A stretch of DNA of 41,428 nucleotides from Planctomycetia bacterium (GTDB lineage: Bacteria > Planctomycetota > Phycisphaerae > Phycisphaerales > SM1A02). The position numbers were made by a program, and so were the translations under genes. The first letter of the stretch is position 1; every line of letters starts with the position of its first letter. This document shows, piece by piece, positions 1 to 41,428 of the stretch. The notes beneath the pieces were generated by a model that had not been told where the DNA came from, made no database searches, and saw only the letters and a list, made by a program, of their open reading frames with translations. Location of the stretch: contig SYGP01000040.1 in the NCBI GenBank assembly GCA_005799495.1, positions 1 through 41,428 of the forward strand, in the 5' to 3' direction.

Positions 1-1077
1 CCAGTTTGCCCGTCGTAGGGATTCGTGAAGTCCAACGACACCTCGCGCCCGCTCACGCTCGACTCGATCACCCCCTCATTCACCAAGTTCATCGTGGCGT
101 AGCCGTAGTAGTCGCACGGGTTGCGTCCAATCACGCCGAACCCGCCGCGGACAACCACCTCGCTGCCGAGCGTCAGCGTGCCACTGCCCTCCTGTCCGTA
201 ACCCCACATCGCCATCCACGGTCGACCAGACTCGGACTCGTATTCGAACACAATCTCTCCGCTGGGGAACTCCTGCGTTCCCTCGAACCACAGGCCGCTG
301 CAGGAACCCGTCAGCGTCGCACGACCGTTCAGTTCCACATCCTCGATCCGCAGTTGCGCGGAGTTCTCCGACAGCGCCCAGTCACCGGTCCAAGTCAGGC
401 CCTCCAAGCGGTTGTAGAAGTTGCTCGTCACGCCAAGCGATCCGCCCTGCGCCACATTCACAACACCTCCGCGAATCGTCCCGCCATCGATGCTCAGCGG
501 CCATGTCAGCGTCAACTCATCATCCGTGTTGTCGAGCGTCCCCATCAGGCGAAGCGGCGTGCTCCCGAGGTTCATCGCCTCCAGTGCCGCCGTTGTCACT
601 TCGAAGTTCAGTCCAAAGCTAGCCCCAGCCAAGGCACGAACCGTTCCCTGATTCGTGAACGATCCAGTTTGCCCGTAGGAGGAATTCGTGAAGTCCAGCG
701 AAATCTCGCGCCCGCTCACGCTCGACTCGATCACCCCCTCATTCACCAAGTTCATCGTGGCGTAGCCGTAGTAGTCGCACGGGTTGCGTCCAATCACGCC
801 GAACCCGCCGCGGACGACCACCTCGCTGCCGAGCGTCAGCGTGCCACTGCCCTCCTGTCCGTAACCCCACATCGCCATCCACGGTGGACCAGACTCGGAC
901 TCGTACTCGAACACAATCTCTCCGCTGGGGAACTCCTGCGTTCCCTCGAACCACAGGCCGCTGCAGGAACCCGACAGCGTCGCACGACCGTTCAGTTCCA
1001 CATCCTCGATCCGCAGTTGCGCGGAGTTCTCCGACAGCGCCCAGTCACCGGTCCAAGTCAGGCCCTCCAAGCGGTTG
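1..1077. repeat. 663-bp in-frame tandem duplication
   Basis: Bases 1-414 and 664-1077 match at a constant offset of 663 bp, which is 221 codons. I count about ten mismatches by eye, four of them in the last 365 bases. The intervening 415-663 is not repeated within the window. The first copy begins at the window edge, so the array may continue to the left. On the protein level the copies differ at only a few residues. Such identity points to recent duplication or ongoing gene conversion. Confidence 0.9.
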
Positions 1078-2660
1078 CCGCCGTTGTTCGCCACGCTCAG
1101 TCCACCCACAACCGTCCAAGAACCGCCGCCGAGCGTTCCACCGTTGAGCCTGACTACTCCAGCAACCGTTGCACTTCCAGCCACGCGAAGTGCGCCTCCG
1201 GTCACCTCGAGTTGCGCCGCTTGGCAGTCAAGGCTCGACAAGAGCACCGCACCCTCACTGAAGACAATGGTCCCGGCTGATGCGGGGATAGCGACCGCCG
1301 CACCTGCCCCCGGCACGCCAGACGGCGACCAGTTGCCTGCATTGTGCCAACTACTCGTTCCCGCTGCGCCAGTCCACGCGAACGCAGGCGAGTCACTTGC
1401 GAGGGTGCCAGCGTCGGACGCAGACCACGCGCCTGTGATCCCCGCTGCGGTTCCGCGCGCACGGACGCGATACTCGTACACCACCCCCGACTGCACCTGA
1501 ACGTCGAGAAACGAGCTGACAAACCCCACTTGACGAATCAGCGGTGGCAGTTGGCTTCCCTGCACTCGACGCTCGATGTCGTAGCCGCCCACCGGCCCGG
1601 ACACGCTTGCCCACTGCAGTTCGATTCCACCTGAAACTCCACCGTCAGAGGCACTGAAGCTGCTCGGGGCAGATAGACCGCGGAATCCGCTGTCGACATT
1701 GCTAAGGCCCTGAACACCAAACGGAGCTGTCACCCGCAACTGAAAGAACCGCACCTCCCCAGCCTCTCCACCCTCAACGGAGATGGGAGACACCTGCACT
1801 CCGCTGCGTTCGACAGCAGTGGGAGGATTATTCGGTCCCGCAAGCAGATCAAAGGTGAGCCCATCGATCTGCGGCGCCTGCCAACTCACCTGCACCGCGT
1901 TCGGGTCCGCCCCGTCCGATGCCTCCATTTGCACTTCAATACTGCCAGGCGCACCGATCATGTAGGAGCCGAATCCGAAGAGCGCTTGAGTTGTTCCCTG
2001 CCGCTTGAAGCCAACCGTCAGATTTGAGCGGTAGGCACTCGGACTCTGCACAGAGTCGTCGCCAAGGCGCACCACCCGCTCAACGAGGATCTGAAATCCA
2101 CCACTCGCCTCTTGTCCCATCCAGCCGCCCAACTGCCCCCCCGCCGCCAGATTGGCCGTAGTCGGGGTGGCGTCAAACCAACCCCCAAACAGGGGAATCT
2201 GCGCGAGTGCCTGCGGGATCGGCTCACCATCGCCATCTGTCTGCACAAAGGAAGGATCCAGCGCCACCTGAGACCCCGCGTGTGTCCCGGTCGACGACAC
2301 CCATGAGTCATCCGCGACATGCGGGGCAGATGGCGATCCCACAGGAATCCATGTCGACGCTCCAGCACCACTGTGTGATGCCCGCATCAGCCCCCCTTGG
2401 GGCGGCAATCCACTGCGCTCTTTCCCGTGATCAAACAGGTTGAGGAGCACTGCCTCGGAGCTGTTGAAGTTGGCGTAGATGTTGTACTGCGTGTTTCCTG
2501 CGCCTGTGATCGCGCGTGTCACACTGAACCCGGTGAACTGTGGTACCTGAGCGCCTGCCGTGAATGCACACGCAAGCGATGCAGCCGCGACCAACAGCCC
2601 GCGCCCCGTGCTCAAGACACAACAGCCTGACTCTCTCAACATGGCGGATGAAGGCTTCAT
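1..2660 (-). CDS. Large exported beta-helix/autotransporter-repeat-like protein (3' end beyond window)
   Basis: The minus-strand frame is open from an ATG at 2660 to the left edge, about 886 codons without a stop; the C-terminus lies outside the window. A second in-frame ATG is at 2642. I prefer 2660, which gives an MKPSS start before a hydrophobic stretch (GLLVAAASLACAF) ending near AGAQ, a plausible Sec signal peptide. After a roughly 200-residue unassigned region comes a fibronectin-III-like segment (SAPSSFSASDGG ... YEYRVRARG). Then a motif typical of autotransporter-associated repeat proteins appears (W-x-G-x3-SSWHNAGNWSPSGVPG), followed by Gly/Ser/Thr/Val-rich strands as in parallel beta-helices. 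Two nearly identical 221-residue units lie at the left end. A cell-surface or secreted structural role is inferred; no catalytic motif is visible. An anchoring domain, if any, would be in the missing C-terminus. It is divergent from the TolC-like gene. Confidence 0.75.
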   Translation of the reverse strand, partial: MKPSSAMLRESGCCVLSTGRGLLVAAASLACAFTAGAQVPQFTGFSVTRAITGAGNTQYNIYANFNSSEAVLLNLFDHGKERSGLPPQGGLMRASHSGAGASTWIPVGSPSAPHVADDSWVSSTGTHAGSQVALDPSFVQTDGDGEPIPQALAQIPLFGGWFDATPTTANLAAGGQLGGWMGQEASGGFQILVERVVRLGDDSVQSPSAYRSNLTVGFKRQGTTQALFGFGSYMIGAPGSIEVQMEASDGADPNAVQVSWQAPQIDGLTFDLLAGPNNPPTAVERSGVQVSPISVEGGEAGEVRFFQLRVTAPFGVQGLSNVDSGFRGLSAPSSFSASDGGVSGGIELQWASVSGPVGGYDIERRVQGSQLPPLIRQVGFVSSFLDVQVQSGVVYEYRVRARGTAAGITGAWSASDAGTLASDSPAFAWTGAAGTSSWHNAGNWSPSGVPGAGAAVAIPASAGTIVFSEGAVLLSSLDCQAAQLEVTGGALRVAGSATVAGVVRLNGGTLGGGSWTVVGGLSVANNGGNRLEGLTWTGDWALSENSAQLRIEDVELNGRATLSGSCSGLWFEGTQEFPSGEIVFEYESESGPPWMAMWGYGQEGSGTLTLGSEVVVRGGFGVIGRNPCDYYGYATMNLVNEGVIESSVSGREISLDFTNSSYGQTGSFTNQGTVRALAGASFGLNFEVTTAALEAMNLGSTPLRLMGTLDNTDDELTLTWPLSIDGGTIRGGVVNVAQGGSLGVTSNFYNRLEGLTWTGDWALSENSAQLRIEDVELNGRATLTGSCSGLWFEGTQEFPSGEIVFEYESESGRPWMAMWGYGQEGSGTLTLGSEVVVRGGFGVIGRNPCDYYGYATMNLVNEGVIESSVSGREVSLDFTNPYDGQT

Positions 2661-2703
2661 CGGCGGCGCCCCCCCCACGCGCCCACGGGGGAAAGTCCTC
2701 TTC

Positions 2704-2736
2704 AATATATGTGGAATCAGAATCAGATCCTGTCAA
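2704..2736 (-). promoter_or_regulatory. Probable promoter of the large exported protein
   Basis: In an AT-rich island between the two divergent genes, the minus strand reads TTGACA (2736-2731), then an 18- to 21-base spacer, then ACATAT/TATATT (about 2712-2704). The spacer is somewhat long. The predicted leader to the ATG at 2660 would be about 40 nt. No experimental support; sequence match only. Confidence 0.4.
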
Positions 2737-2804
2737 GAAATGTTGCAAAATCACAAAGCAATGACGGATTCGGCGGGGCTGGGCGCGACGAGCGGCGCAC
2801 ACCC

Positions 2805-4349
2805 GTGTGGTACTTTTCCGCAGTCTTGGCAGTATCGCGCCCTCTCCAACTGTTCTGGCGGATCGCAAGCGCCCTGAGCCCAATCATCTTGGCAGGCTGT
2901 GTCATGGATGGACCGTTTGTCGACCGCGACATTGACCGCCTTGTTTCTTCTGACTCCACAACAGCCTGGAGCCAAGGCGGCGGTCCCGCGCCCGTGACCC
3001 CGCTCGCCATCCCTGCTGCCGCGGCGAGCGCAGAGGCCGCAACGACCGACCCATCGGTGAGTTTGGCAACTGGCGAGGCGCAAGAGAACGAGAACGACAC
3101 GCTCACGGGAAGACCGCGCGAGACCCTTTCGCTCACCCGCTGCATCGATGTTGCACTCTCGGCGAGCCCAAAGACGCGCGGCGCATGGGAAAGCGCGCGC
3201 GCGGCCGCCGCGCAGGTCGGCATCGCCGATTCCGAATACATGCCCGACATCGGACTCTCGGGCGCGTTCGGGCCGCAGCGGCAGCAAGTCCTTCCCGCGA
3301 TCGTCAACAATGTCAGTGGGAACGCCATGGTGGGCATGAGTTGGGTGCTCATGGACTTCGGTCGCCGCGACGCAGACGCCGCGCGAGCGCGCGCGCAGCT
3401 GACTGCCGCCAACTTTTCGTTCAACCGCGAAATGCAGCGACTGGTGTTCGAGGTGCAGCGCGCGTACTTCATGCTCGACGCAAAGATTTCGCTGAAGGAG
3501 GCCGCGCGCGAGAATGTCGCGACCGCGCGCAAGCAGCTGGACGCAACGGACGATCGAATGACGGTGGGACTCGCCACGCGCCCCGAAGTCCTGCAGGCGC
3601 GGCAGCAGTACATGCAGTCGTTGTACGGACTCGAGGAGGCGAAGGCAGAGGTCTACATCGCGCAGGCGCAACTTGCCGTGGCAATGGGGATTCCCGCGCA
3701 GTCGTCGCCCGAGATCGTTCGCCTTGCCGACCTTCCGCTGCCGTCCACCATCACGGACGGTGTGGAGGTTGCCATCCAGTCCGCGCTCGCGCAGCGTCCC
3801 GACATCGCATCCGCGCTGGGAGATGTGCGTTCCAAGGAGCAGATGGTCAAGCGCGCAGAGGCTGACTTCCTCCCGATCATCAACTTTGAAGGCTCCGCAG
3901 GAGTGACGGGAGGCAACTTCAGCTACACGCAGCCGGGCCTCTCGGGAAGCAACGCTGCTGCCTACGGCCTTTACTCCGCACAGGTGACCGCGGACTGGCT
4001 GCTGTTCGACGGCTACGAGCGCGCCAATCGGCTTCGTCAGGCGCGGAGCGAAGTGCGCGCTGCGGAAGCGCGGCTCGAGCAGCTCCGGCTCGAGACGACT
4101 GGGCAAGTCTGGTCGAGCTACTTCGACTTCTTCTCCGCGCAGAAGCAGTATGAGGCGGGCGTTGCGCTGTTGACTGCTTCGCAGGATTCCTATGACAGCG
4201 TCTACCAGAATTACTTGAACGGCCTCGCCACCATCAACGATCTCCTGCTGGCAGAGTCCTTCCTCTTTGACGCGCGCTTCGAGTTGATCAATTCGCGAGC
4301 CGACCTGCTGACGGCAAGCGCGACCTTCATCTACGCCCTCGGCAGCTGA
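2805..4349 (+). CDS. TolC-family outer-membrane efflux lipoprotein
   Basis: Outer-membrane channel component of a tripartite efflux or type I secretion system. The frame is open from an ATG at 2709, but that start would bury the signal peptide about 60 residues in. A GTG at 2805 (or TTG at 2826) places a hydrophobic stretch directly before the lipobox LAGC, so a lipid-anchored precursor is likely. The mature protein has two alpha-helical OEP repeats. The first begins at LSLTRCIDVALSASP. The second is recognisable from ALAQRPDIASALGDVRSKEQ onward, with the typical RPD motif and a late YDSVYQNYLNGLATINDLL segment. Length (514 aa) fits OprM/NodT-type lipoproteins. No inner-membrane pump or periplasmic adaptor gene is adjacent, so the substrate cannot be inferred. 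The thioredoxin-fold gene starts 7 bases downstream and is probably cotranscribed. Confidence 0.88.
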   Translation: MWYFSAVLAVSRPLQLFWRIASALSPIILAGCVMDGPFVDRDIDRLVSSDSTTAWSQGGGPAPVTPLAIPAAAASAEAATTDPSVSLATGEAQENENDTLTGRPRETLSLTRCIDVALSASPKTRGAWESARAAAAQVGIADSEYMPDIGLSGAFGPQRQQVLPAIVNNVSGNAMVGMSWVLMDFGRRDADAARARAQLTAANFSFNREMQRLVFEVQRAYFMLDAKISLKEAARENVATARKQLDATDDRMTVGLATRPEVLQARQQYMQSLYGLEEAKAEVYIAQAQLAVAMGIPAQSSPEIVRLADLPLPSTITDGVEVAIQSALAQRPDIASALGDVRSKEQMVKRAEADFLPIINFEGSAGVTGGNFSYTQPGLSGSNAAAYGLYSAQVTADWLLFDGYERANRLRQARSEVRAAEARLEQLRLETTGQVWSSYFDFFSAQKQYEAGVALLTASQDSYDSVYQNYLNGLATINDLLLAESFLFDARFELINSRADLLTASATFIYALGS

Positions 4350-4356
4350 ACTCGGC

Positions 4357-4920
4357 GTGCGCGCATCCTTCCTCCAGGCAAAGCATGCAGCAGGCCTGCG
4401 GTGGAACGAGTATCTCGCCACGGATCCGCGGCGCGGCGGCACTTGGGACGAACGCGTGGCGAGCGCACCCATCACGGCAGCGCAGCGAACGCTCTTGGCG
4501 GGTTTCACGCGCCGCTCGCCGATGATCTGCCTCAGCGGCATGTGGTGCGGCGACTGCGCGGTGCAATGTCCGCTGTTGCAGGCGATCGCGCTCGCCTGTC
4601 CCATGATCGACTTGGTCTTCCTCGACCGCGATGAGCATCTCGATCTCGCCGACGAGGTTCGCATCGCCGCCGGTCACCGCGTGCCCACCGTCCTGTGGCT
4701 GACCGAGGAGTTCGAGTTCGTTCACATGCTCGGCGACCGAACGCTCTCTCGCTACCGCGCGATGGCAAGAACGCAGCTCGGTGCGGCGTGCCCCGTTCCA
4801 TTTGCCGAGGCTGCAGCGGAAGAGAACGCGACCGTTGTGGCGGAGTGGATTGCCGAGTGCGAACGCGTGCAGTGGATTCTGCGGCTCTCCCCACGCCTGC
4901 GTGAACTGCACGGGGACTGA
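4357..4920 (+). CDS. Thioredoxin-fold protein with WCGDC motif
   Basis: A 187-aa protein starting at GTG, 7 bases after the TolC-like stop. Residues 57-72 contain a hydrophobic strand followed by WCGDC (Trp63, Cys64, Cys67) and CP, the redox-active CxxC of the thioredoxin superfamily. The later RVPTVLWL supplies the cis-proline region. The flanking composition resembles the bacterial thioredoxin_9/YtpP-type group rather than classical TrxA (WCGPC). No signal peptide is visible, so it is probably cytoplasmic. The exact role is unknown; a thiol-disulfide reductase or bacillithiol-type bypass function is possible. It ends 18 bases from the convergent mraY. Confidence 0.7.
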   Translation: MRASFLQAKHAAGLRWNEYLATDPRRGGTWDERVASAPITAAQRTLLAGFTRRSPMICLSGMWCGDCAVQCPLLQAIALACPMIDLVFLDRDEHLDLADEVRIAAGHRVPTVLWLTEEFEFVHMLGDRTLSRYRAMARTQLGAACPVPFAEAAAEENATVVAEWIAECERVQWILRLSPRLRELHGD

Positions 4921-4938
4921 TCCACCGTCGCGCGCGGA

Positions 4939-6141
4939 TCAGCGCAACTTGAGACTGACGAGTGCCACCATCGTCAGCATCACCGACACGATCCAGAGCC
5001 GCACGACGACTTGCTGCTCCTGCCAACCGCCGAGGTGGAAGTGATGATGCACGGGCGCACAGCGGAAAATGCGCTGCCCTTGCCCGAATCGGATGCGCGT
5101 GTACTTGAACCACTGCGTCTGTGCGAAGACGCTGCCGAGTTCCAAGAAGAACACGCCTCCGATGACAAGCAGCAGCAGTTCCTGGCGCGCCGCCACCGCG
5201 AAGAATCCGAGCAGTGCACCGAGTGAGAGGCTGCCGGTGTCGCCCATGAACACGCGCGCGGGCGAGCAGTTGAACCAAAGGAACGCCAGACACGCGCCCG
5301 CCATCGCGCCTGCCATCACGAGCAGTTCGCCCACACCTGGCACGCTCGGCACCATCAGAAAGTAGGCCGCGCGTGGGCTGCCCGCGATCCACAGCAGCAC
5401 CATCAGCGCCAGCGTCGCGATGATCAGCGTTCCCGTGGCAAGTCCATCCATCCCATCGGTGATGTTCACTGCATTGGATGTTCCAGCGATTGCCAGTGTG
5501 GCGATCAGCGTGAAAGCCCCTGCTCCCAGGACCCAGACCGTAGGCGACATCATTGGCGGCTGCAGCAGCGTGTCGATCGATGGCGTCGGCAGGTAGGTGC
5601 GCTGGAACGGCAGGTTGAGCACATGCGCATCAGGCCCCATCCCCCAGCGCCACAGGAAGAAACCGACGAGCGCGGCGAGCCCCAGCTGAAAGATCAGTTT
5701 CTCCCATGCGAACAGTCCATCGCGCATCCCTGCTTCTCGGCGGCTCTGTGTCAGCTTGAGCCAGTCATCCACGCTGCCCAGTGCCGCGAAACTGATCGCC
5801 ACGATCAGCCCCAGTTGGATGTAACGACTGTGCAGCACATCACCCAGCAGCAGCGTGCTGCCGACAAGTGCCCCCACGATGACGAGCCCTCCCATGGTGG
5901 GTGTGCCCTTGCGCCCCTGCATCTTCTGGTTCAGCGCCTCGTTGCCGAACTCGGGAACATCGCCGATCTTCTTTTTCGCCAGCCAGCGGATCACGCGCGG
6001 GCCGAACATTGCCACCAGTACGAATGCCAAAAGCGCAGCAAAGAGCGCGCGAAACTCCACTTGATAAAGCACCATCACGATCCACGACAGCCCACGCTCG
6101 TCGAGCCATCCCTGCGTGGCCTCCACCAGGTTGTAGATCAT
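4939..6141 (-). CDS. mraY: Phospho-N-acetylmuramoyl-pentapeptide transferase
   Basis: Integral membrane enzyme that transfers phospho-MurNAc-pentapeptide from UDP to undecaprenyl phosphate, forming lipid I. The chosen ATG at 6141 shares one base with the murF stop (TGATG), which indicates translational coupling; the frame extends further upstream but only through murF. The 400-aa product shows KKKIGD, GRKGTPTMGG, ALGSVDDWLK with the Mg-binding Asp pair, NITDGMDGLATG, GDTGSLSLG and APVHHHFHLGGW, all signatures of MraY. About ten hydrophobic segments alternate with these loops. It is somewhat longer than the E. coli protein (360 aa), with extra sequence around residues 180-225. It is last in the def-to-mraY run. 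Confidence 0.97.
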   Translation of the reverse strand: MIYNLVEATQGWLDERGLSWIVMVLYQVEFRALFAALLAFVLVAMFGPRVIRWLAKKKIGDVPEFGNEALNQKMQGRKGTPTMGGLVIVGALVGSTLLLGDVLHSRYIQLGLIVAISFAALGSVDDWLKLTQSRREAGMRDGLFAWEKLIFQLGLAALVGFFLWRWGMGPDAHVLNLPFQRTYLPTPSIDTLLQPPMMSPTVWVLGAGAFTLIATLAIAGTSNAVNITDGMDGLATGTLIIATLALMVLLWIAGSPRAAYFLMVPSVPGVGELLVMAGAMAGACLAFLWFNCSPARVFMGDTGSLSLGALLGFFAVAARQELLLLVIGGVFFLELGSVFAQTQWFKYTRIRFGQGQRIFRCAPVHHHFHLGGWQEQQVVVRLWIVSVMLTMVALVSLKLR

Positions 6142-7607
6142 CAGGCAGCCATCCTCTCCTGCAGCGAGTTGAGAAGCAGTTCGAGTCGGCAACCGCGCGA
6201 CCCCTTGAGCAGGACTGCATCGCCGACTCGAAGTGCGCTGAGGATGCGCGCGATCGAACCGGGCGAGAGATCCGGCATATGCAGCACTTCGCAGGCGTTC
6301 TCGCTGCTGCATGCTGCCGCGCCGTGTGCGGACAGCGGTCCGACGAACACGGCGAGCGCAGGCGGACCACCACACGCCCCGGCAGCTACGGCTCGCCCCA
6401 ACTCCGCGTGCAGCAGCGGTCCCGCGTCGCCGAGTTCAAGCATGTCCCCAAGGATCGTGACCTTGCGCTGCCCTGTGGCCACACGCTCGCCGAATGTCCG
6501 CAGTGCAGCGATCATGGCATCGGGGTTCGCGTTGTACGCATCGTTGAACAGCGTCATGCCGCACATCTGCTGCCGCACGAAGCGCATGTCCGACGGCGCG
6601 ACCGCCGCGCACCCGCGAGCGATTTCATCGTCGCTCATGTCGCGGTCGATGCCGAGCGCGATCGCAGCGAGCGCGTTCAAGGCGTTGTGCTCGCCGTCGA
6701 GTGCAAGGCGGACCTCGAAACGCCTCCCGCACGCGTCGACTTCGATGTCCTGACCGCCCTCGGCACGCGCCGCACGCGCCCGCAGGCGCACGTGGTTGGC
6801 TGGACCAATCCCGAATCGCACCACTCGCACTCCCGCGGGCAGCGCCGCATCCAGTGCGGCATCGAGCAGAGTGCTGTCCCCACGCACGATCGCCAGCGAT
6901 CCGGCGTGAAGCCCTGCAATGAGGGAGATCTTCTCGCGCAGGATGGCATCGATCGATCCAAGCCCCCCCAGATGCGCCTTGCCCACCATCGTGACGACCC
7001 CGACATCGGGACGCGCGAGAGCGGTGAGCATTGCGATCTCACCTGGACTGTTCATGCCGATTTCGGCAAGAAGGAAGTCATCGCCGCGCCGACCACCGAG
7101 CAGCGTGATCGGAACACCCACATCGTTGTTGAAACTCTTCGGGCTCGCCGTGCCGCGGAATCGCGTCGCGAGGACCGCCTCCATCAGGCGCCGTGTGGTG
7201 GTCTTGCCTGAACTGCCCGTGATTCCCACGACTTGGGTGCCGTGCAGTTGCATCCGCCAGAAACGCGCAGCCGCTTGCAGTGCCGCGCGAGTGTCTCGAA
7301 CGATCAATACGGACGCGGTCTGCTGACCAGCTAGGCGGATCCGATTCCAACGCGACTCTTCGACAACGATCACACGCGCGCCAGCACGCACGGCTTCGAG
7401 CAGATGATCGTGTGCGTCGTGCCGATCGCCCCGAAGTGCGAAGAACGCGCACCCACCAAGATCGCTGCGCGTGTCCGTGCCGATTCCGCGGAGCACGGTG
7501 CCATCCGCGGGCGCTTCCACCCACGTGCCTTGGACCGCGCTGCGCAACTCATCGGGAGTCAGGAACGGCGATCGTGCTTCGCCACCGCCTTGGTTCGAAC
7601 CGTTCAT
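6141..7607 (-). CDS. murF: UDP-N-acetylmuramoyl-tripeptide-D-alanyl-D-alanine ligase
   Basis: Cytoplasmic ATP-dependent ligase adding D-Ala-D-Ala to the UDP-MurNAc-tripeptide. The start is the ATG at 7607, which overlaps the murE stop as ATGA. The 488-aa protein has the N-terminal uridine-binding part (GTDTRSDL, FFALRGDRHDAHD). The P-loop GITGSSGKTTT is at about residues 128-138, the central domain follows (AHLGGLGSIDAILREK), and the C-terminal NDAYNANPDAM motif is present. It sits between murE and mraY in the usual dcw order and is translationally coupled on both sides. Confidence 0.97.
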   Translation of the reverse strand: MNGSNQGGGEARSPFLTPDELRSAVQGTWVEAPADGTVLRGIGTDTRSDLGGCAFFALRGDRHDAHDHLLEAVRAGARVIVVEESRWNRIRLAGQQTASVLIVRDTRAALQAAARFWRMQLHGTQVVGITGSSGKTTTRRLMEAVLATRFRGTASPKSFNNDVGVPITLLGGRRGDDFLLAEIGMNSPGEIAMLTALARPDVGVVTMVGKAHLGGLGSIDAILREKISLIAGLHAGSLAIVRGDSTLLDAALDAALPAGVRVVRFGIGPANHVRLRARAARAEGGQDIEVDACGRRFEVRLALDGEHNALNALAAIALGIDRDMSDDEIARGCAAVAPSDMRFVRQQMCGMTLFNDAYNANPDAMIAALRTFGERVATGQRKVTILGDMLELGDAGPLLHAELGRAVAAGACGGPPALAVFVGPLSAHGAAACSSENACEVLHMPDLSPGSIARILSALRVGDAVLLKGSRGCRLELLLNSLQERMAA

Positions 7608-9163
7608 GCATGGACTCCTTGCGGCTGATGTTGTCGACCTGCCGTTGTTGCTTCGGTCATGACTGCATTCTGTGCCTCCCGCGCCCCACAGGAACGCAGC
7701 GCAGCGCGCGCCTCTTCGCAGTCGTCGAAGTGGCGCTTTTCCGTTCCGATGATCTGGTAGTCCTCGTGTCCCTTGCCCGCGATGAGCACGATGTCGCCCG
7801 TGCGCGCGGCAGCGATTGCAGCAGCGATCGCTGCAGCACGATCCGGCTGCACCTGCACACGCGCGCGGCGATCGGATGGAATGCCGGCCACGATCTCCGC
7901 AATGATCGCGTTGGGATCCTCCGTACGCGGGTTGTCGCTCGTCACGAACACGAGATCTGCGCCGCGCACCGCTGTTGCCGCCATGCGCGGACGCTTTGTG
8001 CGGTCTCGGTCCCCGCCGCATCCAAAGACCAACACGATGCGACCCGACCCGACCACCGGGCGCAGCGCCGAAAGCACATTCGAGAGCGCGTCATCGGTGT
8101 GCGCATAGTCCACGAGCACAGCGAATGGATCGTGCAGCGCAGTCACGGGCTGCAAACGCCCAGGCGGTGCAGATGCGCATGAAAGTCCGCTTGCCAGATG
8201 CTCCGCTGGAACGCCCAGAGCCCACGCTGCTGCGACGGCCTGGAGCGCGTTCATCGCATTGTGCCGCCCCACGCATGGGAAGTCCGCGTCGAAGGTGCCC
8301 CATGACCCATGCAGCCGAAGGCGCATGCCACCGAGTGCCACGCGAACCACCTCCGCGGTGCACTCCGCCGCCATGTCGGTCGTGCTGCAACGCGCGACGC
8401 GTGCCGCGCACGAGCGCACCATGCGCGCGTGCGCAGGATCATCGCTGTTCACGACCGCGCACGCTCCAGGCCGAAGCCCATCGAACAACTGCGCCTTCGC
8501 ATCGGCGTACGCGTCCATGGACCCGTGGTAGTCCAGATGATCGCCAGTCAGGTTCGTGAAGACGCCCACCGCGAAGTCAATCCCGCGCACGCGTCGCTGA
8601 TGGAGTGCATGGCTCGACACCTCCATGGAAACAGCCTCGCAGCCGTTGCGCGCCATCGCGCCGAGCATGCGCGCGAGTTCCACACCGCCCGGGGTCGTCA
8701 ACTCGGCGGGAGTTCGCGTGGCGCCATCGTCGATCGCGACTGTTCCGATCAGGCCACACTTGGTCGATGCATGCATGAGCAAATGCTGCACGAGGAACGC
8801 CACGGTCGTCTTGCCGTTCGTTCCCGTGATGCCGATCATGCGCATCGCCGATGCCGGGAATCCCTCGAATGCGTGTGCGAGATCCACACCGCCGATCGCC
8901 GCGTCGCTCGACTGCAGCATCGCCACGCCTGCACTCCGCAGCTCCGTCATCGGCACGCTGCCATCGCACAGCACCGCGCACGCACCGCGTGCGATCGCCT
9001 CGGCAATGAAGGCGCGACCATCGCCGCGCGCTCCGCTGCGGGCAATGAAGAGAGAACCGCGCGTGACCTTCCTGGAGTCATCCGTGACACACCGAACTTC
9101 GGGGTCACAATCTCCCAAGACCGTCACGCCGTCTACTTTGGCGATCAGGTGAGACAACTTCAT
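7604..9163 (-). CDS. murE: UDP-MurNAc-L-Ala-D-Glu--meso-diaminopimelate ligase
   Basis: Adds the third residue of the peptidoglycan stem peptide. The protein is 519 aa from the ATG at 9163. The P-loop GITGTNGKTT is at about residues 111-120, and GDHLDYHGSMDAYADAK is the typical central motif. The DNPRTEDP segment carries the DNPR signature that in characterised MurE enzymes reads meso-diaminopimelate; lysine-adding enzymes differ there. So DAP-type peptidoglycan is inferred. The end is fused by ATGA overlap to murF. A 112-base gap separates it from queA, with no clear promoter, so a single long transcript or a weak internal promoter are both possible. Confidence 0.96.
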   Translation of the reverse strand: MKLSHLIAKVDGVTVLGDCDPEVRCVTDDSRKVTRGSLFIARSGARGDGRAFIAEAIARGACAVLCDGSVPMTELRSAGVAMLQSSDAAIGGVDLAHAFEGFPASAMRMIGITGTNGKTTVAFLVQHLLMHASTKCGLIGTVAIDDGATRTPAELTTPGGVELARMLGAMARNGCEAVSMEVSSHALHQRRVRGIDFAVGVFTNLTGDHLDYHGSMDAYADAKAQLFDGLRPGACAVVNSDDPAHARMVRSCAARVARCSTTDMAAECTAEVVRVALGGMRLRLHGSWGTFDADFPCVGRHNAMNALQAVAAAWALGVPAEHLASGLSCASAPPGRLQPVTALHDPFAVLVDYAHTDDALSNVLSALRPVVGSGRIVLVFGCGGDRDRTKRPRMAATAVRGADLVFVTSDNPRTEDPNAIIAEIVAGIPSDRRARVQVQPDRAAAIAAAIAAARTGDIVLIAGKGHEDYQIIGTEKRHFDDCEEARAALRSCGAREAQNAVMTEATTAGRQHQPQGVHA

Positions 9164-9275
9164 ACTGGCTCAGCATGGATATCGGCACTTGGTTGTCCGC
9201 CGCTTGACCCTTCGAGCGACCGAAAAGGGTGACCGAACCAACGCGCTGCGAGGCGGGCGGGTCAGCGAAGCGTGT

Positions 9276-10418
9276 TCAGGGAAGAATGAGCATCGCGTCA
9301 CCGAAGGAGTAGAAGCGATACCCCTCGCGCTGCGCGATTGCGTAGACCCGCTTGAGCCGATCGAGTCCGATGAGGGCGCCCACAAGCGCGAGAAGCGTTG
9401 ACCTCGGCAGATGAAAGTTGGTCAACAGCCGGTTGGTCCAGCGGAAGTCGAACCCCGGTGCGATGAGGATGTCGGTCGTGTAGTCCAGTGCGGTGCGGTC
9501 ACCCAGGCCTGCTCCGACCCATTCGCGCGATTGGGCGAGGGCATCGCGCGGCAGCGGGTGCGGCAGCGACTCGAGCAGTCGAACCGAAGTCGTTCCCACA
9601 ACGAGGCTTGCGGCACTCACGCAGCGGTCGAGCGCACACAGTGCGGCGGCGCTCACTCGGCAGCGCTCCGAGTGCATCGGATGCGTTTCGAGCGTCGGCG
9701 CGTCCACCGGGCGGAAGGTGCCAGGTCCCACCTGCAGCTCGGTGCGGATCGTTGCAACCCCCTGTGCCGATATCCGTTGCAGGAGATCCGCCGTGAAGTG
9801 CAGCCCTGCGGTGGGAGCCGCGCAGCTCGGCAGATCGCTCCCGCGCGCGTAGACGGTCTGGTACTCACGGCGGTCCGCTTCATCTGCAGCAGCCGCAGCC
9901 AACGACTCCCCGCGCTGCTGCCGCGCCGCCAGTATGTAGGGAGGCAGCGGAGTCCAGCCAGCCGTGTTCCACGCCGCCGGAGCAGTCAGACCGCCGCACA
10001 TCGACACGACCCAGTGAACACCATCGCGCCGCTCGAGCCGCACCCTGACATCGATTTCGTCCGCTGGCGGCGTGAGGTGCAGGACATCGCCACAGGCAAA
10101 GTGCTTGGCGCCCCGAATCATCACTCGCCACAGCCCATCACTCGTTGGATCGACGAACAGCCCCTCGCATGTCCGCCCATCTCCATCGCGCGCGGCGAGA
10201 AAGCGCATCGCCTCGACGCGCGTCTCGTTCACGATCATCGCGCCCGCGGCATCGAGGTAGCCGACAATGTCGCGGACATGTCGGTGCTCGACGCGGTCCG
10301 CCGCGCGGTGCAGCACCAGCATGCGCGCCGAATCGCGCGGCTCTGCAGGATGCGTGGCGATGGACGCGGGATCCAGCGCATACTCGAGGTCGTCGGGCGT
10401 GACGGCGCTGGCGTTCAT
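9276..10418 (-). CDS. queA: S-adenosylmethionine:tRNA ribosyltransferase-isomerase
   Basis: Transfers and isomerises the ribosyl moiety of SAM onto 7-aminomethyl-7-deazaguanine in tRNA to make epoxyqueuosine. The start ATG at 10418 overlaps the fmt stop (ATGA). The 380-aa protein contains DSARMLVLHR, the N-x-T/N-E-T-R-V strand (MIVNETRVEAMRF), REYQTVYA, APTAGLHFTADLL and THPMHSERC, all typical of QueA. It is slightly longer than usual (about 345 aa) through small insertions. No other queuosine genes lie in the window. It forms a translation/tRNA block with def and fmt. Confidence 0.95.
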   Translation of the reverse strand: MNASAVTPDDLEYALDPASIATHPAEPRDSARMLVLHRAADRVEHRHVRDIVGYLDAAGAMIVNETRVEAMRFLAARDGDGRTCEGLFVDPTSDGLWRVMIRGAKHFACGDVLHLTPPADEIDVRVRLERRDGVHWVVSMCGGLTAPAAWNTAGWTPLPPYILAARQQRGESLAAAAADEADRREYQTVYARGSDLPSCAAPTAGLHFTADLLQRISAQGVATIRTELQVGPGTFRPVDAPTLETHPMHSERCRVSAAALCALDRCVSAASLVVGTTSVRLLESLPHPLPRDALAQSREWVGAGLGDRTALDYTTDILIAPGFDFRWTNRLLTNFHLPRSTLLALVGALIGLDRLKRVYAIAQREGYRFYSFGDAMLILP

Positions 10419-11455
10419 GGGGATGGATCGCCGTCCTTGGCTGGCATGCCCGGACAGGAAACGACCGCCCCCGCAGCAATCTTCCGACCGCGGCGAAACG
10501 CATCCCATGACATCACGCTTCCGCCGGGCGGTTGCACCTCGAGCAGTTCGATCGTGCCGCGCCCGCACTCCACATGACCGAGCGAAGTGATTTCGCCCGC
10601 ACGAGCAGTGGATGCAACGTCGTCCGCCGCCATTCGCGCCCGAAGAATGCGCAGCGGATGCTGCCCCACCGCCGCATCGACGCCGGGCCAGGGGCTGAGC
10701 CCATTGATCCTCGCGCACACCGCTTTGGCGTCGACGGCAAAGTCGACCCACGCATCCGCCCGCGAGAGTTTCGCGGCGCGCGTCACAAGACGCTCATCCT
10801 GTTGAACGCCACCGAGCGATTCGAGAGCGCGTGCTGCGCGCTGGTTTCGCGGCGTGTTCGAGTGCGCATCGAATGCCGCCCGCCACCGTCGCACGGTGTC
10901 GAGCAATGGCGCGCAGCCGAGCAGGCTGAGCCGATCATGCAGGTCGCCCGCAGTTTCCGCATCGCGCGGTTCCGTGGACGCTTCGGCGAAGACCGCGCCT
11001 GCATCGATTCGATCGGCGAGTCCGATCACCGTCACGCCAACGCGCGCATCGCCCGCCATCAGTGATCGTTGGATCGGCGCCGCACCGCGCCACGCGGGCA
11101 GCAGCGAACCATGCACATTCACGGCAGCAACTCCATCAAGCAGTTCCCGTCCAAGCCGCTGCCCGAATGCCACCACCACCAGGAGCGCTGCACCGGCGCC
11201 GCGAATGCGCGCCAGCGAGGCTCCCGACGACGCATCGTCCGTGCGTTCGAGCGGAAGCGCATTCGCAAGCGCCCATGCGCTGACTGGCGTCGGCGCGAGC
11301 GTCTGACCTCGCCCCGCCTTGCGGTCCGGCTGCGAGACGACACACGCCACATGCAACCCGAGTTCAGGCGCAGCCGTTCGCAGCGCTGCAAACGGCGCGA
11401 CCGCGAACGACCCACTCCCAAGCAGCACGACCGGCACGGGCTCCAAACCGCTCAA
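10415..11455 (-). CDS. fmt: Methionyl-tRNA formyltransferase
   Basis: Formylates initiator Met-tRNA using 10-formyl-tetrahydrofolate. The frame starts at TTG 11455, overlapping the def stop (TTGA); a GTG a few codons in is an alternative. The 346-aa protein has the formyltransferase core with the catalytic triad visible: Asn113 and His115 in NVHGSLLP and Asp151 in RIDAG. SQPDRKAGRG lies earlier. The C-terminal tRNA-binding domain includes INGLSPWPG and a run ending in LEVQPPGG. The def-fmt order is the common bacterial arrangement. Confidence 0.95.
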   Translation of the reverse strand: MSGLEPVPVVLLGSGSFAVAPFAALRTAAPELGLHVACVVSQPDRKAGRGQTLAPTPVSAWALANALPLERTDDASSGASLARIRGAGAALLVVVAFGQRLGRELLDGVAAVNVHGSLLPAWRGAAPIQRSLMAGDARVGVTVIGLADRIDAGAVFAEASTEPRDAETAGDLHDRLSLLGCAPLLDTVRRWRAAFDAHSNTPRNQRAARALESLGGVQQDERLVTRAAKLSRADAWVDFAVDAKAVCARINGLSPWPGVDAAVGQHPLRILRARMAADDVASTARAGEITSLGHVECGRGTIELLEVQPPGGSVMSWDAFRRGRKIAAGAVVSCPGMPAKDGDPSP

Positions 11456-11958
11456 TCCCCCTCCTCGAGCGCCTTCAACTTCTTGCGGTTGACCAGCCGG
11501 TCCATCACACTCATCCGGTCAATGATGAGAACGCCATCGAGGTGATCCATTTCATGCTGCCAGCAGCGCGCCATGAGTTCGCTTGACTCCATCCGAAAGG
11601 CGCGTCCATCCAAGTCGGTCGCCTCGATCTCCACGAATGGCTGCCGCCGTACCGAACCGCGAATGTTTGGCAAACTCAGGCATCCTTCCTCCTGCGCCTC
11701 CAGTGTGCCATCCACGCGGATGATGCGCGGATTGATGTACACGATCCCGCCCGCATCATCTTCTTCGTCATCTTCTCGCTGCGTCACGAAGAGTCGAAGG
11801 GACTCGCCGACCTGCGGCGCTGCCAACCCGTACCCATCCTCCTCATGCATGATGCGAATCATCTGCTCGGCAAGATCGCGGACTCGCCCGTCGATTTCGC
11901 CAATCGGTTCGGCGCGCCGCCGCAGCACCGGATGTGGATGCAGCACGAGGGCACGCAC
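11452..11958 (-). CDS. def: Peptide deformylase
   Basis: Metalloenzyme removing the N-formyl group from nascent proteins. The frame is open to 12123, but the conserved protein begins at GTG 11958 (VRALVLHPHPVLRRRAEPI), giving a 168-aa product of normal length. All three deformylase motifs are present: GYGLAAPQVG (about 42-51), EGCLSLP with metal ligand Cys93, and QHEMDHLDG with His135, Glu136 and His139. A TAAACT -10-like element sits 8 bases before the GTG and no Shine-Dalgarno is visible, consistent with a leaderless start. It is first in the run def-fmt-queA-murE-murF-mraY. Confidence 0.94.
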   Translation of the reverse strand: MRALVLHPHPVLRRRAEPIGEIDGRVRDLAEQMIRIMHEEDGYGLAAPQVGESLRLFVTQREDDEEDDAGGIVYINPRIIRVDGTLEAQEEGCLSLPNIRGSVRRQPFVEIEATDLDGRAFRMESSELMARCWQHEMDHLDGVLIIDRMSVMDRLVNRKKLKALEEGD

Positions 11959-11966
11959 GGGGCGGG

Positions 11967-11972
11967 AGTTTA
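11967..11972 (-). promoter_or_regulatory. -10-like element before def
   Basis: The minus strand reads CACTAAACT with TAAACT at 11972-11967, 8 bases before the GTG start. That is about where transcription itself would begin. No -35 is recognisable. Confidence 0.35.
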
Positions 11973-12015
11973 GTGCAGGTGGGGCAGAAGAATTGCCGCG
12001 CCACCTGCGATGCGC

Positions 12016-12021
12016 TACCCT
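12016..12021 (+). promoter_or_regulatory. -10-like element upstream of the TPR gene
   Basis: GCGCTACCCT with TACCCT at 12016-12021 matches the recurrent TAnnnT motif of this window, preceded by GC. It lies 52 bases before the TTG start, leaving a leader that carries a GGAG ribosome-binding site. No -35 recognised. Confidence 0.35.
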
Positions 12022-12073
12022 GTTCGATTCCGAGGAAGCGTTTCCCACGGAAAGGTTGTCGCGGAGACTCCCC

Positions 12074-13537
12074 TTGATCCTCCCCTGGAAGAAGAACGAC
12101 GGCGACAAGAAGGCGGTGTTCATCCCATCGCCTGAGAAGGCGAAGCTGTTCCTCGAACGCGCGGAGAAGGCGATCGCGCAGTCGGGTTTCGAGGTGGGTC
12201 TCTTTTACTTCGCGAACGCACTGAAGTTCGACCCCGCAAGCGTGCAGACGCTCGATGCCATGTGGGCGTGCGGAAGGCAGAACTTTCAGGGTGGCGGGAA
12301 GCCCGCCACGGGCGCGGAGGTGAAGCCTCTGGAGGGTCCGACCGCGATCGATCGGCTTGCCGTTGCAACGCTGCTCTGGATGCGCGACATGAACAATGTC
12401 GAGCGCGGTCTCGACATGCTCGGAGCGAGTGTGAAGGCGGAGGTGCCGCCCGTGGGCAGTTGGGCTGCACCCAAAGTCTTCAATCTGCTGAGCGTCGTGC
12501 TCCGCGACAAGCCGAATCGCAAATTGGTCCTGCGCGCCAAGGATCTGTTTGTGGAAGTGGGCGCGTGGGAAGAGGCGAAGCTCTGCATCGAGAAGGCGCT
12601 CGAGATGGATCCATCCGACACGAAGCTCGATCGAGAGTTCAAGCAGATTCTGGCGAATCGTGCGATGGTCGCAAGCGGCTTCGACCGCGATGGCGGCCGC
12701 GGCAACTTCCGTGACAATGTGAAAGACCTCGACAAGCAGCGCAGTCTCGAGGAGCAGGATGCGATCACGGGCAGCGTCGGTGCGGAGGAACGCAACCTCG
12801 AGCGTGCGAAGGCGGACTATGAGGCGAATCCGCGCTCTCCCGATGCGGTGCAGAAGTACTGCCTCGCGCTCAAGCGAACGGGCACTCCAGAGCACGAAGC
12901 CGCCGCCTTCAAGGTGTATCTCGCGGCGTATGAGGCACTCAAGGAGTACCGCTTCCGCATGGCGGCGGGCGACATCAAGATCGGGCGGGCACAGCGCCAT
13001 CTTGCCGCCGCAGAGGATGCAGCGACCAAGGCGCCCACGGACGCGGCCGCGCGCGCCAATGCGGATCGCCTGCGCAAGGCAGTGCTCGAACTTCAGGCGA
13101 CGGAGTTTCGCGAGCGTGTGCAGAACTATCCGTCCGATCGCGGCATGAAGGCAGAACTCGGTCGGATCCTGTTCGAACTCGGCAACTATGAGGAAGCGAT
13201 GGGTTGCCTGCAGGTCGCGAAGGAGGAACCGAAGATGCGCGTTTCCGCGGCGCACATGCTCGGACGATGCTTCGCGGCTTCGGACTGGCATGCGGAAGCG
13301 GTCGGTGAGTTCAAGGAAGCCGTCGCCGCACTCGATGTGACGAGTGCCGGGCGCGAGCAAGACATCCGCTACGACCTGATGCTGTCCCTGACCGAGTTGG
13401 CGAAGCTGGAACGCAGCGCGCAGCACGCGCGCGATGCGGCGGACATCTGCTCCGCCATCCTTCGCAAGGACATCAACTTCCGCGACATTCGCCAGCGCCG
13501 CAAGGATCTCGACGCACTGGTGAAGGAACTCTCCTGA
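12074..13537 (+). CDS. Tetratricopeptide-repeat protein
   Basis: About 487 aa, predicted soluble and highly helical, rich in Ala/Glu/Lys. The frame is open from 11573 across def, but the coding signal starts near TTG 12074 (LILPWKKND), with GGAG 8 bases upstream; TTG 12056 is an alternative. TPR-like helical pairs are visible near residues 20-55 (FLERAEKAIAQ ... FYFANALKFDPAS), 145-180 (KDLFVEVGAWEEAKLCIEKALEMDPS) and 355-420 (LGRILFELGNYEEAMGCLQVA). A charged central stretch (EERNLERAKADYE) may be a coiled coil. There is no signal peptide or transmembrane segment. The specific partner is unknown. kdsB follows after 20 bases and may be cotranscribed. Confidence 0.8.
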   Translation: MILPWKKNDGDKKAVFIPSPEKAKLFLERAEKAIAQSGFEVGLFYFANALKFDPASVQTLDAMWACGRQNFQGGGKPATGAEVKPLEGPTAIDRLAVATLLWMRDMNNVERGLDMLGASVKAEVPPVGSWAAPKVFNLLSVVLRDKPNRKLVLRAKDLFVEVGAWEEAKLCIEKALEMDPSDTKLDREFKQILANRAMVASGFDRDGGRGNFRDNVKDLDKQRSLEEQDAITGSVGAEERNLERAKADYEANPRSPDAVQKYCLALKRTGTPEHEAAAFKVYLAAYEALKEYRFRMAAGDIKIGRAQRHLAAAEDAATKAPTDAAARANADRLRKAVLELQATEFRERVQNYPSDRGMKAELGRILFELGNYEEAMGCLQVAKEEPKMRVSAAHMLGRCFAASDWHAEAVGEFKEAVAALDVTSAGREQDIRYDLMLSLTELAKLERSAQHARDAADICSAILRKDINFRDIRQRRKDLDALVKELS

Positions 13538-13557
13538 GCATCCTGGGCACCATTGGC

Positions 13558-14352
13558 ATGGCAACCACTGCGGAGAATTGCCCTCGGATCGCCGCCGTCA
13601 TTCCCGCCCGCATGAACTCCTCCCGCTTCCCCGGCAAGATGCTGGCGGACGCGACGGGGCGTCCGCTGATCCAACATGTCTGGGAACGCGCTCGAGCCTG
13701 CCCTCGCGTGCACGAAGTCATCATCGCCACCGACGATTCGCGCATTGCGTCGGCGTCGGGGCGGTTCGGCGCTCGCTGCATCATGACCCGCGCAGATCAC
13801 CCAAACGGCACTTGCCGCATCGCGGAGGCGATCGCGCAAGTCGATGCGGACATCATCGTGAATGTGCAGGGTGACGAACCAGAACTCGAACCAGGGCTCA
13901 TCACGGCAGCGATCGATGCGCTGATCGCCGATCCGGCAGCGGACATGTCGACCGTTGTATCGCCGTTCCTCCCCGGCGAGGACCCCGCCAATCCGAACAT
14001 CGTGAAGTGCGTCGTGGGCAGCACAGGGCGAGCCCTCTACTTTTCACGCGCGCTCATCCCTTTCGTGCGCGACGCCGGCAGCGAAGGCGCAGCAGCACCG
14101 CTCAAGCATGCCGGGCTCTATGTGTACCGACGGGAATTCCTGCCGCGGTTCGCAGCGCTCCCGCCAACGCAGCTGGAACGCACCGAACAACTCGAGCAAC
14201 TTCGGGCGCTCGAGCATGGCTTCGCCATCGCGGTTGCCCATGGCATCGCGGGCTCACACGGCATCGACACGCCAGAGCAATACGACGCGTTCGTCAGCCG
14301 CTGGAAGCGCCAACCGCAGGTTTCGGCGCAGGCTTCGCCGCCGCATCCCTGA
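13558..14352 (+). CDS. kdsB: 3-deoxy-manno-octulosonate cytidylyltransferase
   Basis: Activates Kdo as CMP-Kdo for lipopolysaccharide core synthesis, in the cytoplasm. The 264-aa protein has the N-terminal nucleotide-binding motif IPARMNSSRFPGKML. It also has IIATDDSRI, DHPNGTCRIAEA, NVQGDEPELEP and LERTEQLEQLRALEHG, a full KdsB signature. It is slightly longer than the typical 245-255 aa because of a tail (KRQPQVSAQASPPHP) whose codons overlap the end of the aminopeptidase gene on the other strand by 59 bp. Its presence implies a Kdo-containing outer-membrane glycolipid. Confidence 0.95.
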   Translation: MATTAENCPRIAAVIPARMNSSRFPGKMLADATGRPLIQHVWERARACPRVHEVIIATDDSRIASASGRFGARCIMTRADHPNGTCRIAEAIAQVDADIIVNVQGDEPELEPGLITAAIDALIADPAADMSTVVSPFLPGEDPANPNIVKCVVGSTGRALYFSRALIPFVRDAGSEGAAAPLKHAGLYVYRREFLPRFAALPPTQLERTEQLEQLRALEHGFAIAVAHGIAGSHGIDTPEQYDAFVSRWKRQPQVSAQASPPHP

Positions 14353-16960
14353 TTGTCTTCGCCCACTCGCGTGCGCGGTCGCGAGCACGCGGGTCGCGAT
14401 CACTTGCCGCGATCGCATCGATGTCCGGCAGCGCCTCGCGTGCGCCGAGCTTTGCGAGCGCTTCGCCCGCTGCATCGCGCGCACGAAGTTCAGGGTCGGT
14501 CAGCCACCGCATGCACAGCCGCACTGTTTCCGCACGCTGCGCGGTGTCCGAGCTGCCGCGCGCCAACTCCGCCAGCGTGCCGATCGCAGTGGAACGCATC
14601 CGATCCATGAAGCCAAGCTGCGCGAGCGACTCCACCCGCGCATGCAGTTCGCTCAGCTGCAGCGCACTGATGGTTTCGAGCGCAGCGATCCGCACGCGTT
14701 CGCTCGGAATGCCTTGCTCGAGCATCCGCTCGAGCCCGCTGCGCAGCGCTGCATCGCCTTGGAGTGCCGTGCGCTGCTCGGAAAAGTCAACTCCGCCGAG
14801 CCGCCGCAGCGCCTCGCACGCACTCGTCCGAACCGCGTAGCCATGCTCGCGCTGCAGGGCGTCGGTCAGGCGCGCACGCGACTGCTCGAACGGCACCGCG
14901 CCCATGCTTGCAGCGATGGATGCGCGCACCGTCGCGGAACAGTCCTTCTCCGCCTCTGCCGGCGGCTTCCCGAGCGCGGGCACCACCAAGCGATCGAACA
15001 GCGTTGTCATGGATTCCCGTGCGCTCGGCGACCCGTAGGCAGCGATTGCCTCGACCGCCTCACTTCGGAGCGAGGCGCGCACGCCCGAATCTGCCGCCAC
15101 CGCTGCGAGCGCCTCGAGCGCGCTCGGCGACTCGCGCTTAGCAAGCGCACGCGCAGCCTGACGCCGCGCAGCCGAGGTGGGACCTGCGCGAAGCTGCTCG
15201 ATCAGCCATGCATCAGGCAGGTCCACCGAGAGCACCTTGAGCACATCGAGCATCGGATCGACCGCGACCATCGTCGGTGGACCATCGAGCTCCACCTCGC
15301 GCACGGACGCTGCGCCATCGACCGACACCGCCACGGTGCGATCTCCGCTCGCGGTGCGGACGACGACTGGCAAGTCGAATCGCATCCAAGGTGCCGCTGC
15401 GTTGCGCATCGATTGCGTCACCTCGATGCGCAGCCGACGCGGTGCAGGGTCGTACGACGCCTTCACGCCGATCTCGGGACTTCCAGGACGGAAGCACCAC
15501 TGCTCGAAGAACTCCTCGAGGCTCGATCCGCTCACCTCCTCGAGGCAGCGGCGAAAGTCCGCCGTTTCCGCCAATCGTCCGCCGAAGCGCTTGAAATACA
15601 GATGAACGCCTCGGAAGAACGCATCGTCGCCGAGTCGGCGACGAAGCATGTGCAGCACAGATGCACCCTTGGGATACGGGTTCGCACTGCGGCGAAATGT
15701 CTCGCCGGGTGACCCGTACACACGCGAGCACATCGCCTGCGGCATGACAGCGGGCGTTCCCACCGGCGCGGCCGAGTCGGTGCCGGCGATACCCGCGCTG
15801 CCGAGCATCTGGTCGTAGTAGCCGTCGACTCCGTCGCGCTCCTCCATCCAAAGGGCAGTGCCGTAGGTCGCCCACCCCTCGTTCAGCCACAGGTGCTCCC
15901 AACTCCTGCAGGTGATCAGATCACCCGTCCACTGATGACAGAGTTCATGCGAGATCAAACCATCGAGATCGCCCTCGATGAGCGATGTCGAATCGAGCAG
16001 CGCCCCCGCATTCATCGTCGTTGCAGATGTGTTCTCCATGCCCCCTGCGGCAAAGTTGCGAACCACCAGTTGGTCGTAGCGAGCCCACGGATACGCGACG
16101 CCGAAGACGCGCTCAAAAACCTTCATCATGCGATCAGTGTTGGCGTAGGTATCGCGCGCGAATGCGGCGTGATCGGGGCGCGTCCAGACCGCCATCGGAA
16201 CTCCGCTGAGCGGCGCGGCGAGCTCGGTGCGCTGGAAGTTCCCAGCGACGAGCGACACCAGATACGGCACATGCGGCTCGTCCTGGACCCAGTGCCACAC
16301 CTCACGCTTTCCGAGTGACTCATGTTTGGCAAGCCTGCCGTTCCCACTGACCGCCACGCCTTGCGGCACATCGACGATCAGTTCTGTGGCCAGTCGCACA
16401 TTGGGAAAGTCGTGGACGGGGAACCAGTGATGATTGCTCTGCGGCTGCCCTTGCGTGTGAACCTCCGCCGCGACCGCTGGCGCGCCATCCGTTGTCGGAA
16501 GCGCAGGCGAAAATGTCATCCCCCGGCGCGGATCGCGCACTCGGTAATCGATTCGGACTCGATGATCCTCGGCGGCAGCGTCGCCTGCGCCCCCGAAGTG
16601 CGGACCAACCGGATCCGCGAGCCGCACCTGCAGGACATCATCGGCATGGGACCACTCCAGTGTGCGCCCCTTGCCGCCGACCTCCTGGACCGCGGCGACT
16701 TCCATGTCACCCGCATCGAGCCGCAGCGTCTCGACGCGTTGCCCCGCCGCGCGAAATGTGTAAACCGCAGAACCCACGAACGACGGGTCATCGAGATCCT
16801 CAAAGCGCAGCGACACCTCCACGCGCCGCCACTCCACCTGTGGATCGGGCGGAAAGTGCTCGCGGGGTTCATCTGCGGCGAGCGCCCATGCGACCGCTGC
16901 AACACTGGCCCCCACGAGAGACCCGAACAAACACGACCGAAATGGAAGGCTCATGCGCAT
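14294..16960 (-). CDS. M1-family zinc aminopeptidase with C-terminal HEAT-like repeats, exported
   Basis: Zinc metallopeptidase removing N-terminal residues. The start ATG at 16960 has AGGAG 10 bases upstream and gives MRMSLPFRSC plus a hydrophobic segment ending AWALAADE, a Sec signal peptide. The protein is 888 aa. The exopeptidase motif is GGMEN (306-310, a GAMEN variant). Zinc ligands His338, His342 and Glu361 lie in HELCH-x18-E with catalytic Glu339, and the later YPKGASVLHML carries the family's conserved Tyr. From about residue 600 to the end, Ala/Arg-rich helical repeats (for example ARRQAARALAKRESPSALEAL) look like HEAT repeats. This replaces the usual ERAP1-like C-terminal domain. 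It is divergent from pyrG with only 35 bases between starts. Confidence 0.92.
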   Translation of the reverse strand: MRMSLPFRSCLFGSLVGASVAAVAWALAADEPREHFPPDPQVEWRRVEVSLRFEDLDDPSFVGSAVYTFRAAGQRVETLRLDAGDMEVAAVQEVGGKGRTLEWSHADDVLQVRLADPVGPHFGGAGDAAAEDHRVRIDYRVRDPRRGMTFSPALPTTDGAPAVAAEVHTQGQPQSNHHWFPVHDFPNVRLATELIVDVPQGVAVSGNGRLAKHESLGKREVWHWVQDEPHVPYLVSLVAGNFQRTELAAPLSGVPMAVWTRPDHAAFARDTYANTDRMMKVFERVFGVAYPWARYDQLVVRNFAAGGMENTSATTMNAGALLDSTSLIEGDLDGLISHELCHQWTGDLITCRSWEHLWLNEGWATYGTALWMEERDGVDGYYDQMLGSAGIAGTDSAAPVGTPAVMPQAMCSRVYGSPGETFRRSANPYPKGASVLHMLRRRLGDDAFFRGVHLYFKRFGGRLAETADFRRCLEEVSGSSLEEFFEQWCFRPGSPEIGVKASYDPAPRRLRIEVTQSMRNAAAPWMRFDLPVVVRTASGDRTVAVSVDGAASVREVELDGPPTMVAVDPMLDVLKVLSVDLPDAWLIEQLRAGPTSAARRQAARALAKRESPSALEALAAVAADSGVRASLRSEAVEAIAAYGSPSARESMTTLFDRLVVPALGKPPAEAEKDCSATVRASIAASMGAVPFEQSRARLTDALQREHGYAVRTSACEALRRLGGVDFSEQRTALQGDAALRSGLERMLEQGIPSERVRIAALETISALQLSELHARVESLAQLGFMDRMRSTAIGTLAELARGSSDTAQRAETVRLCMRWLTDPELRARDAAGEALAKLGAREALPDIDAIAASDRDPRARDRAREWAKTIRDAAAKPAPKPAVGASSG

Positions 16961-16984
16961 CTTGTACCCACTCCTGCCCATGAG

Positions 16985-16990
16985 TACGAT
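16985..16990 (+). promoter_or_regulatory. -10-like element before pyrG
   Basis: TACGAT at 16985-16990, 5 bases before the pyrG ATG, inside the 35-bp gap between the divergent starts. If used, the transcript would be leaderless or nearly so. No -35 recognised. Confidence 0.3.
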
Positions 16991-16995
16991 GGGGC

Positions 16996-18828
16996 ATGCC
17001 CCCTGAAGTGCCCCCAACGGGCGACACCTTCCTTTCGCAGTTCTCGAGCAGCGAGGAGAGCAACGAGCACTTCTCTCCCGCGCCGAGCGGCTATGTGAGC
17101 GGCAAGACGAAGTTCGTGGTCGTCATCGGCACCGTGATGAGCGGCCTCGGCAAGGGCATCTTCGCCAGTTCGCTCGCGAAACTTCTCCAAGACAAGGGAC
17201 TCTCCGTCGCGCCCGTCAAGCTCGAGGGGTATCTCAACATCGATTCGGGCACACTGAACCCCTATCGCCACGGCGAAGTGTTCGTGCTCGATGACGGGCT
17301 CGAGACCGACATGGATCTCGGCACCTACGAGCGTGTCCTCAATCAGAACCTTGGACGGCGCAACTTCATGACCGCCGGGCAGATCTACACCGACATCCTG
17401 GAGCGCGAGCGACGCGGCGGATATCTCGGGCGCGATGTGCAGATGATTCCGCACGTGACTGGTGCGGTGAAGATGCGGCTTCGGGAACTGGCGATGGCAG
17501 GCCCGAATGGCAAGCAAGTCGATGTCGTGTTCGTCGAAGTGGGCGGCACGGCAGGCGACTACGAAAACGGCTTCTACATCGAGGCGCTGCGCGAACTCGC
17601 GTTCGAAGAGGGCGATGGCAGCACCTGTTTCGTTGCGCTCACCTACATCCTCGAACCATCGATCCTCGGCGAGCAGAAGTCGAAGGCGGCGCAGCTCGGC
17701 ATCAAACGACTGATGGAGGCGGGCATCCAGCCGCACATCATTGCATGCCGCGCGAAGAACCCCGTGCTGCCGAAGGTCGCCCAGAAGATCTCGATGTTCT
17801 CGAATGTGCCGATGAAGCGCGTCTTCTCGATGCACGACCGCGAATCGATCTATGTCATCCCCGATGCGATGCGCTGCGAAGGGCTCGACCGCGAGATCCT
17901 CTCCCTGCTGCACTTGCACGATCGCGTCGATACGGCCGCTGAAGATCGCGCACGGAAGGGTTGGGATGCGTTCACGGCACGACTCTCAGGAACCCGCGAC
18001 CACCGCATCACGCTCGGCATCACGGGCAAGTACGCCGCCCTTCGCGATGCGTATGCATCGATCGACAAGGCTGTCGAGCACTGCGCCGTCACGCTCGGCG
18101 CCGAGATTGACATTCGATGGCTCGACACATCCGACATGCAAACCGCTGCGCGTGCCTCGACGGCGCTCGATGGGGCCGATGCAGTCATCGTGCCGGGCGG
18201 CTTCGGGATGCGCGGAGTGGAAGGCAAGGTGCTCTGTGTCGAGTGGGCGCGAGTGAATCGCGTCCCATTCCTCGGCATCTGCCTGGGATTCCAGATGGCG
18301 GTGATCGAGTATTCACGCAGCGTCCTCGGCTGGAAGGATGCCAACTCCACCGAGTTCGACCCGAAGTGCGGACATCCCGTCATCAGCGAACTGCCGAATC
18401 AGAAGCGACTCGAAGGCATCATGGGAGGCACGATGCGACTCGGCGCACAGGATGTCGCGGTACAAACTGGTTCACTCGCATCGTTCCTCTGGAAGGGTGC
18501 ACCGACCGTGCGCGAGCGCTTCCGCCACCGTTACGAGGTTGATCCCGCGTTCATCGCTCCGTTGGAATCGGCCGGGCTGATCTTCAGTGGACGCCATCCG
18601 AAGCATCCGATCATGCAGGTGCTCGAACTCCCCGTCACCGCACACCCCTACTTCATCGGCGCGCAGTTCCATCCCGAGTTGACGAGCCGCCCGCTCGTCC
18701 CGCAGCCGATGTTCATGGGACTGATCGCTGCCGCGATCGCGCAGCGCGAACCCGCGTTCGCGCAGTCGGAGCTCGGGCGCCGCTGGGTGCGCAGCACATC
18801 GAACGCGCAGAGTCAGCCCGCAGCATGA
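16996..18828 (+). CDS. pyrG: CTP synthase, divergent type with N-terminal extension
   Basis: Makes CTP from UTP, ATP and glutamine. The 610-aa protein has an N-terminal synthase domain and a C-terminal class I glutamine amidotransferase. The glutaminase part has GICLGFQ with nucleophile Cys429 and QFHPEL for the His/Glu pair. The synthase part is recognisable by HGEVFVLDDG, ETDMDLG, VEVGGTAGDYEN and YILEP. It departs from the usual sequence at strongly conserved points: GTVMSGLGKG instead of GGVVSSLGKG, KLEGYLNIDSGTLNPYRHG instead of KxDPYxNxDPGTMxPxxHG. About 37 residues precede the first beta strand, where most family members have 2-5. Cytoplasmic. It is followed by tRNA-Met. Confidence 0.93.
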   Translation: MPPEVPPTGDTFLSQFSSSEESNEHFSPAPSGYVSGKTKFVVVIGTVMSGLGKGIFASSLAKLLQDKGLSVAPVKLEGYLNIDSGTLNPYRHGEVFVLDDGLETDMDLGTYERVLNQNLGRRNFMTAGQIYTDILERERRGGYLGRDVQMIPHVTGAVKMRLRELAMAGPNGKQVDVVFVEVGGTAGDYENGFYIEALRELAFEEGDGSTCFVALTYILEPSILGEQKSKAAQLGIKRLMEAGIQPHIIACRAKNPVLPKVAQKISMFSNVPMKRVFSMHDRESIYVIPDAMRCEGLDREILSLLHLHDRVDTAAEDRARKGWDAFTARLSGTRDHRITLGITGKYAALRDAYASIDKAVEHCAVTLGAEIDIRWLDTSDMQTAARASTALDGADAVIVPGGFGMRGVEGKVLCVEWARVNRVPFLGICLGFQMAVIEYSRSVLGWKDANSTEFDPKCGHPVISELPNQKRLEGIMGGTMRLGAQDVAVQTGSLASFLWKGAPTVRERFRHRYEVDPAFIAPLESAGLIFSGRHPKHPIMQVLELPVTAHPYFIGAQFHPELTSRPLVPQPMFMGLIAAAIAQREPAFAQSELGRRWVRSTSNAQSQPAA

Positions 18829-18846
18829 CGCTGCGCGCCCCACCGC

Positions 18847-18852
18847 TATACT
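18847..18852 (+). promoter_or_regulatory. -10 element of the tRNA-Met promoter
   Basis: GCTATACT, with TATACT at 18847-18852, lies 26 bases before the mature 5' end of the tRNA. The same GCTATACT occurs before tRNA-Ile on the other strand (36805-36800). No clear -35. Confidence 0.5.
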
Positions 18853-18878
18853 CGCACGTTCGAAATCAGTTCCTCTTT

Positions 18879-18952
18879 GGCGATGTAGCTCAGCCGGTTA
18901 GAGCGAGGAATTCATAATTCTTAGGTCGGCGGTTCGAGTCCGCCCATCGCCA
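18879..18952 (+). tRNA. tRNA-Met (CAT)
   Basis: A complete 74-nt cloverleaf. The acceptor stem GGCGATG pairs with CATCGCC and the D stem GCTC with GAGC. The anticodon arm is AGGAA-TTCATAA-TTCTT with anticodon CAT. The T arm is GGCGG-TTCGAGT-CCGCC and the discriminator is A. CCA is not encoded. An elongator Met tRNA is the simplest reading; a lysidine-modified tRNA-Ile(CAT) cannot be excluded from sequence alone. The initiator type is unlikely because the first acceptor pair is G-C. Confidence 0.93.
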
Positions 18953-18978
18953 CTCCCTCTCCTTTCCCCCCCCCTCCC

Positions 18979-19704
18979 GTGTCACCTTCGCCGCCCACGG
19001 ACATCCTGCTGCAAGTCGCGATGCGTGCGGAGGCACAGCCGATCATCGACCGCGAGTCGCTGCACGCACTTGGTCTTGTCGCGCCGAACTCCTTCGCGCA
19101 CGCCTTTGCAAACACCGTCGCAGGGCGCACGATCGTGCTCGTCACGCACGGCACCGATCCCCTGCACCACTGCGATCGCATCGGCCCGATCGTGGCAGCC
19201 ACGACCTGCGCCGCCTCACTCGCGCGATTCGCTCCGCGGCTCATGGTCAACATCGGAACGTGCGGCGGATTCCGATCACGCGGCGGTGCCATCGGAGACC
19301 TGCATGTCCCGCAGCGATTCGCCTTCCACGATCAGCGCGTACCGATCCCTGGTTTCCGCGAGTTTGCCCGCGGCATGTTTGAGGCGCCGAACGCCGATGC
19401 GCTGCGCGCCGAACTCGGCGCAGTCGGCGGCCTGTGCTCCTCGGGCGGCAGCCTCGATGCAACTCCCCAGGACAGGGCCATCCTCGATGAGCTCGAGGCG
19501 CGCTGCAAGGACATGGAGGCCGCGGCGATCGCCTTGACGGCACGCGACGCGCGCGTGCCGCTCCTCGCCCTGAAGTGCGTCACGGATCTTGTCGATCACC
19601 CCGAAGCCGTGCAGGATGCGTTCCTGCGCAACCTCCGCAGTGCCACGCTGCGACTCGCCACATCGACAAGTGCGCTGCTGCGATCCAACAACCTGCCTTG
19701 GTGA
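18979..19704 (+). CDS. 5'-methylthioadenosine/S-adenosylhomocysteine nucleosidase, plant-type
   Basis: Predicted to hydrolyse methylthioadenosine (and possibly S-adenosylhomocysteine) to adenine and the thioribosyl sugar. The start is GTG 18979; an ATG at 19021 is possible. The 241-aa protein belongs to the PNP_UDP_1 phosphorylase superfamily: NIGTCGGFRSRGGAIGD, FHDQRVPIPGF, SGGSLDATPQD, KDMEAAAIA with the catalytic Glu region, and LKCVTDLVD with the catalytic Asp. These motifs match the plant MTN1/MTN2 form (GTCGGF, FHDRRIPIP, DMEGAAVA, KAVTDLVDG) more closely than E. coli Pfs, as I recall those sequences. It sits between tRNA-Met and, two bases after its stop, the 3' end of convergent tRNA-Arg. 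Cytoplasmic. Confidence 0.85.
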   Translation: MSPSPPTDILLQVAMRAEAQPIIDRESLHALGLVAPNSFAHAFANTVAGRTIVLVTHGTDPLHHCDRIGPIVAATTCAASLARFAPRLMVNIGTCGGFRSRGGAIGDLHVPQRFAFHDQRVPIPGFREFARGMFEAPNADALRAELGAVGGLCSSGGSLDATPQDRAILDELEARCKDMEAAAIALTARDARVPLLALKCVTDLVDHPEAVQDAFLRNLRSATLRLATSTSALLRSNNLPW

Positions 19705-19706
19705 AA

Positions 19707-19780
19707 CGCCCGATGCGCGACTTGAACGCGCGACCTCCAGTTTAGGAAACCGGTGCTCTATCCAACTGAGCTAATCGGGC
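19707..19780 (-). tRNA. tRNA-Arg (CCT)
   Basis: A 74-nt cloverleaf on the minus strand. The acceptor stem GCCCGAT pairs with ATCGGGC and the D stem GCTC with GAGC. The anticodon arm is CCGGT-TTCCTAA-ACTGG with anticodon CCT. The T arm is GCGCG-TTCAAGT-CGCGC and the discriminator is G. CCA is not encoded. The 3' end lies two bases from the stop of the nucleosidase gene on the other strand. Confidence 0.94.
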
Positions 19781-19832
19781 ATGGTGCGCGAATCCGACTG
19801 GAGGCGCCGTCGGTGGCTCGGCGCATGCGCCG

Positions 19833-19964
19833 TCACGGCTCTTCGTGATAGTCGCTGTAGCGCCCACCCGACGAGCGATCGATCTTGGCCTGCATGAAAT
19901 AGAGCACGCACCAGCCGGCGAGGAACACCATCCAGATGACATTCGACAGGAGGACCAATTCCAT
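19833..19964 (-). CDS. Small single-pass membrane protein (43 aa), hypothetical
   Basis: A short frame from ATG 19964. It encodes a hydrophobic helix (LVLLSNVIWMVFLAGWCVLYFM, about residues 3-24) followed by a polar tail (QAKIDRSSGGRYSDYHEEP). The composition is far more protein-like than the shadow frames around it. TATCAT lies 6 bases before the ATG, the same layout as several other starts here. The next feature downstream on this strand is tRNA-Arg, 52 bases on, possibly on the same transcript. I do not recognise a family. Function unknown. Confidence 0.5.
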   Translation of the reverse strand: MELVLLSNVIWMVFLAGWCVLYFMQAKIDRSSGGRYSDYHEEP

Positions 19965-19970
19965 CGCCGC

Positions 19971-19976
19971 ATGATA
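19971..19976 (-). promoter_or_regulatory. -10-like element before the 43-aa membrane protein
   Basis: The minus strand reads GCGCTATCAT with TATCAT at 19976-19971, then six bases, then ATG. It could also drive tRNA-Arg, for which no nearer -10 is visible. Confidence 0.35.
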
Positions 19977-20055
19977 GCGCGCACTGCCGCGACCACGGTC
20001 GCACGCGACCACGATCGCATGGCGGATGCACATCCGCCCGTACGCTGCGCAGCGC

Positions 20056-20571
20056 ATGGAGGAACCTCTCTTCCACATCGTGCTTTTCCAGCCACAGATT
20101 CCGCAGAACACCGGCAACATCGGCCGTACGGCGATGGCCACCCATTGCCGACTTCACATCATCCACCCGATCGGCTTCGACATGGATGAAAAGGCAAGGC
20201 GCCGCGCGGGGCTCGACTACTGGAAGCATGTCGACTGCGTTGAGCATGCGTCGTGGGATGCGTACCTCCAGTCGCAGCGCCCCAGTCGGCTTTGGCTGTT
20301 CACCACGAGAGGCACGCAACCGCACTGGAAGGCGCAGTTCCGACTCGGCGACCACCTGCTTTTCGGGCAGGAACTCGGCGGCGTTCCAGAGGCGGTCCAC
20401 GCCTGGGTGGATGGCACCTTTGGTTCCGCGAACCGCATCTCATTCCCGATGATTGCGCAACCCGAGGCCCGAAGCCTCAACCTTGCAACGGCGGTGGCAT
20501 GCGGCGTTTACGAGGGACTTCGTCAGGTCGCAACAGGAACGGAACGACTCCCTGCCGCGTATCATCCTTGA
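20056..20571 (+). CDS. trmL: tRNA (cytidine(34)-2'-O)-methyltransferase (SPOUT)
   Basis: Methylates the wobble ribose of certain tRNA-Leu in characterised homologues. The frame is open from 20026, but the conserved start is ATG 20056 (MEEPLFHIVLFQPQIPQNTGNIGRTA), giving 171 aa, close to the family size. SPOUT knot motifs are present: PQNTGNIGRTA near the N-terminus, LFGQELGGVPE, and RSLNLATAVACGVYEGLRQ near the C-terminus. The SAM site is formed by the last two. Cytoplasmic. The pseudopilin gene follows after 9 bases. Confidence 0.92.
   Translation: MEEPLFHIVLFQPQIPQNTGNIGRTAMATHCRLHIIHPIGFDMDEKARRRAGLDYWKHVDCVEHASWDAYLQSQRPSRLWLFTTRGTQPHWKAQFRLGDHLLFGQELGGVPEAVHAWVDGTFGSANRISFPMIAQPEARSLNLATAVACGVYEGLRQVATGTERLPAAYHP
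20560..20565 (+). promoter_or_regulatory. -10-like element before the pseudopilin gene
   Basis: GCGTATCAT with TATCAT at 20560-20565, overlapping the last codons of trmL and 15 bases before the pseudopilin ATG. The predicted leader would be under 10 nt. Alternatively the gene is read through from trmL. Confidence 0.3.
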
Positions 20572-20580
20572 GAACTTCCC

Positions 20581-21573
20581 ATGCAACCACCCAAATCGCC
20601 GATCGTTACGCGCTTGCCACGCGGATTTACGCTTGTTGAACTGCTCGTGGCGATCGGCATCATCATGGTGCTCGTTGCCATCCTGCTTCCAGCCCTCGGC
20701 AAGGTCTCGAACAAGGCCCGCATCACCTCGACGACATCCACCATGAACGAGTTCGCCAAGGCGTGCGACTCGTTCTACGCGCAGTTCGGCTACTACCCGG
20801 GCATCGTGCCGGAGGAGATCCTCGCGAGCACGCCGAATGCTCCCATCAGCGGTACCGAGAACGCACTCCTCCATTTGATGGGAGGTGCTGTGCGCGACGA
20901 CGATCCGACCTACGCCGCCGACACGGGCACCGTGCTGACCTTCGGCGCGGGGACGAATGTGGTGCGAATCAAGGTCTCGCCCTTCAACATCGGCAAAGGC
21001 CCTCGCATCGAAGGAAAGCAGTACGAGTCCTTCTTCGCCCCCAAGGACTCGCAACTGCGGGTGTGCCTCGGTCAAGCCGGGGAGACGAATGTGCAGCTCC
21101 CTGACCTGATTGACGCATGGGGGCAGCCGATTGGCTATGTCCGTGCGGGTCGTCCAACGGGGCGCATCACGCGTGCGACGGAGTTCACGCAGCCGGCGAA
21201 TGAACCATTCCCGCAGTTCTTTGTGGAGCCGCTGTTCCCCTACTGGCGCTCGACCGCACTCGGGGACCTCGGATCTGACCAAATGACGAACTCGGTCTTC
21301 AATACTGGTGGAATTGGAGACCGAGCCAATTTCTTCGCGCAACTGATTCGCAGTCCTGCGATGGGTTCGTTCGCATCTCTTGCTGATGCCCAAGGTGGAA
21401 CGCCGCGTGGCAAGTACTACATCTTTTCAGCGGGTTCGGACGGCATTTTCTTTGCAAAGACAGGCGACGGTCCAACGCCATCCGTCGCGACACTCAGTTT
21501 CACTGGTGCCGACGCGCGTCGCGCCGACATCACGAATACCTACAACGACATCATCGTTGCGGGCGGCGGCTGA
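20581..21573 (+). CDS. Type II secretion-type pseudopilin, N-methylation domain protein
   Basis: A 330-aa protein with a short positively charged leader (TRLPRG) and the class III cleavage motif G|FTLVELLVAIGII. The conserved Glu5 and a hydrophobic helix follow, so it should be cleaved and N-methylated by a prepilin peptidase. The globular part resembles the large planctomycete-type GspG-like proteins (DSFYAQFGYYPG, IDAWGQPIGYV, YYIFSAGSDGIFF). No other secretion or pilus gene is adjacent, so it is an orphan here. A substrate-like or minor pilin role is inferred only. Confidence 0.85.
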   Translation: MQPPKSPIVTRLPRGFTLVELLVAIGIIMVLVAILLPALGKVSNKARITSTTSTMNEFAKACDSFYAQFGYYPGIVPEEILASTPNAPISGTENALLHLMGGAVRDDDPTYAADTGTVLTFGAGTNVVRIKVSPFNIGKGPRIEGKQYESFFAPKDSQLRVCLGQAGETNVQLPDLIDAWGQPIGYVRAGRPTGRITRATEFTQPANEPFPQFFVEPLFPYWRSTALGDLGSDQMTNSVFNTGGIGDRANFFAQLIRSPAMGSFASLADAQGGTPRGKYYIFSAGSDGIFFAKTGDGPTPSVATLSFTGADARRADITNTYNDIIVAGGG

Positions 21574-21619
21574 TCCTCAGCCCGCTCCGAACTTCGCCGC
21601 AGAAACGATTCCTACGGAA

Positions 21620-21638
21620 GGATCCGGCAGACGGATCC
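21620..21638. other. Perfect inverted repeat downstream of the pseudopilin gene
   Basis: GGATCCG (21620-21626), a five-base loop and CGGATCC (21632-21638). It follows the pseudopilin stop by 47 bases and could act as its terminator or mRNA 3' stabiliser, though no T-run follows on the plus strand. Confidence 0.45.
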
Positions 21639-21640
21639 TG

Positions 21641-21675
21641 CAAACAAAAAGGCCCGCGCCTTCGGGCACGCGGGC
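21641..21675 (-). terminator. Intrinsic terminator of the Spy/CpxP-like gene
   Basis: On the minus strand, GCCCGCG (21675-21669), a ten-base loop and CGCGGGC (21658-21652) form a 7-bp GC stem. CTTTTTGTTTG follows directly. It lies 25 bases after the stop of the 21701-22618 gene. Confidence 0.85.
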
Positions 21676-21700
21676 AGGGAGACGCGGATTGTTCCATCGT

Positions 21701-22618
21701 TCAGTCGGGGAACTTGTAATCGCCCTTGGGAGGTTCGGCTGGCGGCGGCGCCTTTGGCGGTGCGCCATCTTGACCAGCGGGTCCCCCACGACCTTCGGGG
21801 CGACCCGGGCGTCCCGCGCCGCCCATCTCGCGCATTGTCTCGCGCATCTCTTCCATTGCTTCCTTCACCGTCTCCTGCTGCTCAGGGGTCAGCACTCCCA
21901 TGATCTGATCGCGCACCGCATCAAACTTCGGCATTGACGCTCGCAGACTCTGGAGCTCTTCCATCATCTTCTGGCGATCGCCACCCGCTGCAGCACCCGC
22001 CGCGCCACCCGGCGCGCCACCTGGCGTGCCACCCGGCGCGCCACCTGGCGTGCCACCCGGCGCGCCACCTGGCGTGCCACCTGGCGTGCCATCCTTGCCG
22101 TTTGGTCCAGCGGGTCGACCCTCTCCGCGCTGCGGGCGATTGCCTCGCGCTGCGCGCTCAAGCTCCTGCATCCTGGCGCCGTTCTTCTCGCGCCACGCTT
22201 GCATCTCCTTCTCGAAGGTTGCTCTGATTGAGTCGATCTTCGTGCGCTGATCATCCGAGAGCGAACCATCTACCCGCTTCATCGCCCCCTTGAACAAGAT
22301 CAACTCGCGCCCAGGACCAGGGCCCATCGCTCCGCGCCCGCCCTTTCCATCACGCTCGCCGAATCCACCCTTGCCTTGGGCTGCATCGGGTGGCACGGGT
22401 GGACCCTTCAGGATCCCACCATCGCCATTGCCCGCCGGCGCGCCTTGGCCCGGCGGAGGTGGCGGCGGGGCTTGGCGCTGCTTGGTGCCGCCCTGCATCG
22501 CATCGTCGTCGTCCATCGGCAGAGCCGACGCGGAGTGGGCAATGAACAGAAATGTCGCGGAAGCCGCGAAGGCTGCCAGAGTCAAAGATGTCGAACGAGC
22601 CGTACTGAACATGGTCAT
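21701..22618 (-). CDS. Secreted Spy/CpxP-like protein with collagen-like GGAPGGTP repeats
   Basis: The start ATG at 22618 has AAAGGA 8 bases upstream and gives a 305-aa protein with a signal peptide (MTMFSTARSTSLTLAAFAAS ... SASALP). After a Pro/Gly-rich stretch, two helical segments contain the LTxxQ-type motif seen in Spy/CpxP periplasmic proteins. One is at about residues 118-150 (SLSDDQRTKIDSI); the other is late (LTPEQQETVKEAMEEMRETMREM). Between them is a low-complexity repeat of GG-A/T-P units. The tail is again Pro/Gly-rich (PAGQDGAPPKAPPPAEPPKG). A periplasmic or surface chaperone/stress role is possible by analogy with Spy, but this is inference. It ends at a strong terminator. Confidence 0.75.
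   Translation of the reverse strand: MTMFSTARSTSLTLAAFAASATFLFIAHSASALPMDDDDAMQGGTKQRQAPPPPPPGQGAPAGNGDGGILKGPPVPPDAAQGKGGFGERDGKGGRGAMGPGPGRELILFKGAMKRVDGSLSDDQRTKIDSIRATFEKEMQAWREKNGARMQELERAARGNRPQRGEGRPAGPNGKDGTPGGTPGGAPGGTPGGAPGGTPGGAPGGAAGAAAGGDRQKMMEELQSLRASMPKFDAVRDQIMGVLTPEQQETVKEAMEEMRETMREMGGAGRPGRPEGRGGPAGQDGAPPKAPPPAEPPKGDYKFPD
22001..22091. repeat. 12/24-bp tandem repeat encoding GGAP-GGTP units
   Basis: Alternating GGCGCGCCACCT/C and GGCGTGCCACCC/T units give a 24-bp period with a 12-bp half period on the plus strand, in frame with the secreted protein. Copy number may vary by slippage. Confidence 0.85.
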
Positions 22619-22675
22619 GGTTGAGGTCCTTTCGTCTCGGATTGTCCCATGAAGTACGAATCGGGACAGCCCCCC

Positions 22676-22681
22676 TACCAT
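22676..22681 (+). promoter_or_regulatory. -10-like element before mrp
   Basis: CCCTACCAT with TACCAT at 22676-22681, then nine mostly pyrimidine bases, then ATG 22691. No Shine-Dalgarno is visible. Consistent with a leaderless or very short-leader transcript. Confidence 0.35.
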
Positions 22682-22690
22682 CTTTTTCCC

Positions 22691-23794
22691 ATGTCACTCA
22701 CCGATGCCGATCTGCTCTCCGCCCTGCGCACCGTGAAGGATCCCGATCTGGGCAAGGACCTCGTCACACTCGACATGGTTCGCGGCGCACGCATGCACGG
22801 CGAACGCGCGGTCGTCGACATCGAACTGACGACACCCGCGTGCCCCATGAAGGATGCGATTCGAGCGGATATCGAGCGGGCAGTCGCTGAACGCGCACGC
22901 AGCATCGGCGCCAAGCCGCCCGCGGTCGAAGTGCGATTCTCCGCACGGGTCCGCGCTGCGGCGCGCCCCGCCCAGGGCGGCGGCAATCCGCTTCCGCGCG
23001 TGAAGCATGTGATCGCCGTGGGCGCAGGCAAGGGCGGCGTTGGCAAAAGCACGATCAGCGTGAACCTTGCAATCGGCCTCGCACGCATGGGTGCGCGCGT
23101 CGGACTTCTCGACGGCGACATCTACGGACCAAGCGCACCCACCATGCTCGGGCTCGATGAGTTGCAGGGCTCGGTTCGCGGCGATCTTCTCGTACCGTTT
23201 TCCGTCCACGGTATCGAGGCGATCACCATCGGCAAACTGGTTGATCCCGACAAGGCCCTGATCTGGCGTGGACCGATGGCGCATGGTGCGTTCAAGCAAC
23301 TTGCCGTGCAGACGGACTGGGGCGATCTCGACTACCTGATCGTCGATCTACCGCCCGGTACGGGTGATGTGCCGCTGACGCTCGCGCAGTTGCTGCCGCT
23401 GACGGGCGCGGTCGTCGTATGCACACCGCAGCGCGTTGCTCAGGATGATGCGCGCCGCGCCATCCGTATGTTCGAGCAGTTGCAGGTGCCGGTGCTTGGT
23501 GTGGTCGAGAATATGAGCGCATTCATCGATGAGCACGGCACGGTCCATGATCTGTTCGGTCAGGGCGGTGCCGAAGTGATGGCATCCACGATGGGACTGC
23601 CGTTCTTGGGTGCGCTGCCCGTGCATGTGGAGCTGCGCCGGAACTGCGACGCGGGAACACCGCTGAACAACTGGAGCGGGAGCGCGACACTCGCGTCTGC
23701 GCTCGATGGCATCTGCCGGCGCGTCGCGAGCCAAGTTTCGATCGAGTCACATCGAAGCAGCCTCGTGCAGCCGACCCTGTCGGTCAAGGACTGA
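22691..23794 (+). CDS. mrp: Mrp/NBP35-family P-loop ATPase with N-terminal MIP18 (DUF59) domain
   Basis: Family members are iron-sulfur cluster carrier ATPases. The frame opens at 22649, but ATG 22691 gives the normal start (MSLTDADLLSALRTVKDPDL). In the 367-aa protein the MIP18-like domain spans about residues 1-85 with its conserved Cys51 (TTPACPMKD). The deviant Walker A GAGKGGVGKST is at 111-121, then DGDIYGPSAP and DLPPGTGD. The usual CxxC after ENMS is absent: residues 273-290 read ENMSAFIDEHGTVHDLFG, with no cysteine. Cluster binding by the standard dimer-bridging site is therefore doubtful. Cytoplasmic. Confidence 0.9.
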   Translation: MSLTDADLLSALRTVKDPDLGKDLVTLDMVRGARMHGERAVVDIELTTPACPMKDAIRADIERAVAERARSIGAKPPAVEVRFSARVRAAARPAQGGGNPLPRVKHVIAVGAGKGGVGKSTISVNLAIGLARMGARVGLLDGDIYGPSAPTMLGLDELQGSVRGDLLVPFSVHGIEAITIGKLVDPDKALIWRGPMAHGAFKQLAVQTDWGDLDYLIVDLPPGTGDVPLTLAQLLPLTGAVVVCTPQRVAQDDARRAIRMFEQLQVPVLGVVENMSAFIDEHGTVHDLFGQGGAEVMASTMGLPFLGALPVHVELRRNCDAGTPLNNWSGSATLASALDGICRRVASQVSIESHRSSLVQPTLSVKD

Positions 23795-23801
23795 CCGCTC
23801 G

Positions 23802-23840
23802 GTGGCCCGCCCGCACAGGACAACGGGGAGGGGGGGCCAC
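23802..23840. other. GC-rich inverted repeat between convergent mrp and the MBL-rhodanese gene
   Basis: GTGGCCC (23802-23808) pairs with GGGCCAC (23834-23840), with further C/G pairing possible inside. It sits between two convergent stops and may end both transcripts; no T-tract on either side. Confidence 0.4.
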
Positions 23841-23848
23841 GGGGCTCG

Positions 23849-25294
23849 TCAGTCCTCGTCTCTTCGGGCCTGCAGTGCCGTCAGGACCCGCGGCTGCGCA
23901 CCCTGCTCCTGTTCGACAGGCAAACCGCGACCGAGCCACGGCCAGTAGCCGCCCTGCAACGTCGCACATCGGAATCCACGGCGCGCGAGGAACGAGCACG
24001 CCCTTGCGCTGCGTCCACCCGAACGGCAGTACAGAACGAGCATTCGCTCGCGCGGCAAGCGCTCCACGAAATCCGCAATCCGCGACAGCGTGACAAGCTC
24101 GGCGCCACGAATGTGCCCGCGCCCCCACTCCGCCGATGTTCGGACATCAATCATGAGGCAATCGCCCCGCGCATGCAGTTCCGCAGCGCGGCGAACACCG
24201 ATCTCCTCGACATCCGTGAGATCCAAGAGACCGCAATCGAGTTGGTTGTAGTCCTCGGTCGAGATCCATCCGCGAATGCGGTCGAGTCCCAGCAGCCGCA
24301 GCGCATGAACGACCCCGTCCGCCTCCTCGGCATCAGCGATGAACACGATGTCCTCCTCGGACTCCACCGCACCGCCCACGGTCGACATGAAGTAACGATC
24401 GAGCGGCGCATGCACGGCACCGACCACACCATCGGCATGAAAACTCGACCAACTCCGCGTATCGACCACGATCGTGTTCGGCAGCGTCAGGAGTTGCAGG
24501 AAAGTATCCACATGAAGGCGGTCGATCGTGATGCCGTGCGGCAGCAAATCCACGCGGGCCATCTGGTTGATCGACTCGATCCGCGCGAAGTACGAGGGGC
24601 GGTCGATCTGTGCCAACCGCTGGAGCACCAACTCGTCATCGCCACGCTGCACCGCGCCAAGCAGGCGGTTGAAACGACGCTCGACGCCGATGTTCGTGGC
24701 GCCCGGCATCCCAGTCGCCAATCCGCACGCACTGCCTGCATCGTGTGCGGGAAGCACAAGCACATCATTCGGCAGCAGGCAGATGCGGCGCAGCGTCGCG
24801 CACATCTGTCCGCCATGGTCAGGGTGCAACGCGCCGAGTCCACCAGCCAGAAGTGCGTCGCCCGTGAGCAGCGCGCGTATCGCCGTGGCGGCGTGGGTCA
24901 GAAGAACGCTGATCGATCCGACCGTGTGTCCGGGCGTACTCAGGACGCCGCACTGCACATCGCCGATCTGGAGTGTGTCGCCGTCGCTCAAGAATCGCAC
25001 GCGGTCGCGCCAGCGGTCCGCGCGCTCGGTGTACCAGCGCGGCTTCGGCTCGGCTGCGGAAAGAAGCGCTGTCGCTGCGGTCCGCACCAACACTTCGCAC
25101 ACACCCGACACATAGTCCGCAGGGGTATGCGTTTCCAGCACGCGCACGATGTTGACCTGCATCTCGACGGCTGCCGCGATGCTTGCCGAAGGATCACGCA
25201 CGGGATCCACCAACAAAGCCTGTCGCGAACGCGGGCAGGCGATGATCCAGCAATTGTGGTTCAGGAGCGGCTCGGTCACCCGGCGGATGATCAT
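23849..25294 (-). CDS. MBL-fold/double-rhodanese protein, persulfide-dioxygenase-like with degenerate metal site
   Basis: A 481-aa cytoplasmic protein. Residues 1-240 are a metallo-beta-lactamase domain of the ETHE1/persulfide dioxygenase type. Two rhodanese domains follow (about 265-345 and 365-460). The signature THxHADHxSG reads THTPADYVSG: His56 and Asp60 remain, but the second and third metal or catalytic His are Pro58 and Tyr61. His123 (TPGH), Asp146 (TGD) and His184 (PAHDAGSACG) are kept. The first rhodanese has no active Cys. The second has CRSGGRS with Cys423 and should be a working sulfurtransferase. The start ATG at 25294 overlaps the kbl stop (ATGA), so the two are made together. 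Confidence 0.85.
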   Translation of the reverse strand: MIIRRVTEPLLNHNCWIIACPRSRQALLVDPVRDPSASIAAAVEMQVNIVRVLETHTPADYVSGVCEVLVRTAATALLSAAEPKPRWYTERADRWRDRVRFLSDGDTLQIGDVQCGVLSTPGHTVGSISVLLTHAATAIRALLTGDALLAGGLGALHPDHGGQMCATLRRICLLPNDVLVLPAHDAGSACGLATGMPGATNIGVERRFNRLLGAVQRGDDELVLQRLAQIDRPSYFARIESINQMARVDLLPHGITIDRLHVDTFLQLLTLPNTIVVDTRSWSSFHADGVVGAVHAPLDRYFMSTVGGAVESEEDIVFIADAEEADGVVHALRLLGLDRIRGWISTEDYNQLDCGLLDLTDVEEIGVRRAAELHARGDCLMIDVRTSAEWGRGHIRGAELVTLSRIADFVERLPRERMLVLYCRSGGRSARACSFLARRGFRCATLQGGYWPWLGRGLPVEQEQGAQPRVLTALQARRDED

Positions 25295-26568
25295 CGCCGA
25301 TGGCTCCCCCCCGCCTCCGCATGCGCCGCTTCGCCGGCTGTGGGACCTGCGAACTCCGAGCGCAACTGCAGCAGCGCGGTTTCGAGCTTTTGAAGGTGTG
25401 CCGACGAGTGCGCCGCGGAGATCTGCACTCGAAGACGCGCGTGCCCCTCCGGCACGACGGGATAGCCGAATCCGATCACGAAGACTCCCAGTTCGAGCAG
25501 GCGTCGACTCATGGCGATCGCCTTCGCGGTGTCATGCACGATGATCGGACAGATCGCCGTCGGACTCTTCAGCACATCGAATCCCGCACGAGTGATGCCC
25601 TCCCGCGCCTGTGCGACATTCTCCCGCAGCCGCTGGACGCGCTGCGGCTCCCGCATCAACACCTCGATGGCCTTGTCGGCGCTGCACGCCACTGTGCACG
25701 GAAGCGCGTTCGAGAACAAGGTCGGGCGACCACGCTGGATCAGGAGTTGAATGCCTGCGCGTGACCCGGCGATGTACCCACCCGCTGCCCCGCCGAGAGC
25801 CTTCCCGAGCGTCCCCGTGAAGAAATCCACGCGTGAAGCGGGCACTCCCCAGTGCTCGTGAGTCCCGCGTCCAGTCGCACCCATGACACCCGTGCCGTGC
25901 GAATCGTCGACAACGAGCAACGCGCCGTGTCGATCGCACACCTCGCGCAGTCCAGGCAGATCCGCGATGTCCCCCTCCATCGAAAACACTCCGTCGGTCA
26001 CCACCCACAGCGTGCCCGAGACAGCAGGATTGGCACGCGCCTCGCGCAGCCGTTCATCGAGTGCGTTCAGATCGTTGTGCCGATAGACCGCGCGGTGCAG
26101 CCCTTTCTTGATGGACACGGCAAGGCGAATGCCGTCGATGATCGAGGCATGGTTCAGCTCATCCGACACGATCATGTCGCCCGGCTCACACAGTGTCGGA
26201 AAGATCGCCTCATTCGCGTTCCAGCAACTGGAAAAGGTGTAGGAAGCCTCCACGCCGTAGAACGCCGCGATGCGCGCTTCCAGGCGCTCGTGGCAATCGA
26301 AAGTGCCGCAGATGAATCGGACACTCGCGGTACCCGCACCGTAACGGCGAAGCCCCTCATGCGCTGCCTCGATCACCTCGGGGTGATTCGCCAGACCGAG
26401 ATAGTTGTTCGAGCAAAGGCAGACCACCTCGCCAAATCCGCGGAGCCGAACCGTGGCGTCCATCGGTCCTTCAATGACCTGCAGCAACTTCAACTGCCCG
26501 CTGCTGCGCAGTGCATCGAGGATCTGATCCGTGCGGGAGGGAAACGCCGTTGCTGTGGTGATGCTCAC
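25291..26568 (-). CDS. kbl: Glycine C-acetyltransferase (2-amino-3-ketobutyrate CoA ligase)
   Basis: PLP enzyme of the alpha-oxoamine synthase family that splits 2-amino-3-ketobutyrate with CoA into glycine and acetyl-CoA. The start is GTG 26568, overlapping the dehydrogenase stop (GTGA). The 425-aa protein shows SNNYLGLANHPEV, GAGTASVRFICGT, DELNHASIIDGIR and DDSHGTGVMGATGRG. The PLP lysine is Lys256 in GTLGKALGGAAGG. The RFICGT variant fits Kbl rather than BioF or HemA, and the dehydrogenase next door supports this. The C-terminal 20 residues are an unconserved tail. Confidence 0.94.
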   Translation of the reverse strand: MSITTATAFPSRTDQILDALRSSGQLKLLQVIEGPMDATVRLRGFGEVVCLCSNNYLGLANHPEVIEAAHEGLRRYGAGTASVRFICGTFDCHERLEARIAAFYGVEASYTFSSCWNANEAIFPTLCEPGDMIVSDELNHASIIDGIRLAVSIKKGLHRAVYRHNDLNALDERLREARANPAVSGTLWVVTDGVFSMEGDIADLPGLREVCDRHGALLVVDDSHGTGVMGATGRGTHEHWGVPASRVDFFTGTLGKALGGAAGGYIAGSRAGIQLLIQRGRPTLFSNALPCTVACSADKAIEVLMREPQRVQRLRENVAQAREGITRAGFDVLKSPTAICPIIVHDTAKAIAMSRRLLELGVFVIGFGYPVVPEGHARLRVQISAAHSSAHLQKLETALLQLRSEFAGPTAGEAAHAEAGGSHRR

Positions 26569-27689
26569 CCTTGCAGTCTAGGCGTTCCAACATGCTGCCC
26601 CGCCATCGCGGGGCGAACGCCGTAGCGCCGCGCGATCGTCGGAAGCAGATACTCGGCGAACGCGCTCTCGAGCGTGTAGGTCGGCTTCCAACCCCAATCG
26701 CGGCGCGCAGCCCCATCGTCGCACACGGCAGGCCAGGAATCGACGATCGACTGCCGACCCAGATCGGGATCAAAGTCGATCTTGGCTGCGGGAAAGGCGG
26801 CTCGGACCAAAGTCGCAAAATCCTCAGCACTTGGCGAGAAACTTGCGACGTTGTAGACACAGCGCGAGAGGCGATTCGCAGGCGCGCGCATCAGCCGCGT
26901 TGTTGCCGCAATCGCCTCGGGCATGGTCATGAACGGGATCGTGGAGTCTGGCCGCACAAAGCAGCGGTATGGAGTGCCCGACGCGGCGGCGTGGATCATC
27001 TCCGGCCCGTAATCGCTTGTCCCGCCGCTCGGCACCGTGTCGGCAGAAATGATGCCGGGGAAACGGATGCAGCGGAAGTCGACGGGGTGCTCCACGCGGT
27101 CCTTCGCCAGCTTGCGATAGTGGTCGCTGTAGTACCGACCCAGATGTTCGCCCGCGAGCTTGTTGCAGCCGTACATCGTGTGCGGTTCACAGAACGAGGA
27201 CTCGTCGACGGCAGTCGCCGCAGACTTCGTCTTCAGATCGCGCATGCCGTACGCAGCGATGCTGCTCGGGAAGAAGAAGCGCACGGTGCCTCCGTGTGAA
27301 CGCGCCTGCTCCGCGGCCAGATGCAGCAGGTTCAAGGTGCCGCCCACATTCACTTGATGCGCTGTTTCCGGCGCGAACTCGCTGCGCGTCGAGAGCAGCG
27401 CGGCGAGGTGATACATCTCCGTGATCTCGTACATCGCCAGCAGTCGCTCGAGCAATGCTTGATCGCAGATGTCGCCCACGAACGCGTGATCGCACTTCGC
27501 GCGGGTCGCAGCGTCGAGTTCGCGGATGTCCACGGCAATCACCGCGGGACCGCCAAGCGCACGCTCGGCAGCGAGACTTCCCAGAAGTCCATGCCCCATC
27601 TCACCGCTTGCCCCCGTCACCAGAACTGCCGACGCCCGTTGATGCCCCATGGCCGCCGCCGACTCCGACCAGTTTCGATCCTGTGCCAT
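26565..27689 (-). CDS. L-threonine 3-dehydrogenase, short-chain (epimerase-like) type
   Basis: NAD-dependent oxidation of L-threonine to 2-amino-3-ketobutyrate. The extended SDR fold has GASGEMG at about 26-32 and the catalytic YGCNK (Tyr-x3-Lys). Motifs that separate this threonine dehydrogenase group from UDP-sugar epimerases are present: GGTSDYGPEMIHAA, CFVRPDSTIPFMTMPEAI, YNVASFSPSAEDFA and RQSIVDSWP...DDGAARRDWGWKP. The frame extends to GTG 27722, but ATG 27689 lies 6 bases after a TACCTT element and is preferred (374 aa). The immediate coupling to kbl completes a threonine-to-glycine pathway. Confidence 0.92.
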   Translation of the reverse strand: MAQDRNWSESAAAMGHQRASAVLVTGASGEMGHGLLGSLAAERALGGPAVIAVDIRELDAATRAKCDHAFVGDICDQALLERLLAMYEITEMYHLAALLSTRSEFAPETAHQVNVGGTLNLLHLAAEQARSHGGTVRFFFPSSIAAYGMRDLKTKSAATAVDESSFCEPHTMYGCNKLAGEHLGRYYSDHYRKLAKDRVEHPVDFRCIRFPGIISADTVPSGGTSDYGPEMIHAAASGTPYRCFVRPDSTIPFMTMPEAIAATTRLMRAPANRLSRCVYNVASFSPSAEDFATLVRAAFPAAKIDFDPDLGRQSIVDSWPAVCDDGAARRDWGWKPTYTLESAFAEYLLPTIARRYGVRPAMAGQHVGTPRLQG

Positions 27690-27695
27690 GGTCGT

Positions 27696-27701
27696 AAGGT
27701 A
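27696..27701 (-). promoter_or_regulatory. -10-like element before the threonine dehydrogenase gene
   Basis: The minus strand reads CGCTACCTT with TACCTT at 27701-27696, followed by six bases and ATG. It would drive the dehydrogenase-kbl-MBL transcript as a leaderless message. Confidence 0.4.
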
Positions 27702-27755
27702 GCGAGTGTTCCGAACAATCACGCACGAAATCGGCGCGATCTCCCGAAGCAGGAT

Positions 27756-28697
27756 TCAGATTTGGCAGCCGACGCGCAACAGCAGGTCGCGGGTGCGGCG
27801 TGCGCCGTCGACTTCGCCCAGCACCTTGCCCTCGTACTCGATGCCCACCCAACCCGAGTATCCAGCCCGCTCGGCCAGCCGCAGCATCCGCGCATAGTCC
27901 GTGTGCTGCTCGTTGCCATCCGCGGTGAAGTCATGGCTCTTCGCGCTCAGCGCACGCGCGAAGGGCAGCATCGCTGCCACGCCTTCGTAGCGGTCGCCTT
28001 CGGACCCATCCTCGCAGCGGAAGTTCCCGAAGTCGGGCAGCGTCCCCAGGTTCGCAGCCTTGCTCCGTCGAACGACCTCGGCGACCCAGCCGCCGTCACA
28101 CGAACATCCGCCGTGATTTTCGATCAGCACCCAAAGCCCCTGCTTCGCCGCGTGCTCGCACAGCATCGACACTCCATCCGCGCACGGCTCCACCTGCGCC
28201 GCAGCATCGCCCTCGCCGAGCGCGTTCACGCGGATCGCGTGGCATCCGAGCACGGAAGCGACATCCAGCCACCTCCGATGCGCATCGACCGCTGCACGCC
28301 GAGCATCGGCGGTCGGTGCGCCGAGCATCCCCTCCCCGTCCACCATGATGAGGAGACTCTCGGTGCCTGCATCCCGAGCGCGCTGCCGCAGCACTTGCGC
28401 CCAACTTCCGTCCATCGGCATCGCTCGATAGAAAGTGCTCACATACTCGACGCCACGAACGCCGATCTGCTCCGAGGCGAACGGCGCGAACTCCATCGGA
28501 GCAAGGGCCCCCGACTTGATCGCTCGGTGAAAGGTCCACTGCGCGAGGCTGATGCGGGGCGACCACGCCGACCGCGCGCTGTCCGCGTCCACCACCTCCT
28601 GTGGCATCGTGCATCCGCACAACCATGCTGCGGTTCCCCAGAACATGGTGCTCTGCAGCACCTGGCGTCGGCTGATGGTCGGGCTTCGCGTGTCCAC
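27756..28697 (-). CDS. Tat-exported TIM-barrel lipoprotein, sugar isomerase/epimerase-like
   Basis: A 313-aa protein starting at GTG 28697. It has a twin-arginine signal (SRRQVLQ) and a lipobox-like LCGC at about residues 26-29, so export by Tat and lipid attachment are likely. The body is an AP-endonuclease-2/xylose-isomerase-like barrel. The usual metal ligands appear in order: Glu in LIENHGG, Asp in TLPDFGNF, His in AKSHDF and Glu in GIEYEG. The substrate is unknown; planctomycetes carry many such paralogues. It is upstream of the threonine dehydrogenase on the same strand with a 66-base gap that has its own promoter-like element. Confidence 0.82.
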   Translation of the reverse strand: MDTRSPTISRRQVLQSTMFWGTAAWLCGCTMPQEVVDADSARSAWSPRISLAQWTFHRAIKSGALAPMEFAPFASEQIGVRGVEYVSTFYRAMPMDGSWAQVLRQRARDAGTESLLIMVDGEGMLGAPTADARRAAVDAHRRWLDVASVLGCHAIRVNALGEGDAAAQVEPCADGVSMLCEHAAKQGLWVLIENHGGCSCDGGWVAEVVRRSKAANLGTLPDFGNFRCEDGSEGDRYEGVAAMLPFARALSAKSHDFTADGNEQHTDYARMLRLAERAGYSGWVGIEYEGKVLGEVDGARRTRDLLLRVGCQI

Positions 28698-28727
28698 ATG
28701 GACACGCTACATCCATGAACGGATCGC

Positions 28728-28733
28728 TACACT
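28728..28733 (+). promoter_or_regulatory. -10-like element before the Gly/Tyr-rich secreted protein
   Basis: ATCGCTACACT with TACACT at 28728-28733, then seven bases, then ATG 28741. No Shine-Dalgarno and no -35 recognised. Confidence 0.4.
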
Positions 28734-28740
28734 CAACTTC

Positions 28741-29877
28741 ATGATCCAGCATTCGATCGTTGTCGCGGCTCTCGCAGCAGTTTCCTTCCTCACAACCACC
28801 CCTGCGCACGCGCAGGATGGCGCGCCCCAGCAGGCGCCGGTCCATCCTCAAGTGCAGAGCGCGCTCGTCAGCCTTCAACAGGAGTTGAATGCGCTCCGCA
28901 CCATGCTCCACAGCATCGGGAACTCGCGAACAAACTCCGAAGATCGAATCAGTGCGATGAACGCCTACATGAAGGAGAAGAACCTCATGGACGGCTGGTA
29001 CGCGTACTCCTCCACCACCACAGCAGTTCCTGCGGGCATGTCCTTCCTGCAGGGCTACCAAGGCGCGCTGCAGAATGAGAAGATGGCGGGCACCCCAACG
29101 CCTTCGACGACGGACATCGATGCACTCACGCGGCAGGTGGCTGCGACCACCACGCTCGCACAGGAGTCTTGGAACGCGCAAAACAAGAATTTCCAGACCG
29201 TGTCGCTGCTTTCCGCCTATCTGCAGAGCAAGGATGCACTGGTCGGCTACCAACAGTGGGCGCCCGCCTACGCCGCGAAGCAGCGCCAAGCCCAGCAGGA
29301 CCGCTACGCCGCGGCAAACAAGGCCGCCGACCAGCAACAGCAGGCATACCTGCAGCATCTCGATGAGCTTCATCAGATTTGGGATCAGCAGCCGCACGAC
29401 ACGGGCGTCAACTTCAACTACGGGTTCAGCCAGGGATACGGAGCGAACGAGGGCGGAACTGGCGCAGGCACCTCGGCAGGTCCAGGCGGTGGCGTCGGCG
29501 TCAATGCACCCAATGTCGTTGGTGCCAACACTCCGTGGAGTTATGCGGGGGCCAAGGGCGGCTTCTACGCAGGCGCCTACAGCGGCGGTGCCTACTACGG
29601 CAACACGCCCCCAGGCAACAACTACAACGTCAACTTCGGCAACGACGGCTATTACGCGGGGTCGAACTACAACTCCTACTCGGATACCTACCCGGATCTC
29701 TACGGATATCCCGCTGGCACCGATTTGACCGTGAACGGCTTCGGGCGGAATGGCATCAACAACATCTGGAATCGCGGCGGAGCGCGAGGTCTGCCACCCA
29801 CGCCGAATGGTGTCATGCCCCGCGGCGACGGTGGCGATCGCGGCGGCGACGGTGGCGATCGCGGCGGCGCGCGCTGA
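28741..29877 (+). CDS. Secreted protein with Gly/Tyr/Asn-rich C-terminal half, hypothetical
   Basis: The frame opens at 28552, but ATG 28741 gives a clear signal peptide (MIQHSIVVAALAAVSFL ... PAHAQ) and 378 aa. Residues about 25-220 are helical and Gln/Ala-rich (SALVSLQQELNALRTM, KQRQAQQDRYAAANKAADQ), perhaps a coiled coil. From about residue 225 the protein is dominated by Gly, Tyr, Asn and Ser (GAYSGGAYYGNTPPGNNY, YAGSNYNSYSDTYPDLYGY). This is a low-complexity style seen in adhesive or matrix proteins. It ends in a GDGGDRG repeat. No family recognised and no function assigned. Its stop is 13 bases from the convergent guaA stop. Confidence 0.7.
   Translation: MIQHSIVVAALAAVSFLTTTPAHAQDGAPQQAPVHPQVQSALVSLQQELNALRTMLHSIGNSRTNSEDRISAMNAYMKEKNLMDGWYAYSSTTTAVPAGMSFLQGYQGALQNEKMAGTPTPSTTDIDALTRQVAATTTLAQESWNAQNKNFQTVSLLSAYLQSKDALVGYQQWAPAYAAKQRQAQQDRYAAANKAADQQQQAYLQHLDELHQIWDQQPHDTGVNFNYGFSQGYGANEGGTGAGTSAGPGGGVGVNAPNVVGANTPWSYAGAKGGFYAGAYSGGAYYGNTPPGNNYNVNFGNDGYYAGSNYNSYSDTYPDLYGYPAGTDLTVNGFGRNGINNIWNRGGARGLPPTPNGVMPRGDGGDRGGDGGDRGGAR
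29824..29865. repeat. Two copies of a 21-bp repeat (GDGGDRG)
   Basis: A 21-bp unit beginning GGCGACGGTGGCGATC occurs at 29824-29844 and 29845-29865, in frame at the C-terminus of the Gly/Tyr-rich protein. Confidence 0.85.
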
Positions 29878-29890
29878 CCGCGCGGCGGCG

Positions 29891-31459
29891 TCACTCCCAC
29901 TCGATCGTGGCTGGTGGCTTGCTGCTGATGTCGTACACGACGCGGTTCACACCCTTGACCTCGTTGATCAGGCGGCTTGAAATGGTGGCAAGCACCTCGG
30001 CCGGGAGCCGCGCCCAATCCGCAGTCATGAAGTCTTGCGTCGTGACGGCACGAACGGCCACAACCGAGTCATACGTGCGCCCATCCCCCATCACTCCGAC
30101 GCTCTTCACGGGCAAGAGCACGGCAAACACCTGATCGGTCTGTCGGTAGAGCCCCGCCGAAACGATCTCCTCCAGCAAGATCTCGTCGCAGTCGCGCAGC
30201 ACACGCAGTTGCTCTTCGCTGACTGGTCCGAGGCAACGGACGGCCAGCCCTGGTCCCGGGAATGGATGGCGCCACACGATCGAATCGGGCAGTCCAAGCA
30301 CCTCGCCAAGCTTGCGAACCTCGTCCTTGAAAAGGCTGCGAAGCGGCTCGACAAGTTCAAAGCCCAAATCCTCGGGCAATCCGCCCACATTGTGATGGAG
30401 CTTGATGTTCGCGGCGGTACCCGCATGCCCGTGCCCGCTCTCGATGACATCGGGGTCGAGCGTGCCTTGCGCGAGAAAACGCACATCGCCGTCGATGGAC
30501 TTTGCTGCCCGCTGAAAGACATCGATGAAGCGGTGACCAATGAGTCGCCGCTTCTGCTGCGGTTCCGCAACTCCAGCGAGATCGCCAAGAAAGTCCTTGC
30601 TCGCATCGATCACCCGGAGATCGATGTCGAAGTGCCCGCGGAATGTCGACTCCACCAACTCGCGCTCACCCTTGCGCAGCAGGCCGTTGTCGACAAAGAT
30701 GCAGCAGAGTTGTTTGCCGATTGCACGCGCAAGCAGTGCCGCAACCACCGAACTATCGACCCCGCCCGAGAGGCCGCACAACACTCGTGACGATCCCACG
30801 CGCGCACGAATGCGCCGGCACTCGGTGTCCACAAAGTCAGACATGCGCCACGATCCAGCGCATCCACACTCCTGGAACAGGAAGTTGCGAATGATGTCCA
30901 TGCCATGCGGCGTGTGCGTCACCTCCGGATGGAACTGCACGCCGAAGATGCGCCGCGCGCGATCCTCCACCGCCGCAAACGGACAGGTCGGCGTCGAGGC
31001 GATGGTTTGAAATCCACTCGGCAGCGACAGCACCTGATCGCCGTGGCTCATCCAGACAGTCGCGCGATCTGGAACGCCGTGCAAGAGCCCGGAGGGCGCG
31101 TTCAACTGCAACTGCGCCCGGCCGTACTCGCGGTGAGGCGCACCCTCCACCCGCCCGCCAAGCAGCTGCGCCGTCAGTTGCATTCCATAGCAAATGCCAA
31201 GGACTGGAACGCCCAGATCGAAAACGCGCGCATCGCAGCGCGGCGCGCCATCGTCCGACACACTCGATGGTCCTCCCGAGAGAATGATCCCCCGCGGCTT
31301 GTGTCCCTGAATCTCATCCAGAGACGCGTCGGGACGCATCAACAGACTGAAGACCCCCGCTTCACGCACCCGCCGCGCAATCAACTGCGCATACTGACTC
31401 CCGAAATCGAGGATCAGGATGGTCTCGGCTTGCGGAGTATTGAGGTCTGCGGTCTTCAT
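29891..31459 (-). CDS. guaA: GMP synthase (glutamine-hydrolysing)
   Basis: Converts XMP to GMP in the cytoplasm. In the 522-aa protein the N-terminal class I amidotransferase has [18 protein letters not shown], the nucleophile in GICYGMQ, and His/Glu in VQFHPEV. The ATP-pyrophosphatase domain has the P-loop LSGGVDSS. The dimerisation domain has [14 protein letters not shown] and ends in the typical [11 protein letters not shown]. Full length, no irregularity. A TACGAT element lies about 27 bases upstream of the ATG. Confidence 0.97.
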
Positions 31460-31486
31460 CGGTTCCGCCAGGATCGGGAGAGCGGG

Positions 31487-31492
31487 ATCGTA
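31487..31492 (-). promoter_or_regulatory. -10-like element of guaA
   Basis: The minus strand reads CCGCTACGAT with TACGAT at 31492-31487, 27 bases before the guaA ATG. It is back to back with the element for the divergent lipoprotein gene (31506-31511). Confidence 0.4.
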
Positions 31493-31505
31493 GCGGCGGC
31501 TTCGC

Positions 31506-31511
31506 TATCCT
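31506..31511 (+). promoter_or_regulatory. -10-like element before the lipoprotein/RsbW/STAS/MlaE genes
   Basis: TTCGCTATCCT with TATCCT at 31506-31511, seven bases before ATG 31519. As the first element of a tightly packed four-gene run it probably drives all of them. Confidence 0.4.
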
Positions 31512-31518
31512 TCCCCAC

Positions 31519-31956
31519 ATGGTTCTTTGGCGCGTCCGGCGTGACCCTTCCGAATGGACAATCTCCTGCGGCGTGATGTGCGCCAGCGCGATGCTGTGTG
31601 CACTCATCCTGACGGCGTGCGCACCGAGCGCCACCGAAGGAGGATTCTCGAACCCTGCACCTGGCGCGCGCATCTACGCGATCGAAGACGCGGTCAAACT
31701 CAATCGTCGCGATCAGATCCCGCAGATCGTCGAGTGTCTCTGCTCCGACGACGACCTGCTCCGGTACATGGCCATCGGGGCGCTCCAGCGCATGACGGGA
31801 CAGGACCTTGGGTATCAGTTCGACGACTCCGAACCGCTCCGCTTCGCTGCGTACCAGCGTTGGCGCCAGTGGACCATCGATCAGCATCTTGCCCCACCCG
31901 AACAGGCGTATGCATCGACGATTTATCCGCCAGCCCGCCAGCGCCCCTCGTGGTGA
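31519..31956 (+). CDS. Small lipoprotein with HEAT-like segment, hypothetical
   Basis: A 145-aa protein. The N-terminal region is long and basic (MVLWRVRRDPSE). A hydrophobic stretch (VMCASAMLCALILTAC) then ends in the lipobox LTAC at about residues 31-34, predicting a lipid-anchored envelope protein. The mature part has a helical pair with HEAT-like spacing (IPQIVECLCSDDDLLRYMAIGALQRMTGQDLGY) and an RFAAYQRWRQW helix. No catalytic residues are evident. Its stop overlaps the next start as GTGA, so it is translated with the RsbW-like gene. Confidence 0.75.
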   Translation: MVLWRVRRDPSEWTISCGVMCASAMLCALILTACAPSATEGGFSNPAPGARIYAIEDAVKLNRRDQIPQIVECLCSDDDLLRYMAIGALQRMTGQDLGYQFDDSEPLRFAAYQRWRQWTIDQHLAPPEQAYASTIYPPARQRPSW

Positions 31957-32435
31957 GCATGGAACGCGAGCCCGAGATCAGCATCCGAATCTTCAGCGAT
32001 CCACACCTGCTTGCGACCGTGCGGGGTGCGATCGATGGTCTTGCGAAGTGCGTCGGCTTCCATGACAAGTCACGCGCACTGCTCACGCTCGCCATCGATG
32101 AGGCACTGACCAATGTCATCCGCCATGGCTATGGCAACCAGACGCAGGGCATGATCTGGCTGCACCTGTGGCGCTCCGCCGATCCGCGCGGACTCCGCAT
32201 CATCATCGAGGATCTCGGCAAGACCACCGATCCATCCAAGATCAAGGGGCGCGAGCTCGAAGATGTGCGTCCAGGTGGCCTGGGGGTTCACATCATCAAG
32301 GAAACGATGAACGAGTCCGTTTGGGAGCAGCGCCCCTCTGGCGGAATGCGTTTGACGCTGGCCAAGTGGCTCAACGCAGAGGAACTCGCCGCCTCGTATC
32401 CTGCCCCGTCGAACCCAGAGCAATCCAACTCATGA
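31953..32435 (+). CDS. RsbW-like anti-sigma-factor serine kinase (HATPase_c_2)
   Basis: A GHKL-fold ATPase of the kind that phosphorylates STAS antagonists and in partner-switching systems binds a sigma factor or other target. The start is GTG 31953, overlapping the lipoprotein stop; ATG 31959 is an alternative. Of about 160 residues, the N-box DEALTNVIRHGYGN is near 48-61, the G1 region is IIIEDLGKTTDP, and the G2 box is GGLGVHIIKETMNE. The end overlaps the STAS gene (ATGA). No sigma factor gene is nearby, so the target is unknown. Confidence 0.9.
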   Translation: MSMEREPEISIRIFSDPHLLATVRGAIDGLAKCVGFHDKSRALLTLAIDEALTNVIRHGYGNQTQGMIWLHLWRSADPRGLRIIIEDLGKTTDPSKIKGRELEDVRPGGLGVHIIKETMNESVWEQRPSGGMRLTLAKWLNAEELAASYPAPSNPEQSNS

Positions 32436-32773
32436 ACACACCTCTCGTCATCAAGAGCAGCATGGTCGAACAAACCACGGTTCTCGCGCCGCAAAGCGAT
32501 ATTGACATGGCGAGAGCGCCGTCGATGCGAGACGCGATCAAGAGTGCCTTGGAATCCAAGCCATCCAAACTGGTGATCGACCTTTCGCTGGTCGACTATG
32601 TCGACTCCTCTGGCATCGCCACGCTCGTGGAAACTCTCAAGTGGACGCGCGAGGCGAAGGTTGGGCTGGCGCTGGCCGGACTCCGGCCGCGCGTGAAAAC
32701 TCTCTTGGACATCACAAAGCTGACTGCCCTGTTCACAACACGCCCCACGGTGGAGGAGGCCTGCAAGGTCTGA
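32432..32773 (+). CDS. STAS-domain protein (anti-sigma-factor antagonist / MlaB-like)
   Basis: A 113-aa single-domain STAS protein. The phospho-acceptor loop is VDYVDSSGIATL, with the conserved DSSG at about 58-61; this Ser is the target of RsbW-type kinases. N-terminal strands (TTVLAPQSDIDMARAPSM) fit SpoIIAA/RsbV. Context allows two readings: an antagonist for the kinase just upstream, or an MlaB-like partner of the MlaE permease four bases downstream. Starts by ATGA overlap. Confidence 0.9.
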   Translation: MNTPLVIKSSMVEQTTVLAPQSDIDMARAPSMRDAIKSALESKPSKLVIDLSLVDYVDSSGIATLVETLKWTREAKVGLALAGLRPRVKTLLDITKLTALFTTRPTVEEACKV

Positions 32774-32777
32774 CACG

Positions 32778-33617
32778 ATGGCGGCCGAGACGACCCAAGT
32801 CAAGCCAGCGCTCCCCCTCCGTCTGATCGACTGGTACTGGACGGTCTGGTCGGATGTCTTCGCGCTCGTGGGTGCATGGTCCGCGCTGCTGCATCAGGTG
32901 GTCGTCTGGGTGATCCGCTCGCTCATTCAGCGGCGCGCACGCTTCGGCGGACAGGCTCTCGCGGAGCAGATCGTGCGAGTCGGAACACGATCGATTGCCA
33001 TCGTGCTTCTTGTGTCTGGCTGCATCGGCATCATCTTGGCGCTGCAAACCGCCCCGAGCCTCAGCGACTTTGGGCAAACGGACAAGGTGGCGAACCTGGT
33101 CGCTGTGGCAGTCACACGCGAACTCGGTCCGCTGATCGCGGCCATCGTCCTCACGGGATTCGCCGGCGCCTCGATTGCCGCGGAACTTGGAACCATGAAG
33201 GTGGGCGAGGAGATCGAAGCGCTCGAGGCAATGGCGCTGAACCCCATCCGATTCCTCGTGGTGCCCCGCGTGATTGCCACGGCAATCAGCCTCTTGGTTC
33301 TCTCGGTCTTCGCAGACATCTGCTCGGTCGTGATGGGAGGCGTGGTCGGCATTCTGGTGCTTGACATCCCCTATGAGACCTACAAGCTGAACACGATCAA
33401 TCAGCTGCGACCCGTCGACTTCAATACCGGCCTCATCAAGGCGCTGGTGTTCGGAACCCTGCTCGGTCTGATCGCCTGCTCCAATGGACTGCGAGTGACG
33501 GGCGGCGCTGCGGGCGTCGGACGGGCGACAACCAACACCGTGGTGCAGACCACTGTCGCCATCGTGATTTGCGACTTGCTCTTCTCGTCGCTCTTCTACA
33601 GCCTTGGGCTCAACTGA
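32778..33617 (+). CDS. MlaE-family ABC transporter permease
   Basis: Inner-membrane permease of lipid (phospholipid) transporters. The 279-aa protein has five or six hydrophobic segments. Family motifs are VAVAVTRELGPLIAAIVLTGFAGA, IAAELGTMKVGEEIEALEAM, NPIRFLVVPRVIA and a C-terminal GLRVTGGAAGVGRATTNTVV. The TRELGP and AELGTM motifs are those of MlaE/YrbE and the plastid TGD1. The matching ATPase (MlaF) and MCE protein (MlaD) are not in the window. The 3' end overlaps dprA on the other strand by 22 bp. Confidence 0.93.
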   Translation: MAAETTQVKPALPLRLIDWYWTVWSDVFALVGAWSALLHQVVVWVIRSLIQRRARFGGQALAEQIVRVGTRSIAIVLLVSGCIGIILALQTAPSLSDFGQTDKVANLVAVAVTRELGPLIAAIVLTGFAGASIAAELGTMKVGEEIEALEAMALNPIRFLVVPRVIATAISLLVLSVFADICSVVMGGVVGILVLDIPYETYKLNTINQLRPVDFNTGLIKALVFGTLLGLIACSNGLRVTGGAAGVGRATTNTVVQTTVAIVICDLLFSSLFYSLGLN

Positions 33618-34600
33618 CAATCCACGGCACGACGAGGCGGATCGAATCCGGCTGCCCGCAGTTGCTCCGCACCCACGATGCTTGAGGCGTGCTCGATGAG
33701 GCAGGCGATCGCGTCGTCGGGACTCTCGACAAGCACCGCCTGCATGGACTGGATCAACCGATGGCACCCTGCCGAACGCCCCGTGTGGACCGGTCCCGGC
33801 ACCGCCATGCAAGCCCGCCCGGTTTCAATCGCCAGTCCCGCTGTGATCGTCGCCCCTGATCGAGCTGCAGCCTCCACCACCAGTGTTGCGGCACTGAGAC
33901 CGGCAAGAATGCGGTTGCGGCTCGGGAATCGGTCGGGGGTTGCAGGCGCATCGACGGGGCACTCGCTGATCACTGCTCCACCACTCGCGACGATCTCATC
34001 CAGAAGCTCCCGGTGCTCGGGTGGATAGGGCTCCAAGAGGCCACCGCCGACCACCGCGACAGTCCGACCCTCTGCACGCAGCGCCCCGCGGTGGGCCTCG
34101 CCATCGATGCCGCGTGCCGCACCCGACACCACGGCAATGTCCGCTGCTGCAAAGGCTGCCGCAAAGCGCCCCGCCTGCTCGATGCCATACGCCGTCGCGC
34201 GCCGCGAACCAACGACCGCGACGGACCACGCGTCCTCCCGCTGCAGTGCACCGCGAATCCAGAGTGCCACTGGCGGATCGGAAGAGGCTGCGAGCATCGC
34301 TGGATACTCGTCGTCTTCGATGAGCACCAACCCTGCGCCGAGAGCGAGCATCTGATCTTGCTGCCGAAGCGGTTCACACCACTGCATGCGCTCTCGCAGT
34401 GTGTACGCACGAACGAGTTCGCATCCATCGGACTCTCCCAACAGTGCGTCGAGGTCCGTCCCCTCCGAGTGCACCAACCGCGCAAACGCCGTCACACCAC
34501 CACATCGTCGCACGGTCTGCCGCCACGATCGCGGGGCGCGGTCGAGCGCCTGCGCAACCTGAAGCACTTCAAGTGGAATCTCCCCCGCTCTCCGTGGCAT
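33596..34600 (-). CDS. dprA: DNA-processing protein DprA
   Basis: Single-strand DNA-binding protein that loads RecA during natural transformation. ATG 34600 (MPRRAGEIPL) gives 334 aa; GTG 34627 adds nine residues. The Rossmann-like core carries VVGSRRATAYG, SGAARGIDGEAHRGAL, GGGLLEPYPPEHRELLDEI, PSRNRILAGLSAATLVVEA and GRACMAVPGP. An N-terminal helical part (about residues 1-95) and a short C-terminal winged-helix-like region flank it. Suggests competence potential, but no com genes are in the window. It probably forms one transcript with the two genes upstream. Confidence 0.93.
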   Translation of the reverse strand: MPRRAGEIPLEVLQVAQALDRAPRSWRQTVRRCGGVTAFARLVHSEGTDLDALLGESDGCELVRAYTLRERMQWCEPLRQQDQMLALGAGLVLIEDDEYPAMLAASSDPPVALWIRGALQREDAWSVAVVGSRRATAYGIEQAGRFAAAFAAADIAVVSGAARGIDGEAHRGALRAEGRTVAVVGGGLLEPYPPEHRELLDEIVASGGAVISECPVDAPATPDRFPSRNRILAGLSAATLVVEAAARSGATITAGLAIETGRACMAVPGPVHTGRSAGCHRLIQSMQAVLVESPDDAIACLIEHASSIVGAEQLRAAGFDPPRRAVDCQLSPRL

Positions 34601-34638
34601 GCGCCGAACACTACTCCCCCGCCGCACCCATCAGCCGT

Positions 34639-35130
34639 TCACGCCATTTTTTCCTGCAGCCGCTGCGACGGTCCGAGCACCAGCCCAAGGAACACGCAAA
34701 ATGCGCCAGCCGCAATCACCCAAAGCCGCTGCGGCCCAAGCGTCCACCGCGACAAGAGCGTGTCCGGATACGCATCCATTTCATAGGGCGGCGGTGCCAC
34801 GCTTGCCTCGATCCAGTCGCTCGGAGTCGACTCAATCGACGATGCGACCAGCAACGCCGTCTCCCCGCGCGGCATGAGATTCAGTTGGCTCGCAGCCAAT
34901 CGCCGAACGAGTGCAGGATCGCCAGCCTTCAAGTCATCCAGGAACTTCGAACATGCAGCCATGCGGGCGAAGTTGTGATGCTCTGCAAACTTGATCGTCT
35001 GCAACTGGTTGCGCATGACATGCACGCGCTCGGCCTCGGGCAAGACCGCCGCACTGACCACCAACGCCAATCCGGCGGCAAGGAAGAGCCAACCAGGGTC
35101 TGGATTGAAGAACGGCAGCGTGACCCGCAT
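34639..35130 (-). CDS. Two-helix membrane protein, hypothetical
   Basis: The frame is open to 35343, but ATG 35130 gives a sensible 163-aa protein. Transmembrane helix 1 is at about 14-30 (WLFLAAGLALVVSAAVL). A 100-residue soluble loop follows (VMRNQLQTIKFAEHHNFARM, LKAGDPALVRRLAASQLNLMP). Helix 2 is near the C-terminus (LWVIAAGAFCVFLGLVLG). GGAGG directly abuts the ATG, so the true start is uncertain. The loop could face cytoplasm or periplasm. I do not recognise a family. It lies between another unknown gene and dprA on the same strand. Confidence 0.65.
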   Translation of the reverse strand: MRVTLPFFNPDPGWLFLAAGLALVVSAAVLPEAERVHVMRNQLQTIKFAEHHNFARMAACSKFLDDLKAGDPALVRRLAASQLNLMPRGETALLVASSIESTPSDWIEASVAPPPYEMDAYPDTLLSRWTLGPQRLWVIAAGAFCVFLGLVLGPSQRLQEKMA

Positions 35131-35168
35131 CCTCCATTCATCGGCAGGATGCGGAATCTTCGTGAGAA

Positions 35169-35549
35169 TCAGACCGCAGGCGGCTGCTCGGCCACCGCCT
35201 CCATCTGATCGATGATCGCACGCAACTGCATGCGCGTGGCGGGCGCACCCCAGAGAATGTCGTACTCGATCCGCCAGTTGCAGCGCTGCACACGGCACTG
35301 TCCTTGGAACACGAATGGCGAACCGGTCAGCACCAGCGTGCACGAATCGAAGGTGCAGTCAATGAAGGCGCTGCCAGCCAGATGCACGGTCTGCCCAACA
35401 AAGTTCCTTTTCTCGTGACGGGTCAACTGAATCGGGGCAGGCTGCGCTGCATGCGGCTGCGCGGGCTGCTGCGGTGCACCGCCCGGCTTTCCACCCGATC
35501 CGAGACTCCACGGTCCACCCGAATCCCGCATGATTGAACGCTGCCCCAT
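35169..35549 (-). CDS. Hypothetical protein with Cys/Phe-spaced strands
   Basis: A 126-aa protein from ATG 35549 with AAGGAG 8 bases upstream, one of the best ribosome-binding sites in the window. The N-terminal 45 residues are Gly/Pro/Gln-rich and probably disordered. Residues about 48-90 (FVGQTVHLAGSAFIDCTFDSCTLVLTG, FVFQGQCRVQRCNWRIE) have the alternating small/Phe/Cys spacing of a short pentapeptide-like or beta-helical fold. A helix closes the protein. No signal peptide. Family unknown. mdh ends 59 bases upstream on the same strand. Confidence 0.7.
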   Translation of the reverse strand: MGQRSIMRDSGGPWSLGSGGKPGGAPQQPAQPHAAQPAPIQLTRHEKRNFVGQTVHLAGSAFIDCTFDSCTLVLTGSPFVFQGQCRVQRCNWRIEYDILWGAPATRMQLRAIIDQMEAVAEQPPAV

Positions 35550-35608
35550 CGTGCATGCTCCTTCTGTGTCTGCCAGTGTCCTGCTTCCGATCGCCGACCT
35601 CGCCAGAA

Positions 35609-36577
35609 TCAGCCGAGGTCAGGGAACGCCTTCCGAACGACACCCACGAGATCCTTCACGTGCGACACGGACTCGTCGAAGAGTTTGCGCTCCTCGGCGT
35701 CGAACTGGATCTCGACGACCTTCTCCATGCCACCCGCGCCGAGCACACATGGCACGCCGACGAAGTACCCACCACCCTTGTTGCCGGGCGCCACGCCAAA
35801 CGCATCTTCGCAGTACGCAGCACACGGCAGAATGCGCTTCTTGTCCTTCACGATCGCCTCCACCATCTGGATCGTTCCCGACGCGGGCGCGTAGTACGCG
35901 CTTGTTCCCATGAGCTGCACGATCTCGCCTCCACCCACCTTGGCACGCTGCATGCAGGCATCGATGCGCTCCTTCGGCAGCAGCATGCTGATCGGAATGC
36001 CGTGCACGCTGGTGAAGCGCGCGAGCGGCACCATGTCATCGCCGTGACCGCCGAGCAGCAGCGCCTGAATGTCCTCGACCGAGCAGCCCAGCTCCATCGC
36101 AAGAAAGGCACGAAAACGGGCGACATCGAGGCAGCCCGCCTGCCCGAGGATTCGATTCGTCGGGAAGCGCGACGCCTTCCACGCCGTGTAGACCATCGCA
36201 TCGAGGGGGTTGCTGACGACGATCATCACCGCGGATGGCGAGTGGTGGGCCACCTGGTGTGCGACATCGCGGACGATGCCGACATTGGTCGCGATCAGAT
36301 CATCGCGGCTCATGCCAGGCTTGCGCGGGATGCCGGCGGTCACGACCACCACATCACTGTTCGCCGTGTCCGCATAGTCCGCGGTACCGATCACGCGCGA
36401 GTCGAACTCCTCGATCGGCGCGCAGCAAAACAGATCAAGCGCCTTCGCCTTGGCAACGCCAACGCGGTCTGGAACATCGAGCAGCACAATGTCGCCGAGT
36501 TCCTTCGCGGCGGCCCAGTGGGCACAGGTGGCTCCAACATTTCCAGCTCCGATGATCGAAATCTTCGCGCGGCGCAT
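35609..36577 (-). CDS. mdh: Malate dehydrogenase (LDH-like type)
   Basis: NAD-dependent malate/oxaloacetate interconversion in the TCA cycle. ATG 36577 has AGAGGA a few bases upstream and gives 322 aa beginning MRRAKISIIGAGNVGA with the dinucleotide-binding GAGNVG. The catalytic loop TAGIPRKPGMSRDDL has the two arginines that select malate over lactate. NPLDAMVYTAWK and GGHGDDMVPLARF (active-site His) follow. It belongs to the tetrameric lactate-dehydrogenase-like MDH group common in many bacteria. TATGAT at 36638-36633 suggests a promoter and a leader of about 50 nt. Confidence 0.96.
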   Translation of the reverse strand: MRRAKISIIGAGNVGATCAHWAAAKELGDIVLLDVPDRVGVAKAKALDLFCCAPIEEFDSRVIGTADYADTANSDVVVVTAGIPRKPGMSRDDLIATNVGIVRDVAHQVAHHSPSAVMIVVSNPLDAMVYTAWKASRFPTNRILGQAGCLDVARFRAFLAMELGCSVEDIQALLLGGHGDDMVPLARFTSVHGIPISMLLPKERIDACMQRAKVGGGEIVQLMGTSAYYAPASGTIQMVEAIVKDKKRILPCAAYCEDAFGVAPGNKGGGYFVGVPCVLGAGGMEKVVEIQFDAEERKLFDESVSHVKDLVGVVRKAFPDLG

Positions 36578-36632
36578 GCTTTCCTCTTCAAGTATGGGTG
36601 ACGACAGAACCTGCCCACCAAACGGGCGTCCG

Positions 36633-36638
36633 ATCATA
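36633..36638 (-). promoter_or_regulatory. -10-like element of mdh
   Basis: The minus strand reads GCGATATGATCGG with TATGAT at 36638-36633, 55 bases before the mdh ATG. No -35 recognised. Confidence 0.35.
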
Positions 36639-36679
36639 TCGCTGCACACGCCAGCGCGTCCGCACCGCAGGAATGCACG

Positions 36680-36707
36680 ACGGCGGACCCCAAGGGGGGA
36701 CCGCCGT
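36680..36707 (-). terminator. Hairpin just downstream of tRNA-Ile
   Basis: ACGGCGG (36680-36686) pairs with CCGCCGT (36701-36707). Inner C/G pairing and an outer CACGA/TCGTG extension with one bulged base make it longer. It begins 7 bases after the tRNA 3' end on the minus strand. There is no T-run, so it may be a weak terminator or a processing barrier. Confidence 0.5.
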
Positions 36708-36714
36708 TCGTGAA

Positions 36715-36788
36715 TGCGCCAGAAAGGACTCGAACCTTCGACCTCACCCTGATCAGGGGTGTGCTCTAGCCAGCTGAGCTACTGGCGC
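36715..36788 (-). tRNA. tRNA-Ile (GAT)
   Basis: A 74-nt cloverleaf on the minus strand. The acceptor stem GCGCCAG pairs with CTGGCGC. The D arm is GCTC...GAGC. The anticodon arm is CACCC-CTGATCA-GGGTG with anticodon GAT. The T arm is GAAGG-TTCGAGT-CCTTT with one G-U pair, and the discriminator is A. CCA is not encoded. Confidence 0.94.
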
Positions 36789-36799
36789 GCGAGCCGCGA

Positions 36800-36805
36800 A
36801 GTATA
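36800..36805 (-). promoter_or_regulatory. -10 element of the tRNA-Ile promoter
   Basis: The minus strand reads GCGCTATACT with TATACT at 36805-36800, 11 bases before the tRNA 5' end. Same octamer GCTATACT as before tRNA-Met. Confidence 0.55.
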
Positions 36806-36871
36806 GCGCACACTCCCGTCGTTGCCGCGCGCGCTGCGGAGACCCGCGCGCGCAACGAGCAGCCGCGCGCA

Positions 36872-37855
36872 TCACCACTCGGGGGTCGGGCCGAAGATGG
36901 GTTCCACCACATCCTTCAGCGTGATGATCCCCAACGGCGCGGATGACTTTCCATCCCATACCACAGCCATCGTTCGGCGGGAGGACCTCATGGTGCGCGT
37001 AGCATCGAGCACCAGCGTGTCGGGAGCGATCACGAGCGGTTCCTGCGCAAGACTCGTCAGTGTCGCGTGCGGCTGCAGCAGCGCCTCGAGCGACGAAACC
37101 ACTCCCACGACCGTTGTCTGGGCGCCGACGGTGCGGTAGATCGGCACACGGCTGAAGGACTGCTCGCTGAAGATACGCCTGCGCAGTTGGTCTGGTGCAT
37201 CCTCAGGCAGCCTGACCACCCGCGCCCACGGCACCGTGCACTGGCTCACAGGTCGTTCGGAGAGCCCGAAGAGTCTGTCCGCCATGTCGAGGTGCACATC
37301 CTTGATCAGGTCCGCTTCGATCCCATCGCGGAGGGACTGCAGCACGCGTTGCCGACGCGGTGCTTCCTGATCGCGGCGGAATCCGAGCAGGTACGACGCA
37401 CCATCGCCCAGCAGACGGACGACCGGAACGATGCCTGTCCATGTCAGCACCACGCGCAGCACAAGCAGGATTCCAGAACACGAATAGCTCCACGAGTTCG
37501 TGAAGACCCGGAACAGTTCCTTCGGCAGCGCATCGCCGAAGAGGAACACAAGCGGAAGCACGATCACGGTGTTCGCCAGCGTCAGCTGCAATGGATCATC
37601 CGTGATGCTCTCCAGCGACCATGTCGTCGATGCGCTGAGAGCCGCGTGCGCAAGATTCATGCCCACAAGCACCGTGGCAAGCAGCCGATTCGGATGCTGA
37701 AGTTCGGCGAGAAGCCTCCGCGCCGCAGACTCATTCCTCGCAGCCTTCGCTGCCAGCCGAACGCGATTCAGCGTGTAGATGCCCGTCTCCATGCCTGCGA
37801 GCAGTCCACAGATCCCCAGCGACAGGATGCCGATTGCAAAGGGAACCCAGCTCAT
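36872..37855 (-). CDS. CNNM/DUF21 membrane protein with CBS pair
   Basis: A 327-aa protein. Residues about 1-150 are a DUF21 (CNNM) transmembrane domain with LLAGMETGIYTLNRVRL at the first helix and FGDALPKELF later. Residues about 200-320 resemble a CBS pair (VPWARVVRLPEDAP, FSRVPIYRTVGAQTTVVGVVSSLEALL, RTMAVVWDGKSSAPLGIITLKDVVEPIFG). Family members are linked to Mg/Co homeostasis. The C-terminal CorC_HlyC domain of the full-length relatives is missing, unlike the paralogue upstream. ATGA overlap with that paralogue suggests the two work as a pair. Confidence 0.88.
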   Translation of the reverse strand: MSWVPFAIGILSLGICGLLAGMETGIYTLNRVRLAAKAARNESAARRLLAELQHPNRLLATVLVGMNLAHAALSASTTWSLESITDDPLQLTLANTVIVLPLVFLFGDALPKELFRVFTNSWSYSCSGILLVLRVVLTWTGIVPVVRLLGDGASYLLGFRRDQEAPRRQRVLQSLRDGIEADLIKDVHLDMADRLFGLSERPVSQCTVPWARVVRLPEDAPDQLRRRIFSEQSFSRVPIYRTVGAQTTVVGVVSSLEALLQPHATLTSLAQEPLVIAPDTLVLDATRTMRSSRRTMAVVWDGKSSAPLGIITLKDVVEPIFGPTPEW

Positions 37856-39111
37856 GCCATCCCCCCCTTTGCCCCGTGCTCCTTCAGCACGACGACAAAT
37901 CGAACTCGGCTGCGCTCGACACCTTCGATGCGCAGGTGAAGCCCTGCAAACTTCACGACTTGTCCCTCCACCGGCAGGTTGCCGAGCGCTTCGATGACGA
38001 TGCCTGCCACGGTCGATGCCCGCGTGCGCGACAGTGGCACCTTGAAGTGGTCGCAGAACGACGACGCGGACATGCGCCCATCCACTCGGATTCCATCTGG
38101 CGTGACTTCCGGCACTCCGATGGCGACTTCGTCGGCCGCCACGATGTCACCAACCACCTCCTCCACGGCATCCTCGAGTGCAACGATGCCCGCCGTGCCG
38201 CCAAACTCATCCACGACGATTGCCAGGCTTGTGCGCTGTGCGCGGAAGAGATCGAACAACTGCTCGAGCTGCGCGATGTCCGGCACGAACGCGGGCTGGT
38301 GCATGTGCAGTTCCATGGATGCCTCGGCGCCTCTGGGGTCGAGCAGGTATCGACGGACATCCAGCACGCCCACCACGCGGTCGTTCGATCCATCCACCAC
38401 AGGCAAACGCTTGAGCTTCGCAGCCTGCGCGCGCGAAACGATCTCGGACCGCGTGCTCGATCGCGGAAGCGACACCATCTCGGTGCGATGAGTCATCACA
38501 TCCCGCACCCGCGTGCGGCGCAACACGAGCAGCCGCGCGAGAAGCGCTTCCTCCTCAGCCGTGATGTCGCCTTGAACACGCGCAACAGCCACAAAGTCCC
38601 GCAATTCCTCGGCGGAGGGACCGCTCGACGGCAACGAAGGTGCCGTGATGCGGTGAATGGGAAGGAAGATCAGAAGGTCGATCACCATCCGCAGCGGAAA
38701 CAGAAGCCAGTGAAGCGCGAGGATTGGATAGACGACCAGGGGCGCCGCCCTCTCGCGCATGGAGTTGCCCACCAGTTTCGGCAGAACCTCCCCAAGCACG
38801 ATCAGCGCGATCACCTCGAAGAGACCGATGGCGATCTTCGTCGCCGTGGAAACTTCGGCATCCTGGAGAACGACCGATGCGATCGCGAAGTACAGCGAGT
38901 TCACGCTCATGTTCGCCAGAATCACCGTCAAGAGCAGTCGTCGCGGTTCCGCGACCAAGCGATCAATGATGCGAGCGGACTGTGGATGACGCTGCCGCAA
39001 ACGCCAACGCTGGTCGGAGGTCAGCCCGAACAGGATCGTCTCGGATGCCGAACAGAGGGCGCTGGCCGCGATGATCGGAGGCACCGCGAGGAGCAAGGGA
39101 TGCATGCTCAT
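37852..39111 (-). CDS. CNNM/HlyC-CorC family transporter (DUF21-CBS-CorC_HlyC)
   Basis: A 419-aa protein. The DUF21 membrane domain spans about 1-165 (ASALCSASETILFGL, LGEVLPKLVGNSMRERAAPL). Next is a CBS pair (VRDVMTHRTEMVSLP, KLKRLPVVDGSNDRVVGVLDVRRYLL, RTSLAIVVDEFGGTAGIVALEDAVEEVVGDI). A C-terminal CorC_HlyC domain follows (GIRVDGRMSASSFCDHF ... GNLPVEGQVVKFAGLHLRIEGV). VDEFGGTAGIVALEDA is the hallmark of this family. Predicted role in magnesium or cobalt efflux; haemolysin is a historical name. Start by ATGA overlap with the hscB-like gene. Confidence 0.92.
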   Translation of the reverse strand: MSMHPLLLAVPPIIAASALCSASETILFGLTSDQRWRLRQRHPQSARIIDRLVAEPRRLLLTVILANMSVNSLYFAIASVVLQDAEVSTATKIAIGLFEVIALIVLGEVLPKLVGNSMRERAAPLVVYPILALHWLLFPLRMVIDLLIFLPIHRITAPSLPSSGPSAEELRDFVAVARVQGDITAEEEALLARLLVLRRTRVRDVMTHRTEMVSLPRSSTRSEIVSRAQAAKLKRLPVVDGSNDRVVGVLDVRRYLLDPRGAEASMELHMHQPAFVPDIAQLEQLFDLFRAQRTSLAIVVDEFGGTAGIVALEDAVEEVVGDIVAADEVAIGVPEVTPDGIRVDGRMSASSFCDHFKVPLSRTRASTVAGIVIEALGNLPVEGQVVKFAGLHLRIEGVERSRVRFVVVLKEHGAKGGMA

Positions 39112-39626
39112 GGACGCCCTCGCCCTCGAGTCGCAATCTGGCGCTGCGCGTCCTCATCCAATCGTGCGAGCGCGCGGAGATACGCGAGTACCCGCCGCGC
39201 CTCCACCCAGTCGACGGGCACCGATGACAGCACCGCGCCGAATGCGATCTCCTGCGCCTGTCGTTCCGACGCGATCCATGCTCGGCTTTGTGCCATGTCG
39301 TCGGCACTCGTCGCCTCGGACATTGCGTCGCGCCTCGAGAGCACCTCGAGCAGGACATCCTGCGGCAGGGCGACGGCGGTGCCTTCAGCATCCCCAAGTC
39401 CGATCAGCGCCTCCGCGCGCTGCAGCGGATCGCAGAGGATTGCGACGGCGCGATTGATGCGCGCGGACTGTGCAACCGCCTCGTCCTGCGCAACCCCGCT
39501 CGGATGACGGTCTGGATGATGAGCTGCGAGGAGTCGTGCCTGCAGCGCGCGGATCCGAGTCGGATCGACAGACCAAGAACGCTCCACGCCGAGCAGGCCA
39601 AAGGGATCCTCGTTCACATCAAGCAT
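39108..39626 (-). CDS. HscB-like J-domain cochaperone
   Basis: A 172-aa protein with an N-terminal J domain: DPFGLLGVERSWSVDPTRIRALQARLLAAHHPDRH, HPD at about 37-39, then SARINRAVAILCDPLQRAEALIGL. The C-terminal helical bundle includes PQDVLLEVLSRRDAMSEA, like the IscU-binding part of HscB, and the length matches (E. coli 171 aa). No hscA, iscU or iscS is in the window. So either an Fe-S cochaperone located away from its partners or an HscB-like J protein of other function. ATGA overlap to the CNNM gene. Confidence 0.82.
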   Translation of the reverse strand: MLDVNEDPFGLLGVERSWSVDPTRIRALQARLLAAHHPDRHPSGVAQDEAVAQSARINRAVAILCDPLQRAEALIGLGDAEGTAVALPQDVLLEVLSRRDAMSEATSADDMAQSRAWIASERQAQEIAFGAVLSSVPVDWVEARRVLAYLRALARLDEDAQRQIATRGRGRP

Positions 39627-39660
39627 CCCCGCTTACCCCCTCGCTGCGGTGCATACCCCA

Positions 39661-40578
39661 TCAATCCTGCGCCGATGGAGACGACCCACCCGAATCCGTT
39701 CGTCGAATCGAGGGCGGTCGCGAAGAAGGACGCTTTGTGGGCGGCGCGGGTTGGCGCGGCGGCTTGGCATCGCCACTCGAGTTTGCAGCCGCCTCTGCGC
39801 TGCTGACTGGCGGCGATGGTGGCACCGACGGCGCGCGAGGCGGCGAAGGTGGAACGGAAGGTGCCCGAGGCGGCGAGGGTGGCATCAATGGAGCTCGAGC
39901 AGGGCCCGAAGCGGGCGAGCCGAGACGACCGGGGGCTGACCCGCCACCAGAACCCATCGGTGAACGGGAAGTCGGTGGACCAAACGGACGCTGAAAGCCA
40001 GGGCGAGGAGTTGCACTTGGACCGCCAGCGGGCGGCACATCTCGCCGCGGTACTGCATCACCCGGTCGCCAAGGTTGCTGTGGACGGAGCGGCTGATTCC
40101 TGGAAAATCCAGAAGAACCGCCGGCACGCAGCGACCCTGGGCCAAGCGGTCCGCGCCCGCCACCGCCTCCGCCCGAGCCACCGTAATCACGATTGGAGTT
40201 TCCGCGCCCAAACGGGCGACTTGATGAACGCCCAGTGCCTCCGCGGTTTGGAAAGCGTCCACCGCCCCCACCACCACCTGCACCCGGCCCACCACGACCT
40301 CTGCCTGGCTCTTTTTTCGGCGGAAGTCCCTTGCGTTTCTTCACCGCCTCATTCACGACGAGCGGCCGTCCGAGCAGATTCTTTCCGTTGAGCGTCTCAA
40401 TCACCAATTGCCCGCGCATGGGGTCACGAAACATGGCGATGGCGAAGCAGCGACTCGTCCCAGTCTCGGGATCGGTGACAAGCACCAGATCTTCCATGTC
40501 AGTGAATGGAGCCAACAGCTGCTTGAGATGCTCAAGCGTTGCGTCGTTATCGAGATTTCCGATGTAGATCTTGAACAC
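39661..40578 (-). CDS. RRM RNA-binding protein with RG-rich and Pro-rich low-complexity tail
   Basis: GTG 40578 starts MFKIYIGNL, the first RRM strand; GTG 40641 would add 21 residues but lies upstream of the likely -10 (40630-40625). The RRM (about 2-80) has RNP2 KIYIGNL and RNP1 CFAIAMF; the latter lacks the usual RGFGFV pattern but keeps an aromatic. The rest of the 305 aa is disordered: first Gly/Arg-rich with RG and GGG runs, then Pro/Ser-rich with repeats of APSVPPSPPR. The architecture is like eukaryotic hnRNP/GRP proteins and bacterial Rbp proteins. Binding of single-stranded RNA is expected; targets are unknown. It is downstream of the rRNA terminator on the same strand. Confidence 0.88.
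   Translation of the reverse strand: MFKIYIGNLDNDATLEHLKQLLAPFTDMEDLVLVTDPETGTSRCFAIAMFRDPMRGQLVIETLNGKNLLGRPLVVNEAVKKRKGLPPKKEPGRGRGGPGAGGGGGGGRFPNRGGTGRSSSRPFGRGNSNRDYGGSGGGGGGRGPLGPGSLRAGGSSGFSRNQPLRPQQPWRPGDAVPRRDVPPAGGPSATPRPGFQRPFGPPTSRSPMGSGGGSAPGRLGSPASGPARAPLMPPSPPRAPSVPPSPPRAPSVPPSPPVSSAEAAANSSGDAKPPRQPAPPTKRPSSRPPSIRRTDSGGSSPSAQD
39806..39895. repeat. Imperfect 30-bp repeats encoding APSVPPSPPR
   Basis: Three imperfect copies of a 30-bp unit (GGCGGCGA-GGTGG ...) lie within the RRM gene tail, giving PSPPRAPSVP-type repeats in the protein. Confidence 0.7.
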
Positions 40579-40895
40579 GAAGGACTCGCCTGAGCCCCCG
40601 GAGTGGAAAGTGGAACTGGGCGAAATGGTAGCAACAATCACCTCGTCGTGCCACGAACATGGCCCGCACCGAACGGTTCAGTGGACCATGTGGATTGCAG
40701 GCGCGCCCGCCGAAGGCAGACGGAGAGAGGGATGACACCGCGCCACATCCCTTGCTCGCTTCGAGATTCGTCCCAAGTCCGGACAGATTTCACCCGAAGC
40801 AGGACCTCGCTCAATCACCCAGCGAAGCGCCCCGCGCAGACGGTCTGTAGTCAGCCTGCGCAACGCACTGGTCCGCATGGGTTCCCGTATGGTCC
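40579..40895. other. Non-coding gap between the rRNA terminator and the RRM gene
   Basis: About 317 bases with no convincing coding frame; the open frames here are Arg/Pro-rich shadows. The only signal I see is GCTACCAT on the minus strand (TACCAT at 40630-40625), a candidate -10 for the RRM gene with a leader of about 40 nt. The remainder may hold leader or regulatory RNA, but I see no strong hairpin. Confidence 0.5.
40625..40630 (-). promoter_or_regulatory. -10-like element of the RRM gene
   Basis: The minus strand reads TTGCTACCAT with TACCAT at 40630-40625. It supports the downstream GTG at 40578 as the start, because the upstream GTG (40641) would precede transcription. Confidence 0.35.
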
Positions 40896-40936
40896 AAAAA
40901 GCGAAAGAGCCTCGTCCAGTTTCCTGGACGAGGCTC
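40896..40936 (-). terminator. Intrinsic terminator of the rRNA operon
   Basis: On the minus strand a 13-bp perfect stem (40936-40924 with 40919-40907) closes a four-base GAAA loop, followed by TTTCGCTTTTT. It starts 6 bases after the 5S 3' end. Confidence 0.95.
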
Positions 40937-40941
40937 AAGAA

Positions 40942-41047
40942 GTCGGCAATGACCTACTTTCCCGCTGAGCAGTATCATCGGCAGCGAAAATTTCACTTCT
41001 GTGTTCGGGATGGGAACAGGTGTTTCCTTTCGCTTGTTGTCACCGAC
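40942..41047 (-). rRNA. rrf: 5S ribosomal RNA
   Basis: The minus strand contains the conserved 5S core: CCCATCCCGAACACAGAAGTG and GCCGATGATACTG, then GGGAAAGTAGGTC. Ends are set by helix I: GTCGGTGA at the 5' side pairs with TTGCCGAC at the 3' side (8 bp including G-U pairs), giving about 106 nt. Ends may be off by a few bases. Confidence 0.92.
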
Positions 41048-41280
41048 AAAACCGTGGAAGCCCTGTCGGGCCGCCGCGGCTGAAGTCGAGGTCTGATGTC
41101 GCATGGGACTGCCAAAGCAATCCCAAGCAAGAAACTCTATCCAAACAATCTTGCAAATCAGTGCGCAATGGTCATGCAGGGCATGCCTGCGCACGGTTCG
41201 AGCGTGTCTGAGCGCGTTTGAGACGAGCAACATGAGTTGCTGGTCGCCTTGCACCGAGCCCGTAAAACGGGACTTGGTAG
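41048..41280 (-). other. 23S-5S internal transcribed spacer
   Basis: About 233 bases between 23S and 5S, long for this spacer. I find no tRNA in it. Small hairpins are visible: CCCGT/ACGGG near 41260 and GCAAC/GTTGC near 41235, possibly RNase III processing sites. Confidence 0.7.
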
Positions 41281-41428
41281 ACAAGGCCAAGCAATCGACC
41301 GTTAGTACCGCTTCGCTGAATGGATTACTCCACTTGCACGTGCGGCCTATCAACCCGGTGGTCTACCGGGGGTCTCTCGTCTTGCGACATGGAACACTTA
41401 TCTTCAGGGGGGCTTCCCGCTTAGATGC
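41281..41428 (-). rRNA. rrl: 23S ribosomal RNA, 3' end (partial)
   Basis: The minus strand from the right edge reads GCATCTAAGCGGGAAGCC, then GTTGATAGGCCGCACGTG and CGGTACTAACGGTCGATTG, matching the universal 3' end of 23S rRNA. The end at about 41281 is set by analogy with E. coli, where about 21 nt follow TACTAA. The rest of the operon is outside the window. Confidence 0.93.

Follow-up and report, generated by a model that had tools for sequence, protein, structure and literature searches.

Whether the STAS subunit of an Mla lipid transporter is phosphorylated, and by what, is a question raised in the available parts of two studies of the Escherichia coli system (PMC5016091; PMC7367683). 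The locus considered here places a candidate kinase next to such a STAS gene, and asks whether a transporter of this kind may carry a serine-kinase switch of its own. In the window (the whole stretch of DNA analysed, 41,428 nucleotides from a planctomycete), open reading frames and Pfam matches place four genes head-to-tail at 31519-33617, the very four announced in the original prediction: a HEAT-type lipoprotein, an RsbW/SpoIIAB-type kinase, a SpoIIAA/RsbV-type STAS protein and an MlaE permease.

31519..31956, + strand: lipoprotein, small HEAT-type helical repeat with signal peptide and lipobox Cys34 (open reading frame; weak HEAT_2 match)
31953..32435, + strand: predicted RsbW/SpoIIAB-like HATPase_c_2 serine kinase (PF13581); conserved start probably ATG 31959
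32100..32114, + strand: kinase N-box, Glu codon 32100-32102 and Asn codon 32112-32114 (columns E45 and N49, invariant in alignment A1)
32274..32285, + strand: kinase ATP-site G2 box GGLG, invariant in alignment A1
32432..32773, + strand: SpoIIAA/RsbV-like STAS protein, proposed MlaB-like subunit (PF01740, TIGR00377, AlphaFold model)
32606..32608, + strand: Ser59, first Ser of DSSG, proposed phosphoacceptor (alignment to 1th8_B and 1tid_B)
32778..33617, + strand: MlaE-family ABC lipid permease (PF02405)

The junctions were described earlier as two overlaps and a gap, and this is right at the downstream end, where the kinase and STAS genes share ATGA (32432-32435) and four bases separate STAS from MlaE. 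The third junction has to be revised. A four-base GTGA overlap between the lipoprotein and kinase genes holds only if the kinase starts at GTG 31953; the Met encoded by ATG 31959 was found in all 12 relatives examined, so that the kinase probably starts there and a two-base gap is likelier. The start of the lipoprotein at ATG 31519 may likewise be placed too early, as its signal peptide would suit a start near 31579. For this first gene Pfam gives no more than a weak match to HEAT_2, which at 7.7e-4 misses the curated cut-off. Its lipobox cysteine is unchanged throughout alignment A4 (31 rows, counting that of the window), and its AlphaFold model consists of five helices (mean pLDDT 79), for which a Foldseek search of the PDB returned nothing at E<=0.001, the weak hits being mostly helical-repeat proteins.

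What kind of enzyme is the kinase? It matches HATPase_c_2 (2.1e-19; 70.3 bits for a cut-off of 27.4) and, less closely, HATPase_c (1.7e-6), and its PDB profile matches include RsbW (6m36, 1.5e-18) and the anti-sigma F factor (1tid/1th8, about 5e-11). With this family match, the Glu and Asn of the N-box and a Gly-rich ATP box, it has what is expected of a HATPase_c_2 serine kinase. It falls below the NCBIfam equivalog cut-offs for RsbW (55.7 and 44.4 bits, for cut-offs of 145 and 155.05) and for anti-sigma F (29.9 for 135), and is for this reason not classed as RsbW or SpoIIAB proper. The STAS protein matches PF01740 (2.2e-22) and passes the cut-off of superfamily model TIGR00377 (76.6 bits for 53.45). 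Its AlphaFold model (pLDDT 90.9), with a C-terminal helix predicted at 107-112, resembles TM1442 (1vc1, Z 20.6) and 1th8_B (Z 18.4), and its Ser59 aligns with the MDSSG of 1th8_B and the MDASG of 1tid_B; score, fold with C-terminal helix and acceptor serine after an aspartate all place it in the SpoIIAA/RsbV superfamily. As for MlaB, it is encoded in the company expected of that subunit, with MlaE beside it, MlaF and MlaD on another contig and the full set together in relatives. It scores far below the NCBIfam MlaB equivalog (29.4 bits for a cut-off of 90) and has the predicted C-terminal helix, so that it may function like MlaB and is not classed as MlaB.

The permease is a member of its Pfam family (PF02405, 5.1e-67; 226 bits for a cut-off of 22.5), lying outside the NCBIfam MlaE subfamily proper (TIGR00056, 200 for 212.2; perm_MlaE_1, 158.9 for 315). 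The companions that it would need, already expected to be elsewhere, were found in the same genome as an adjacent MlaF-MlaD pair on contig C26. The nine best BLAST matches of this MlaF among the MlaFs of the collected loci all belong to kinase gene runs (46-48%), and the pair would be the partner of the window genes. The same contig has a second, orphan MlaE, which could itself, in place of the window MlaE, partner MlaF and MlaD. It falls in a separate clade of the MlaE tree, and in the seven loci of that clade read in relatives (L105-L111) neither MlaF, MlaD nor STAS was detected alongside. No STAS match was found on contig C26, so that the rival arrangement that had been foreseen, an intact mlaFED-B set with its own STAS elsewhere, did not materialize there. 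Four SpoIIE-type phosphatase matches are present in the genome, on contigs other than that of the window. Another kinase-STAS pair is also encoded, on contig C13, with SSAA at the STAS site and an upstream gene that looks secretin-like from its sequence; it was considered as a possible sigma-type pair.

In the order to which the organism belongs, this kinase is present in 102 of 151 genomes (E<=1e-30), and 96 of the 102 kinases lie on the same strand, less than 1.5 kb directly upstream of an MlaE of the window clade, with a median gap of 508 bases, just the space for one STAS gene. MlaE itself has matches in all 151. Among the best 80 kinase loci listed from a GTDB-based collection, the four-gene order recurs in 70, which is beyond chance. 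Viewed from the permease, we read 54 loci with a window-type MlaE (that of the window and 53 of 60 fetched, hand-picked across families): the kinase is present in 40, accompanied by STAS in all 40 and by the lipoprotein in 36. In two genomes, each on one contig, the sole MlaE is the kinase-linked one (G033, G012). The order RsbW-STAS-MlaE, whose conservation in relatives had been proposed as a check, thus withstands it.

Genes may also stay together for no functional reason. In the same best 80 loci listed, guaA flanks 74 and dprA 24, and the former count indicates that the region is generally stable there. We nevertheless regard mere inertia of the neighbourhood as very improbable, because the association outlives that context. 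Beyond the order, contiguous runs of kinase, STAS, MlaE, MlaF and MlaD were found in 12 genomes of 10 families, and neither guaA nor dprA was detected in 41 out-of-order stretches (27 places). A further run of the same composition comes from a record titled Actinomycetota (L169), a title that for a metagenome-assembled genome does not prove origin; the MlaE tree places it with a genome of the same class. MlaD calls in the out-of-order sets rely on a custom profile; by Pfam PF02470, L245 is above the cut-off, L248 just under it (24.8 for 25.1) and L251 has no match. Two genomes (G219, G253) reorder the genes and yet keep their membership: MlaE and MlaD lie upstream, followed by MlaF and STAS, and directly behind these a kinase fused as HATPase-GAF-SpoIIE (SpoIIE at 6.6e-46 and 2.9e-49). 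All these loci were found via a kinase search, and are therefore uninformative on how often MlaE occurs there without the kinase. In the MlaE tree, kinase-linked rows occupy the deeper branches, the out-of-order rows being all kinase-linked by selection; tentatively, the association would be old, with losses.

A more serious alternative is that kinase and STAS form an ordinary anti-sigma and anti-anti-sigma pair, acting in trans on a sigma factor or some other target, mlaE sharing the locus through an envelope stress response. The nearest sequences are indeed RsbW/SpoIIAB and SpoIIAA/RsbV, and the pair does occur away from the permease. Nine of the best 80 kinase loci listed have no MlaE, two of them at contig ends and seven with about 4 kb read downstream. 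Of these seven, three are kinase-STAS (L141, L143, L148), two are lipoprotein-kinase-STAS (L157, L177) and two have the kinase alone (L174 and L186, on contigs of G027 and G047). The first of the last two genomes has a separate STAS-MlaE-MlaF-MlaD run; in the second, STAS is fused to MlaE and accompanied by MlaF and MlaD. L141, L143 and L148 come from records titled Verrucomicrobia, the title of a metagenome-assembled genome being no proof of origin. In the phylum at large, 14 of 20 lower-scoring loci have a HATPase-STAS pair with no MlaE in the gene group, and three a HATPase without STAS. Other loci are incomplete in their own manner: G050 and L192 have kinase and MlaE with no STAS between them, G314 has MlaF-STAS-kinase with no MlaE within the 11 kb read, G268 has a fused kinase-phosphatase after STAS with no Mla gene within the 10 kb read, and on the 3.6 kb contig of G199 none was seen either.

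Several observations nonetheless make a sigma-directed pair unlikely in our eyes. By Pfam, none of the four window genes encodes a sigma factor. The STAS gene sits between kinase and MlaE, or, in G219 and G253, between MlaF and kinase, and it belongs to contiguous sets with both MlaF and MlaD in the 10 families mentioned. It also remains with MlaE, MlaF and MlaD where the kinase is absent: seven loci of one sub-clade, a sister group (L094-L096, L098-L100, L202), are lipoprotein-STAS-MlaE-MlaF-MlaD. Finally, the acceptor motif is partly different in pairs located away from Mla genes: among 24 distinct STAS proteins with a kinase and no Mla gene nearby, contig-end cases included, 10 have SSAG and eight DSSG. 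Conserved order, contiguous sets, kinase-free sets and HATPase-GAF-SpoIIE fusions, taken together, argue strongly for the earlier proposal that a STAS protein serving the permease has a partner-switch kinase next to it.

It could still be that the HATPase is no kinase and rather sequesters or chaperones STAS, the serine being kept for MlaF catalysis, as Thr52 is in E. coli MlaB. In E. coli, T52A abolishes ATPase activity while assembly is not lost (PMC5016091, in its available part). Among STAS proteins linked to both kinase and Mla genes, the acceptor is Ser or Thr in all 131 distinct sequences, and it persists where the remainder of DSSG has become NTPG, GTPG or ATPG. Its hydroxyl is absent only in two STAS-MlaE fusions (G047, G253), with Gly at the site. 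If the serine served the kinase alone it might vanish with it; this was not seen, since it is retained by every one of the 16 distinct STAS proteins that are linked to Mla genes and have no kinase adjacent, while the residues around it drift (SSPG, DSAG, DSSA, DSGA). The test is neutral, and means that sequence by itself cannot show phosphorylation as the reason for conservation. Together with T52A, it indicates that the hydroxyl has another role. What speaks against a HATPase devoid of kinase activity is that none of the 132 distinct kinases encoded next to STAS and Mla genes has lost the catalytic Glu or Asn, or any of the three glycines of the G2 box, and that a like HATPase is fused to a SpoIIE phosphatase inside Mla gene runs. 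We give this alternative even less credit than the sigma-directed pair.

The reading that we favour, and hold to be reasonably probable, is that a lipid ABC transporter of the Mla/MCE type carries a dedicated serine-kinase switch, in which STAS would be an MlaB-like subunit, and kinase and SpoIIE-type phosphatase would between them control its hold on MlaF. Unphosphorylated STAS would sit on the MlaF ATPase, permitting MlaFED assembly and ATP hydrolysis. The HATPase kinase encoded upstream would bind STAS and phosphorylate Ser59; phospho-STAS would be released, or blocked, from MlaF, and transport would go down until a SpoIIE-type phosphatase undid the modification. The output of the switch would thus be MlaF, in the position that a sigma factor otherwise holds; it would compete with the kinase for STAS, with phosphorylation of one serine as the off state and dephosphorylation as the on state; the lipoprotein may also have a part. 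We give slightly better than even chances to this whole scheme, sign included, taken together with the following history: an old system in Planctomycetota with several losses, which one lineage reduced to one protein combining kinase, sensor and phosphatase, its gene lying behind MlaF and STAS.

Phosphorylation of MlaB has been hypothesised (PMC5016091, available part), and T52E weakens MlaF binding in E. coli, phosphoregulation being left open (PMC7367683, available part). A survey of Mla components in 1083 genomes uses the word 'kinase' 0 times in its main text (PMC10665443); 'phosphorylation' occurs 0 times in the available part of PMC7790496, and MlaB phosphorylation was not met in that of PMC10094684. 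In the open-licence PMC literature, as far as its accessible text goes, we came across no kinase described for MlaB, and nothing linking partner switching or RsbW to MlaE. One bacterial phylum now offers candidate kinases, plus a fused kinase-phosphatase in one lineage, beside Mla genes, and this turns the question of MlaB-type phosphorylation into a test with purified proteins. If the scheme is true, partner switching is not confined to transcription factors and can act directly on an ABC lipid transporter and on lipid traffic in the envelope.

How does this arrangement compare with known systems? Like E. coli MlaFEDB, it has MlaE, a separate STAS protein with Ser/Thr at the proposed phosphosite and MlaF-MlaD partner genes. 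It differs in that MlaB, according to the available part of PMC7367683, has no known kinase and is a minimal STAS protein without the C-terminal helix. The pathway is not of the E. coli type either: MlaA and MlaC (PF05494, PF04333), both detected in E. coli and Caulobacter control genomes, have 0 matches in this genome, which is 97.8% complete, and a HEAT-type lipoprotein is added. In STAS-MlaE fusion permeases, noted in the available part of PMC5016091 and found here in G047 and G253, STAS is physically tied to MlaE; unlike the window protein, these have Gly at the acceptor, and the 3.6 kb read around each showed no kinase. SypE of Vibrio fischeri, which acts on SypA, recalls what is proposed for G219 and G253 in that one protein is both kinase and phosphatase for a STAS serine (PMC4517449, available part). 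SypE is a response regulator with biofilm control as its output, whereas here we have HATPase-GAF-SpoIIE proteins with an ABC transporter as the proposed output. A further parallel is with the SpoIIAB/SpoIIAA and RsbW/RsbV switches of Bacillus subtilis, which share the HATPase_c_2 kinase, the MDSSG-type acceptor and SpoIIE-type phosphatases in the genome; the difference is that no sigma factor lies among the four genes here, and that STAS is tied instead to a lipid ABC transporter.

The window is the whole of contig C37 in a genome of 2.36 Mb that is 97.8% complete. Reading frames and Pfam confirm that the lipoprotein, kinase, STAS and MlaE genes of the cassette are real and co-directional (E-values 2.1e-19 for HATPase_c_2, 2.2e-22 for STAS and 5.1e-67 for MlaE), the HEAT match of the lipoprotein being weak, under the Pfam cut-off.

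29891-31459, guaA, divergent, upstream of the cassette
31519-31956 (+), lipoprotein, HEAT-type
31953-32435 (+), RsbW/SpoIIAB-like kinase
32432-32773 (+), STAS protein
32778-33617 (+), MlaE permease
33596-34627, dprA, convergent, downstream of the cassette

The tight junctions of the original prediction stand at the ATGA shared by kinase and STAS and at the gap of 4 bases between STAS and MlaE; the kinase start at GTG 31953 is less likely than ATG 31959, since Met is found there in 12 of 12 relatives checked.

Searching with the window MlaE gave a match of some kind in all 151 genomes of the order, and a kinase profile of 21 rows, run on the same draw at E<=1e-30, matched 102 of them. The expectation that related genomes keep the kinase-STAS-MlaE order is borne out: in 96 of the 102, by comparison of listed coordinates, a window-clade MlaE follows the kinase on the same strand at a distance of less than 1.5 kb, the median being 508 bases. 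The six exceptions comprise three genomes with lipoprotein-kinase-STAS on one contig and MlaE on a different one (G042, G101, G148), one where MlaE is 4.4 kb from the kinase, past STAS (G083), and two (G027, G047; loci L205, L204) where the kinase persists beside guaA, with neither STAS nor MlaE adjoining and a separate STAS/MlaE/MlaF/MlaD set elsewhere in each genome. Sixty MlaE loci of the order were hand-picked across families, seven of them from the other MlaE clade; among window-type loci (54 with the window), 40 carry the kinase and 14 lack it beside MlaE. STAS and MlaE come next at all 40, and the lipoprotein is present at 36. Among the best 80 kinase loci of 537 relatives in a GTDB-based collection, 70 have lipoprotein-kinase-STAS-MlaE, one lacks STAS (L192) and nine lack MlaE, two through contig ends and seven uncut. 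No MlaE was detected within about 4 kb downstream of window-type kinase-STAS at L141, L143, L148, L157 and L177, the first three having the acceptor motif DSCG. Those three are titled Verrucomicrobia, and L169 Actinomycetota; with their planctomycete-like cassettes they are possibly mislabelled MAGs.

In a sample of 294 genomes spread across the phylum, the kinase matched 125 at E<=1e-18. We read 47 loci from outside the order, 27 of them top-scoring (with G343 and G317, whose ranks were close to these, left out) and 20 lower-scoring ones picked by hand; gene names there are matches to profiles built from window and own-genome proteins. As the kinase search found these loci, they cannot show the share of MlaE genes without a kinase. 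MlaE belongs to the same gene group in 23 of the top 27; the others are an MlaF-STAS-kinase run with no MlaE in 11 kb (G314), a contig that ends after STAS (G292), and two loci where no Mla gene was seen (G268 and G199, the latter's contig being 3.6 kb long). In the lower-scoring set MlaE is in the gene group of 3 and not of 17; STAS adjoins the kinase in 14 of those 17, and at L282, also one of them, MlaE lies 3 kb off on the opposite strand. Contiguous kinase-STAS-MlaE-MlaF-MlaD sets occur in 12 out-of-order genomes of 10 families (L248, L250, L251, L252, L255, L256, L258, L262, L263, L269, L271, L280) and at L169, the lipoprotein being detected in 8 of the 13. At six loci of family f64 the run is kinase-STAS-MlaE-MlaD, with no MlaF between. 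Pfam confirmed HATPase, STAS, MlaE and ABC ATPase at L248 and L251; PF02470 (MlaD) fell just below cut-off at L248, gave no match at L251 and was above cut-off at L245. G205 also has a second MlaE-MlaF-MlaD run (L298), around which 3.6 kb of sequence showed neither STAS nor kinase. Near the window, guaA flanks 74 and dprA 24 of the best 80 loci; outside the order, 41 stretches from 27 places showed neither, so more than neighbourhood stability holds the core together.

STAS belongs with the transporter whether the kinase is present or absent. Within the order, a kinase-free lipoprotein-STAS-MlaE-MlaF-MlaD run marks one sub-clade (L094-L096, L098-L100, L202; STAS-MlaE-MlaF at L097), seven genomes have kinase-free lipoprotein-STAS-MlaE (G008, G135, G011, G106, G076, G088, G115), and G144 has kinase-free STAS-MlaE. 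Other arrangements are the following.

L203:3772-5116 (G050), kinase then directly MlaE, no STAS between; L192 is a second record
L303:856-2139 and L307:1477-2604, MlaE carrying STAS as an N-terminal fusion, then MlaF and MlaD; Gly at the acceptor position (CDGAG, CDGSG)
L245:7978-9699, L246:6788-8539 and L247:4401-6206, HATPase-GAF-SpoIIE proteins directly behind STAS, the first two also behind MlaF

MlaF and MlaD had been predicted to lie elsewhere in the genome, and both were found on contig C26. MlaE is encoded twice in this genome, in the window and, as an orphan, on C26. Of three MlaD/MCE matches, one comes right behind the MlaF-like ATPase of C26 and the other two form a tandem pair on C11. 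There are eight STAS matches, with C26 having none, and two HATPase_c_2 matches above cut-off; the four SpoIIE matches all lie on contigs other than the window's, and MlaA and MlaC gave no match.

L006:7040-7882 (C26), second MlaE, orphan, of a separate clade
L008:5914-8433 (C11), two tandem MCE-domain proteins
L009:1477-2320 (C13), further HATPase-STAS pair, acceptor motif SSAA, adjoining gene secretin-like in appearance

The MlaF and MlaD found elsewhere have no adjacent STAS, which answers the first objection foreseen to the original prediction, an intact mlaFED-B set with its own STAS. No ATPase or permease of Mla kind was seen alongside the MCE pair in 16 kb, nor MlaF, MlaD or STAS alongside seven relatives of the second MlaE (L105-L111). 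Among the loci read, the genome's own MlaF has its nine best BLAST matches (46-48% identity) all in kinase gene runs, and two single-contig genomes, G033 and G012, have one MlaE only, kinase-linked. A quickly built tree with 96 MlaE rows places the second MlaE in a separate clade; with split cases scored as kinase-present, there are 6 changes between kinase-present rows and kinase-absent rows with STAS. With the second MlaE as root, the deeper branches are kinase-linked, save one STAS-less group of three. We tentatively read this as an old association with several losses, the caution being due to out-of-order rows that are kinase-linked by selection and to long branches meeting near the root.

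Against the PDB, the kinase profile matched RsbW (6m36, 1.5e-18) and anti-sigma F factor (about 5e-11). The STAS profile matched best TM1442 and the anti-sigma F and anti-sigma B antagonists, and more weakly, among others, MlaB (6xbd, 6xgy) and Ttg2E (6ic4). Ser59, the proposed phosphoacceptor, falls opposite the leading Ser of MDSSG in 1th8_B and opposite Ala in 1tid_B, which we take to be the S58A form of SpoIIAA made to block phosphorylation. Of 131 distinct kinase- and Mla-linked STAS proteins, 123 have Ser and 8 have Thr as the acceptor, and 121 carry the motif DSSG. The N-box Glu and Asn are invariant across 132 distinct kinases, as are three G2-box Gly; 129 of these kinases retain the G1 Asp. 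However, Ser is also kept in 16 of 16 kinase-free Mla-linked STAS proteins, which counts against a simple reading of acceptor conservation; the two MlaE-fused STAS domains have Gly in that column.

The genes run MlaE-MlaD-(gap)-MlaF-STAS-kinase in both G219 and G253, where the reading frame of the kinase goes on to encode a GAF domain and a SpoIIE phosphatase domain as well (E-values of 6.6e-46 and 2.9e-49 for SpoIIE, 6.1e-22 and 7.4e-19 for HATPase_c_2, respectively). The same HATPase-GAF-SpoIIE set follows STAS in G268 (SpoIIE 2.1e-46), where 10 kb of sequence showed no Mla genes. A kinase and its predicted opposing phosphatase on one polypeptide beside MlaF and STAS would be, of all the genomic evidence, the clearest pointer to reversible switching of this transporter.

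Gene content, order, motifs, contiguous sets and fusions are directly observed. STAS and kinase very probably act on an Mla-type transporter, and it is likely that the kinase phosphorylates STAS, presumably at Ser59; that the phospho-state gates MlaF is a somewhat favoured reading, in which phospho-STAS would leave MlaF or fail to activate it and SpoIIE phosphatases would reverse the modification. As far as the available portions of the MlaB papers go, MlaB is required for MlaF association, T52E weakens MlaF binding, T52A abolishes ATPase activity and keeps assembly, and the authors were aware of no experimental evidence of MlaB phosphorylation (PMC7367683, PMC5016091). It is this question, left open in those portions, that makes the present cassette of high interest (PMC7367683, PMC5016091).

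The lipoprotein is modelled as a small helical repeat (pLDDT 79, poor tails), with no significant match in a structure search of the PDB. Among the open-licence PMC papers searched, we found no report of a partner-switch kinase and STAS joined with Mla as a dedicated gene run; each half is already of a known kind. The STAS model (pLDDT 90.9) matches MlaB 6xgy rather weakly (Foldseek rank 46, TM 0.61), and, unlike MlaB, described in the available part of its paper as without one (PMC7367683), it has a C-terminal helix, a trait that it has in common with SpoIIAA.
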